A stretch of DNA of 42,848 nucleotides, from contig JAFZWG010000068.1 in assembly GCA_017617395.1 (NCBI GenBank), positions 1-42,848 on the forward strand, given 5' to 3'. The stretch is from Lachnospiraceae bacterium (GTDB taxonomy: Bacteria; Bacillota; Clostridia; Lachnospirales; Lachnospiraceae). Shown piece after piece: positions 1 through 42,848 of this stretch (its first letter is position 1; each line of letters begins with the position of its first letter). The translations under genes and the position numbers were made by a program. Below the pieces are notes generated by a model. The model ran no database searches, was not told the DNA's origin, and worked only from the letters and a program-made list of their open reading frames with translations.

Positions 1-89
1 CCAACGGTCTGAGGCAGGCGTGGGAAGGCGTTATTCCCTGCTTTGAGACGGACGGCGAGAGCATGGACGTGTATATCGCCTGCGAATGA
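1..89 (+). CDS. C-terminal end of a truncated gene
   Basis: An open frame enters from the left edge (codons in frame from position 3) and stops at TGA 87-89. Only about 28 residues are visible, containing AWEGVIPCF and ending MDVYIACE. This is loosely like the end of GyrI-like effector-binding domains, but the piece is too short for a safe call. A strong terminator follows directly, which supports a real gene end here. Confidence 0.45.
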   Translation, partial: NGLRQAWEGVIPCFETDGESMDVYIACE

Positions 90-104
90 ACCGGTTTTTA
101 CAGT

Positions 105-128
105 AAGGAGAGCTTCGGCTCTCCTTTT
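105..128 (+). terminator. Rho-independent terminator with UUCG loop
   Basis: A perfect 9-bp stem (105-113 with 118-126) closes on a TTCG tetraloop and runs into a short T tract. It ends the partial upstream gene. Confidence 0.85.
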
Positions 129-132
129 GTTA

Positions 133-161
133 TAGACGGTTATCCGGGGATATGGTAGAAT
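133..161 (+). promoter_or_regulatory. Probable sigma-A promoter for the HAD gene
   Basis: TAGACG (133-138) and TAGAAT (156-161) are separated by 17 bp. The site lies directly after the upstream terminator and about 58 bp before the HAD start codon. The -35 matches consensus at four of six positions. Confidence 0.5.
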
Positions 162-218
162 AGAGCGAAAGAACGCTATCATTTTACGGATTGCCGTGAT
201 GATTCAGGGGGAGATTGA

Positions 219-848
219 ATGGAGAAAAAAACGATTCTGTTTGACATGTACGGAGTGATTCTGAAAGAAAGCAAAGGCTTTTTCATCCCTTACACATATA
301 TGAATTTTGACCAGGCGGAATATGACCGTCTGACAAGGCTTTTCAAAGAGGAGCAGCTGTTCACCAAGGCGTCGAACGGTGACATAACATCGGATGAGTT
401 TCTGACGCGGCTTGGTTATGCCGACCCGCATTTTCATATGGTGAACTACATCGAAAACTATCTGACATTGGACGAGGGATTCATTCCATTTGCCGAGAAA
501 TACGCTTCCGTTTATGACTTTGTTTTGTTGTCGAATGATGTGTCCGAATGGAGCGCGTATATCACGGAACACTACGGATTGGACAAGTATTTTACGCACA
601 AGATTGTCAGTGGGGATGTAAAATGCCGCAAGCCGGACCGAAGGATCTATGAGATTGCTCTGTCAGAAACCGGAAAGAGACCGGAGGAGTGCTTCTTCAT
701 TGATAACAGCGTGAAGAACCTTATTGTAGCCGAGGAGCTTGGAATCAACCCGATTTTGTTCAATCGGGATCAGGAAGAGTACGGCGGTTTGATTGTGAAT
801 GATTTCTCGGAACTTGCCGGTTTGGTAAGGAGGGAGCATATAAAATGA
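219..848 (+). CDS. HAD-superfamily hydrolase, subfamily IA
   Basis: A cytoplasmic HAD hydrolase of 209 residues. Motif I is FDMYGV with nucleophile Asp9 and Tyr11 in the place where phosphatases carry the second Asp. This D-x-Y-G form is known from haloacid dehalogenases. Motif II is LLSND, motif III the Lys in VKCRKPDRR, and motif IV is FIDNS near residue 165. Start ATG 219 has a GGGGGAG site eight bases upstream. The substrate cannot be read from sequence; it could be a small phosphate ester or a halo-acid. The MATE exporter gene follows after 40 bp and may share the transcript. Confidence 0.85.
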   Translation: MEKKTILFDMYGVILKESKGFFIPYTYMNFDQAEYDRLTRLFKEEQLFTKASNGDITSDEFLTRLGYADPHFHMVNYIENYLTLDEGFIPFAEKYASVYDFVLLSNDVSEWSAYITEHYGLDKYFTHKIVSGDVKCRKPDRRIYEIALSETGKRPEECFFIDNSVKNLIVAEELGINPILFNRDQEEYGGLIVNDFSELAGLVRREHIK

Positions 849-888
849 ATACCATCTGGTCCGAAAATGTGTAGGGGGAAAATGCCAA

Positions 889-2244
889 ATGGAGCAAGAT
901 GAAAAAAAGCTCTTGTTCGACAAACTGAAAACGCTTGCAATACCGCTTGCGCTTCAAGCTCTTCTGAATGCATTGGTCGGTGCGTCCGACGCGCTCATGC
1001 TCGGAAGACTGAACCAGGATTCGATTTCGGCGGTTGCGCTGGCAAACCAGCTGGTCTTCGTGATGACTTTGTTTACCGGATCGATCAAGAGTGCCGCGGG
1101 TATTCTGGTCGCGCAGTACTGGGGAAAGAAGGACTATAAGAACGCCGGGCGCTTTCTGGCGATGGCGATACGGTCCTCTGTTATGATCAGCCTCGTGTTC
1201 TTCGTTGCTGCGGTTGCATTTCCGGAGCAGGTGATGCGGATCTACACCACGGACAGCAACCTGATCGCCATCGGCGCGGGCTATCTGCGCATCGTCGGCT
1301 TTTCGTATCTCTTTATGGCGGTGGCGCAGTGCTTTTTGATGAACATGAAGATCGCGGGAGACGCGAAATTCAGCGTCATGATATCGGCCGCGGTGGTGGT
1401 TGTAGACATGGTCGCGGACTATTTCCTGATCTACGGAAAATGCGGCATCCCTGCGCTCGGAGCCAACGGTTCTGCCTATTCTACAGTTGTAGTAGAGGCT
1501 ATGTCTTTAGTGATTGTCCTGATATGGGCGAGGAAAAAGGAGACCGTCCGGCTGCCGCTTAAAAACTTCGTTTATTTTTCGGCGGATTTCGAGAAGGACT
1601 TCTGGAAGGTGTTCGCCCCGATTCTGGCCAGCGGCCTTTCCTGGGGCATAAGCATTACGGTTCACAATGCGGTAATGGGACGCTTGGGATCGGATGCGAC
1701 AGCCGCCGCGTCCGTTACGAGTGTCACGCAGCAGCTGATCGCTTTCATCACCTGGGGAATCGCAGGCGGTTCGGGGATTATGATCGGGGAACTGCTCGGA
1801 GCGGGAGAACTGGACCGGGCGAAGCGGTATGGCGACCTGTTCTTTAAGATTGCGTTTGTGAACGGTCTTTGCAACATGCTGCTGATCACACTGGTCGGCC
1901 CGCCGATCTATTTCTTCTACAAGCTGAGCGCTACGGCGAAGACGTACCTTCTGGGGATGCTTGCATTCAGTTGCCTGTACATGTTCGCATTTTCCTTCAA
2001 CACAATCTTCACGTGCGGCGTATTTCCTGCCGGAGGAGATGCAAAGTATGATGCGGTAAGCGTATTCTTTGCGACATGGTGCTTCGCGATCCCGGCATCT
2101 CTCATCGCCTGCTTTGTGTTGAAATGGCCGGTGCTTGTCGTTTACGTGATCATGTGCCTTGATGAGGTCGTCAAGGTACCGTTCCTGAAATGGCACTACA
2201 ACAAATATATCTGGGTGAAAAATCTTACTCGAGAAGTAGACTGA
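889..2244 (+). CDS. MATE family efflux transporter
   Basis: A polytopic membrane protein of 451 residues, the usual size for the MATE/DinF family, with about twelve hydrophobic segments. Early motifs such as LLNALVGASDALMLGRL and GSIKSAAGILVAQYWG are typical of MATE exporters, which expel drugs or metabolites using an Na+ or H+ gradient. Start ATG 889 is preceded by AGGGGGAA. A second MATE gene lies at 25710-27140 on the other strand and is clearly a different lineage. The substrate is unknown. A GNAT gene follows 30 bp downstream. Confidence 0.93.
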   Translation: MEQDEKKLLFDKLKTLAIPLALQALLNALVGASDALMLGRLNQDSISAVALANQLVFVMTLFTGSIKSAAGILVAQYWGKKDYKNAGRFLAMAIRSSVMISLVFFVAAVAFPEQVMRIYTTDSNLIAIGAGYLRIVGFSYLFMAVAQCFLMNMKIAGDAKFSVMISAAVVVVDMVADYFLIYGKCGIPALGANGSAYSTVVVEAMSLVIVLIWARKKETVRLPLKNFVYFSADFEKDFWKVFAPILASGLSWGISITVHNAVMGRLGSDATAAASVTSVTQQLIAFITWGIAGGSGIMIGELLGAGELDRAKRYGDLFFKIAFVNGLCNMLLITLVGPPIYFFYKLSATAKTYLLGMLAFSCLYMFAFSFNTIFTCGVFPAGGDAKYDAVSVFFATWCFAIPASLIACFVLKWPVLVVYVIMCLDEVVKVPFLKWHYNKYIWVKNLTREVD

Positions 2245-2274
2245 AAGGCTGATCTCGGGAAGGAGGCAGAAACA

Positions 2275-2694
2275 ATGCAGATCATAAAAGGCAATCTGGA
2301 TGAGGACAATCTGTGCGAATTGATCGATCGGGAGTTCACCAGATACGCCGGGAAGTTCGACATACATGTGGGTTACAACGATTTCTGCTTTATCGCGAAG
2401 GACGATGACAAGCTGATGGGGATCATTGTCGGCCACTCGTATTACAAAGAGGTCCATATCACAGACCTTATTGTGATGGAAGAATATCGCAGCAAGGGTG
2501 TCGGGTCGGCATTGATCCGAAAGGTGGAGCAGGAGTTCCGCGGCAAGGGCTTTGAGAACATCAATCTGACGACATATGCGTTTCAAGCACCTGAATTTTA
2601 CAAGAAAATGGGCTTCGAAATAGAGCACGTGCGAAAGAGCGTCGACGAAAAGCTGACGAAGTATTTTCTGATTAAGCATATCGGAAACGGTTGA
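2275..2694 (+). CDS. GNAT family N-acetyltransferase (1)
   Basis: A compact single-domain GNAT of 139 residues. Motif A is visible as VMEEYRSKGVGSALI, where the R/Q-x-x-G-x-G loop binds the acetyl-CoA pyrophosphate. Motif B is FYKKMGFE near the C-terminus. It should transfer an acetyl group to an amine, but the acceptor is unknown. Start ATG 2275 has AGGAGG at good spacing. It lies 30 bp after the MATE gene and probably shares its transcript, a common arrangement in resistance-type cassettes. Confidence 0.9.
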   Translation: MQIIKGNLDEDNLCELIDREFTRYAGKFDIHVGYNDFCFIAKDDDKLMGIIVGHSYYKEVHITDLIVMEEYRSKGVGSALIRKVEQEFRGKGFENINLTTYAFQAPEFYKKMGFEIEHVRKSVDEKLTKYFLIKHIGNG

Positions 2695-2731
2695 GAGGAC
2701 AGAACTGCAGTAGCTTGTGGAGGAGATGTAC

Positions 2732-3268
2732 ATGCCGAAAATAATTGCTGTCATATTGGAATTGACTGTCTGTATTTGCGCTTTGTGGGGGATCATTTTC
2801 CTGACGACCTTTCTGCATGAACTCGGTCATGCCATCGGATATATGATCTCAACAGGAGGCAGACGCTGGCACATACGGGTAGGATCAGGACCGAGACTGT
2901 TGAAAACAAAGATGCTGACAGTGAAACTGTTTATCTTTGACGGCTGCTTTGAGCCTGCTGAAGATAAAGTGGATACCAGGGCAAAGCTCGTTGCGACACT
3001 CGCAGGAGGTCCTGTAGTATCGCTGGTTTTGGTCATTGCGCTGTTGTTTTTGAAGTTCGGAGGGGTCTCCGTTAACTCCGCAGTTTTCGCTGAGAGCGCG
3101 ATCAAATCCTTTGTGAGCTTCGCTTTGTTTTGCAATGTGTTTATCCTGATTCAGTCCGTCATTCCGGCTCACTATTTCTACGGAGAGATCAAAGGAATGG
3201 AGACCGACGGCCGGAAGATCATCAACGCAATTACGGCGAAGAATAAGAACGGAGATCCGGAACAATGA
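2732..3268 (+). CDS. M50-like (site-2-protease type) membrane metallopeptidase
   Basis: A membrane protein of 178 residues. An H29-E-L-G-H33 zinc motif sits inside the first transmembrane segment, as in M50 intramembrane proteases. A GGPVVSL turn lies near residue 90, and a distal METDGRK motif near the C-terminus may replace the usual third zinc ligand region. I chose ATG 2732 because the TGGAGGAG ribosome site at 2718-2725 would overlap the earlier GTG at 2717. Three or four hydrophobic segments are present. Its substrate is unknown, and no anti-sigma partner sits next to it. Confidence 0.75.
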   Translation: MPKIIAVILELTVCICALWGIIFLTTFLHELGHAIGYMISTGGRRWHIRVGSGPRLLKTKMLTVKLFIFDGCFEPAEDKVDTRAKLVATLAGGPVVSLVLVIALLFLKFGGVSVNSAVFAESAIKSFVSFALFCNVFILIQSVIPAHYFYGEIKGMETDGRKIINAITAKNKNGDPEQ

Positions 3269-3306
3269 TATGTTGCCGACATTGCAAGTAACAGGAGGCA
3301 TTACTC

Positions 3307-4173
3307 ATGGAGAAAACGATATTCCCTCCGGGGAAACTCGATAACATTGAGTTTGTCGTGATATTCGCGAAATACCGGGACAAATGGGTATATAGCTGGC
3401 ACAAGCGCAGACAGAGTTTTGAGCATCCCGGCGGACACGTCGAGGCCGGAGAGACGGCGCTGCAGGCAGCCAAGAGAGAGCTTTTCGAGGAATCCGGAAT
3501 TACGGATTGCGAGATGATCCCGCTCTGGGATTATGAGCAGCCCTGGGATGACGGGATCCGAAAGAACAACGGGAGAGTTTATGCGGCGATCGCGCACTCG
3601 CTGGGAGAGCTTCCGGAGAGTGAGATGGGGAGGATCGAGCTGTTCGACACGGTTCCTGACAACTACACTTATGACAGGGAGGAAGCCCTCAGAGACTTGG
3701 TGCGGGCACAGGCAATCCTGGATGCAAGGATGACAGTTAAGCATTTCGGCGGAGAGGAGAAGGTTATGACATATGCAGTGAGGTATTACACCAAAACGGG
3801 AAACACGAAGAGACTTGCTGAGGCAATTGCCAAGGAGCTGGGCGTAGAGGCGCTTCCTATCAGTGAACCGGTCAATGAGGCAGTAGACTATCTGTTTCTC
3901 GGGAATTCATACTATGCCTTCACGATCGATCCGGAGGTGAAGACGTTTGTGGCGTCTCTTGACAAGAGCAAGGTTGGAAAGATTGTTAATTTCGGCTCTG
4001 CAGCGATGCTCAACTCGACGTACAAGAAGGTTAAGAAAGTAGCTGACAAGGTCGGGATTGCCATGGATGAGAAAGAGTTCCACTGCAGGGGCGAATTCAA
4101 GGGCATCCATAAGGGCAGACCGAATGAGGAGGATATCGCTGCGGCGGTTGAATTTGCGAAGCAGTACAAGTAA
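3307..4173 (+). CDS. Nudix hydrolase fused to flavodoxin
   Basis: A 288-residue two-domain protein. The N-terminal half (about 1-150) has a complete Nudix box, starting at GHVEAGE and ending REL-x-EE-x-GI, so it should hydrolyse a nucleoside diphosphate linked to another group. The C-terminal half (about 154-288) starts MTYAVRYYTKTGNTKRLAE, whose TGNT loop binds FMN phosphate in short flavodoxins. The two halves are continuous in frame. An in-frame ATG at 3766 has its own strong AGGAG site (3755-3759), so the flavodoxin could also be made separately. It looks like two genes joined by loss of a stop codon. Confidence 0.85.
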   Translation: MEKTIFPPGKLDNIEFVVIFAKYRDKWVYSWHKRRQSFEHPGGHVEAGETALQAAKRELFEESGITDCEMIPLWDYEQPWDDGIRKNNGRVYAAIAHSLGELPESEMGRIELFDTVPDNYTYDREEALRDLVRAQAILDARMTVKHFGGEEKVMTYAVRYYTKTGNTKRLAEAIAKELGVEALPISEPVNEAVDYLFLGNSYYAFTIDPEVKTFVASLDKSKVGKIVNFGSAAMLNSTYKKVKKVADKVGIAMDEKEFHCRGEFKGIHKGRPNEEDIAAAVEFAKQYK

Positions 4174-4238
4174 AGGCTTTAGCGGCATAGACGAAGAGGC
4201 TTTTGGTAATCGATCTGCAGAAAGCTGGTGAGGTGCAA

Positions 4239-4655
4239 ATGGAATTCAAAAGCGGCAGCGGGTGGAGATGTTGTTACGATCCCGAAACGGGTCTTTATAC
4301 TGCAGAGATCGGCGGCGGAACCAACCATCATCTGTATGAGATCACAAAGGAAATCTATGAGCTGGTTGATGATTCGGATGATGAAGGGTCGAAGAAACGC
4401 ATCTTTACCGGACGGCATTTGTACATGACAGTCAATGATCGCTGCGGTCCGCCGTATACGGTCGTGCTTGACTCGGATTACAAGAAATATTGCCCTTGGA
4501 CTACAACTGTAGTATCAGGAGAAATATGGGATGACGACATAACCGATGCGGCTGTGGAAATGTTTGCTTCGGAGGCCAATAACAGAGAGCAGCGCCGTGC
4601 AAAGAGAGCCGAACGGGAGAAGAAAGCGGAACGGGAGAAGAAAGCGGACACATGA
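4239..4655 (+). CDS. Unknown protein, first of a tandem paralogous pair
   Basis: A soluble protein of 138 residues if ATG 4239 is the start; a TTG at 4203 would add 12 residues but has no clear ribosome site. The N-terminal part has a YDPETGLYTAEI motif followed by YEITKEIYEL, both shared with the next gene. The C-terminus is a charged Lys/Arg/Glu helix with a repeated EREKKA unit. No family is recognised. Its stop overlaps the ATG of the next gene (ATGA), so the two are translationally coupled. A stress or immunity-like role is possible, but nothing in the sequence shows it. Confidence 0.75.
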   Translation: MEFKSGSGWRCCYDPETGLYTAEIGGGTNHHLYEITKEIYELVDDSDDEGSKKRIFTGRHLYMTVNDRCGPPYTVVLDSDYKKYCPWTTTVVSGEIWDDDITDAAVEMFASEANNREQRRAKRAEREKKAEREKKADT

Positions 4656-4969
4656 AGACGATGAAAAACGGGAACAACTGGACCGCGTATTACGATCCTG
4701 ATACCGGGCGGTATTTTGCGCAGATCATGTATACGAGCCGGGAGGGTCGCGAGCAGTACAACTATGAGATCACGCAGGACATCTACAACCGGCTGGGTTC
4801 ATTTGGCGATGATAACGACAACGAAAGCCTGATCAGGACAGCAAAGATGACCTATTCGTTTGAAAACACGATGTACGGCACGCTCGGCCCGGAGAGAACG
4901 CTCTGGGATGAGGAGGCCAACGAATCGATGAAGAAGGCGGTTCGAAAGCGGGGTAAAGGAAAGAAGTAG
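4652..4969 (+). CDS. Unknown protein, second of a tandem paralogous pair
   Basis: A 105-residue basic-ended protein with YYDPDTGRYFAQI and YEITQDIYNRL, aligning with YDPETGLYTAEI and YEITKEIYEL of the gene before it. The spacing between the two motifs is nearly equal, so the pair arose by duplication. It starts at ATG 4652, overlapping the upstream stop by four bases. The C-terminus is Lys/Arg-rich (KKAVRKRGKGKK). The family is not recognised and no function is assigned. Confidence 0.75.
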   Translation: MKTMKNGNNWTAYYDPDTGRYFAQIMYTSREGREQYNYEITQDIYNRLGSFGDDNDNESLIRTAKMTYSFENTMYGTLGPERTLWDEEANESMKKAVRKRGKGKK

Positions 4970-5005
4970 AGTGGCTAGGCAGCGCGGCTGCAAGGAGGGA
5001 GAATT

Positions 5006-6112
5006 ATGAAGAAGGATTTGATTATTCTGGCAGTGCTGTTGCTGCTGGGCGGAGCAGCAAAGTTAGGCTATGAGATTTACATGAATACACGGGAGTATAC
5101 GATTGATGACATCAACGGGGTATGGACGTGTAAACACAATGACGGAAAACACTATGTCATGTATATCCACGACGGCCGTATGGATTTTATGAGGTATGAG
5201 AAAGAAGATGAAAGTGTTTCCGGTTTTGACTATTATCGTGCCATGACCATGCAGGAACTTCCGGACGGCACGTTTAACACATTTTCCTGGCGGGGGATCC
5301 CTGACCTGGAACGTTCCGAATCGCAAGGCTCCGAAGCTTCAATCTCTGATTTGTATGAGTTTGAATTCAGAAGGAACAGGATCTATCATCGATTAGTGAT
5401 CGCAGGGGAAAATGAATTTGTTCGTGCGACGGAAGAGGAATATTCTCATATCGTGAAGATGTCGAAGGAACTTGATCGGAGATATCAGCTTTCCCGGTCG
5501 GGGAAGCCCCTGGAAGTCGGAGAGGCGCATTGCTATACCCGCGTAGGAGCGACGGCAGATACATACGATTCTTTCCTTTGCGTTCAGATCACAAATCCCA
5601 ATTCATATCGTATCGACGTTGCGCATGTGAAACTGCGCTGGGATGGGTATTCCGAAGGAGTAACGGCGGCGGTGAGGTCTATTCCCGCGAATTCAACCGG
5701 AGTGTATGTTGTCGATATAACGTGCAGAGAACTGTTTGGCCTGGGAAAGACAATCGATCCCACGGAGTGCTCGGTGGAGTATAATGGCTATGCCGCATCA
5801 GCGGATACGAACGATAATCCGATTGTGGAAGTCACGGATTCCCGTGTGATCAAAGATGAATCCACGGGCAAGGTGAAAGCAGTCGAAGTGGATGCCAAGC
5901 CGGCGGACCTCGCGGACAACAAAGATTCCTACTATGATCTTTACGCTCTGTTTTACCTGCAGGGCAAGATTGTCGGTGTAGCTACGGGATACGGGAGTGT
6001 TGAGGACATTGACCAGCCGGACATCATGCAATATGTGTCTGAAATCAAAGAATATGACCGCTGCGAAGTCATTGTCGTGAACCGATACAGTTTACCAATC
6101 TATTCGCGTTGA
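5006..6112 (+). CDS. Membrane-anchored protein of unknown function
   Basis: A 368-residue protein with an N-terminal hydrophobic segment (about residues 4-26) and no lipobox cysteine, so it is probably an anchored extracytoplasmic protein. After it come a lipocalin-like stretch (DDINGVWTCKHNDGKHYVMY) and, from about residue 170, a region with alternating beta strands (VQITNPNSYRIDV, VEVDAKP) like immunoglobulin-type folds of surface lipoproteins. ATG 5006 follows AAGGAGGGAG. No known family is recognised. It lies 36 bp after the paralogous pair and may be co-transcribed. Confidence 0.7.
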   Translation: MKKDLIILAVLLLLGGAAKLGYEIYMNTREYTIDDINGVWTCKHNDGKHYVMYIHDGRMDFMRYEKEDESVSGFDYYRAMTMQELPDGTFNTFSWRGIPDLERSESQGSEASISDLYEFEFRRNRIYHRLVIAGENEFVRATEEEYSHIVKMSKELDRRYQLSRSGKPLEVGEAHCYTRVGATADTYDSFLCVQITNPNSYRIDVAHVKLRWDGYSEGVTAAVRSIPANSTGVYVVDITCRELFGLGKTIDPTECSVEYNGYAASADTNDNPIVEVTDSRVIKDESTGKVKAVEVDAKPADLADNKDSYYDLYALFYLQGKIVGVATGYGSVEDIDQPDIMQYVSEIKEYDRCEVIVVNRYSLPIYSR

Positions 6113-6114
6113 GA

Positions 6115-6228
6115 ATGAAAGAAAGCAACGGGAACAAGAAACGTTGTGAGAAACAGACAGGAGAACTGATCGGTGACACCGGAATCAACGAGGTGGAAGG
6201 AATGCTGGTGTATGTGCGCAAGGTCTAA
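6115..6228 (+). other. Short ORF of 37 codons, possible gene remnant
   Basis: An ATG-started frame begins directly after the preceding stop and ends at TAA 6226-6228. Its C-terminal part reads TGELIGDTGINEVEGMLVY, which looks like the end of a folded domain rather than random sequence. There is no good ribosome site. It may be the 3' relic of a lost gene; the family is not identified. Confidence 0.3.
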
Positions 6229-6277
6229 GAAAGGCATCAGAGGCAAATGAGCATCACGCGCAAGGGAGGAAAGAGAT

Positions 6278-6850
6278 ATGAAATCAAATTTTGGAGCCGA
6301 ATTTCTTCTGGGAATGGTGGAGATGCAGAAGAAGGCTGATGAAGCGCCATGGGCATTGAAAACGCACGACCTTCCCAAAGGAAAATGGAGAAGAGTGATC
6401 GATCCGGAAGAGGGAGCAGAAGCTTTCTTCGTCATTATCACCGATCATTACATTATCGGGGTTAAGACAGGACGTGTGATCTTCCTGAATCGGGCAAGCG
6501 GTAAGAAGCTCGATCCGATAAAAGGGTTTCATTACCTTGTCTCCGGGGATGTGAAGGCAGATGAATCCGAGATGGTTGTTTTGGAGCATGGAACGCATTT
6601 TCATGTTATTTCGCTTGATACCTTCGAGGTCAAAAAGAAAGTCACCTTGCCGAGGACTTTCATGGCATCGGACGTGTATTGTACGTATTCTGATGATGAC
6701 ACAAAACTCATAATACCGATCTCAAAATATGACTATGACCGAAGAGAGTACATATACTACCGGTGTGAGTATGAAACAATAGACTATACTCTCGTCAGTA
6801 AAACCGAAATAACAAGGGAAGAAGTAGATTGGTGGACAGACAGTAAGTGA
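6278..6850 (+). CDS. Unknown soluble protein with beta-propeller-like repeats
   Basis: A 190-residue protein without signal peptide or membrane segment. The central part alternates short strands and turns: FVIITDHYIIGVKTGRVIFL, then VSGDVKADESEMVVLEHG, then a stretch with HFHVISLDTFEVKKK. The pattern recalls WD40/PQQ blades, but too few blades are present for a closed propeller. The start ATG 6278 has AGGGAGGAAA. I do not recognise the family and assign no function. Confidence 0.7.
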   Translation: MKSNFGAEFLLGMVEMQKKADEAPWALKTHDLPKGKWRRVIDPEEGAEAFFVIITDHYIIGVKTGRVIFLNRASGKKLDPIKGFHYLVSGDVKADESEMVVLEHGTHFHVISLDTFEVKKKVTLPRTFMASDVYCTYSDDDTKLIIPISKYDYDRREYIYYRCEYETIDYTLVSKTEITREEVDWWTDSK

Positions 6851-6954
6851 TTCGTAAATATGCTTCAGAGTAAACGGGTATTCGGAAGAGAGCGTTGACG
6901 ATGATTTTGTCTATAGAAGTGAACTTTGTTTTTACGGGAGGTAGAGGACGGAAA

Positions 6955-7485
6955 ATGCAGCGACGCATGAAGCATGTAATCACAACAGAACGATTGGTGC
7001 TCAGGCCGGTTGAACCTGAGGACTTTGAAGCGATACACGAATACGCGAGCGATCCTTCCATCGATATGATGTTGTTTCTGCCGAAGACGGAGGAGGAGAC
7101 AAGGGAGTTTGTTGCATTTGCCGCGGCAGAGTGGGAAAAGAGCGAGCCGGAAGTCAGAGAATACGTCGTCCTGCGGGACGGAGAGATTATCGGCGGTGTA
7201 ACGCTTGAGAAGTGCGAGGAGGACCGGAGTTTTGAACTCGGCTGGGTCATGAGGCAGGACGCGAGAGGCAAGGGCTATGCCTCCGAGGCGGCAAAAGCGC
7301 TTGCGGAGTATGCCTTTGATGTACTGAATGCCAAACAGATACTGGCGCACTGCGACAACAGAAACGCAGCCTCCGAGAGGGTGATGCAGAAGCTCGGAAT
7401 GGTGCTGGCGGATGCCACGGGGACGAGAACGTACCCCAAAACCGGCGTGGAGTCCGGGGAGTATATGTATGTTCTGCGAAAATGA
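6955..7485 (+). CDS. GNAT acetyltransferase of the RimJ/RimL type (2)
   Basis: A 176-residue protein beginning with TTERLVLRPVEPEDFEAI, the typical opening of RimJ/RimL-like acetyltransferases. It continues with LGWVMRQDARGKGYASEAAKAL (motif A, acetyl-CoA binding) and NAASERVMQKLGM (motif B). Such enzymes acetylate protein N-termini or small amines; the acceptor here is unknown. I chose ATG 6955 because GGGAGGTAGAGG lies just upstream; the frame is open back to TTG 6895. The last residues are YMYVLRK, as usual for the family. Confidence 0.9.
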   Translation: MQRRMKHVITTERLVLRPVEPEDFEAIHEYASDPSIDMMLFLPKTEEETREFVAFAAAEWEKSEPEVREYVVLRDGEIIGGVTLEKCEEDRSFELGWVMRQDARGKGYASEAAKALAEYAFDVLNAKQILAHCDNRNAASERVMQKLGMVLADATGTRTYPKTGVESGEYMYVLRK

Positions 7486-7554
7486 GGGCTCGCGGGGCTT
7501 GAATAGATGCATCGGGAGATGCAAAATGCAAAACAGATGAATTGAGGAGAAAGC

Positions 7555-8280
7555 ATGGAAAACCGGTTTTCCAGAACGGAATTGTTATTGGGAGAGGCCG
7601 CGATGAAGCGCCTGGCCGAGTGCCGCGTGGCGGTGTTCGGAATCGGCGGCGTCGGCGGATATGTGTGCGAGGCGCTGGCACGCAGCGGCGTCGGAGCGCT
7701 GGATCTGATCGACAACGACAAAGTCTGCCTGTCCAACATCAACCGGCAGATCATCGCGACCGGGAAAACGGTCGGAAGATACAAGACAGAGGTTATGAAG
7801 GAGCGTATTCTGGACATCAACCCGGACGCTTCGGTGAACATTTACAACTGCTTCTTCCTGCCGGAAAATGCAGCGGATTTTCCGTTTGAAATGTACGACT
7901 ATGTGGTCGATGCCATCGATACGGTGACGGCCAAGATCGAGTTGGTGATGCAGTGTCAGAAGGTTGGCGTTCCGATCATGAGCTCCATGGGCGCGGGCAA
8001 CAAGCTCGATCCCACGCTGTTTCGCGTTGCGGACATTTTCAAAACGAACATGGATCCGCTGGCGAAGGTGATGCGCCGCGAGCTGAAGAAGAGGGGCGTA
8101 AAGAAGCTGAAGGTTGTCTATTCGGAGGAGACTCCGATTGTCCCCTCGCAGAGTGAGGAAGTGCCTTCCGGCGCTCGCAGATCCACACCGGGCAGCACGG
8201 CGTTTGTGCCGTCCGTTGCGGGATTGATCATCGCGGGAGAAGTGATAAAGGATTTGACGAAAACATGGATATCAGAGTAA
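7555..8280 (+). CDS. tcdA: tRNA threonylcarbamoyladenosine dehydratase TcdA
   Basis: A 241-residue E1-like (ThiF/MoeB fold) enzyme that uses ATP to cyclise t6A at position 37 of tRNAs to ct6A. The nucleotide-binding loop is GIGGVG (29-34), followed by the acidic LIDNDKV strand with Asp53 and the NINRQ motif (61-65) that typifies E1-like adenylating enzymes. The C-terminal GSTAFVPSVAGLIIAGEV segment is characteristic of the TcdA/CsdL subgroup. Length and architecture match the family. The ribosome site GAGGAG precedes ATG 7555. It stands alone without csdA/csdE neighbours. Confidence 0.93.
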   Translation: MENRFSRTELLLGEAAMKRLAECRVAVFGIGGVGGYVCEALARSGVGALDLIDNDKVCLSNINRQIIATGKTVGRYKTEVMKERILDINPDASVNIYNCFFLPENAADFPFEMYDYVVDAIDTVTAKIELVMQCQKVGVPIMSSMGAGNKLDPTLFRVADIFKTNMDPLAKVMRRELKKRGVKKLKVVYSEETPIVPSQSEEVPSGARRSTPGSTAFVPSVAGLIIAGEVIKDLTKTWISE

Positions 8281-8356
8281 TCGAAGACGCAATGTCGTTG
8301 CGATAAGCTTATGTGCCCGGATGTGCTGCAGCCTGTAGATTTCGGAGGATGACTCT

Positions 8357-8854
8357 ATGATAGACCGCAACCTTGATGACTGGTTCAATGAGGAGAACAA
8401 GAGACTCTTGTTTGATCCAAAAGAATATCCGTCGGAGTATATTGCGCATTTTTGTACGTATTTTACGGAATATCTGGAGGAAGGTGTCGTTGACTCTGAC
8501 TGGTGCTGGTCGTTTCCCGGGACGAGATACGTGATTATAGTGTATCAGCGGCATTCCGTGTACGAACAGGGACAGTGCATCTACCGCAATCGGAATTTTA
8601 CGGAGAAAATTGGGGTGCACAACCGGTTCCATAAGCCGGTCTATGTCGTGGCGGTTGATACAGAGTTGTATTACTCTGTTTCCACATGGGGAAGCCGCAA
8701 ACTGAGAAGCAACATTGTTCAGGGTGATAAGGACACGCTGAACGCGAAAGAATTTGAAAATGTCGAAGACGCAATCGAGTTGGCGAAGGAGTATTCGACA
8801 TGTGGCTATCGGACCGCTGTTTTGAAATGGTTTGAAGATTACAATCATTTTTAA
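8357..8854 (+). CDS. Unknown cytoplasmic protein
   Basis: A 165-residue soluble protein without signal or membrane segments. It is rich in aromatic residues (SDWCWSFPGTRYVIIVYQ, VYVVAVDTELYYSVSTWG) and ends with a helix and strand (VEDAIELAKEYSTCGYR). ATG 8357 has CGGAGGA upstream. I recognise no family. It sits between tcdA and a GNAT gene, each with its own ribosome site, and nothing in the context suggests a role. Confidence 0.7.
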   Translation: MIDRNLDDWFNEENKRLLFDPKEYPSEYIAHFCTYFTEYLEEGVVDSDWCWSFPGTRYVIIVYQRHSVYEQGQCIYRNRNFTEKIGVHNRFHKPVYVVAVDTELYYSVSTWGSRKLRSNIVQGDKDTLNAKEFENVEDAIELAKEYSTCGYRTAVLKWFEDYNHF

Positions 8855-8931
8855 GAGGCTTTGCAACTGCTGAGTTTTTGGGGATTGGCGGTGGACTCGG
8901 GCTGATATTGTATGCTATGTTGTGGCCTTAG
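8851..8931 (+). pseudogene. Possible PspC-domain remnant
   Basis: A frame overlapping the preceding stop reads ATAEFLGI, then GGGLGLILYAMLWP and a TAG at 8929-8931. PspC domains contain an AEYLGI-type helix and end in a G-x-G-x-LLY-x-x-LW-x-x-P membrane helix. Here the middle of the domain appears deleted and there is no start codon. The resemblance is by eye only and the piece is short. Confidence 0.3.
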
Positions 8932-8958
8932 GTACAGGAATGTTAAGGGAGGAATTCT

Positions 8959-9567
8959 ATGGCGGATGAGAAGTCGAAGCGGGAGCTTACCGAAGCCGAA
9001 GAGTACTTAAACAGAATCGGCACGATAAAGCTTGTTGAACCGAGCCTCGAATACGCTGCGGACATATGGGCATTTCGGGCCGAGATACTGGAAAAGGATG
9101 CTGACAGCGAGGATCAGTTTGCCGGCTGCCTGTCGCTCGATACGAGCAATTCGGCGGAGGAATGGATCCGGATCTGCCGGCTTCGCAAAAGCGAGGAGAC
9201 GTGCGGTCAAGTCGGTACGCAGGTGCCGTCGGACATGTATCTGGCGGTCAGACAGAGCGATAACCGCATCGTCGGAATCATTGATCTACGGCACCACATC
9301 AACCACCCGGTCCTCGGAACGTGGGGAGGGCATTGCGGGTACTCTGTTCGCCCCTCGGAGCGCGGCAAGGGTTATGCGAAGGAGATGCTGCGCCGGAACA
9401 TTTTGAATGCAAAGGCGCTGGGAATCGGGAAAATGCTCGTCACCTGCAGCGTTGACAATGCTGCGAGCGAGAACACCATTCTCGCCAACGGTGGCGTGTT
9501 CGAGAGCACGATTGACGTTGACGGGACGAAAATGAAGCGATACTGGATAACGGTGAACGCCGATTGA
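8959..9567 (+). CDS. GNAT family N-acetyltransferase (3)
   Basis: A 202-residue acetyltransferase of the predicted-acetyltransferase group whose acetyl-CoA loop reads GYSVRPSERGKGYAKEML. It is followed by the VTCSVDNAASENTILANGG motif, which packs against the acyl group. The start ATG 8959 has GGAGG at proper distance. The N-terminal half contains a helical FAGCLSLDTSNSAEEW region seen in members of this subgroup. The acceptor is unknown. It is unlike the other two GNATs in the window, so recent duplication is not indicated. Confidence 0.9.
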   Translation: MADEKSKRELTEAEEYLNRIGTIKLVEPSLEYAADIWAFRAEILEKDADSEDQFAGCLSLDTSNSAEEWIRICRLRKSEETCGQVGTQVPSDMYLAVRQSDNRIVGIIDLRHHINHPVLGTWGGHCGYSVRPSERGKGYAKEMLRRNILNAKALGIGKMLVTCSVDNAASENTILANGGVFESTIDVDGTKMKRYWITVNAD

Positions 9568-9621
9568 GCGGTGAGCCAAAAGGAGCTGGCGGTTTTTTGG
9601 GACTAAACAGGAGGGATGAAA

Positions 9622-10470
9622 ATGAAGAAAAATGCGAGAAAAGCAATAAACCTACTTTTGTGCGTCGTTGCGCTGATCAGCTTGCTCTGCGCATGCGGTA
9701 AGGATGGCGCTAATGACAGCAAACCGGAACCTACGAGTGCGGTGCGGTACGTAATTCCGGACGTCAGAGGAGTCTATTATTCCGATGCGATTACTATGGT
9801 TGAGGATGGGCTGGAAGCGGCCGGATTCAAAGACTATGAGGTGAGATATTGCTGGTCATGGGAAAACTATGATCCTGCCATGAACGCACGTATTTTGTAT
9901 TCGAATCCTTCGGCCGGAACGGAAATAGTAGACAACGGACAACATGTTTTCATAGAACTGGTGGCAGGTGAGCAGGCGCCGGAGCTGACGCCGCAGCCAA
10001 AGAAGCTGGTGGTGTTTTTTTCGGTGACCGGCAACACGAAGAAGGTTGCGGAGATGATTGCGGAAATCGAAGAAGCCGACTTGTACGAGATTGTTCCCGC
10101 GGAAGCCTATACGGCCGAGGACATCAACTATAACGATTACAACTGTCGCGCACTGAAGGAGCAGGGCGATACTTCGGCGCGGCCCGCAATCGGCAGCGAG
10201 ACGATAGACCTTTCCGGGTATTCCGTAATTTATTTGGGATATCCGATCTGGGCGGCAAGCGAGCCCCGCATTCTGGACACATTTGTCGAAAGTTATGATT
10301 TCGGCGAAGCCCGCATCATTCCGTTCTGCACATCCGGCAGCAGCGGGATCGGTTCGACGGCAACCCGGCTTAGAATGCTTGCCGAAAGCGGCGACTGGCA
10401 GAGCGGAAAGCGCTTCCCGGGAAATGCAACCAAGGAGGATGTTGAGACGTGGATCGACAATATGAAGTGA
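9622..10470 (+). CDS. Lipoprotein with PASTA and flavodoxin domains
   Basis: About 282 residues in three parts. A lipoprotein signal peptide ends in LLCAC with the lipid-carrying Cys at about 25. A PASTA-like domain follows (about 42-113: VIPDVRG, then NPSAG, then VFIELVAG). From about 125 there is a flavodoxin domain of the Flavodoxin_4 type (VVFFSVTGNTKKVAEMI, later YLGYPIWAASEPRIL). The protein is therefore predicted to sit outside the membrane with bound FMN. ATG 9622 is preferred over 9616 because AGGAGGG (9609-9615) abuts the latter. It may serve extracytoplasmic electron transfer; the PASTA part may bind peptidoglycan. Both are inference. Confidence 0.85.
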   Translation: MKKNARKAINLLLCVVALISLLCACGKDGANDSKPEPTSAVRYVIPDVRGVYYSDAITMVEDGLEAAGFKDYEVRYCWSWENYDPAMNARILYSNPSAGTEIVDNGQHVFIELVAGEQAPELTPQPKKLVVFFSVTGNTKKVAEMIAEIEEADLYEIVPAEAYTAEDINYNDYNCRALKEQGDTSARPAIGSETIDLSGYSVIYLGYPIWAASEPRILDTFVESYDFGEARIIPFCTSGSSGIGSTATRLRMLAESGDWQSGKRFPGNATKEDVETWIDNMK

Positions 10471-10475
10471 CTCGA

Positions 10476-11072
10476 ATGAACACGAGGACATTTCCGACGA
10501 AGGAGGAGGCGGAGGCGCTGCTTGCGGAGGCGGAGTCGTGCAACCCCGGACCGTGGGGAAATCACAGCAGGACTGCGGCACACTGTGCGGAGGCGATTGC
10601 CGCCAGGGCCGGCATGGACGCTGACAAGGCGTATGTGCTGGGGCTTCTTCACGACATCGGGCGGAAGTTTGGCAAGAGGCATCTCGGGCATGTCTCGGAC
10701 GGCTATTCCTACATGATGTCGCTCGGCTACGAGGACGCGGCGAAGATCTGCCTCACGCACTCCTTCAACGAGAAGATCATCGACAAATACGTCGGGCGCT
10801 TTGACACGACCGAGGAGGAGACCGAGCTGATCCGCACGCAGCTGGCAGCGGTCGAGATGGACGACTATGACCGCCTGATCCAGCTCTGCGACGCGATTTC
10901 CGGGGCGGAGGGCGTGATGGACATCATCGACCGAATGACCGACGTCAAGACCCGCTACGGGGCGTATGACCCCGAAAAATGGAACAAAAACCTGTGGCTC
11001 AAGGAATACTTTGAGAGTAAAATGGGAATGGATCTGTACGAAGCGGTTGATAAGGAGCATTTTCGGCCGTAA
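10476..11072 (+). CDS. HD-domain phosphohydrolase
   Basis: A 198-residue protein with the metal-binding signature of HD hydrolases: NHSRTAAHC gives the first His, GLLHDIG the HD pair, and ICLTHSF a further His, with a later Asp in IQLCDAISG. These enzymes cleave phosphate from nucleotides or similar substrates; this one is not assignable further. The frame opens upstream to GTG 10449, which has AGGAGG ten bases before it inside the flavodoxin gene, so the start may lie there; either way the N-terminus follows the lipoprotein stop closely. Confidence 0.85.
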   Translation: MNTRTFPTKEEAEALLAEAESCNPGPWGNHSRTAAHCAEAIAARAGMDADKAYVLGLLHDIGRKFGKRHLGHVSDGYSYMMSLGYEDAAKICLTHSFNEKIIDKYVGRFDTTEEETELIRTQLAAVEMDDYDRLIQLCDAISGAEGVMDIIDRMTDVKTRYGAYDPEKWNKNLWLKEYFESKMGMDLYEAVDKEHFRP

Positions 11073-11097
11073 TAACGTGATTAAGAGGAAGACAGGA

Positions 11098-12216
11098 ATG
11101 GAAGAGAACAACAGTCGGGACAGAATCATTATCCGGACCAGTATCATCGGAATTGTGGCCAACGTGCTTTTGGCGGCGTTCAAGGCGGTTGTCGGCTTTA
11201 CTGCCAATTCGATCGCAATCGTGATGGACGCGGTTAACAACATTTCGGACGCGGCCAGCTCCGTGATCACGATCATCGGAACCAAGCTCGCCGGCAGGAA
11301 GGCCGACAAGAAGCATCCGTTCGGATACGGCAGAATCGAGTACCTGAGCGCGATGATCATCTCGGTGATCGTTCTGTACGCCGGTGTGACCGCATTGATC
11401 GAGTCGGTGAAGAAGATCATCCATCCGGAGACGCCGGACTACAGCGCCGTTTCGCTGATTATCGTTGCGGTTGCTGTGGTTGTGAAGATTGTTCTCGGCC
11501 GATACGTCAAGAAGGTCGGTCAGAAGGTGAATTCGGACTCCCTCGTGAACTCGGGAGACGACGCCGTTCTGGACTCGATCATTTCCGCATCAACCCTTGC
11601 GGCAGCGGCGATTTATCTCATCTTCGGCATCTCGCTCGAGGCATGGCTCGGTGCGATCATCGCGCTCGTGATCATCAAGGCCGGCGTCGAAATGCTTCGT
11701 GAGACCCTCTCGAAAATTCTCGGCGAGAACGTGGACGCGGAGCTTGCACGCGAGATCAAGGCGACGATATTGGAATATGCCGAGGTGAGCGGCGTCTACG
11801 ACCTTGTCATGCACAACTACGGCCCGGACGCGTACAACGGATCGGTGCACATCGAGGTGCCCGACACGCTGTCGGCCGACGATCTTGACAAGCTTCTTCG
11901 GAAAATCCAGGTCAAGGTTTACCAGGTCCACAACGTGATCCTGACGGCAATCGGCGTGTATTCCTACAACACGAAAGACCCTGAGGCGGTCGAGGCCCGC
12001 GCGAAGGTGTCCGACATCGTGAGCGGCATTCAGCACATTGTTCAGATGCACGGCTTCTACCTCGATAAGGCGGAGAAGACGCTTCGCTTTGACGTCGTCG
12101 TGAGCTTTGACGCAGAGGACAGAAGCGCGGTGTATCGCGAGGTGTGCGAGAAGGTGCAGAAGGATTTTCCGGAGTATACACTTCAGGTTGCAATGGACAC
12201 GGATTTCAGCGAGTGA
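11098..12216 (+). CDS. Cation diffusion facilitator (CDF) metal exporter
   Basis: A 372-residue CDF transporter with about six membrane segments and a cytoplasmic C-terminal domain. The KKHPFGYGRIEYL signature after the second segment is diagnostic. The intramembrane metal site reads N-x-x-x-D in segment 2 (NNISD) and D-x-x-x-D in segment 5 (DDAVLD), not the H-x-x-x-D of zinc exporters, so Mn2+ is the more likely substrate. The C-terminal part (from about 290) is longer than usual and looks like a second ferredoxin-like domain. ATG 11098 follows GAGGAAG. It lies 25 bp after the HD gene. Confidence 0.92.
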   Translation: MEENNSRDRIIIRTSIIGIVANVLLAAFKAVVGFTANSIAIVMDAVNNISDAASSVITIIGTKLAGRKADKKHPFGYGRIEYLSAMIISVIVLYAGVTALIESVKKIIHPETPDYSAVSLIIVAVAVVVKIVLGRYVKKVGQKVNSDSLVNSGDDAVLDSIISASTLAAAAIYLIFGISLEAWLGAIIALVIIKAGVEMLRETLSKILGENVDAELAREIKATILEYAEVSGVYDLVMHNYGPDAYNGSVHIEVPDTLSADDLDKLLRKIQVKVYQVHNVILTAIGVYSYNTKDPEAVEARAKVSDIVSGIQHIVQMHGFYLDKAEKTLRFDVVVSFDAEDRSAVYREVCEKVQKDFPEYTLQVAMDTDFSE

Positions 12217-12228
12217 TTGATTGGATGT

Positions 12229-12633
12229 ATGGAAAATAACAGCGACAACAAGCAAAATATCCTTGCGGAGTCACCGCATTACTTCATCCGGAAGGAATAT
12301 GAGAGGGCAATGCTGTACCGCAAGCCGGACGCTGCGCCGGTCGCCTGCGTGGGCGATTTCTACGGCGATCCGGCGGATGCGTACATCGACCCGGAGGAGC
12401 GATTCTGCATAACGGTCGGCTGCGGGATCGTGCTTTACTATCTGTGCGAGCCGTTTGCGAGTTACAAGTATGATCAGTCAACCGCGCAGTGGATCGAGAC
12501 CGGTCGCGATGACGACAGTCTGTGGTGCGACCGCATTGACGAGGTCGCGGACACGTACTTTGTCGTTTCTCTGGAAAACGGCGAGAAGCGCAGTGTGGAC
12601 ATCGGTACGCTGGCCATAGAGGACGTTCAGTGA
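12229..12633 (+). CDS. Unknown small protein
   Basis: A 134-residue soluble protein with a YFIRKEYERAMLYRKPD helix followed by strands (ACVGDFYGDP, FCITVGCGIVLYYL) and a C-terminal VVSLENGEKRSVDIGTLA. Start codon ATG 12229 is preferred over TTG 12217; the ribosome site is weak, so it may depend on translation of the CDF gene ending 12 bp upstream. The family is not recognised. Confidence 0.6.
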   Translation: MENNSDNKQNILAESPHYFIRKEYERAMLYRKPDAAPVACVGDFYGDPADAYIDPEERFCITVGCGIVLYYLCEPFASYKYDQSTAQWIETGRDDDSLWCDRIDEVADTYFVVSLENGEKRSVDIGTLAIEDVQ

Positions 12634-12662
12634 AATAGTATTATCTTGGGAGCGCAACGAAA

Positions 12663-12722
12663 GTGGAAAAAGCAAAGAATGAAAAGTTTATCGATAAGCA
12701 GAAGGTGATCTTTGAGGTGTAA
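12663..12722 (+). other. Very short ORF (19 codons), possible remnant
   Basis: A GTG-started frame with the peptide KNEKFIDKQKVIFEV lies just before the next gene. It has a helix-like composition but no ribosome site, and it is too short to judge. It may be a relic of a lost gene. Confidence 0.15.
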
Positions 12723-12747
12723 ATCCTGCTTCGGCAGTGGAGGGAAT

Positions 12748-13227
12748 ATGTTTGTCAGATTGAAAAACGGGATGCTGTACGGAGTGTTTTCGAACGGAAT
12801 CAGCGACTATATCTTCACGCATGATGTGAATAAAGCGGGGCCGGATTTTCAACTGGTCAGAGACAAATACAGAAAGGAAATTGACCTTGGCAGCGAGGAT
12901 ATTGAAGAGTGCTTCGAAGCGGTTTTCAAGGTGAAGTTCGATGTGGGGATTCCCGGGGCAAAGGACATTTGGGTTGTTGAGCGGGACAGCGATATCCCAA
13001 ACAACAAGCTGGTGCTGTGGGGCGGAAGCGGCGACGGCTGGGTCTCCGTCGAGAACGGCGTGAGCTTTAAGGAATTTGACTTCAGAGATGCGCAGGCGCA
13101 GTTTATGGAGAAGCTTGTGTTCTCGCGGGACGGCAAGAAGTATGCGCGCCCGAAGCGCGTCGTGACAGAGCTTACGAAGGAAGAGTTCGGGAAGGCCGTC
13201 GAGCTTTATGATGAGAGAAATGCATAA
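12748..13227 (+). CDS. Unknown protein
   Basis: A 159-residue soluble protein. It starts MFVRLKNGMLYGVFSNG, has a central KDIWVVERDSDIPNNKLVLW, and ends in a LTKEEFGKAVELYDERNA helix. ATG 12748 is chosen because TGGAGGGA lies just before it; the frame is open upstream to 12712 without a site. I do not recognise the family. It precedes a Nudix gene by 18 bp and is probably co-transcribed with it. Confidence 0.65.
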   Translation: MFVRLKNGMLYGVFSNGISDYIFTHDVNKAGPDFQLVRDKYRKEIDLGSEDIEECFEAVFKVKFDVGIPGAKDIWVVERDSDIPNNKLVLWGGSGDGWVSVENGVSFKEFDFRDAQAQFMEKLVFSRDGKKYARPKRVVTELTKEEFGKAVELYDERNA

Positions 13228-13245
13228 GAAAAATGGGGGGATGAA

Positions 13246-13785
13246 ATGCTAAACTATACCTGGCATAAGGGCGAAATGCCGGAGGGCCTGCCGGTGCGGC
13301 AGGTGTACGGGATTGCGTTCGCGAAGGACGGCAGGATTTTCCTGCGGATTGATAACGGGAGGTACAAACTGACCGGCGGCAGACCGGAGGGCGCGGAGAC
13401 GTTCGAGGAGACGCTGCGGCGGGAGTATCTCGAGGAGGCGAACATCGAGCTGGGCGAGGCCCGTTACCTCGGTTATCTGGAGGTCGATGACGGCAGGGAG
13501 CGCTACGCGCAGGTCCGGATGGTCACGCAGATTAAGAAGATTCACGAGAATCACGTCGACCCGGACACCGGAAGAATGTACGGGAGAGTGCTGGTGGATG
13601 CAGGTGAGGTGAAGGAGTATCTGGGATATTCGGACGAGGCGGGCAATCAGATGATGGACGACGCTGTTTTGATGGCGCAGTCGTACAACGTGTTTCCGCT
13701 TGAGGTTGAGGTGCAGTATAATCCGGCGGACCCGGAAGTGTGCTTCATCAACGGCAAGCGAGGAACACACATCAAGGGAAAATGA
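13246..13785 (+). CDS. Nudix hydrolase
   Basis: A 179-residue single-domain Nudix protein. The box runs GRPEGAETFEETL then RREYLEEANIE; all metal-binding Glu residues are present, and only the final Gly of the consensus is replaced by Asn. The preceding strand YKLTGGRPEG fits ligand binding in ADP-ribose or (deoxy)nucleotide hydrolases; the exact substrate is open. ATG 13246 follows GGGGGATG. It is a separate lineage from the Nudix half at 3307-3760. The xylanase gene starts 10 bp after its stop. Confidence 0.88.
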   Translation: MLNYTWHKGEMPEGLPVRQVYGIAFAKDGRIFLRIDNGRYKLTGGRPEGAETFEETLRREYLEEANIELGEARYLGYLEVDDGRERYAQVRMVTQIKKIHENHVDPDTGRMYGRVLVDAGEVKEYLGYSDEAGNQMMDDAVLMAQSYNVFPLEVEVQYNPADPEVCFINGKRGTHIKGK

Positions 13786-13795
13786 GGGAGTGGAA

Positions 13796-14929
13796 ATGAG
13801 AAAATTCGGCAGTTGCATCAATTATCTTACCGTTGATCTGATCCGGATCTGGAAAGCGTGCGACGAGGCTCATTTTGAGGAGGAGCGGGACCGGTATCTG
13901 GCGGCGGAGAATCCGCCGGATGCGGACTGTTACCGTCGGCTGGACTACGGTCGGATGCGGAAAATGGTCCGCTTTATCGACAGCTACGTTGACAGCATCA
14001 CCTGCGAGAACGAGATGAAGATGGAGATATTCTTCCGGGCGGACCAGCCGGCGTTCATCGACGACGAGGTCAATACAGAGCTGTTCGATTTTTCGTATGC
14101 GGACAAGGTGTATGCGTTTGCGCAGGAAAATCAACTGAGCGTCAGGATTCACACAATTGTGTGGTATCGCCATGTCCCCGCGCAGCTTACGGAGTATCTG
14201 GCCGGCCGGAGCGCGGAGGAGCGGAAAAGCCTGACGCTTGCATTTATCAAAGCGTATATGCAATGCCTGAAGGAGAGGTATCCGGAAGCCTACTGCGTGG
14301 ATGTGCTCAACGAAATCGCGGCCGATCCGGACGAGCTTCAGGGTCTTCGGGAAGAGGGACTGCCCGTGTACGAGTACGATGACGAGGGTGTCCGCATCGA
14401 CGAGTGGTACCGGCTTTTGGGCAGGCACTATTACATCGAGGTGTTTCGGCTGGCGAGAGAGGTCTTCGGGGATCGGATCAAACTGTTTTACAATGACAAC
14501 AACGAGGGCAACCGCGAGAAGCAGGTCACGTTCAAAACGGTGATCGGGAATCTCAAGGAGTATGAGCGCGAGCACGGGATCCGGCTGATCGACGGCTTCG
14601 GGATGCAGTGTCACTTCTGGGGCTCCAAGGATGAGACCGCGGAGTTCATGGAGGATATGTTCCGGTTTTACACGAGCCTCGGTGTGGAGCTGCAGGTCAC
14701 GGAATTCGACGTGAGCAACCACAGTACGAAGGAGATACAGGACTCTATATTCCGCAATTTCGCGGAAGTCGCCGGGCGATACGGCGTTGAAGCCTTCACT
14801 GTGTGGGGCCTCAACGACACGATCTCCTGGCTGCCCGGGGAGGATGCATTGCTTGTGGATGATGATGGCGAGCTGAAGCCGTTTGCCATGAAGTATATCG
14901 AGGCATTTTCCGAAAAATACAACCGTTAA
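13796..14929 (+). CDS. Endo-1,4-beta-xylanase, glycoside hydrolase family 10
   Basis: A 377-residue GH10 enzyme without signal peptide, so probably cytoplasmic and acting on imported xylo-oligosaccharides. The acid/base Glu173 lies in DVLNEIA and the nucleophile Glu303 in LQVTEFDVS. The TCENEMK and HTIVWYRHVP motifs form the substrate cleft. The length equals one catalytic domain with no carbohydrate-binding module. ATG 13796 is 10 bp after the Nudix stop and has GGGAGTGG upstream. A GH115 gene at 33268 would remove glucuronic acid side groups from the same polymer. Confidence 0.93.
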   Translation: MRKFGSCINYLTVDLIRIWKACDEAHFEEERDRYLAAENPPDADCYRRLDYGRMRKMVRFIDSYVDSITCENEMKMEIFFRADQPAFIDDEVNTELFDFSYADKVYAFAQENQLSVRIHTIVWYRHVPAQLTEYLAGRSAEERKSLTLAFIKAYMQCLKERYPEAYCVDVLNEIAADPDELQGLREEGLPVYEYDDEGVRIDEWYRLLGRHYYIEVFRLAREVFGDRIKLFYNDNNEGNREKQVTFKTVIGNLKEYEREHGIRLIDGFGMQCHFWGSKDETAEFMEDMFRFYTSLGVELQVTEFDVSNHSTKEIQDSIFRNFAEVAGRYGVEAFTVWGLNDTISWLPGEDALLVDDDGELKPFAMKYIEAFSEKYNR

Positions 14930-14942
14930 ACAGGGGGATGGA

Positions 14943-16763
14943 TTGTTGGAAAATACGTTGGACAAGTGCAGGATCCCGGATGTTCTGGCGCGATGGGAGC
15001 TGGGGGATCCGTGCGTGGAAGCCTGCCTTAAGGAGAGCGAGGAGAGGCCGGTCTATCGGATCAAGGCCGACTTCGGCCGCTATGTCCTGAAAGGGTACTC
15101 GTGCGATATGCCGGAGGAGACGATCCGCAGCAACGTACAGGCGCATCTCTTTTTGGGAAATGAAAAGGGCCTTGCGCCGGCGATCTGCCGGACGAAGGCC
15201 GGGGAAGCTTACATCAGCGAGCAGGGATATTGGTTTTACCTGATGGAGTACGTCGAAGGGCGCCAGATGGAGGAGACGCCCGAGGATGAATTTCGGCTCG
15301 GACAGGCGGCGAGGGAGTTGCACGCGCTGCAGGGGTACGGGATCAGGACTCCGTTCACGCAGAGCAAGCAGCGCTATTACGAGTGGTTCCGGGAACGCGA
15401 TTTTGCGAAGGAATTTGATGCGATCCTCGACGCGATCCCCGATTTCGAGAAACTCGATCAATGCTTCGTTCACACGGACCTGGGGCCGCACAACGCGATG
15501 ATCCGAAACGACGGAAAGGTGATCTTCATTGATCTGGACGATTCCGGCATCGGCAGCCGGTTCCTGGATCTCGGCTGGCCGTTCATCATGCAGTTTGTGG
15601 ACTTCAACCACGACACCGAGGAGATGAGCTACCGCTTCGACCTGGCGGAGAGCTTTCTGCGGGGTTACTACGGGGATGACGGCGTCTCCCGGGAAGAGTA
15701 TGACCTGGTGTTCTACGGCGCAGCGCAGATGCATATCTCGTACATGCAGACGTATGGCCCGTATGCCGTGGATTCCCTTTGGAAAATATTGAATTTCGGC
15801 ATCGCACAGAAGGAAGAACTGTGGAACCGAATGCAAAACCGCAGACTTAAAGAGATCCTGGCGGAACACTACGGGATTGACGATGCGTCAGTGGAGCTGC
15901 TGCGTGAAGGCGGCAGTCAGACGTATGTCGTGACCGCTGATGCAAAGTATCTTTTGAAGGTGATCGGGGATGCGTTCGCGGAGACCGCAAGGCAGTCGGT
16001 TTCGGTCATGCGGTATCTGGAGGAAAATGATTTTCCGGTGCCGAGGATGATCCTGACGAAGGATGGCGACGCGATCTTTGAGGAGATCATCGCCGGCGAA
16101 AAGAAACTGATTGAGCTCATGGAGTTCGTTGAAGGCGATGAGCCGGATATGACTGCTTCCGCGGTCGAAGTCGGAGAGCTGGTCGGGAAGTTTCACCGGT
16201 TGATGGACAGCTATCAGGCGGAGCCGGTTTCGCACGGAAAGGATTTCTTCGTCGGGCGGTATCTTGAATGCCTTCGCAGGAAGAATTATCCGAGACTGGC
16301 CGAATACGAAGAGCTTGCGGAGCGCTTGTGGGCGAAGGTGAAGGACCTTCCGCTGGGGATTTGTCACGGCGATCTGCACAGGGGAAATCTGATGCAGACT
16401 GCGGAAGGGAAGATTTATCTCGTCGATTTTGATACCGTCTGCATGGCGCCGCGGATGTTTGACATCATGGTCATGTGCGACATGACAGACTATTTCAACT
16501 TAAAGCAGGAGGACATCGACGAGACGAAGCAGGTGTATCGGGATTTCCTGGCGGGCTATGTGAAATGCTGTGAGCTCAGCCGGCGGGAGAAGGACTCATT
16601 TTCCGACTGGGTGGCGATTCGGCATTATCAGTTGCAGGCGACGATACTGGAGATCCACGGCATCGACTGCATCAATGAGCAGTTCATCGACTGGCAGCTG
16701 TACTGGCTGAACAAGTGGCTGGAGAGCGCGGCGGCAGAGGATTTTGGAGCGAACTATGAGTGA
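14943..16763 (+). CDS. Tandem double aminoglycoside-phosphotransferase-like kinase
   Basis: A 606-residue protein made of two kinase-like (APH/CHK fold) halves. The first has FVHTDLGPHNAM with catalytic Asp and VIFIDLDDSG with the metal Asp near residues 178-200. The second has GICHGDLHRGNLMQ and IYLVDFDTV near 475-502. Each half begins with its own N-lobe (YRIKADFGRYVLKGY; TYVVTADAKYLLKVI). Both catalytic sites look intact. No in-frame ATG precedes residue 55, so TTG 14943 or 14946 after AGGGGG is the likely start. The end overlaps the ABC ATPase gene by eight bases, suggesting one operon. The substrate may be an antibiotic or a small alcohol. Confidence 0.85.
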   Translation: MLENTLDKCRIPDVLARWELGDPCVEACLKESEERPVYRIKADFGRYVLKGYSCDMPEETIRSNVQAHLFLGNEKGLAPAICRTKAGEAYISEQGYWFYLMEYVEGRQMEETPEDEFRLGQAARELHALQGYGIRTPFTQSKQRYYEWFRERDFAKEFDAILDAIPDFEKLDQCFVHTDLGPHNAMIRNDGKVIFIDLDDSGIGSRFLDLGWPFIMQFVDFNHDTEEMSYRFDLAESFLRGYYGDDGVSREEYDLVFYGAAQMHISYMQTYGPYAVDSLWKILNFGIAQKEELWNRMQNRRLKEILAEHYGIDDASVELLREGGSQTYVVTADAKYLLKVIGDAFAETARQSVSVMRYLEENDFPVPRMILTKDGDAIFEEIIAGEKKLIELMEFVEGDEPDMTASAVEVGELVGKFHRLMDSYQAEPVSHGKDFFVGRYLECLRRKNYPRLAEYEELAERLWAKVKDLPLGICHGDLHRGNLMQTAEGKIYLVDFDTVCMAPRMFDIMVMCDMTDYFNLKQEDIDETKQVYRDFLAGYVKCCELSRREKDSFSDWVAIRHYQLQATILEIHGIDCINEQFIDWQLYWLNKWLESAAAEDFGANYE

Positions 16764-17667
16764 GACGATTCTGGAAATCAAAAATCTTACGAAGTACTAC
16801 GGCAAGGTGAAGGGCGTCGAGAATCTTTCGCTCTCCCTGAACAAGGGGGAGATCTTCGGTTTTATCGGCCCGAACGGCGCCGGCAAATCCACGACGATCC
16901 GCTCGGTCATGAACCTGATCAACAAGGATTCTGGCTCGGTTGTGTTTGGTGGGCGCGAGCTGACCAGGGACGACGTGGAGGCGAAAAGTCGGATTGGATA
17001 TCTGCCGAGCGAGGTCTTTTTGTACGACGATCTCACGGTGAAGGGAATCTTCGATCATCACGAGAGTTTTTACGGCAAATACCCGTGCGCAGCAAGGATT
17101 CACGAAAAGCGGCAGGAGTTGGTCGCGCGGCTGAAGCTCGACGAGACGCGCAAGGTTGAGGACCTCTCGTTAGGTAATCTTAAGAAGGTCGGCATCGTTT
17201 TGGCGTTGATGCACGAGCCTGAGTTGATCATCATGGACGAGCCGACGAGCGGTCTGGACCCGATCATGCAGAAAGTCTTCTACGAGCTTTTGAGGGAAGA
17301 GCGCGACAAGGGCAATACGGTATTTTACTCGACGCACATTCTGAGCGAGGTTTCGAAGATCTGTGACCGCGTGGGCATCATCCGAAGCGGCGAGCTGATT
17401 AAGGCCGGCCAGGTCGACGAAATCAGCGACAAGCAGCTGACGTTTGTGACTGTCACCGCCGACGAAGTCGATGCGCTTGTGGCGGAGCTCGGGGTCAAGG
17501 TGCTCTCGAGGGAGGGCGACACTGTGCGCTTTGCGAACACGCTGCCGGACGATGAGCTGATCAAGAAACTGGCGGCGTTCCGGATCCGCAAGATCTTCAT
17601 CGAGGAGGCTACGCTCGAGGAAATGTTCATGCATTACTACGAGGAGGTGCCGGATGATAAAACGTGA
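16756..17667 (+). CDS. ABC transporter ATP-binding protein
   Basis: A 303-residue ATPase. Walker A is GPNGAGKST (38-46), the signature loop is LSLGN (about 137, a variant of LSGGQ), and Walker B is LIIMDEP (Asp161, Glu162). The extra C-terminal domain (about 220-300) is usual in ABC-2 type drug or antibiotic exporters. ATG 16756 overlaps the stop of the kinase gene, and its own stop overlaps the permease start by 14 bases. The three genes are thus translationally linked. With the permease it should form an exporter. Confidence 0.92.
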   Translation: MSETILEIKNLTKYYGKVKGVENLSLSLNKGEIFGFIGPNGAGKSTTIRSVMNLINKDSGSVVFGGRELTRDDVEAKSRIGYLPSEVFLYDDLTVKGIFDHHESFYGKYPCAARIHEKRQELVARLKLDETRKVEDLSLGNLKKVGIVLALMHEPELIIMDEPTSGLDPIMQKVFYELLREERDKGNTVFYSTHILSEVSKICDRVGIIRSGELIKAGQVDEISDKQLTFVTVTADEVDALVAELGVKVLSREGDTVRFANTLPDDELIKKLAAFRIRKIFIEEATLEEMFMHYYEEVPDDKT

Positions 17668-18445
17668 GTTAAAAGTCAATCTGAGAGGATTTGTCATCTG
17701 GACCGCGACCATGCTGGTGCTCCTTCTGTTGATCTATCTGGTTTATCCGTCGATCGTGAGCGACGGCAAGGGCAACAAGGTGAATGAGATGCTTACGGCA
17801 TTTCCGCCCGAGCTGTTGAAAGCATTCAACATGGACATTGCAGGGCTTGACACAGCCTTCGGATGGCTGAAGTCGGAGGGCTTCGTCTTTTTGTATCTGA
17901 TCATCGGTATCTACAGCTGCCTTCTCGGCTCGAACATCGTGCTGAAGGAGGAGAGCGAGAAGACGATCGAGTATCTGGCGGCGCTGCCGATCACCAGACG
18001 CAGGGTCGTCGCGGACAAGATTGTCGTCTCCATGATCTACATCCTCTCGATGATCGTGATCCTCGGCGCGTTCAATATTGTTGCGCTGAATATCTCAGAG
18101 ACGCCGGACAATAAGCAGCTTCTTCTGCTGAGCATCACACCGGTGTTTCCGTCCATTGTGCTGTTTGCGCTCGGGTTGTTCATCTCGACGTTTACGCACA
18201 AGACGAAGAAAATGCTCGGCATCAGCATCGGTCTGGTCTTCGCCGCGTACATTTTTAACGTGATCTCGGAGATGGGCAAGAGCGTGGAAGGCTTCAAATA
18301 TCTTTCCGCGTTTACGCTGGCGGATTCCCGCGGGGTGATCATGAACTCTGCGCTGAAGCCTGCGTGCATCGTAATCAGCCCGGTGCTGTTCGCGGTGTTG
18401 CTCGCGCTGGCGTTTGTACGGTATCAGAGGAAGGAACTGGTGTAG
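17654..18445 (+). CDS. ABC-2 type transporter permease
   Basis: A 263-residue membrane protein with six hydrophobic segments, the partner of the ATPase before it. The segment between the second and third helix, LKEESEKTIEYLAALPITRRRVVADKI, is typical of ABC-2 permeases and forms the coupling loop. The start ATG 17654 lies inside the end of the ATPase gene with GAGGTG upstream. The substrate is unknown; the linked phosphotransferase-like gene suggests a self-resistance or detoxification unit, but this is inference. Confidence 0.9.
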   Translation: MIKRELKVNLRGFVIWTATMLVLLLLIYLVYPSIVSDGKGNKVNEMLTAFPPELLKAFNMDIAGLDTAFGWLKSEGFVFLYLIIGIYSCLLGSNIVLKEESEKTIEYLAALPITRRRVVADKIVVSMIYILSMIVILGAFNIVALNISETPDNKQLLLLSITPVFPSIVLFALGLFISTFTHKTKKMLGISIGLVFAAYIFNVISEMGKSVEGFKYLSAFTLADSRGVIMNSALKPACIVISPVLFAVLLALAFVRYQRKELV

Positions 18446-18473
18446 AGTTGGTCAGCTGCGCTGGTCGATGGCG

Positions 18474-18489
18474 ACTGTTCTACAACAGT
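18474..18489 (+). promoter_or_regulatory. Dyad ACTGTT-N4-AACAGT before the flavin reductase gene
   Basis: A perfect 6-bp inverted repeat with a 4-bp centre lies 37 bp before the start codon. The inner sequence TACA-AC-AGTA resembles a BlaI/MecI-type operator. No matching repressor gene is in the window. Confidence 0.3.
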
Positions 18490-18525
18490 AGTACATAGTG
18501 AATAAACGAAAAAAGGAGAAACAAT

Positions 18526-19092
18526 ATGGGGAAGATCAGCTTGCGTCCGAACAATGATTTTTGTCCGCAGACGCTGTTTTTGTACGGGACTTACGATGAA
18601 AAGGGCAATCCGGACTTCGGCCTTTTCTGCTGGTTCAGCTATATCTGGGAGCATGAGATGGGCGTTATGTGCTGCATCGGCGGCAATAAGCTCACAAAGG
18701 ACAACATTAAGAGAAGCAAGGTGTTTTCCGCCAATCTGGTCACCGAGGAGCTTTTGCCGGTCGCGGATTATCTCGGCTGTGTGAGCGGGGACAACCCCGA
18801 CAAGATGAAGGTTGCGCTCGACATCGGCAAGGGCGCGGTGCTTGATGTGCCTGTGCTGGAGAAGTCGCCGGTCACATTCGAGCTCGAGGTGACGGACTTC
18901 ATCACGAAGGGCGACGGGGATATTATGCTTTGCAAGATTCGTAACGTTTTGCAGGATGAGTCGCTCTCCTCCGATGAAAGCGTGGAGCAGAAGCTTCGCC
19001 GCATCGCGCCGGTCAAGACCACGGCGCTAACGTATCTCGGCTACGACGGAAGGGCGCTCGGCGCCTGGGGCGAGCTGATGAAACAGCTTTGA
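18526..19092 (+). CDS. Flavin reductase-like FMN-binding protein
   Basis: A 188-residue protein of the flavin reductase / split-barrel fold. The N-terminal CPQTLFLYGTYDEKGNPDFG and the later CIGGNKLTKDNIKRSKVFSANLV stretch resemble NADPH-flavin reductase-like proteins of anaerobes. Length is normal. ATG 18526 follows AAAGGAG. The function is probably flavin or metal reduction. A relic of a GNAT gene follows immediately and overlaps its last stop base. Confidence 0.85.
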   Translation: MGKISLRPNNDFCPQTLFLYGTYDEKGNPDFGLFCWFSYIWEHEMGVMCCIGGNKLTKDNIKRSKVFSANLVTEELLPVADYLGCVSGDNPDKMKVALDIGKGAVLDVPVLEKSPVTFELEVTDFITKGDGDIMLCKIRNVLQDESLSSDESVEQKLRRIAPVKTTALTYLGYDGRALGAWGELMKQL

Positions 19093-19196
19093 TTGAGCCG
19101 GAAAATGAAGTCGCCAAAAAGCTGTACGCGTCCTTCGGTTTTACGGAGACCGGGGAAATGTGCGACGACGAGATTGTTGCGGTTTTGAAACTGTAG
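19092..19196 (+). pseudogene. 3' remnant of a GNAT acetyltransferase gene
   Basis: A frame starting on the last base of the flavin reductase stop encodes about 34 residues: IEPENEVAKKLYASFGFTET, then GE, and ending VAVLKL with TAG 19194-19196. The PEN-x-VA-x-KLY-x-SFGF-x-ETGE pattern is the classical C-terminal motif of GNAT enzymes. There is no start codon or ribosome site, and the N-terminal two thirds are gone. It appears to be what remains after a deletion. Confidence 0.7.
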
Positions 19197-19244
19197 GCTA
19201 TGCATGTGTTGGCGACTGCGCCGACAAAAAGAGGAGGGAGCACT

Positions 19245-20219
19245 GTGGAAACAAATCAGATTTACAACCGGCAGCTGAAGGAGGCCATCGGCAACGAATG
19301 CATTAAGGTTTTGATGCAGAACAACCAGATGACACCGGAGGATTTTAAGACGCTCGGGATCTCCTGGGGATATCTCTACACGCGGGACGACGGGCAGATT
19401 GAGGCTGTTCTCAAGATGACATTTTCCGACAAGGTGCATTTCTTTGCGGTGCAGAACGGAAAACTCATGGTGATTGATATCAACGATGTCATTTTCGAGC
19501 AGGCGGTGAACTATACGAAGCAGAATCATCCCTGCCTGCAAAGCGATGAGCTCCCCGAGACTAAGCTTCAGCGGAAGCGCCGCGAGAAGAACAACAAACT
19601 CTGCCGGAAGCAAAACATTGCCGCTGCGGACAGACTCATGACCTGCTGGAACGATGATGCGGTCACGCTCAAGGACAAGGAGACCGTCTGCAAGCGTGCG
19701 ATCGCATGCCTGATCTGCACACAGATCGCGTGCGACATCGGCAAGAACAACTATCAGGAGAGCATTGAATTTTTCGCGCCGATGCTTAAGCAGTACGGCG
19801 TGGAGGAGCTTCTGAACTCCAAGGAGAAGAGCCTTGTGGACGGCACCTACTCGATGCAGGATGCAATCGACATGGACTGGGCGTACGAGGCGTACTGGGC
19901 GCTGTGCTGGAGCCTGGGGCTCGTCAAGGACATCTCCGACGCGGGCGAAATCTGCGACTGTGAGAAGGCGATCGGCTTTGTCATGAGCAGCGGTTCGACG
20001 GAGAAGTTCATCAAACGGTGCAAGCTCCGCAGCAAGGAGGAGATCCTTGACATGCTGGACTTGTATTATCGCTACAACTGGGCGATCAACGATAAGAAGG
20101 TACATGCGGATTCGCCAACCGGCAACCTTCATCCGTCCATCGTCATCGAGCGCCGCCGCGGCCTGGAGTGGCTTGTGACGGACGTCGACGACTGGTACGA
20201 TATTGAGATGAACGCGTAA
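19245..20219 (+). CDS. DUF4272 family protein
   Basis: A 324-residue cytoplasmic protein. The C-terminal part carries motifs known from DUF4272 proteins: AYWALCWSLGLV with ICDCEKAI, then RSKEEILDMLDLYYRYNW, and finally IVIERRRGLEWL. The N-terminal 90 residues look like a separate alpha/beta domain. Start is a GTG at 19245 with GGAGGG six bases before; the ATG at 19200 lacks a site. The family has no established function. Confidence 0.8.
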   Translation: METNQIYNRQLKEAIGNECIKVLMQNNQMTPEDFKTLGISWGYLYTRDDGQIEAVLKMTFSDKVHFFAVQNGKLMVIDINDVIFEQAVNYTKQNHPCLQSDELPETKLQRKRREKNNKLCRKQNIAAADRLMTCWNDDAVTLKDKETVCKRAIACLICTQIACDIGKNNYQESIEFFAPMLKQYGVEELLNSKEKSLVDGTYSMQDAIDMDWAYEAYWALCWSLGLVKDISDAGEICDCEKAIGFVMSSGSTEKFIKRCKLRSKEEILDMLDLYYRYNWAINDKKVHADSPTGNLHPSIVIERRRGLEWLVTDVDDWYDIEMNA

Positions 20220-20281
20220 GTACTGTGCCTATTTTTCGCGAAAACCGGGACTAAGAGATAGAAGGGCAGAGTGACAAGGAG

Positions 20282-20306
20282 TGACGAGGGGACAGTTCTT
20301 TTGTCA
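20282..20306 (+). repeat. Degenerate half copy of a ggggacag inverted-repeat element
   Basis: The 25-bp TGACG...TGTCA sequence contains AGGGGACAGT and matches one arm of the element at 39279-39345 with a few changes and a 2-bp deletion. It lies in the leader of the sigma-factor gene. Confidence 0.55.
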
Positions 20307-20327
20307 CATCAAAAGGAGGTGAGCCGA

Positions 20328-20888
20328 ATGGAGGATAACGGTGCAAGTAGCTACCGCCGTTTTCTGAAAGGAGACTGGGACGGCCTGACGGAAATCGTCG
20401 AGACGTACTATGAAGGGCTCGTTCTCTTCTTAACGCGCTATCTCGGAAATGAAGCGGACGCGGAGGACATGGCGGAGGAAGCACTGTTTGTACTGGTGGA
20501 CAAAAAGCCGTCCTTTCGCGGCGATTCCCTCTTCAAGACCTGGCTGTACAACATCGCCAGAAACCGTGCGGTGAAGTACATGTACAAAAACCGGCGCTCG
20601 ATTCCGGTGTCGCCGGAGGATCTGGCGGGATTGGCAGCCGAGGAAGAGGATGTGCTCGTAAGATGTGAGCGAAACGAAGAGGCGGAGAAGCTTACGAAGG
20701 CGATGGAGCATTTGCCGGAGGATTACCGTCTCGTGCTTCAGCTGAAGTACGTCGAGGAGATGTCCGCAAAGGAGATCGCTGCGGCGACCGGGCGGACTGT
20801 TCACAGCATCAACAGCTTTTTGAAGAGAGCTCGCGCTGCCCTTAGGAATGAGCTTGCGAAGGAGGGCATTGACGATGAGAAGCACTGA
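20328..20888 (+). CDS. ECF-type RNA polymerase sigma factor
   Basis: A 186-residue sigma-70 factor with only regions 2 and 4. Region 2 is seen in ETYYEGLVLFLTRYLGNEAD followed by AEEALFVLVDKKPSF, and region 4 in LPEDYRLVLQLKYVEEMSAK with the helix-turn-helix EIAAATGRTVHSINSFLKRA. The start ATG 20328 has a full AAAGGAGGTGA site. Its last 14 bases overlap the following gene for a membrane protein, the normal layout of an ECF sigma factor and its anti-sigma partner. It should control a small envelope or stress regulon. Confidence 0.93.
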   Translation: MEDNGASSYRRFLKGDWDGLTEIVETYYEGLVLFLTRYLGNEADAEDMAEEALFVLVDKKPSFRGDSLFKTWLYNIARNRAVKYMYKNRRSIPVSPEDLAGLAAEEEDVLVRCERNEEAEKLTKAMEHLPEDYRLVLQLKYVEEMSAKEIAAATGRTVHSINSFLKRARAALRNELAKEGIDDEKH

Positions 20889-22359
20889 GGAAGTGATGGA
20901 GCGCCTGAAGGCGAGACATGAGGAAAATACAGCGAAAAAACAAAAGAGAACCAAGGCGATCGTCGGAGCGGTCGTTGCCTTGTTGTTAATCGGGATTTCC
21001 ATTCCGGTCTATCAAAAAATCGGCAAGGGAAATAAGCTGCAGCCGGATTCGGGCACGACCCCGACAGAGAGCGCAGCGCCGACGAAGGAGGTCACGCCGG
21101 TTATTACGGCGCAGCCGACGCCGTCGGGAAGCAAAGCAAAATCGATCGAGACAGTTTCGGAGAACGGTTCCGGCGACGAACTTATGCCGAAGGCCGGTGT
21201 GATTTACATAGGCCGCTCGCTTGAGTCGATGTTCCGCGAATATGCCGGTCGCGACGATGTTCTGTTCTCGGTGAAGATTACGTTCCAGACGGAGTGGGAT
21301 GACCCGGAGTTGGAAGCGTTTACGAAGGAGTACCGCGAAAAATATGAGCGAAATCCTTTGTACGAGCGATACCGGATTGCTTTCGGCCAGTGGTTTGACG
21401 GGGAGTACCAGGAAGAGGCCATTGCGCGCTCAAAGAGCGGAGAAGATTGGGTTGCGGTGGTAAAGGACAGCGAGAGGATTTTTCAGCAGGTTCGCAGAGA
21501 CAGCTTCACGGACGAGGAGTGGACGGAACTTGATGAGATTCTCCGGCATGTCGACAATTACGACAAAGATTTTCAGGAACTCTCGGAGCGGATTCATGCT
21601 GAGGAGCTGGAGCGACTCAAAGCGTACAGCGATCTGACGTTCCGGTATGCCGCGGAGAAGAACACGATCCGCGCGTTGATCTCCCCGAAGCAGTTCGAAA
21701 ACTTCCTGATTTCGGAGCGGTTCAGCTACGAGTTCCAATGGACGGAGGCGAAGGACCTTGCGGATCTGGAGAAGGCTATCGCCGGCTTTACGAAGGTGAC
21801 GAAGGAAGTCGTTACGCCGGAGCACACAATCGTGATCGACGACTCCAACAAAAAACTTGACAAGAAGCTGTGGGGCGAGCATGATGCGGATGAGTGGGTC
21901 TGGATTTACGTCTGCTTCGGTGACGCCTGGGAAGAGGGCCAGCGGATGCTTCGCGAGCAATACCCGGAGGAGTACGCGGCGTATATCTGGCTGAAGGAAT
22001 CGGAACATCCGGAACCCGGAGATCCGAGAGTTGAGCTCGGAGTGCGAGGCTCGGAGCTTCACAACTCGCTTCCCGGCGTCTGGGAAGAGGAGCAGGAGGC
22101 GAAGTATTTTGCGCGGTATCCGGAGAGGCTTCGATATAAAACGGAGAACCAGAGTGTACATTCCCTGAGCCTGAGGGTCCCGTACTCGATGGTGCTTGAG
22201 ATCGTTAACGATGAGGGCGTCACGAAGATCGGGCGTTGGCCGGAGGACAAGCGCAAGCCCGAGGTCGTCGGCAAGTACAAGGGTCTTGATGTTTACGACC
22301 TTCAGGGAATCAACGAAGATACGGACGCGTGGTACGAGGTAACGTACGAAACGGAGTAG
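20875..22359 (+). CDS. Probable membrane anti-sigma or sensor protein
   Basis: A 494-residue single-pass protein. A short charged cytoplasmic part (1-28, EEVMERLKARHEENTAKKQK) precedes a membrane helix (about 29-46). A Thr/Pro/Ser linker follows, then a large outer domain (about 90-494) with many Glu, Arg and Trp residues, including YREKYERNPLYERYRIAF and a long coiled stretch near 200-260. The position and overlap with the sigma gene suggest that it restrains the sigma factor, but no zinc-finger anti-sigma motif is present. The outer domain matches no family I recognise. Confidence 0.75.
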   Translation: MRSTEEVMERLKARHEENTAKKQKRTKAIVGAVVALLLIGISIPVYQKIGKGNKLQPDSGTTPTESAAPTKEVTPVITAQPTPSGSKAKSIETVSENGSGDELMPKAGVIYIGRSLESMFREYAGRDDVLFSVKITFQTEWDDPELEAFTKEYREKYERNPLYERYRIAFGQWFDGEYQEEAIARSKSGEDWVAVVKDSERIFQQVRRDSFTDEEWTELDEILRHVDNYDKDFQELSERIHAEELERLKAYSDLTFRYAAEKNTIRALISPKQFENFLISERFSYEFQWTEAKDLADLEKAIAGFTKVTKEVVTPEHTIVIDDSNKKLDKKLWGEHDADEWVWIYVCFGDAWEEGQRMLREQYPEEYAAYIWLKESEHPEPGDPRVELGVRGSELHNSLPGVWEEEQEAKYFARYPERLRYKTENQSVHSLSLRVPYSMVLEIVNDEGVTKIGRWPEDKRKPEVVGKYKGLDVYDLQGINEDTDAWYEVTYETE

Positions 22360-22372
22360 TATGGAAGAGAAG

Positions 22373-22405
22373 AAAGACCGTCGGTGTAAAAACCGGCGGT
22401 CTTTT
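22373..22405. terminator. Bidirectional terminator between convergent genes
   Basis: A 12-bp stem (22373-22384 with 22393-22404, one G-U pair) has AAA on the left and TTTT on the right, so it can stop transcripts from both the sigma operon and the yitT-like gene that ends at 22411. Confidence 0.85.
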
Positions 22406-22410
22406 CGCGT

Positions 22411-23292
22411 TTATGACAATCTCTTTTCAAAATCGCCGAGCACGGCGGACGAGGGATAGACGTTGACAAATGCCAGCGGATCGAGGTCCGGCAGCGCGTG
22501 TCGCAGCCGGTGGTATTCGTACTCCGACATGACGCTGATGACGAGCTTGCGCTCGGCGCCGGAGTAGACGCCTGTGCCGGTGAAGACGGTCGCGCTTCGG
22601 TTGATGTTGTCGCGGATCCAGTCGCCAATCTCGGTCTCCCTGTTCGTGAAGATGTTGACGGTCACGGCACGGTTCTGCAGGTGAATCTTGTCAATGATCA
22701 GCGAGCAGCAGAACGCTGCGATGATGGAGTACACGGCAACCTCGGGGTTGAAGACGATCGCGCAGACAGCGTACACGACGATGTTCACGGCCAGCGAGAC
22801 GCGGCCGACGGTCAGGATGCGGTACTTCTGGCTCATGACGATGCCGATGATGTCCGTGCCGCCGCCGGAGCCGAAACCGACGTACAGAAGGCCGCTGCCG
22901 ATGCCCTCGAAGAAACCGCCCACGATTGTGTTTGTGAGGGCATCCGAGATGATCGGTTCCTTCGGAATCGGAAGGAAGGACATGAGGGCACTCTCCAGGA
23001 TGATCGTGAAGCCGGCCTTGAGCATCGATTTGGATCCGAGGACGCGCCAGCCGAGGATGACGATCGGAATGTTCAACAGAAAGTATAGGGCGCCTTTGAT
23101 GTTGTAGGGCTCGAGCGGCGTGCCGATCGCGAGCAGCGACAACAGCTGCGAAATGCCCGTAAACCCGCCGGAATATAATCCGCCGGGCAGAATGAAGAAG
23201 TTGACGCCGAGACAATAAATGAGCGAGGCGATGATGCAGATGGTAAAGTTGGTGACACCGCTTTTGACGGTTCCCCGCTTGTTGTCGAACAT
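22411..23292 (-). CDS. YitT family membrane protein
   Basis: A 293-residue protein with five or six membrane segments and a cytoplasmic C-terminal DUF2179 domain. The opening CLGVNFFILPGGLYSGGFTG and the GFGSGGGTDIIG loop are hallmarks of the YitT (DUF161) family. The last 80 residues form the DUF2179 ferredoxin-like fold (RAVTVNIFTNRETEIGDWI). Its biochemical role is not established. ATG at 23292 has GGAGG upstream. It converges on the sigma operon. Confidence 0.92.
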   Translation of the reverse strand: MFDNKRGTVKSGVTNFTICIIASLIYCLGVNFFILPGGLYSGGFTGISQLLSLLAIGTPLEPYNIKGALYFLLNIPIVILGWRVLGSKSMLKAGFTIILESALMSFLPIPKEPIISDALTNTIVGGFFEGIGSGLLYVGFGSGGGTDIIGIVMSQKYRILTVGRVSLAVNIVVYAVCAIVFNPEVAVYSIIAAFCCSLIIDKIHLQNRAVTVNIFTNRETEIGDWIRDNINRSATVFTGTGVYSGAERKLVISVMSEYEYHRLRHALPDLDPLAFVNVYPSSAVLGDFEKRLS

Positions 23293-23320
23293 GAAGTGAT
23301 AACCTCCGGTTGCGGAACAA

Positions 23321-23350
23321 AAAGGCCGACTGTCATGTGACAGCCGGCCT
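23321..23350 (-). terminator. Terminator of the fucose isomerase-like gene
   Basis: A 14-bp near-perfect stem (AAGGCCGACTGTCA with TGACAGCCGGCCTT, one mismatch) is followed on the minus strand by a run of T. It ends the gene at 23378. Confidence 0.85.
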
Positions 23351-23377
23351 TCGTGATCAAACTTGTAATCTCAAGGA

Positions 23378-24853
23378 TTAAGCCCAGGGATTCTCGGTCG
23401 GGTACGGAAGGGACTTCGGCTGGTTGTAAGCAATGTCCTTGATGCCGAGGAACTTGAATACCTCGAACAGGGCCTTGCCGCAGTGACCGAATGCTACCGC
23501 ACCGTGGTGAGGATATCTCTTCTGGATGAGCACGTGACGATAGAAGCGTCCCATCTCCTTGATAGCGAAGATTGCGATACCACCGAAGGAACGGGTAGGT
23601 ACGTCGAGAATCTCGCCCTCAGCGATGTAGGAAACAAGCTCTCCGTCGCTGTTGCACTGCAGACGATAGAAGGTGATGTCGCTTGCTGCGATGTCGCCCT
23701 CAAGGGTTCCGCGTGTGAAATCAGGCTCGCTTCCTTCCGGCTCGAGGAGACGGTGCTGGATGAGCTGATACTTGATCGCACGGTCGCTGCACATCTTGCA
23801 GGACGGAGTGTTACCGCAGTGGAAGCCCATGAACGTATCGGTAAGCTTGTAATCATACTTGCCCTTGATGTCCTCGTCGTAGATGTACTGAGGAACGGAG
23901 TTGTTGATGTCAAGGAGAGTGATTGCATCGCCGGTTACGCAAGCGCCGATGTACTCGGAGAGTGCGCCGTAGATATCAACCTCGCAGGATACCGGGATAC
24001 CGCGGCTTGCAAGACGGCTGTTTACGTAGCAAGGCTCGAAACCGAAGGTCTCCGGGAATGCAGGCCAGCACTTGTCGGCAAATGCCACATACTTGCGTGC
24101 ACCCTTGTGCTGCTCAGCCCAGTCAAGGAGCGTAAGCTCGAACTGTGCCATACGAGCGCTCATCTCAGGGTAGTATTTGCCTTCGCCCATTTCCTTAGCC
24201 ATGTCTTCGCAGACAGACGGGATACGAGGATCGTTCTCATGTGCCTTGTAAGCTACGAAGAGGTCAAGCTCGGAGTTCTCCTCAACCTCAATGCCAAGCT
24301 CATAGAGACCCTTGATGGGAGCGTTGCAGGCGAAGAAGTCCTGCGGACGAGGTCCGAAGGTAATAATCTTAAGATTCTTAACACCGATGATAGCGCGAGC
24401 GATCGGAACGAAGTCAGCGATCATCTTCGCAATGTCATCAGCGGTTCCTACCGGATACTCCGGAATATAGCCCTTGAGGTGGCGCATTCCGAGGTTGTAG
24501 GAGCAGTTCAGCATACCGCAGTAAGCATCGCCGCGGCCGTTGATCATGTCGCCGTCACCCTCGGCAGCAGCCACGAACATTACGGGGCCGTCGAAGTTCT
24601 TAGCGATCAAAGTCTCGGGAGTCTCGGGACCGAAGTTGCCGAGGAAAACTACAAGTGCGTTGCACTCAGCCTTCTTAACATCCTCAACCGCCTTGAGCAT
24701 ATCAAGCTCGTTCTCCACAGTTACGGGACACTCATAGAGGTCACCCTTGTAAGCAGCCTTGATAGCGGCGCGTCTCTTCTCGGACAGAACGATCGGGAAG
24801 CAGTCACGGCTAACGGCAACAATACCGAGTTTTACTACAGGAATATTGTTCAT
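23378..24853 (-). CDS. L-fucose isomerase-like protein
   Basis: A 491-residue member of the L-fucose/L-arabinose isomerase family in its shorter form (about 490 rather than 590 residues). Recognisable parts are NALVVFLGNFGPET, the metal-site region CWPAFPETFGFEPCYVNSRL, TFMGFHCGNTPSC and the C-terminal HHGAVAFGHCGKALFEVFK. It should interconvert an aldose and a ketose with a Mn2+ cofactor; the sugar is uncertain. I chose ATG 24853 (MNNIPV) rather than 24895, because the promoter at 24903-24931 puts the transcript start at the earlier ATG. No sugar kinase gene is adjacent. Confidence 0.8.
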   Translation of the reverse strand: MNNIPVVKLGIVAVSRDCFPIVLSEKRRAAIKAAYKGDLYECPVTVENELDMLKAVEDVKKAECNALVVFLGNFGPETPETLIAKNFDGPVMFVAAAEGDGDMINGRGDAYCGMLNCSYNLGMRHLKGYIPEYPVGTADDIAKMIADFVPIARAIIGVKNLKIITFGPRPQDFFACNAPIKGLYELGIEVEENSELDLFVAYKAHENDPRIPSVCEDMAKEMGEGKYYPEMSARMAQFELTLLDWAEQHKGARKYVAFADKCWPAFPETFGFEPCYVNSRLASRGIPVSCEVDIYGALSEYIGACVTGDAITLLDINNSVPQYIYDEDIKGKYDYKLTDTFMGFHCGNTPSCKMCSDRAIKYQLIQHRLLEPEGSEPDFTRGTLEGDIAASDITFYRLQCNSDGELVSYIAEGEILDVPTRSFGGIAIFAIKEMGRFYRHVLIQKRYPHHGAVAFGHCGKALFEVFKFLGIKDIAYNQPKSLPYPTENPWA

Positions 24854-24902
24854 TCTAAGTACCAAACCTTTCTCATATTTGACGGAGACCGCCATTGCAT
24901 CT

Positions 24903-24931
24903 ATTATACTTTATCGGAAAATGGCTGTCAA
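24903..24931 (-). promoter_or_regulatory. Strong sigma-A promoter
   Basis: On the minus strand a perfect TTGACA (24926-24931) and a perfect TATAAT (24903-24908) are spaced by 17 bp. The expected start of transcription near 24896 leaves about 43 bases of leader before ATG 24853. A GGAAAATG octamer copy sits within its spacer. Confidence 0.92.
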
Positions 24932-24940
24932 TAAAAACAA

Positions 24941-24976
24941 AAAGAAGCTGACACATTCTGCTGCGTCAGCTTCTTT
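24941..24976 (-). terminator. Terminator of the Asp-rich lipoprotein gene
   Basis: A 12-bp perfect stem (24941-24952 with 24965-24976) is followed on the minus strand by TTTTTGTTTTTATTG. Its T tract runs into the -35 box of the next promoter. Confidence 0.9.
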
Positions 24977-24998
24977 GAAAATACGGATGGATTTGCCG

Positions 24999-25595
24999 TC
25001 ACTCAGCGTCTTCGTCCGAGGACGCAATGCGCAGTGTGCCGAGCACCAGTGCAACCTCGTCGCTGTTGATCTGGAAGCCGCAGGACGAAACACGGGCGCG
25101 TCTGCCGTCGTCCAGGGTTGTAATCAGCTCGAAGCCGTATCCGCCCCAGCCGTCGCTGTACTGGAAGCCGTCCCAGCTGATGTCGCCGAAGGTGCCGCTT
25201 ACGGTCCTCTGCTCGTTGGTATACGTCTCTTTGTTGTACAGGTAGTGCTGCGTTGCAAGCTCATCGGACTCGATCTTAAAGTCGAAGTACTTGAAATCGG
25301 ACATCTTTACGGAGCAGTAGCGGGTATCATCCTCGTCAAATGCATCCCCCTTGCGGAAGGTCCAGCCTACCGGAACACCAACGGTGAAATCGCCCCAGGT
25401 CTCCATGGAAGCAATCTCGGGACCACCCTCCGGAGTGGGCGTGGCATTCTCAACGAGCTCTTCGGGCGTCGGGGTAGAAGCCTCGGTTCTCTTGTCATCC
25501 TCATCATCGTCATCGTCGTCATAGTCATCGTCGCATGCAGCAAGGCATACGCAGAGGCCCATCGCCAGCAGGATGACCATCAAAAGTTTCTTCAT
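24999..25595 (-). CDS. Asp-rich lipoprotein of unknown function
   Basis: A 198-residue secreted lipoprotein with lipobox LAAC21. The mature part begins with an acidic tract (CDDDYDDDDDDEDDKR), then a Thr/Pro linker (STPTPEEL, ATPTPEGG), then a beta-rich domain (about 65-190) with GDFTVGVPVGWTFRKGD and the end ALVLGTLRIA. The opening of that domain resembles surface proteins of the PsbP-like fold, seen in many Clostridia, but I do not name a family with confidence. The acidic tract may bind Ca2+. It has its own promoter and terminator and is therefore a single-gene unit. Confidence 0.8.
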   Translation of the reverse strand: MKKLLMVILLAMGLCVCLAACDDDYDDDDDDEDDKRTEASTPTPEELVENATPTPEGGPEIASMETWGDFTVGVPVGWTFRKGDAFDEDDTRYCSVKMSDFKYFDFKIESDELATQHYLYNKETYTNEQRTVSGTFGDISWDGFQYSDGWGGYGFELITTLDDGRRARVSSCGFQINSDEVALVLGTLRIASSDEDAE

Positions 25596-25618
25596 GGATT
25601 TTCCTCCTAAATAATGCG

Positions 25619-25642
25619 GCCGGGTCGAAACGTTCGCCCGGC
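25619..25642 (-). promoter_or_regulatory. Hairpin in the lipoprotein leader
   Basis: A GC-rich 10-bp stem with one bulged base (25619-25629 with 25633-25642) lies in the 5' leader between the promoter and ribosome site of the lipoprotein gene. It has no T tract on either side. It may stabilise the mRNA. Confidence 0.45.
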
Positions 25643-25662
25643 GCGCAGAATCAACAAAGGTG

Positions 25663-25690
25663 ATTATAGCGATTTTTTGCCGAAAGTCAA
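25663..25690 (-). promoter_or_regulatory. Sigma-A promoter for the lipoprotein gene
   Basis: On the minus strand TTGACT (25685-25690) and TATAAT (25663-25668) are spaced by 16 bp, about 68 bp before the lipoprotein ATG at 25595, which has an AGGAGGA ribosome site. Confidence 0.85.
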
Positions 25691-25709
25691 GTGCGGCACG
25701 GAAAATGCA

Positions 25710-27140
25710 TCAATCCGGCAGCGGCGCAATCTGGTTGCGGTAAATCTTCATGAGGAAGAACGCACACAGCAGGGCGGAGCAAACCTCGGCAATCGGATAG
25801 GAGAGCCATACGAAGTCGAGCTTCTTGACAACCTTGGCCATGAACCAAGCGACCGGCAGGAGGATGACCACCTGACGGCAGAACGAAACGATCGTTGCGT
25901 AGAGGCCGTTTCCGAGCGCCTGGAACACCGAGATCGTGATGATCGAGAACGATGCCGCGATGAAGTGCAGGCTGATGTAGTGGAACGCGGGCGTGCCGTA
26001 CGTCACTAGTGTTTCAAGCGAAGAGGCGTCCTCGCTGAAGAGCGAGAGCAGCTGCTGCGGGAACACCCAGAACAAAACGGTTCCCACGGCCATGATCGCG
26101 GCCGCGATGAAGTAGCTTAAGCGCAGCGTCTCGACCATTCGTTTCTTGCGGCGTGCGCCGTAGTTGTAGGCGAGGATCGGGACCATGCCGCTGTTGAAGC
26201 CGAACACCGGCATGAAGATGAAACTCTGAATCTTGAAGTAGATGCCGAACACGGTCACGGCGTCCATCGTAAATCCGGCGAGCAGGCTGTTCAGGATGTA
26301 GGTGATGACCGAGGCGATCGCCTGCATGAGAATGCTCGGGAAAGCAACCTTGTAGATGCTCTTGAGTGTTGCCGCATGGAAGCGGAAGCCGCGCATCGAG
26401 AGGCTGACCTCCTTGTTCTTTGTGAGGTTGAAGTACAGTCCCAACAGGGCGGCTACCGACTGGCCGATGACAGTTGCGACGGCGGCACCCTTGACGCCCA
26501 TCTGCGGAAGTCCGAAGTGTCCGAACACGAGTGCATAGTCGAGGAAAATGTTGATGATCGCACCGGTTCCCTGTGTGATCATCGCGTAGATCGTGCGGCC
26601 GGTCGACTGCAGGAGACGCTCTAAAAGCACCTGGAAGAACAGACCCAGGGAGCAGCCCATGACGACGGAGAGGTAGTCCTTGCCGTAGCCGATGGTCTTC
26701 ATCGTGACGTCGTATTTGTCCGCAAAATCCTTTGCCGAGAACTGCGAGCGGATGAACGGCTCGGCCAGCGTGAAGCCGAGGATGCAGAAGACGACGGCGT
26801 AGATCGCGTAGATGGCGATGCCGTGCGTTGCGGCGTTGTTGACGCCGCAGCTGTCCTTGCGGCCGAGGTTGTAGGACAGAAGCGCGTTGATACCGACGCC
26901 GGTACCGACCGCCATGGCGATCAGAAGCGTCTGTGCCGGGAAGGCGAGCGTGACGGCGGTCATCGCGTCCTGGTCGAACTTCGACACGAAGATACTGTCC
27001 ACGACGTTGTAGAGTGCCTGCACGAGCATCGAGGCCACCATCGGCAGCGACATGCTGACGAGGAGCCGCGGGATGGGCATGGTGCCCATTTTATTCTCCG
27101 TGTGCAGTGTTTGTTCGGAAGAATTCATGTTCGTATACAT
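25710..27140 (-). CDS. MATE family efflux transporter (second copy)
   Basis: A 476-residue transporter with twelve hydrophobic segments and the standard MATE architecture. Early motifs include MVASMLVQALYNVVDSIFVS and AVGTGVGINALLSYNLG, which match the NorM/YpnP-like branch common in Clostridia. It differs from the copy at 889-2244. The start ATG 27140 has a weak ribosome site (AAGGA). Substrate unknown; a multidrug or toxin exporter is likely. Confidence 0.93.
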   Translation of the reverse strand: MYTNMNSSEQTLHTENKMGTMPIPRLLVSMSLPMVASMLVQALYNVVDSIFVSKFDQDAMTAVTLAFPAQTLLIAMAVGTGVGINALLSYNLGRKDSCGVNNAATHGIAIYAIYAVVFCILGFTLAEPFIRSQFSAKDFADKYDVTMKTIGYGKDYLSVVMGCSLGLFFQVLLERLLQSTGRTIYAMITQGTGAIINIFLDYALVFGHFGLPQMGVKGAAVATVIGQSVAALLGLYFNLTKNKEVSLSMRGFRFHAATLKSIYKVAFPSILMQAIASVITYILNSLLAGFTMDAVTVFGIYFKIQSFIFMPVFGFNSGMVPILAYNYGARRKKRMVETLRLSYFIAAAIMAVGTVLFWVFPQQLLSLFSEDASSLETLVTYGTPAFHYISLHFIAASFSIITISVFQALGNGLYATIVSFCRQVVILLPVAWFMAKVVKKLDFVWLSYPIAEVCSALLCAFFLMKIYRNQIAPLPD

Positions 27141-27155
27141 CCTTATTCACAGTCT

Positions 27156-27191
27156 AAGCCGCCGGAGGGCAGAACCCGCTTCCGGCGGCTT
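27156..27191 (-). terminator. Hairpin after the CotH operon
   Basis: A perfect 11-bp stem (27156-27166 with 27181-27191) lies between the CotH gene and the MATE gene. The T tract on the minus strand is poor, so termination may be partial. Confidence 0.6.
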
Positions 27192-27226
27192 GGTTGTTCA
27201 TTGGTCAATTGACCGGTTCCGGGGAG

Positions 27227-29731
27227 TTATTTCTCCTCGCGGAATTCTCCGGTGAAGCTGTCGCGGCGATAGACAAAACCGCTGTGGAGATTCGGGATCG
27301 CCACGGTCTGAAGCTTGTTGCCTCTTGCATCCGAGAGCGTCAGGGTGTCGCCCTTGGAGAGGCGGAACGGGATGAGCTTGCCGGTCGGATCCTCGGCGGC
27401 CGTGCCGTCCTCGTTCGTCTTCACGCAGTCGATCTGAAGCGTGCCGCCGGCGGGGATCACGGTGCCGTCCGCTATCTTGAAGGACTTCGGCTTGCCGTCA
27501 ACGGACTCGCCGCCGTCGGTCAGCGTGTAGCCAGCAACGGAGATCTCGTTTCTGCTTAAGTTGCGAAGCACGATGTAATCGTCGCCGCGGGCGCTGATCG
27601 TCTCGACCACAACGCCTGTGTTGTTGTTCTCCTTGACGTGGAGAACGACGGAGATGCGGCCTGCGGAGACATCATTTTCCGTGAGCTTAAGCTTTTGGGA
27701 TGTCCGCTTCTCGCCGTTGACCTCCCAGTAGTCGAAGGCGTAGCCGTCGCGGAAGGTTGCACTCAGGTCGGTCGCGTAGTCGGTTGCGTAGATGCCCGAG
27801 AAGCGCTTGCCGGCCGGAAGAGTGTAGGAGTTGATCCTGATCTTGGCATTTTCCTCTGCGGCAACCTCGAGAGAGTAGGAACCCTTCAGGAGGAAGCGGC
27901 TCTTTAAGTAGGAAAATGCTTTCGTCGGGCGGGCCTGCGCGAAATCGATGATGGTCTGCAGCTGACCCTGGAGCTGGTCTTCCTTGACCCAGGAAGCATC
28001 CTCAGCGCCGAGCGAAGCGATGTAGTTGTAGTAGTATGTCATTTCGGATGCACGCGCTGCGCTTACGGCATTCAGGGTCTCCGTGATGTTCTCCGCGGAG
28101 AGCGCACCGTTCGCATAATCAAGCGACTTCTTGACAAAGTATTCCATGCAGTCCGGGCGGGCCAACAGCGCATCGAGAAGCGGTGCGTAGCGGTCGGAGC
28201 CCTCGGTCAGAACAACGCGGAGCGTGTCGTAGGTCGCGAGCACCTCCTGCTGGCCGTAGAGGCCGTACGTGTAGTCGATATCGTGCAGCAGGTAGCGCCA
28301 GCGTCCGTCGTAGACGCCCGTGCCGAGCGACTCGCCCTCGGCGGGAACATAGCGGAAGCATTTGTAGTTGTTGTTCGGCCAGTCCTTGTTGCACAGGTAG
28401 ATGTTGTATGCCATGTAGGAGAGGTAGTCCTCAACGTCCATCCAGTTGCACAGCTCGCGGTAGAGCGAGTTGTTTGTGAGGTCGCCGTACGCGAAGCGGT
28501 AGTAGTCCGTGTCGTACGCCTTGGCCCAGGTGTTGTTGAAGTCGTCGCCGTCCTCGGTCTTCTTGTAGGAGTCGCCGCCCTCGAGGACGACAAATTCACC
28601 CTCCGTATACTCTTCGGCGCCCGAAGCCTTTGCGGCCGTCTTCGCCGGGGAGTCGCCGTAATGGTTCTTGAGGTACGTGTCGCAGTAGGAAGCGTGTACC
28701 CAGAAGAAACCGTAGTAGGTGCCGTTGATGTAGCAGACCGCCGGGCAGACGCTCTCGTACTCGGTGAAGCCCGCATCGATTGCCAGCATCTGGTTCAGCT
28801 CGTCGCGCACGAACGCGAAACGGTAGTCGTTGCCGGATGCGCGAAGCACGAATTTGTCGTAGCGGACAACCTGCGTCGACGATCCGTCGGCCGTCGTGAG
28901 ATCGAGGAAGTTTAAGTAGAACGTTCCGGTCTCCGGGCTGTATTCCTTGCGGGCGTAGAACTTCATGGACTTCTGCGAGTTGCGGCGGGAGTATGCGCCG
29001 TAGACGCGGACACCGCAGTTCTGCTCGGTCACGAGCGTGCCGTCGGGGTTCATCACCTCGAGATAAATGCCGCGCTCGCTTGCGCGTCCGCGGTTCTCGT
29101 AGTTCTCACCGGCCAGGATGCCGTCGGGCTCGTCCGTGAGCTCCGCCGGGTCACCGTTGATGGTGAACACCATGGTCTGGTAGCGGGAGTCGACGCGCGC
29201 GCCGAGGATGTAGGAGTGAACGAACTCCGCCGACTTCGTGCCGTCCGCGTAGAAGACGGCCGCGCGCAGTGACCATACCTTCGGGATGTTGCCCTTGTTG
29301 GCCGTGAGCGTGAGTCCGGTCCGCGGATCGTAGCGGTTCGAGGACGTCGTCGGATGCGTTCCGTCGGTCGTGTAGTAGATCGTGCCCTCGTTGCGGGAGA
29401 AGATTCTCACCGTGAGGTCCGTCTTGTAGAAGTTGCCCGCGTGAGAGAAGACGACGTCGGGCATGTCGTTGGTAAATTCAATCTTATCCCCGGTGTAGTC
29501 GTCGCGCTTCGGCGTCGGTGTCGGATCGTTGTTGTCCGGGCCCGAGGTGGGCTTGCCGGGATCCGGCGTCACCGTCCCCGTGGCCTGACCCTGCGTCGGC
29601 GTTGCCGAAACGTCCGTGTTGCCGGGCTTGTTGTCTTTTGTCAGTGCAGAAATTACCGCAATCAGAATTCCGATTGCGGCAATGCATGCGAGCGTGATAA
29701 TCGCGATTTTTTTGTTGGAATTACGTTTCAT
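27227..29731 (-). CDS. CotH-kinase family surface protein
   Basis: An 834-residue anchored exoprotein. A membrane helix (about 9-31) and a Thr/Pro linker lead to a chitobiase-C-like domain (about 90-175: GTIYYTTDGTHPTTSS). The CotH kinase core (about 180-560) shows NSQKSMKFYARKEY, AFVRDELNQML, CYINGTYYGFFWVHASY, NKDWPNNNYKCFRY and LHDIDYTYGLYG. Then come an InlB-repeat-like segment (about 625-700) and a lamin-tail-like domain (about 707-790: DYIVLRNLSRNEISVAGYTL). CotH proteins are atypical protein kinases. It is the last gene of the VTC-DUF4956-CotH operon. Confidence 0.9.
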   Translation of the reverse strand: MKRNSNKKIAIITLACIAAIGILIAVISALTKDNKPGNTDVSATPTQGQATGTVTPDPGKPTSGPDNNDPTPTPKRDDYTGDKIEFTNDMPDVVFSHAGNFYKTDLTVRIFSRNEGTIYYTTDGTHPTTSSNRYDPRTGLTLTANKGNIPKVWSLRAAVFYADGTKSAEFVHSYILGARVDSRYQTMVFTINGDPAELTDEPDGILAGENYENRGRASERGIYLEVMNPDGTLVTEQNCGVRVYGAYSRRNSQKSMKFYARKEYSPETGTFYLNFLDLTTADGSSTQVVRYDKFVLRASGNDYRFAFVRDELNQMLAIDAGFTEYESVCPAVCYINGTYYGFFWVHASYCDTYLKNHYGDSPAKTAAKASGAEEYTEGEFVVLEGGDSYKKTEDGDDFNNTWAKAYDTDYYRFAYGDLTNNSLYRELCNWMDVEDYLSYMAYNIYLCNKDWPNNNYKCFRYVPAEGESLGTGVYDGRWRYLLHDIDYTYGLYGQQEVLATYDTLRVVLTEGSDRYAPLLDALLARPDCMEYFVKKSLDYANGALSAENITETLNAVSAARASEMTYYYNYIASLGAEDASWVKEDQLQGQLQTIIDFAQARPTKAFSYLKSRFLLKGSYSLEVAAEENAKIRINSYTLPAGKRFSGIYATDYATDLSATFRDGYAFDYWEVNGEKRTSQKLKLTENDVSAGRISVVLHVKENNNTGVVVETISARGDDYIVLRNLSRNEISVAGYTLTDGGESVDGKPKSFKIADGTVIPAGGTLQIDCVKTNEDGTAAEDPTGKLIPFRLSKGDTLTLSDARGNKLQTVAIPNLHSGFVYRRDSFTGEFREEK

Positions 29732-29752
29732 TGTGATGTGAGAGCCTCCGAA

Positions 29753-30415
29753 TTATTCACCGGTAAATTCAACCAATACGGCGTTGGATACGCCCTCCGT
29801 TGCCAGCAGTTCGTCGAGGAACGGAGTGTCCGAACCCTTGAAACGAATCTGTACGGTGAGCTCGGTTTCTTCCTTGTAAACCGTCTTGTTCTTCAGTCTT
29901 CCGCCCAGGTCGTCGACGATCTTCGCAACATCCTCGGCCGCCTGATCATTGTAGCGGACCAGAAGAAGGTACGTGCCGCGCGAGGTGCGCAGAAGCGTAA
30001 GGAAAATGTAGAGGACGGCGATAAACACAGAGCCGACCAGTGCAAAGGGAACCATGCCGGCACCGGTGGTCAGACCGACCACGACGGACCAGAACAAAAA
30101 GCCGACGTCCAGCGGATCCTTGATCGCGGAACGGAAACGAATGATACTCAGAGCACCGATGGTTCCCAAAGAAAGGGCGACGCTCGAGGAAATCGTTAAG
30201 ATGATCATCGCGGTGATGACCGCAACCATGACCAGCAGCACCGCAAAATTCTCGCTGTAGCAGGCACCGCGGTAGAAGAAGCGGTAGACGCAGTAGATGA
30301 TGGCGGCGCACACGAGCGTGTACGTTAAGCACGCGAGAATCTGTATGGGTGTGGTCGTGCCGAGCGAGTCCGCGGCTCCCATCAGTTTTTTGATTTCGTC
30401 AATGTAATCAGTCAT
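29753..30415 (-). CDS. DUF4956 membrane protein
   Basis: A 220-residue protein with four hydrophobic segments (about 22-45, 55-75, 80-100 and 110-140) and a C-terminal cytoplasmic domain of about 80 residues. The LGTIGALSIIRFRSAIKDPL motif after the third helix is characteristic of DUF4956. The family commonly neighbours VTC-domain and CotH genes, as here, which points to a joint membrane process. Its biochemical activity is not established. ATG 30415 lies 26 bp after the VTC gene. Confidence 0.9.
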   Translation of the reverse strand: MTDYIDEIKKLMGAADSLGTTTPIQILACLTYTLVCAAIIYCVYRFFYRGACYSENFAVLLVMVAVITAMIILTISSSVALSLGTIGALSIIRFRSAIKDPLDVGFLFWSVVVGLTTGAGMVPFALVGSVFIAVLYIFLTLLRTSRGTYLLLVRYNDQAAEDVAKIVDDLGGRLKNKTVYKEETELTVQIRFKGSDTPFLDELLATEGVSNAVLVEFTGE

Positions 30416-30441
30416 GGTAAACTCCCGAAAGATGTATTGGT

Positions 30442-31173
30442 TCAGGTGCGCGGCAACACGATGTAGTTGTTGCGCAGGTAGTCGCAGCCGAGGACAAATT
30501 TGGAGACGGCAAGCTTGATTCCTGTATTTTCCAAAAGCTGGCGGAGATACATGGGGTAGCTGTCGTCGTATTTGACCTCCAAAACGACTTCGCGCTGCGG
30601 GAACAGGGGACGTGTGACGAGTCGCTCGTCGAACATGTCCAGAGTGTTGACCCCGGCGCTGATCTGGCAGTCAAAGGTGACTCGGACCATGGAGAGCGGG
30701 TGGACGTACGCCTGGCGCTGATACTCGATGATCACCTCGGGGCGAAGCCCGTCGGATTGCCTGAGGCCGTACACCTGCCGGCAGAGGGGGTTGTCGTACG
30801 CGAGAAGCGGCGAGTAGTCGCCCGCCAGGATCGCGTCGTAGTCGGCCCTCGTGATGACCGCGGACGTCTTGCTGATGCGGTCGTCGATCTTTTCCTTGTT
30901 CTCCAGGACGATGAAGGAATCACTGCCGTTGTAAGCGCGGATGCGGTACTTGTTACGGTGCTGCACACCGCTGTCCTTCTCGTAGTAGGAGTCGTGCTTC
31001 ACGGTATCGAAATACACGCTTTGAATCCGATACCCGTCCGGACCCGGCATATGGGGGTCGGGCGTGAGAATTCCGGCGACCCGCGCGCGCAGCTCCACGT
31101 ACTGCGGGTACGTGAGAACGGTTTTGATTTCATGCCGCTTGGGCTTATCCGCAAAGGGATTCCGGTATCGCAT
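30442..31173 (-). CDS. VTC (polyphosphate polymerase) domain protein
   Basis: A 243-residue single-domain protein with the triphosphate-tunnel fold of VTC polyphosphate polymerases. Tunnel strands with paired basic and acidic residues are visible: KRHEIKTVL, YRIQSVYFDT, HRNKYRIRAYN, FIVLENKEKI, RPEVIIEYQRQAY and REVVLEVKYD. In yeast the domain makes polyphosphate from ATP. I chose ATG 31173 (MRYRNPF) because AAGGAG lies eight bases before it. It is the first gene of the operon. Confidence 0.88.
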   Translation of the reverse strand: MRYRNPFADKPKRHEIKTVLTYPQYVELRARVAGILTPDPHMPGPDGYRIQSVYFDTVKHDSYYEKDSGVQHRNKYRIRAYNGSDSFIVLENKEKIDDRISKTSAVITRADYDAILAGDYSPLLAYDNPLCRQVYGLRQSDGLRPEVIIEYQRQAYVHPLSMVRVTFDCQISAGVNTLDMFDERLVTRPLFPQREVVLEVKYDDSYPMYLRQLLENTGIKLAVSKFVLGCDYLRNNYIVLPRT

Positions 31174-31201
31174 GGGAGCAGCTCCTTTCCTGACTTTCGC
31201 T

Positions 31202-31230
31202 ATTATATATGCATAAGTTACAAAGGGCAA
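31202..31230 (-). promoter_or_regulatory. Sigma-A promoter of the VTC-DUF4956-CotH operon
   Basis: On the minus strand TTGCCC (31225-31230) and a perfect TATAAT (31202-31207) are spaced 17 bp, ending 28 bp before the VTC start codon. Confidence 0.8.
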
Positions 31231-31265
31231 GTTATTTCATATTTTTTACATAAAAAACTCGGTTC

Positions 31266-31294
31266 TTGTGCAGATGCGGCAGTTGTGGTATACT
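31266..31294 (+). promoter_or_regulatory. Divergent sigma-A promoter
   Basis: TTGTGC (31266-31271) and TATACT (31289-31294) are spaced by 17 bp, about 90 bp before ATG 31383. The two divergent promoters lie about 35 bp apart, so a shared regulator could act on both. Confidence 0.6.
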
Positions 31295-31382
31295 TCTATA
31301 CTGTGATATTATGCAGAAGTGTTTCCTGCGCGGGGCAGTCGCCCGGGCGCGTTCGAAAAATGAGTGCGAATCAGGAGGAACT

Positions 31383-32432
31383 ATGGCATCGATCGATGAT
31401 ATTCTGGGTGAGAACCCGGAGGAGATTGCAGAGCATGAGTATGATGACAACGGGCAGCCGAAGCCTGCGGAGAATGAAGGCGACATCGAAGCTGCGGATG
31501 AGCCCGACGAGACGTTTGGAGAGACGAGAGAATTTACCGCTGTGAGAACATCGGTGGAGGACGAGGAAGTTTCGGACATCGACTCCGATGAGTATGTCGA
31601 TGAGGACGAAGAGGACGAGGAGGAAGAGCGGGCCGCGAGACGCCGCCGGAATGCGAAGAAGAACGCTCCGAAGAGCGGCGCAGACCGTTTCAAGGCGTGG
31701 CTTGCGAAGGTGTTCCACGACAGCGATGACGATTCGCCGTGGATTTTCCGACGCAGAACCATCGCGCTGATCATCGGCCTTGTTTTGATCCTCACGGTCT
31801 TTTTGATCATGATCGTGATGATTCCCGAGGGCGGAAACAGCGGGAAGGACGTGACTCCGACCGCGGTTGTGTATACGCCTACGCCGATGAGCACGCCGAC
31901 GAGTGCGCCGACCGACGAGCCTACGCCGGAGCCGACTTCGACACCGGAGCCGACGCCTACGGAGGAGGCAACGCCGACGCCCGGCGTGAAGAACACGCCT
32001 ACGCCGACCGAGAAGGCTTTCGTGGTGACGACCGCAACGCCGACACCTTCGCCTGAGCCGACGCCTACCGATGAGCCGGAGCCGACGCCGACGGAGGAGC
32101 CGGAACCGACACCGACGGGTGAAGTAGAGCCTACTCCGACGGAGGAGGTAAAGCCGACCGAAGAGGTGAAGCCGACGGAGGAGGTGAAGCCGACGGAAGA
32201 GGTGAAGCCGACGGAGGAAGTGAAGCCGACCGAAGAGGTGAAGCCGACGGAAGAGGTGAAGCCGACGGAAGAGGTGAAACCGACGGAGGAAGTGAAGCCG
32301 ACGGAAGAGGTGAAACCGACGGAGGGAGCGAAGCCGTCGGAAGAACCTGAGCCTTCGCTGACACCCGCGGAGAACGGAAATGGCAACGGAAATGACAACG
32401 GCAATGATAACGGCAATGATAACGGCAACTGA
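31383..32432 (+). CDS. Membrane protein with acidic head and PT/KPTEE repeat stalk
   Basis: A 349-residue single-pass protein. The cytoplasmic head (about 1-125) contains an extreme acidic-then-basic cluster (VDEDEEDEEEERAARRRR followed by NAKKNAPKSG). One membrane helix (about 128-150, ALIIGLVLILTVFLIMIVMI) leads to an outer stalk rich in Thr-Pro and Glu (about 155-330), including about ten copies of a KPTEE-type unit, and a tail of repeated Asn-Gly-Asp units. ATG 31383 has AGGAGGA. It is divergent from the VTC-CotH operon. No enzyme domain is present; it may be a scaffold, or a substrate of the neighbours (inference). Confidence 0.85.
   Translation: MASIDDILGENPEEIAEHEYDDNGQPKPAENEGDIEAADEPDETFGETREFTAVRTSVEDEEVSDIDSDEYVDEDEEDEEEERAARRRRNAKKNAPKSGADRFKAWLAKVFHDSDDDSPWIFRRRTIALIIGLVLILTVFLIMIVMIPEGGNSGKDVTPTAVVYTPTPMSTPTSAPTDEPTPEPTSTPEPTPTEEATPTPGVKNTPTPTEKAFVVTTATPTPSPEPTPTDEPEPTPTEEPEPTPTGEVEPTPTEEVKPTEEVKPTEEVKPTEEVKPTEEVKPTEEVKPTEEVKPTEEVKPTEEVKPTEEVKPTEGAKPSEEPEPSLTPAENGNGNGNDNGNDNGNDNGN
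32141..32340 (+). repeat. 15-bp tandem repeat encoding KPTEE/V units
   Basis: A run of about eleven imperfect 15-bp units, each encoding Glu-Val-Lys-Pro-Thr-Glu with synonymous changes at third positions (gag/gaa, acg/acc). The last unit reads KPSEE. The copies differ in wobble bases, so the array is not recent. Confidence 0.9.
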
Positions 32433-32478
32433 TAAAACGATGCGCCGCGGGTGAATTTTGCGGCGGGGAAGTTGTGAG

Positions 32479-33246
32479 ATGAGCAGCAAGAATATCTGTA
32501 TTACCCTGCAGTATGACGGCAGCCGCTACGACGGCTGGCAGAAGCAGGGCAACACTGAGAATACGATTCAGGGGAAGCTCGAGACGATGTTGACGCAATT
32601 GTTCGAGCAGCCGATCGAGGTGAACGGCTCCGGCCGGACAGACGCGGGCGTGCATGCGGTCGGGCAGACGGCGAACTTTGTCGTCAACACGCCGTACGGC
32701 CCGGGGAAGATCCTCGAGTTGATGAACCGGTATCTCCCGAAAGACATTGCGGTTACGGACGCGAAGGTGGCGGACGCGCGGTTTCACGCGCGCCTCAATG
32801 CCCGCTCAAAGACGTATGTTTACCGCATCTCCACGGGCTTTGTTCGGCCGGTGTTCGGGCGGCAGCAGATCCTGTATCTGCCGGAAACGCTGGATGTCGA
32901 GGCGATGCGCAAGGCGGCGGAGTATCTGATCGGGGAACATGATTTTACGAGTTTTTGCGGCAATAAGCATATGAAGAAGTCGTGTGTGCGCACGATCACG
33001 TCGATCGACATCGAGGAGGTGACGACGACGCTCGGCGACGCTGAGTACGAGGAGCTTCGGCTCACGTTCACGGGCAACGGCTTTTTGCAGAATATGGTCC
33101 GCATCCTCACGGGGACGCTTCTGGAGATCGGAGAGGGAGCGCGCAAACCGGAGGAGATGGCGGCAATCCTTGCGGCGAAGAACCGCGAGAGTGCGGGGCC
33201 GATGGCGCCCGCGCACGGCCTGACGCTTTGGAAGGTCGAATACTAG
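32479..33246 (+). CDS. truA: tRNA pseudouridine(38-40) synthase TruA
   Basis: A 255-residue enzyme that converts uridines 38, 39 and 40 in the anticodon arm of tRNAs to pseudouridine. The catalytic Asp55 lies in SGRTDAGVHA; further TruA landmarks are LQYDGSRYDGWQKQ near the N-terminus and GFLQNMVRILTGTLLEIG in the C-terminal half. Length is normal. ATG 32479 is used; the ribosome site GGGGAAG is moderate. The GH115 gene follows 21 bp later. Confidence 0.95.
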   Translation: MSSKNICITLQYDGSRYDGWQKQGNTENTIQGKLETMLTQLFEQPIEVNGSGRTDAGVHAVGQTANFVVNTPYGPGKILELMNRYLPKDIAVTDAKVADARFHARLNARSKTYVYRISTGFVRPVFGRQQILYLPETLDVEAMRKAAEYLIGEHDFTSFCGNKHMKKSCVRTITSIDIEEVTTTLGDAEYEELRLTFTGNGFLQNMVRILTGTLLEIGEGARKPEEMAAILAAKNRESAGPMAPAHGLTLWKVEY

Positions 33247-33267
33247 TGACACGCGGTGGAAGTGACA

Positions 33268-35892
33268 ATGGGGTTTTATCTTGTTAAGAATCAGATAGCG
33301 GCCGACATCTACGTCGGACCGGATGCGTGGCCGGGCGTAGTGCGCGTGGCCAATGTGCTTGCGGAGGACATCTTCCTCGTGAGCGGCGTGCGCCCGCGCG
33401 TTGTGCGCGATGCGGCACAGCTCTCCGGCACGGCGATTTTAGTCGGAACGGCGGGAAAGACGGCGGCGGATCCGGAAGGATTGTTCGACGGTTGTAACGA
33501 GGCGGACGGCAAGCGCGAGGTGTTTGTGCTTCGTACGGTTTCCAATCCGCTTCCGAATGTCGCGGAGGCGCTCGTCATCTACGGAAGCGACAAGCGCGGA
33601 ACCATCTACGGCATGTTTGAAGTGAGCCGCAGAATCGGCGTGACGCCGTGGGTGTGGTTCGCGGATGCGGCGCCCGCAAAATGCGCGGAGCCGGCGCTTG
33701 ATTGTGATCTCCCGTTTGTGTCAAAGGAGCCGTCGATCCGGTATCGAGGATTTTTCATCAACGATGAATGGCCGTCCTTCGGAACCTGGACGAACAATCT
33801 CTTCGGCGGATTTAACGCGAAGATGTACGAGCAGGTGTTCTTGCTTCTGCTTCGCATGAAGGGCAACTATCTGTGGCCCGCGATGTGGTCCGCGATTTTC
33901 CCGAACGACGGGCCGGGGCTTGCGAACGCGGAGCTTGCGGACGAGCTCGGTGTCGTCATGGGCGCGTCCCACCACGAGCCGTGCTGCCGCCAGGGCGAGG
34001 AGTACAAATACCTCCGCGGCAAGGATTCCGTGTACGGCGATGCGTGGAATTTCCTGACGAATGAGGCGGGCATCACGCGATTCTGGGCAGACGGTCTGGC
34101 CAGAAGCGGCCGGTTTGAAAATGTCATCACGGTCGGCATGCGCGGCGAGGCGGACTCGACGATCCTCGGGCGCGAGGCGACGCTGGCCGACAATATCGAT
34201 CTGCTGCGAAGAGTGCTTCGCACGCAAAATAAACTGATCCGCGAGTACGTGAACGAGGACCTTTCGAAGGTTCCGCGGATGCTTGCGCTTTATAAGGAAG
34301 TGGAGCCCTTCTTCTACGGCGACGAGACGACGCCGGGGCTTGCGGGCGAGCCGGAGCTCGAGGGCGTGACACTGATGTTCTGCGAGGACAATTACGGCAA
34401 CATGCGGACACTTCCGTCCGAGGCTTTGCGCAGTCACAACGGCGGCTTCGGAATGTACTATCATTTTGATTATCACGGCGGGCCGGTTTCGTACGAGTGG
34501 GTCAACTCCACGCAGCTCTCGAAGGTCTGGGAGCAGATGGGGCGCGCGTACGCGGCCGGGATTCGCGACATCTGGATCGTCAACGTCGGCGACCTGAAGC
34601 CGCAGGAGTATCCGCTTACCTATTTCATGGACCTCGCGTACGACTACGAGACGTACGGGACGAGGCCGAACGAGACCGATGCGTACACGGCGCGGTTTGC
34701 GGCCGACGTGTTCGCGGGCGGTTTCGAGGAGTGCGATAAGGAAGAGGCGTTCCGCCGCGTTGCGGAGACGCTCATCGAGTACTCGGCGCTAAATGCACAG
34801 CGGCGTCCGGAGACGCTTTATCCCCGTCTCTACGCGCTCTCGGAGGAGAGCGAGGCAGCGCGCATGCTGGCGGCGTGCCGACGTCTTCGCGATAACTGCG
34901 AGTGGCTTGCGGCGCGCGTGCGGCCGGAGCTTGCGGACTGTCTGTTCGAGATCGTCACGTATCCCGCGACGGCCTCGGCCAACCTCATCGAGATGATGAT
35001 CGCGGCCGGCGCGAACGAGGAGCTGCTTACCGCGGAAAATCCCCGTGCGGACGTGTACGCGGACATGGTTCTTGCGCGCATCCGCGAGGACGAGGAGCTG
35101 GTGAAGCAGTACCATCAGGTTGCCGGCGGCAAATGGAACGGCATGATGAGCGGCAGGCACATCGGCTTTAAACAGTGGAACGACGAGGGGAGCGGGCCTC
35201 CCGCGGTGCATCGGCTTGCGGATGTGACGAGCGGTGCCTACCGGCCGGATCAGCTTCCGTACCCGCGTGTTGATTTCCTCGAGGAACATCTGATTTATAC
35301 GGAGAAGAGTCCGGAGCGCCCGGCGTGGGCGGCGGAGCATTTTCCGAAGACTACCTATATTATGAACGATAACGGCGTGATCGCCATGGACGCTGCGCGG
35401 TTTGCGGAGCGAACGGCGGTCGGGGACGCCGCGTACACGATTCTCACGGGCTACGGACGACACGGTTCGGCCGCGGCGGTGCTGCCGCTCGGGCGGGATT
35501 TTGCGCCGGGCGAGGGGCCGCAGATCACGTACCGGTTCGCGGTGCCGAGGGACGGTTTCTACACGGTCCGCATGATTTTTGCGCCGAGCAACCCGAAGGA
35601 AAACGGCGGCGGTGTCCGGTTTGCGTACTCCGTGGACGGTGGCGAGGCGGTTGTGACCGACCTCATTCCGGAGGGTTTCCGCAGCGGCGACTGCTTCAAT
35701 CCGGCGTGGTGTCAGGGCGTGATGATCAACGCGCGACTCCACATGTTTGACGCGAAGCTTTCGGCCGGTGTCCACACGATTACGGTGAGCGCTGTGGATT
35801 CTGAGGCGGTTTTAGAGAGAATTATCGTTTCCGCGGAATACTTTGTTGCTGTTAACAGCTATCTCGGTCCGCAGGAAACGTATCATGAGTAA
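33268..35892 (+). CDS. Glycoside hydrolase family 115 (alpha-glucuronidase)
   Basis: An 874-residue enzyme without signal peptide, probably cytoplasmic, that removes (4-O-methyl)glucuronic acid from xylan or xylo-oligosaccharides. The signature is [15 protein letters not shown], then [25 protein letters not shown] and [13 protein letters not shown] follow. The C-terminal domain (about 680-860) is beta-rich. ATG 33268 is the likely start; the ribosome site is weak (GGAAGTG), so it may rely on truA translation. A GH10 xylanase is encoded at 13796. Confidence 0.9.
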
Positions 35893-35911
35893 AAGACAGG
35901 AGGGTGTTGTA

Positions 35912-36919
35912 ATGAATATCAAGGGACAGTCGTTTTTGACGTTGAAGGATTTTACGCCGGCACAGATTTCGGAGTTTCTCGACATGGCGGACTGGCTTCG
36001 CACGTGCAAGAGAAACCGTGTTCACGTGTCCGGCTGCGAGGGTAAGAACATCGCTTTGATCTTTGAGAAGACCAGCACGAGAACGCGCTGCTCGTTCGAG
36101 GTTGCCGCTTACGATCTCGGTATGGGCGCGACGTACCTCGATCCGAAGGCTTCCCAGATCGGCAAGAAGGAGAGCATTCAGGACACCGCGCGCGTTCTGG
36201 GACGCATGTTTGACGGTATCGAGTACCGCGGCTTCGGGCAGGAGATCGTCGAGGATCTCGCCAAATTCTCCGGCGTTCCGGTTTGGAACGGCCTGACGAA
36301 CGAGTACCATCCGACGCAGATGCTCGCGGACCTTCTGACCATCCGCGATTACTTCGGGCGCCTTAAGGGCATCCGCCTTACGTACATGGGCGATGCGCGC
36401 TACAACACCGGCAATTCGCTGATGATCGCGTGCACAAAGATGGGACTGCATTTTACGTGCTGCGCACCGAAGAAGTACTGGCCGAACGAGGAGTTGATCG
36501 AGGTCTGCCGCGGCTACGCCGCAGAGTCGGGCGCAACGCTCACGTTCACCGAGGATGTTGTCGAGGGAACGACCGGCGCGGACGTCATTTCGACGGACGT
36601 TTGGGTTTCCATGGGCGAGCCGGACGAGATCTGGGAGGAGCGCATCAACGACCTTCTGCCGTACCGCGTGACGATGGAATGCATCAACCGCGCGTCGGAC
36701 GATGTCATTTTCCTTCACTGTCTGCCGAGCTTCCACGATCTCAACACGGAGATCGGCCGCACCATCAGCGAGCGCTTCGGCATCAGCGAGATGGAGGTTA
36801 CGGACGAGGTGTTCGAGTCGAAGTACAGCAAGGTGTTCGACGAGGCGGAGAACCGCATGCACACGATCAAGGCCGTGATGTACGCGACGCTCTCGGAGGA
36901 GCCGTGGCCCGGAAAATGA
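35912..36919 (+). CDS. argF: Ornithine carbamoyltransferase
   Basis: A 335-residue enzyme that makes citrulline from ornithine and carbamoyl phosphate. The carbamoyl phosphate site is S55-T-R-T-R, with HPTQ at 133 and the ornithine-site HCLP at 269. [19 protein letters not shown] and [15 protein letters not shown] fit the family. Start ATG 35912 has AGGAGGG at seven bases. No other arginine genes are adjacent, so an anabolic (argF) or catabolic (arcB) role cannot be separated from context. Confidence 0.92.
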
Positions 36920-36925
36920 TGGGAC

Positions 36926-36937
36926 TACTACTGTAGA
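36926..36937 (+). promoter_or_regulatory. Dyad CTAC-N4-GTAG upstream of the DUF6145-like gene
   Basis: The 12-bp dyad holds a TACT-AC-TGTA core that resembles the operators of BlaI/MecI-type repressors and the site at 18474. It lies 28 bp before the start codon. Confidence 0.25.
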
Positions 36938-36964
36938 ATACGATTGTTTGGCTCGGAGATGACC

Positions 36965-37309
36965 ATGTATCAGGACAGAATCGTGTTATGCGGAAGCAAC
37001 GCATACGAAAAAAAATACTATTTAAATGATGATTTCCGCGGGCTGCCGTCGGAGGTGCAGAAGGAACTGAAGATCATGTGCGTTCTGTTCACCGAGAAGG
37101 TGGGCGGCGTGCTGACGCTTGAGTTCGATGAGGACGGGGAGCTGGAGTTCCACACGTCTGCGCGCGAGGGCGACATGATGTACGACGACATCGGCAGCGG
37201 CCTGGAGATCAAGAGACTCCGCGACGAGAAGCGCGACCTTTTAGAGGCACTTGAGATGTACGTGAAGGTGTTCTTCCTCGGACTGGAGACGGAGGGTGAA
37301 GATGAGTGA
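36965..37309 (+). CDS. DUF6145-like protein
   Basis: A 114-residue acidic protein ([20 protein letters not shown], then [20 protein letters not shown], and a C-terminal helix) that resembles small conserved proteins found before coaX in Lachnospiraceae. ATG 36965 has GGAG six bases upstream. Its stop overlaps the coaX start by eight bases. Its function is unknown; the tight link suggests co-expression with coenzyme A synthesis. Confidence 0.75.
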
Positions 37310-38114
37310 AGCTGTGAACAATTATCTGCTGGCAATCGATGTCGGCAATACGAACCTGACATTCGGCATTTTCCGCGGGAACGAGATCATCGGTACGTTC
37401 CGCATGACGACGAAGCTTCCGCGGACGTCCGACGAGTTCGGTATCTGGATCAAAAATCTGCTGTCGGAGCGCAACGTGTCCCCCGACCAGCTCTCGGGCG
37501 TCATCGTAGCGTCGGTTGTGCCGGGCATCATGCACTCCTTGAACTCCGGCATCATCAAATACCTTCACCACACGCCGCTTGTGGTCGGCGCGGGGATGAA
37601 GACCGGCATCCGCATCAACATGGCAAATCCTCTCGAGATGGGAGCTGACCGCGTTGTCGACGCGGTGGCGGGGTACGAGCTGTTCGGCAAGCCCGAGAAG
37701 ACGCCGATCATGGTGATCGACTTCGGCACGGCGACGACGTATGACCTCGTGCTCGCGGACGGGACGCTCTCGTGCGGCATCACGAGCCCCGGCATCCGCA
37801 TCTGCGCGAACGCGCTGTGGAACGAGGCTGCGAAGCTTCCCGAGATCGGCATCGAGATGCCTGCGACGATCCTTGCGACCGACACGGTCACGAGTATGCA
37901 GGCCGGCCTGATCTACGGCTGCATCGGCCAGACGGAGTATATGATCCGCAAGGTGAAGGAGGCGGCCGGCCTCTCGCAGATGAAGGTCATCGCGACGGGC
38001 GGTCTTGGACGCATCATCTCCTCCGAGACGGACATGATCGACGTGTACGATCCGGACCTCACGCTGAAGGGCCTTCAGCTGATCTACGCGAAGCAGAAGC
38101 GCTCGCGGAAGTAG
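37302..38114 (+). CDS. coaX: Type III pantothenate kinase CoaX
   Basis: A 270-residue ATP-dependent kinase for the first step of coenzyme A synthesis. [10 protein letters not shown] (catalytic Asp13) binds phosphate, [13 protein letters not shown] holds the pantothenate site, and [13 protein letters not shown] the nucleotide site. Typical length. ATG 37302 has GGAGGG five bases upstream and lies inside the end of the preceding gene. A terminator follows. Confidence 0.95.
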
Positions 38115-38145
38115 CTGCGCGGTTGCTCTCATTGGAAAACGAATT

Positions 38146-38190
38146 AATAGCCGCCTTCTTTGCAAGAGACCGGGCGGCTATTTTCTTTTT
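38146..38190 (+). terminator. Terminator after coaX
   Basis: A 10-bp stem (38146-38155 with 38173-38182, AATAGCCGCC and its complement) is followed by TTTTCTTTTTC. Confidence 0.9.
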
Positions 38191-38264
38191 CTGTTATTCC
38201 TGTCGAAATGATAACCGATGCCGGATGCGGCCAAGTTGGGGTGGCATTTTTCGCCAAAACCGTG

Positions 38265-38270
38265 TACAAT
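38265..38270 (+). promoter_or_regulatory. Probable -10 box of dusB
   Basis: TACAAT at 38265-38270 lies downstream of the coaX terminator. No good -35 is visible at 17 bp; GGCATT is a weak candidate. Confidence 0.35.
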
Positions 38271-38322
38271 AGGGAGCGGGCATCGCGTTCGGAAAATGCA
38301 TGCCCGGAAAGTGGAGATATCA

Positions 38323-39321
38323 TTGAGTTTTCGTATCGGAACAATCGAAGTGGACACGCCGGTTGCGCTCGGGCCGATGGCGGGGATTACCGACCTGCCG
38401 TTCCGGCGGCTGTGCAAGGAGCAGGGCGCGGGGCTTCTCTACACGGAGATGGTCAGCGCCAAGGGCATCATGTACAAAAATCCGAACTCGGCGGAACTGA
38501 TTGCGACGGAAGCAGCGGAGCGGCCGATCGGGCTGCAGCTCTTCGGTGCCGACCCGCAGATCATGGGAGAGCAGGCGAAGGTGCTTTCGGAGCGTCCGTT
38601 TGATTTCTTCGATATCAATATGGGCTGTCCGGTGCCGAAGGTCGTAAACAACGGTGAGGGTTCGTCGCTGATGAAGAATCCGAAGCTGGTGTACGACATC
38701 GTGTCCGCGATGGTGAAATCGCAGCCCAAACCGGTCACGGTCAAGATCCGCAAGGGCTTCGGCGGTGTCGAGAGCGCGGCGGAGGTCGCGAAGGCCGCGG
38801 AGGATGCGGGTGCCGCGATGATCGCAATCCACGGCCGGCTTCGCGAGGAGTACTACGCGGGGCACTCGGACTGGGGGTGCATCCGACGCGTGAAGGAAGC
38901 CGTGAAGATTCCGGTGATCGGCAGCGGCGACATCGCCTGCGCCGCAGACGCGGCGGCAATGATGCAGCAGACCGGCTGCGACGGCGTGATGATTGCGCGC
39001 GCGGCGCGGGGAAATCCCTGGATCTTCGCACAATGCAAGGCGTTCCTTGCGGACGGCACGGTGTTGCCGCCGCCGGACGATGAGGAGCTGTGCGAGACGG
39101 TTCTGCGCCATGCGCGGATGGCGTGCGACTTCAAGGGGGAGCGCATTGCGATGAAGGAGATGCGCAGCCATGTGGCGTGGTATTTTTCGGGCAGGCGCGG
39201 GTCCGCGGGACTGCGGCGCGCCGCCAACGAGATTGCGACATATCAGGGTCTTACGGAGTTGATCAGAGGGTGGCAAGATGACAGGGGGACAGTCCCCAGT
39301 TGTCATCTCGCCGAAAGATGA
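38323..39321 (+). CDS. dusB: tRNA-dihydrouridine synthase (DusB type)
   Basis: An FMN enzyme of about 332 residues that reduces uridine in tRNA D-loops. The opening VALGPMAGITDLPFRRLC, the catalytic Cys102 in NMGCPVPKVVNNGEGSSL, and the FMN phosphate loop GSGDI fit DusB. I prefer TTG 38323, which has TGGAG seven bases upstream; ATG 38296 would add nine residues and lacks a site. The last 15 codons (from position 39277) are not native: they read through a mobile inverted-repeat element that provides the stop codon. Confidence 0.92.
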   Translation: MSFRIGTIEVDTPVALGPMAGITDLPFRRLCKEQGAGLLYTEMVSAKGIMYKNPNSAELIATEAAERPIGLQLFGADPQIMGEQAKVLSERPFDFFDINMGCPVPKVVNNGEGSSLMKNPKLVYDIVSAMVKSQPKPVTVKIRKGFGGVESAAEVAKAAEDAGAAMIAIHGRLREEYYAGHSDWGCIRRVKEAVKIPVIGSGDIACAADAAAMMQQTGCDGVMIARAARGNPWIFAQCKAFLADGTVLPPPDDEELCETVLRHARMACDFKGERIAMKEMRSHVAWYFSGRRGSAGLRRAANEIATYQGLTELIRGWQDDRGTVPSCHLAER

Positions 39322-39345
39322 CACCTGGGGACTGTCCCCTTGTCA
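39279..39345 (+). repeat. 67-bp inverted-repeat (MITE/REP-like) element
   Basis: Two 27-bp arms (39279-39305 and 39319-39345) are inverted and match at 25 of 27 positions, around a 13-bp centre. Each arm is itself nearly palindromic with the core ggggacagtcccc between TGACA and TGTCA. Similar ggggacagtcccc repeats occur, from memory, between genes in many Firmicutes and are thought to be moved by IS200-like (RAYT) transposases. No transposase gene is in the window. The left arm and centre are translated as the end of DusB. Confidence 0.85.
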
Positions 39346-39362
39346 CCTAAGGAGGAAAAAAC

Positions 39363-40751
39363 ATGAGAACTTCGAAGCGCGTGCTGAAGTACGCGAAGGA
39401 GCATTTTACGGAGGTGCAGCACACGACGCTCAACCCGGAGGGGCCGGGCGCGGTGCGCATTCATCTGGTGCCGCCGCGGCTTGAGGAGAAATCGGTGGCG
39501 GCCAGCATCGTCATTCTGAACGGGCAGTACGTGATTCCGGTGAACGTGACGTGGAGCATTTTGCTCACGGAGCTGATCCGCGAGATCAATTCGTACAGCG
39601 GGCGCGAGGTGAGCGATGCGGACGTCGAGGCGATCATCGCGGCGACGTGCAAGGCGATGAAGAAGGTGTATCCGTTCATCCCGAAGCAGTGGTTCCGCAG
39701 GGATGTCTACCGGATGATGACGACGTTCCGGCAGATCGCGTACGGCGAGGAAGTCACGGAGGAGATCGGCTATGTGAGCCTCGGAGACTACGCGCCGAAC
39801 ATGAAGGCGCCGCACCGGATGGATCTGATGGTGAGCGCGATGACAAGACGCGGAAAATGGCACTGCAACCTGCAGTGCGTGCATTGCTATGCCGCGGGTC
39901 AGACGCAGTCCTCCGAGGAGGAGCTCTCGACCGAGACGTGGAAGAAGATTATCGACCACTGCCGCGAGGTCGGCATTCCGCAGGTGACATTTACCGGCGG
40001 CGAGCCGACGATGCGCGAGGATCTGCCGGAGCTTCTTTCCTACGCAAAATGGTTCATCACGCGCCTCAACACCAACGGCGTCAAGCTCTCGCCCGAGTAC
40101 TGCGAGGAGCTGAAGAAGTCGTCGCTGGACAGCGTTCAGATCACGTTCTACTCCGACAAGGAGGAGATTCACAATAAGCTTGTCGGCGCGGAGGGCTACC
40201 GCTCCACGGTGAAGGGCCTTCGCAACGCGCTGGCCGCGGGGCTCAATGTGAGCGTCAACACGCCGCTGTGCACCGAGAACCGCGACTATCTGAGCACGCT
40301 TGCATTTTTGCACGAGGAGGGCGTTTTGTACGTGACGTGCTCCGGCCTGATCACGACGGGAAATGCAGCCAAGGAGTCGTCCGTGAACCTGCAGCTGACG
40401 AACGCGGAAATCCGCGAGATCCTTCGCAGCGCCGTGGATTACTGCGACAAGCACGGCATGGAGATCAGCTTCACGTCGCCCGGCTGGGTGGACGATGACT
40501 TCTGCAAGGAGCTCGGCATCAACACGCCGAACTGCGGCGCCTGCTTAAGCAACATGGCGATCACGCCGGGCGGCAACGTCGTTCCGTGCCAGAGCTGGCT
40601 CTCGGCCAAGCCGCTCGGAAACTTCCTGTCCGACGACTGGTCGGATATCTGGGACGGCGCAGTGTGCGCCGAGCGCAGAAAATTCTCCGCGGCGATGCGG
40701 TGCGAGTGCCCGCTTCGGATCGCGAGAGAGGAGGCGTGCAATGAAAACTAG
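39363..40751 (+). CDS. Radical SAM/SPASM enzyme, putative peptide-modifying
   Basis: A 462-residue radical SAM protein. The 4Fe-4S cluster motif is C168-x3-C172-x2-C175 (WHCNLQCVHCYA), with the SAM-binding VTFTGGEPTMREDL downstream. The C-terminal part is SPASM-like, with Cys391, 394, 409, 447, 449 and 459 available for auxiliary clusters. The N-terminal 150 residues (SIVILNGQYVIPVNVTW) are of a type I cannot name. ATG 39363 has AAGGAGG. It overlaps the next gene by 11 bp, and that gene encodes a Cys-Ala repeat tail, so thioether or other modification of that tail is the likely role (inference). Confidence 0.88.
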   Translation: MRTSKRVLKYAKEHFTEVQHTTLNPEGPGAVRIHLVPPRLEEKSVAASIVILNGQYVIPVNVTWSILLTELIREINSYSGREVSDADVEAIIAATCKAMKKVYPFIPKQWFRRDVYRMMTTFRQIAYGEEVTEEIGYVSLGDYAPNMKAPHRMDLMVSAMTRRGKWHCNLQCVHCYAAGQTQSSEEELSTETWKKIIDHCREVGIPQVTFTGGEPTMREDLPELLSYAKWFITRLNTNGVKLSPEYCEELKKSSLDSVQITFYSDKEEIHNKLVGAEGYRSTVKGLRNALAAGLNVSVNTPLCTENRDYLSTLAFLHEEGVLYVTCSGLITTGNAAKESSVNLQLTNAEIREILRSAVDYCDKHGMEISFTSPGWVDDDFCKELGINTPNCGACLSNMAITPGGNVVPCQSWLSAKPLGNFLSDDWSDIWDGAVCAERRKFSAAMRCECPLRIAREEACNEN

Positions 40752-41976
40752 GAGTGTGCGCCGGAGAACCGGCATTTTCCTCGCAACGGCGGCAGCGGTC
40801 GCCGCGGTCATCCTCGCGGTCGTTTTGTTGTGCGGCACGAATCACCGCGCGGCGGCCAAGGGCGACCTTGACGAGATCCTCAACTACACGATCACGATCG
40901 ACGTCAATTCGGACGGCACGCTGTCGATGCTCTACCATATAGAATGGAAGGTCCTCGACTCCACATCCGAGGGACCGCTCGAGTGGGTGCACATCGGAGT
41001 CGGAAACAAGCATTTTACGAAGCTGACGAAGCTGACAAGCAACATCAAAAAGATATCCACCTACCAGTCGAGCAGTGTGCGCATCGACTTCGACCGCAAA
41101 TACAAGGCCGGCGAGGTCGTCGTGTTCGAGTTCTCGCTGGTGCAGGATTACATGTACCAGATGAACATGCTCACGGAGGGCGAGACCGTCTACGAGTTCA
41201 CGCCCGGCTGGTTCGACGACTGCAAGGTCGACAAGCTGGTCATCCGCTGGAACGCCGACAAAGTCGAGTCGTGGTCGCCCTCGTGCGAGCTGGGCGACGA
41301 CGGTTACCTGACCTGGACCTCGAGCCTCAAGAAGGGCGGAAAATACAAAGTCCAGGTGACCTATGCCAACTCCGCATTCGGATTTAACGCGAACAAGTCG
41401 ATCGAGCGCTCGACGGGAAGCGGCAGCGGCTTCAGCCCCGTTGTCGCTATGATACTTTTCTTCTTCATCTTAGGCCTGTTCCTTCTGGCCATTGTCATGG
41501 TGTGTGTAAAGAGCTACTCGGCTGCCGCGAACTTCAGCGGTTCGTCGGAGAAGAAGATCGTGCGGACCCGCATCGAGTACTATCCGTCCTGCCCGGCCTG
41601 CGGCGCGCCGCGCCCGGAGGGCAAGGACAACTGTGAATACTGCGGACGCAGCTTCATCAAGAGCGAGGAGAAGATCGAGGAGAAGGACATTCCCGCGGAG
41701 GAGAGCGAGCTTCGCTCAAAGAAGAAGGACGGTATGTATCGCTACAGTTCGGTTCCGGACACCTACATGCGCGTGACCGTCATCAACGTTCCGAGACCGC
41801 GCAGTTCGGGAAGTTCGTCACATCGCTCCGGAGGCGGCTGTGCGCACAGCTCGTGTGCGTGTGCCTGCGCGTGTGCATGTGCCTGCGCCGGCGGCGGAAG
41901 AGCGGGCTGCTCGACCAAGGATTTCTACCATACGAACGTGACGCTGCGCGCGATCGAGAAGCACACGAAGCGGTAA
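40741..41976 (+). CDS. Membrane protein with zinc ribbon and Cys-Ala repeat tail
   Basis: A 411-residue protein. A signal/anchor helix (about 12-30) precedes a beta-rich outer domain (about 40-215) that recalls DUF2207-like proteins; a second membrane helix lies near 237-257. Then comes a cytoplasmic zinc ribbon (CPACGAP and CEYCGRSF, about 282-300). The tail has Cys367, a run of Cys-Ala units with Cys at 372, 374, 376, 378, 380 and 382, then GGGRAGC390 and a final KDFYHTNVTLRAIEKHTKR. The tail faces the cytoplasm, where the radical SAM enzyme would reach it. ATG 40741 lies within the end of the radical SAM gene. Confidence 0.85.
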   Translation: MKTRSVRRRTGIFLATAAAVAAVILAVVLLCGTNHRAAAKGDLDEILNYTITIDVNSDGTLSMLYHIEWKVLDSTSEGPLEWVHIGVGNKHFTKLTKLTSNIKKISTYQSSSVRIDFDRKYKAGEVVVFEFSLVQDYMYQMNMLTEGETVYEFTPGWFDDCKVDKLVIRWNADKVESWSPSCELGDDGYLTWTSSLKKGGKYKVQVTYANSAFGFNANKSIERSTGSGSGFSPVVAMILFFFILGLFLLAIVMVCVKSYSAAANFSGSSEKKIVRTRIEYYPSCPACGAPRPEGKDNCEYCGRSFIKSEEKIEEKDIPAEESELRSKKKDGMYRYSSVPDTYMRVTVINVPRPRSSGSSSHRSGGGCAHSSCACACACACACAGGGRAGCSTKDFYHTNVTLRAIEKHTKR

Positions 41977-41982
41977 CGGGAA

Positions 41983-42018
41983 TGCGGCTTTTCGCGGATT
42001 CGCCGCGAATCGGCCGCA
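41983..42018 (+). terminator. Two-part hairpin, possible terminator
   Basis: Nested stems (41983-41988 with 42013-42018, and 41991-41997 with 42003-42009) follow the Cys-rich gene. The T tract is missing, so it may only stabilise the mRNA end. Confidence 0.45.
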
Positions 42019-42055
42019 GACCCTTGAAAAATCGGGAAAAACGCGAAAAATTTTC

Positions 42056-42084
42056 TTGACATTCGACAAATGCTTTACTATAAT
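42056..42084 (+). promoter_or_regulatory. Strong sigma-A promoter of the str operon
   Basis: A perfect TTGACA (42056-42061) and a perfect TATAAT (42079-42084) are spaced by 17 bp, about 130 bp before rpsL. Confidence 0.93.
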
Positions 42085-42086
42085 CT

Positions 42087-42139
42087 AACTTGCGCTTTTG
42101 GGCACCTTTGTTTGTGTGCCCGAAAAACGCAAGTTTTTT
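42087..42139 (+). promoter_or_regulatory. Attenuator-like leader hairpin before rpsL
   Basis: An outer stem AACTTGCG/CGCAAGTT (42087-42094 with 42128-42135) encloses GGGCAC/GTGCCC (42100-42105 with 42116-42121) and is followed by TTTTC. The predicted transcript start (near 42091) would trim part of the outer stem. Confidence 0.6.
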
Positions 42140-42214
42140 CTTGCAGATTATCTGCAGTATGCAACCACACATTTTCTGTGTCACAGAAGAACAATCTGAA
42201 CAGGAGGTAATAGG

Positions 42215-42637
42215 ATGCCTACATTTAACCAGTTAGTACGCAAGGGACGTGAGGTTACGGCCAGCAAGTCTACGGCACCCGCTCTTCAGAAGGGTTTCAA
42301 CGCTCTTAAGAAGAAGGCAACGGATGCTTCTGCTCCTCAGAAGAGAGGCGTTTGCACGGCGGTTCGTACCACGACCCCTAAGAAGCCGAACTCGGCTCTT
42401 CGTAAGATTGCCAGAGTACGTCTCAGTAACGGTATGGAGGTTACGAGCTACATCCCCGGTGAGGGACATAACCTTCAGGAGCACAGCGTTGTGCTGATCC
42501 GCGGCGGTCGTGTAAAGGACCTTCCCGGTACCCGTTATCATATCATCCGCGGTACGCTGGATACGGCCGGTGTTGCTAAGAGACGCCAGGCTCGTTCCAA
42601 GTACGGCGCAAAGCGTCCGAAGGACGCAAAGAAGTAA
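42215..42637 (+). CDS. rpsL: 30S ribosomal protein S12
   Basis: A 140-residue S12, the decoding-site protein of the small subunit. Conserved blocks are [51 protein letters not shown] and [11 protein letters not shown]. The Lys residues in TPKKPNS and RVKDLPG, sites of streptomycin resistance changes in other species, are wild type. The start ATG 42215 has AGGAGGTAAT. It should be the first gene of the str operon (rpsL-rpsG-fusA-tuf), the rest lying to the right of the window. Confidence 0.98.
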
Positions 42638-42848
42638 TTTCGAAGCAATTCGAAATCGTTTCACAGGACATTTTCATTACTAATAGAAATGCCAGGCTGA
42701 ATTTTCCGAAAGGACGCAATGCGTCCCTGTCGCAGAGTTTTGTGGTTGCAGATGCGAGTGAAAATACAAGACCGAGTGCATGAACACAGTAATGTGAGTA
42801 CCGTAGAATTAATCCTACCGAAGGCTTTTTGCTTTCGGGAATAATTAA
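42638..42848 (+). other. Region after rpsL with two dyads, no gene
   Basis: No open frame is supported here. It holds a perfect dyad GGACGCA-A-TGCGTCC (42712-42726) and, at the right edge, an 8-bp stem with a T5 loop (42818-42825 with 42831-42838) flanked by TTAAT and ATTAA. If rpsG follows, the second may be a regulatory or processing site of the str operon. Confidence 0.4.

Follow-up and report, generated by a model that had tools for sequence, protein, structure and literature searches.

The locus at positions 39,363 to 41,976 of a 42,848-nucleotide contig from a Lachnospiraceae bacterium (JAFZWG010000068.1; this whole stretch is called the window below) raises the question of what a radical SAM enzyme does beside a membrane protein that ends in a run of Cys-Ala units. 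The locus is a two-gene unit, which occurs in some gut and rumen bacteria. The gene for a radical SAM/SPASM-Twitch enzyme (39363..40751, 462 aa) overlaps by 11 bp the gene for the Cys-Ala tail membrane protein, its predicted substrate (40741..41976, 411 aa); these and all features below lie on the + strand, and both reading frames and their overlap were found as a first-pass annotation of this DNA had described them. Since the enzyme gene adjoins a gene for an almost invariant Cys-Ala repeat, the enzyme probably remodels this tail, which would stay on a resident membrane protein and not become a free peptide. RiPP-type radical chemistry is usually associated with the making of secreted peptides, but in this unit it appears to be tied to a standing membrane protein.

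As judged from its sequence, the enzyme is a member of the radical SAM/SPASM-Twitch enzymes, because it exceeds the cut-offs of the Pfam families Radical_SAM (PF04055; 80.1 bits, cut-off 29.5) and SPASM (PF13186; 29.1 bits, cut-off 21.5), and the cluster cysteines Cys168/172/175 and Cys391/409/449 are invariant. The CX3CX2C radical SAM cluster motif (Cys168/172/175; 39864..39887) is kept in 41/41 members of the enzyme alignment A1 and in 20/20 sequences of a cross-group alignment, from which L193 (a run of N) and L214 were excluded. Within the C-terminal auxiliary cluster site (Cys391/Cys394/Cys409/Cys449; 40533..40709), Cys391, Cys409 and Cys449 are present throughout both alignments (41/41 and 20/20), and Cys394 varies, being found in 32 of the 41 A1 members. 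Three invariant auxiliary cysteines and a variable fourth would fit an open coordination site; the available text on CteB describes an open auxiliary-cluster site, occupied in the crystal by a cysteine that comes from the substrate (PMC6231123). The nearest solved structure by profile was that of SkfB, a sactisynthase (6efn, E 8e-22), which according to the same text consists of an RRE, a radical SAM and a Twitch domain with one auxiliary cluster (PMC6231123). Among the best 25 of 68 NCBIfam matches none came near its cut-off, the top one being NirJ2 (106 bits, cut-off 500).

The N-terminal domain of the enzyme (39363..39812) is a candidate RiPP recognition element (PqqD-like), as suggested by a profile-profile match to PF05402. 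In hhalign comparisons, which took in 19 of 20 fetched PqqD loci, this match reached 31% for the core group (group 1), 0.6% for group 2 alone, 80% for group 3, 87% for groups 2 and 3 together and 78% for all, and in the four sets put to column shuffling (group 1, group 3, groups 2 and 3 together, and all) it beat 60/60 shuffles. For the group to which the window enzyme belongs, these values support the putative RRE only weakly, and group 2 taken by itself does not support it. The domain gave no PqqD match in Pfam and no useful Pfam or PDB sequence match, and the search for relatives by sequence returned none of note (best E 0.068).

The partner protein, about 300-500 aa long across homologues, carries an N-terminal signal peptide or TM helix (40771..40836) and a second TM helix (41440..41511), both with hydropathy >1.6 in 45/45 homologues; 9/45 show a third window over the threshold. 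The first-pass description of a two-helix protein stands as far as the two hydrophobic segments are concerned, and the label may have to become single-pass, since cleavage may remove the N-terminal segment as a signal peptide in many homologues (an AxA-like site was present in 33/45 by a crude test). Net charge is higher downstream of the second TM helix in 42/45 homologues, from which the tail is predicted to be cytosolic, in agreement with the earlier placement. The zinc-ribbon-like CxxC...CxxC (41590..41643, residues 284-301) is real in the window protein; it is optional and not part of the core design, as it passed the motif test in only 19/45 aligned homologues. The predicted extracytoplasmic domain (40858..41436) has a sub-threshold match to the DUF2207 Pfam model (PF09972; 16.9 bits, below the 24.4 cut-off). 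When compared with PF09972 proteins from 18 of 20 fetched DUF2207 loci, it reached 66.6% (29 columns) for the window's group alone, 43.7% for group 2 alone, 87.9% for groups 1 and 2 pooled and only 1.1% for group 3; a distant kinship with DUF2207 is possible for the outer domain of groups 1 and 2. Both kinds of protein have a low-complexity C-terminal tail, but of 18 DUF2207 proteins inspected, 11 have a tail rich in Gly that holds at most one Cys within the final 60 residues, and the remaining 7 have another kind of end or extend beyond the stretch. The profile of the membrane protein found no relative in the PDB (best E 0.11), and no NCBIfam match was obtained for the four tail proteins scanned.

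The cysteines of the partner stand at residues 31, 161, 182, 255, 284, 287, 298 and 301, followed in the tail by 367, 372, 374, 376, 378, 380, 382 and 390. The residue listing matches the layout noted before: Cys367, six consecutive Cys-Ala units (Cys372-382; 41854-41889), GGGRAGC from residue 384 and KDFYHTNV from residue 393. The tail core, Cys367 to Cys390, spans 41839..41910, and the KDFYHTNV follower 41917..41940, where K393 is invariant and Y396 >90% in the partner alignment A2; this follower is absent in the remote groups and in L176/L178. The residue between neighbouring tail cysteines was Ala in 471/473 cases, counted over C-X-C outside the search-constrained units in tails with at least 6 Cys and one CACA; the last Cys-Ala units were left out because the search pattern demands CACAxxGRAGC. 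Adjacent units were written with different, synonymous codons in 410/497 cases (tails with at least three C[AV] units), i.e., both Cys and Ala are conserved against silent codon change. No other part of the partner is as conserved as the tail, although the search pattern accounts for some of this conservation.

The first-pass annotation had asked whether this tail always occurs beside the radical SAM family, and tails regularly lacking the enzyme would have spoken against its reading. Of 122 tail ORFs gathered, four sequences were seen twice, leaving 118 unique. Altogether, 103/104 judgeable tail genes lay in a locus with the radical SAM enzyme; in one of the scans behind this count, adjacency meant the same strand and an ORF gap of -700 to +900 bases. 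The exception (L082) is a tail gene in a genome in which the enzyme was not found at E 1e-40. The L082 ORF is without the start of the outer domain. Starting from the enzyme, the partner tail was recovered in 7/7 and 12/12 judgeable loci of two samples, and a tail-first phylum scan of 398 genomes gave 13/13 coding tails with the enzyme. Twelve motif matches that failed the GC[ST]xK test had the enzyme in 0/12 loci, and an outer-domain relative without the tail (G082, L047; 12 kb) is likewise without the enzyme. Moreover, the divergence of the enzyme runs parallel to that of the outer domain (Mantel r 0.72, 0/999 permutations, 42 pairs), and the enzyme-tail coupling persists in two remote groups, in one of which the partner has a different architecture.

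Taken as a whole, the reading that we favour, with moderate confidence, is that of a two-gene post-translational modification unit, in which a resident membrane protein would have its cytosolic tail modified by the enzyme, most likely through thioethers between Cys-S and Ala. Its parts differ in strength: the tail is very probably the enzyme's substrate, the thioether as product falls somewhat short of an even chance, and a metal or redox role of the tail is rather unlikely. In the membrane protein, the folded domain would lie outside and the Gly/Ser/Cys-rich tail would face the cytosol. There, the enzyme encoded by the overlapping gene would recognise the tail and, by means of its SAM cluster and auxiliary cluster, modify the Cys-Ala units in repeated rounds. 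Most likely, the alpha-hydrogen of an Ala would be abstracted, with capture by a tail Cys thiol; several thioether cross-links, each at a loss of 2 Da, would then staple the flexible repeat into a rod that carries thiols. The protein would remain in the membrane, where its modified tail may, on the inner side, bind metal or act as a sensor of redox or metal state. Against thioethers stands the Cys spacing of known sactipeptides, which is unlike a strict Cys-Ala alternation, and the likeness of the enzyme to SkfB is generic, which also counts against a thioether maturation. According to the available part of a study on the sactisynthase RumMC2, thioethers were still formed with Ala at an acceptor position, which favours the thioether reading, but Ala there lowered the yield, which counts against it (PMC8188230). 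If true, the favoured reading would add the modification of resident proteins to what radical SAM enzymes do, offer a repeated, easily assayed substrate for the study of processive radical catalysis, and account for two unnamed genes that form a widespread pair in bacteria of the rumen and gut. We put forward only tentatively the broader idea that a dedicated enzyme converts the cytosolic Cys-Ala repeat into a regular covalent array, an enzymatically built metal/redox organ on a membrane receptor, as a modification that is not tied to natural products and is spread across Bacillota (and Actinomycetota, if two Eggerthellaceae bins are sound). Such an array might consist of stacked thioether rungs, or of alternating L-Cys/D-Ala with a file of thiols.

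The tail may instead undergo another radical modification, such as Cys or Ala side-chain oxidation, C-C links or other sulfur chemistry. SPASM/Twitch enzymes carry out many reactions, which similarity networks do not predict, as stated in the portion of the review available (PMC6231123), but no specific feature of the locus points to any single one, and we regard this as unlikely. More doubtful still is an epimerisation of Ala, which would yield alternating L-Cys/D-Ala and let the tail fold into a helix or sheet of an unusual kind that lines up its thiols. An epimerase that reads dyads would explain the near-invariant Ala between the tail cysteines, and Cys303, the single invariant Cys beyond the cluster motifs in the core clostridial enzymes (41/41 in A1), could be set beside the enzyme cysteine that serves as hydrogen donor in the epimerase YydG, a protein with one extra cluster in the part of its description at hand (PMC5682303). 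However, a dedicated donor cysteine conserved through the family was not found: Cys303 is restricted to the core group and is replaced in 15 of the 20 cross-group sequences (Val in three deeper members, Thr in 12/12 of two remote groups), while remote-group partners keep the repeat where seen, and that alignment holds zero universal Cys outside the cluster motifs.

We consider it very unlikely that the Cys-rich tail serves as a metal-binding arm without being modified and that the enzyme has a different target. Soft metals are generally bound by CXC runs, and 6 to 11 Cys were counted per tail in 132 segments, some of which include zinc-ribbon cysteines, but a metal-binding arm should require neither the alternating Ala residues nor the close linkage to a radical SAM gene. 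There is similarly little probability of a precursor role, in which the tail would be released by cleavage after its modification and leave the cell as a free RiPP, with the membrane domain as leader or guide. The conservation of the tail would suit a precursor, and the sactisynthases which the enzyme resembles act on peptide precursors in the available part of PMC6231123. This sits poorly with an outer domain and TM helix that are retained although divergent, and with the position of the repeat, behind which groups 1 and 2 have a follower segment, whereas in group 3 it stands almost at the protein end. It is also opposed by the lack of a conserved protease or exporter close by, as no neighbour family occurs in more than 6/71 loci (3.6 to 15 kb). 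Chance, slippage or a DNA microsatellite as the origin of the repeat is rejected, since the codons are mixed while the residues are constant, and distant genomes retain the repeat together with the enzyme.

By their scores, both proteins stay below the cut-offs of named maturase and precursor families. CcpM, with its CLI_3235 precursor, is a clostridial radical SAM enzyme adjoining a Cys-rich product, as at the present locus, which however is without a free peptide. The kinship proposed in the first-pass annotation was not borne out: the enzyme scored 21 bits against the 500-bit cut-off of TIGR04068, on which membership was rejected, and the partner had no NCBIfam match. Sactipeptide and ranthipeptide systems have a short precursor peptide with an exporter or protease nearby; in the window system the partner has the size given above and no recurrent third gene accompanies the pair. 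The sactisynthases SkfB, AlbA, CteB and RumMC2 share with the enzyme the radical SAM barrel, an auxiliary cluster domain whose site may be open and an extra N-terminal domain in the RRE position, but their substrates are peptides and not a membrane protein with a strict Cys-Ala repeat. HxsA, with HxsB/HxsC, likewise pairs a radical SAM enzyme with a repeat-bearing substrate, but the window enzyme reached only 68.5 of 267.9 bits for HxsC. TvgA/TvgB also form such a pair in the partial account available, where the TvgA repeat is TVGG, not Cys-Ala. TIGR04222 membrane proteins beside MNIO (DUF692) enzymes also have a Cys-bearing low-complexity C-terminus, the proposed substrate of the adjoining RiPP-type enzyme; in the text available (PMC12452194) the enzyme class differs, the tail is Ser/Gly-rich with scattered Cys and predicted to be periplasmic, and 490/1372 genomes with TIGR04222 are without the MNIO enzyme. 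In the present locus the neighbour is a radical SAM enzyme. Among the literature matches listed, none described an enzyme with a Cys-Ala-tail membrane protein and none contained GGGRAGC. The suggestion that the system as a whole may be undescribed agrees with these listings.

The two largest neighbour clusters were rejected as third genes; they disappear once ORFs overlapping the gene pair are left out, and are thus taken for ORFs lying over the pair. Spread of the unit by plasmid or phage was rejected as well: no plasmid match was obtained at E 1e-30, and the sole phage-labelled record looks bacterial. The pattern CACAxxGRAGC occurred in at least 120 stretches; its spread, at least across Bacillota, rests on the titles of 80 among the matches listed, many of them metagenome bins. 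A named isolate, Gemmiger formicilis ATCC 27749 (L068, L252), carries it.

The radical SAM/SPASM-Twitch enzyme (462 aa) and the membrane protein with a Cys-Ala tail (411 aa), its predicted substrate, form a system that is real, conserved and broader than the first-pass annotation supposed, and that is unnamed in the libraries searched. In the window, the enzyme ORF (39363-40751, + strand) overlaps the partner ORF (40741-41976, + strand) by 11 bp, and the cysteine positions earlier claimed for the partner are exact. The same genome, 2.34 Mb in 97 contigs at 85.2% completeness, has one full copy; five further matches, all weak with E values no better than 6.4e-5, are confined to the part with the second transmembrane segment and the zinc ribbon. 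Another radical SAM gene of this genome (G000:C82:50626-51948; L275, L277) reaches 150 bits with the CcpM model, under the cut-off of 500.

The coupling was followed in both directions. Starting from the enzyme, found at E 1e-60 in 9/391 genomes of the class (the window's not counted), we saw a tail beside it at six loci (L170, L171, L172, L173, with two tails upstream of the enzyme, L174 and L176), and the tail remains in genome G466, where the partner gene is interrupted by ORFs that, by eye, look like a transposase. At this last locus (L178, approximately 4663-8953) the tail piece and the enzyme lie on either side of the interrupting ORFs. Genomes G345 (contig end) and G383 (contig stops in a Gly-rich stretch of the partner, before the tail) could not be judged, and the tail accompanied the enzyme in 7/7 judgeable loci. 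Thirteen more genomes carried the enzyme at E 1e-45 among 398 of the phylum, 12 of them with a tail; L193, whose tail runs off the stretch, is counted, and the thirteenth, L189, is interrupted by N, which gives 12/12 judgeable loci. Among 150 same-family genomes, the tailed partner occurred in 13 (the window's counted), each time adjoined by the enzyme; other partner matches were weak, and around an outer-domain match of 27% identity in G082 neither tail nor enzyme was found in the 12-kb locus (L047).

Starting from the tail, a DNA scan for CACAxxGRAGC in one genome for each of 84,980 species gave at least 120 stretches. The 80 listed come mostly from Lachnospiraceae, Oscillospiraceae, Gemmiger and other Clostridia, with one each from Saccharofermentans, Acholeplasmatales and Bacilli and two from Eggerthellaceae, and several are GC-rich chance matches. 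We examined 120 of these loci and 13 stretches from another search, which held 134 motif ORFs of at least 40 aa, leaving out L084 (34-aa ORF) and L123, without a qualifying ORF. The motif continues as GC[ST]xK in 122 ORFs; the remaining 12 are probably fortuitous, and 0/12 of their loci contain the enzyme. The enzyme lies upstream on the same strand of 95 tail ORFs and directly downstream of three (L056, L091, L152), while five are extra tail ORFs that adjoin an existing pair (L053, L055, L074 and two in L144; one of only 71 aa). Eighteen were not counted as judgeable because the stretch starts within or just before the tail gene, including L068 (Gemmiger formicilis), which is paired according to its genome. 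At L082, whose tail ORF is missing the beginning of the outer domain, no enzyme was found in the locus, nor in its genome at E 1e-40. Overall, 103/104 judgeable tail ORFs share a locus with the enzyme, which bears out the earlier expectation that the tail regularly occurs beside this radical SAM family. Several loci combine one enzyme with two or more tail proteins (L173, L144, L053, L055, L248), and identical tails occur in L039/L114 and in L038/L115. A second scan, for four Cys-Ala units, matched 17 of the 398 phylum genomes; the repeat ends a membrane protein in 13, with the enzyme adjacent in 13/13, and in G638, G680, G735 and G656 the match is to a simple repeat or runs across another ORF, with no enzyme at the one locus inspected per genome. 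Since a reversed-pattern control also matched a few genomes (G656, G735, G797, G882, G907), some matches in GC-rich genomes are noise. The two genes overlap in 55/71 complete pairs (start assignment being approximate), and no other gene family recurs in more than 6/71 pair loci (3.6 to 15 kb). A 7.4-kb record from human faeces labelled Bacteriophage sp. (L274, MT837216.1; unverified, no annotation) also carries the pair; it is probably bacterial DNA, since the end of its tail protein matches a Gemmiger formicilis genome (L252).

The tail itself is constrained. Mean column identity across 45 aligned partners is 27%, and C378-A383, G386-C390 and K393 are invariant, which is partly imposed by the search pattern. 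To escape this bias, C-X-C was counted in 132 distinct tails excluding the last units: X was Ala in 471 cases and Gly in 2, and the DNA of neighbouring Cys-Ala units differed in 410/497, which indicates that selection keeps both Cys and Ala. Among the longer spacers, Ala-Ser-Ser, Ala-His-Ser-Ser, Val-His-Ser-Ser and Val-Ser predominate. An arm that simply bound metal would presumably have no need of the Ala. Both hydrophobic segments occur in 45/45 partners, mean Lys+Arg at the second is 1.09 in the 15 residues before vs 3.33 in the 20 after, and net charge is higher past it in 42/45; hence, the tail is predicted to be cytosolic, in the compartment expected for the enzyme.

Three groups may be distinguished. 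Group 1, the core (Clostridia and some others), has an enzyme with one auxiliary site and, in most members, a tail of the form (CA)n-GGGRAGC[ST]xKDFY, with GRVGCSE instead in L176 and L178. Group 2 (L185-L194; enzymes 33-37% identical to that of the window) has an outer domain belonging to the group 1 family (hhalign 99.9%), a tail reading ...CVSCACACVSCACACACAGG[RG]GAGC[AT]xK and an enzyme that adds the CX2CX5CX3C cysteines of a full SPASM domain, the first being absent in one sequence. In group 3 (L195-L197, L214) a larger membrane protein, encoded upstream of the enzyme, ends in (CA)5 followed at the very end by SSGGCT or GGGGCT; its outer domain gives hhalign values of 87.6% vs group 1, 39.5% vs group 2 and 91.3% vs both pooled. 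The repeat, the closing Gly-Cys and the enzyme are common to all three, with distantly related outer domains. After the enzyme, 3/3 of the group 3 loci listed encode proteins that resemble one another and whose N-terminus looks like a signal peptide (L195 2529-3452, L196 2419-3312, L197 585-1385); that of L195, the one searched, has no Pfam match.

The simplest account would be a substrate-enzyme pair, in which radical-activated Ala is captured by the tail cysteines. RumMC2, like AlbA and SkfB, is described as tolerating Ala in place of the usual acceptor residues, though the yield drops (PMC8188230), open auxiliary sites have been described, with a substrate-derived cysteine bound in CteB though not proven to be bond-forming (PMC6231123), and TvgB is presented as a radical SAM enzyme acting repeatedly along a repeat (PMC9062424). 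SkfB is also the best PDB relative of the enzyme; the 25 best of its 68 NCBIfam matches all fall far under their cut-offs, led by NirJ2 (106 of 500 bits). The N-terminal 150 residues conserve an NG...P motif, and hhalign against 19 PqqD-family proteins (PF05402) gave 31% with group 1, 80% with group 3 and 0.6% when group 2 was taken alone; groups 2 and 3 pooled reached 87%, and all three together 78%. The PF05402 score is 25 in the first enzyme windows vs 6-17 from column 120 onward and in all membrane-protein windows, and column shuffles scored lower than the real match in 60/60 cases in four sets (group 2 alone not among them). Since shuffling destroys helical periodicity, we regard a RiPP recognition element in this domain as plausible only. 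An epimerase relying on Cys303 would fit the invariance of this residue in 41/41 core enzymes, but Val or Thr at the position in 15/20 enzymes of the cross-group alignment speaks against it. For the substrate-enzyme pair, the nearest published idea concerns TIGR04222 membrane proteins, whose Cys-bearing tails have been proposed as substrates of MNIO enzymes (PMC12452194). Unlike the Cys-Ala tail, those tails are predicted to be periplasmic, and one third of TIGR04222 genomes lack an MNIO enzyme.

In the window, the pair is flanked by a dus-type gene (38218-39321; TIGR00737, 353.3 bits vs a cut-off of 293.3) and, on the other side, by the ribosomal protein S12 gene (42215-42637), ahead of which lies a promoter-like site, a perfect TTGACA-17-TATAAT (42056-42084). 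Two near-identical GGGGACWGTCCCC palindromes, one in the last part of the dus-type gene (39285-39297) and one immediately ahead of the ribosome site of the enzyme (39327-39339), together form a larger inverted repeat, with a chance expectation of 0.03 matches.
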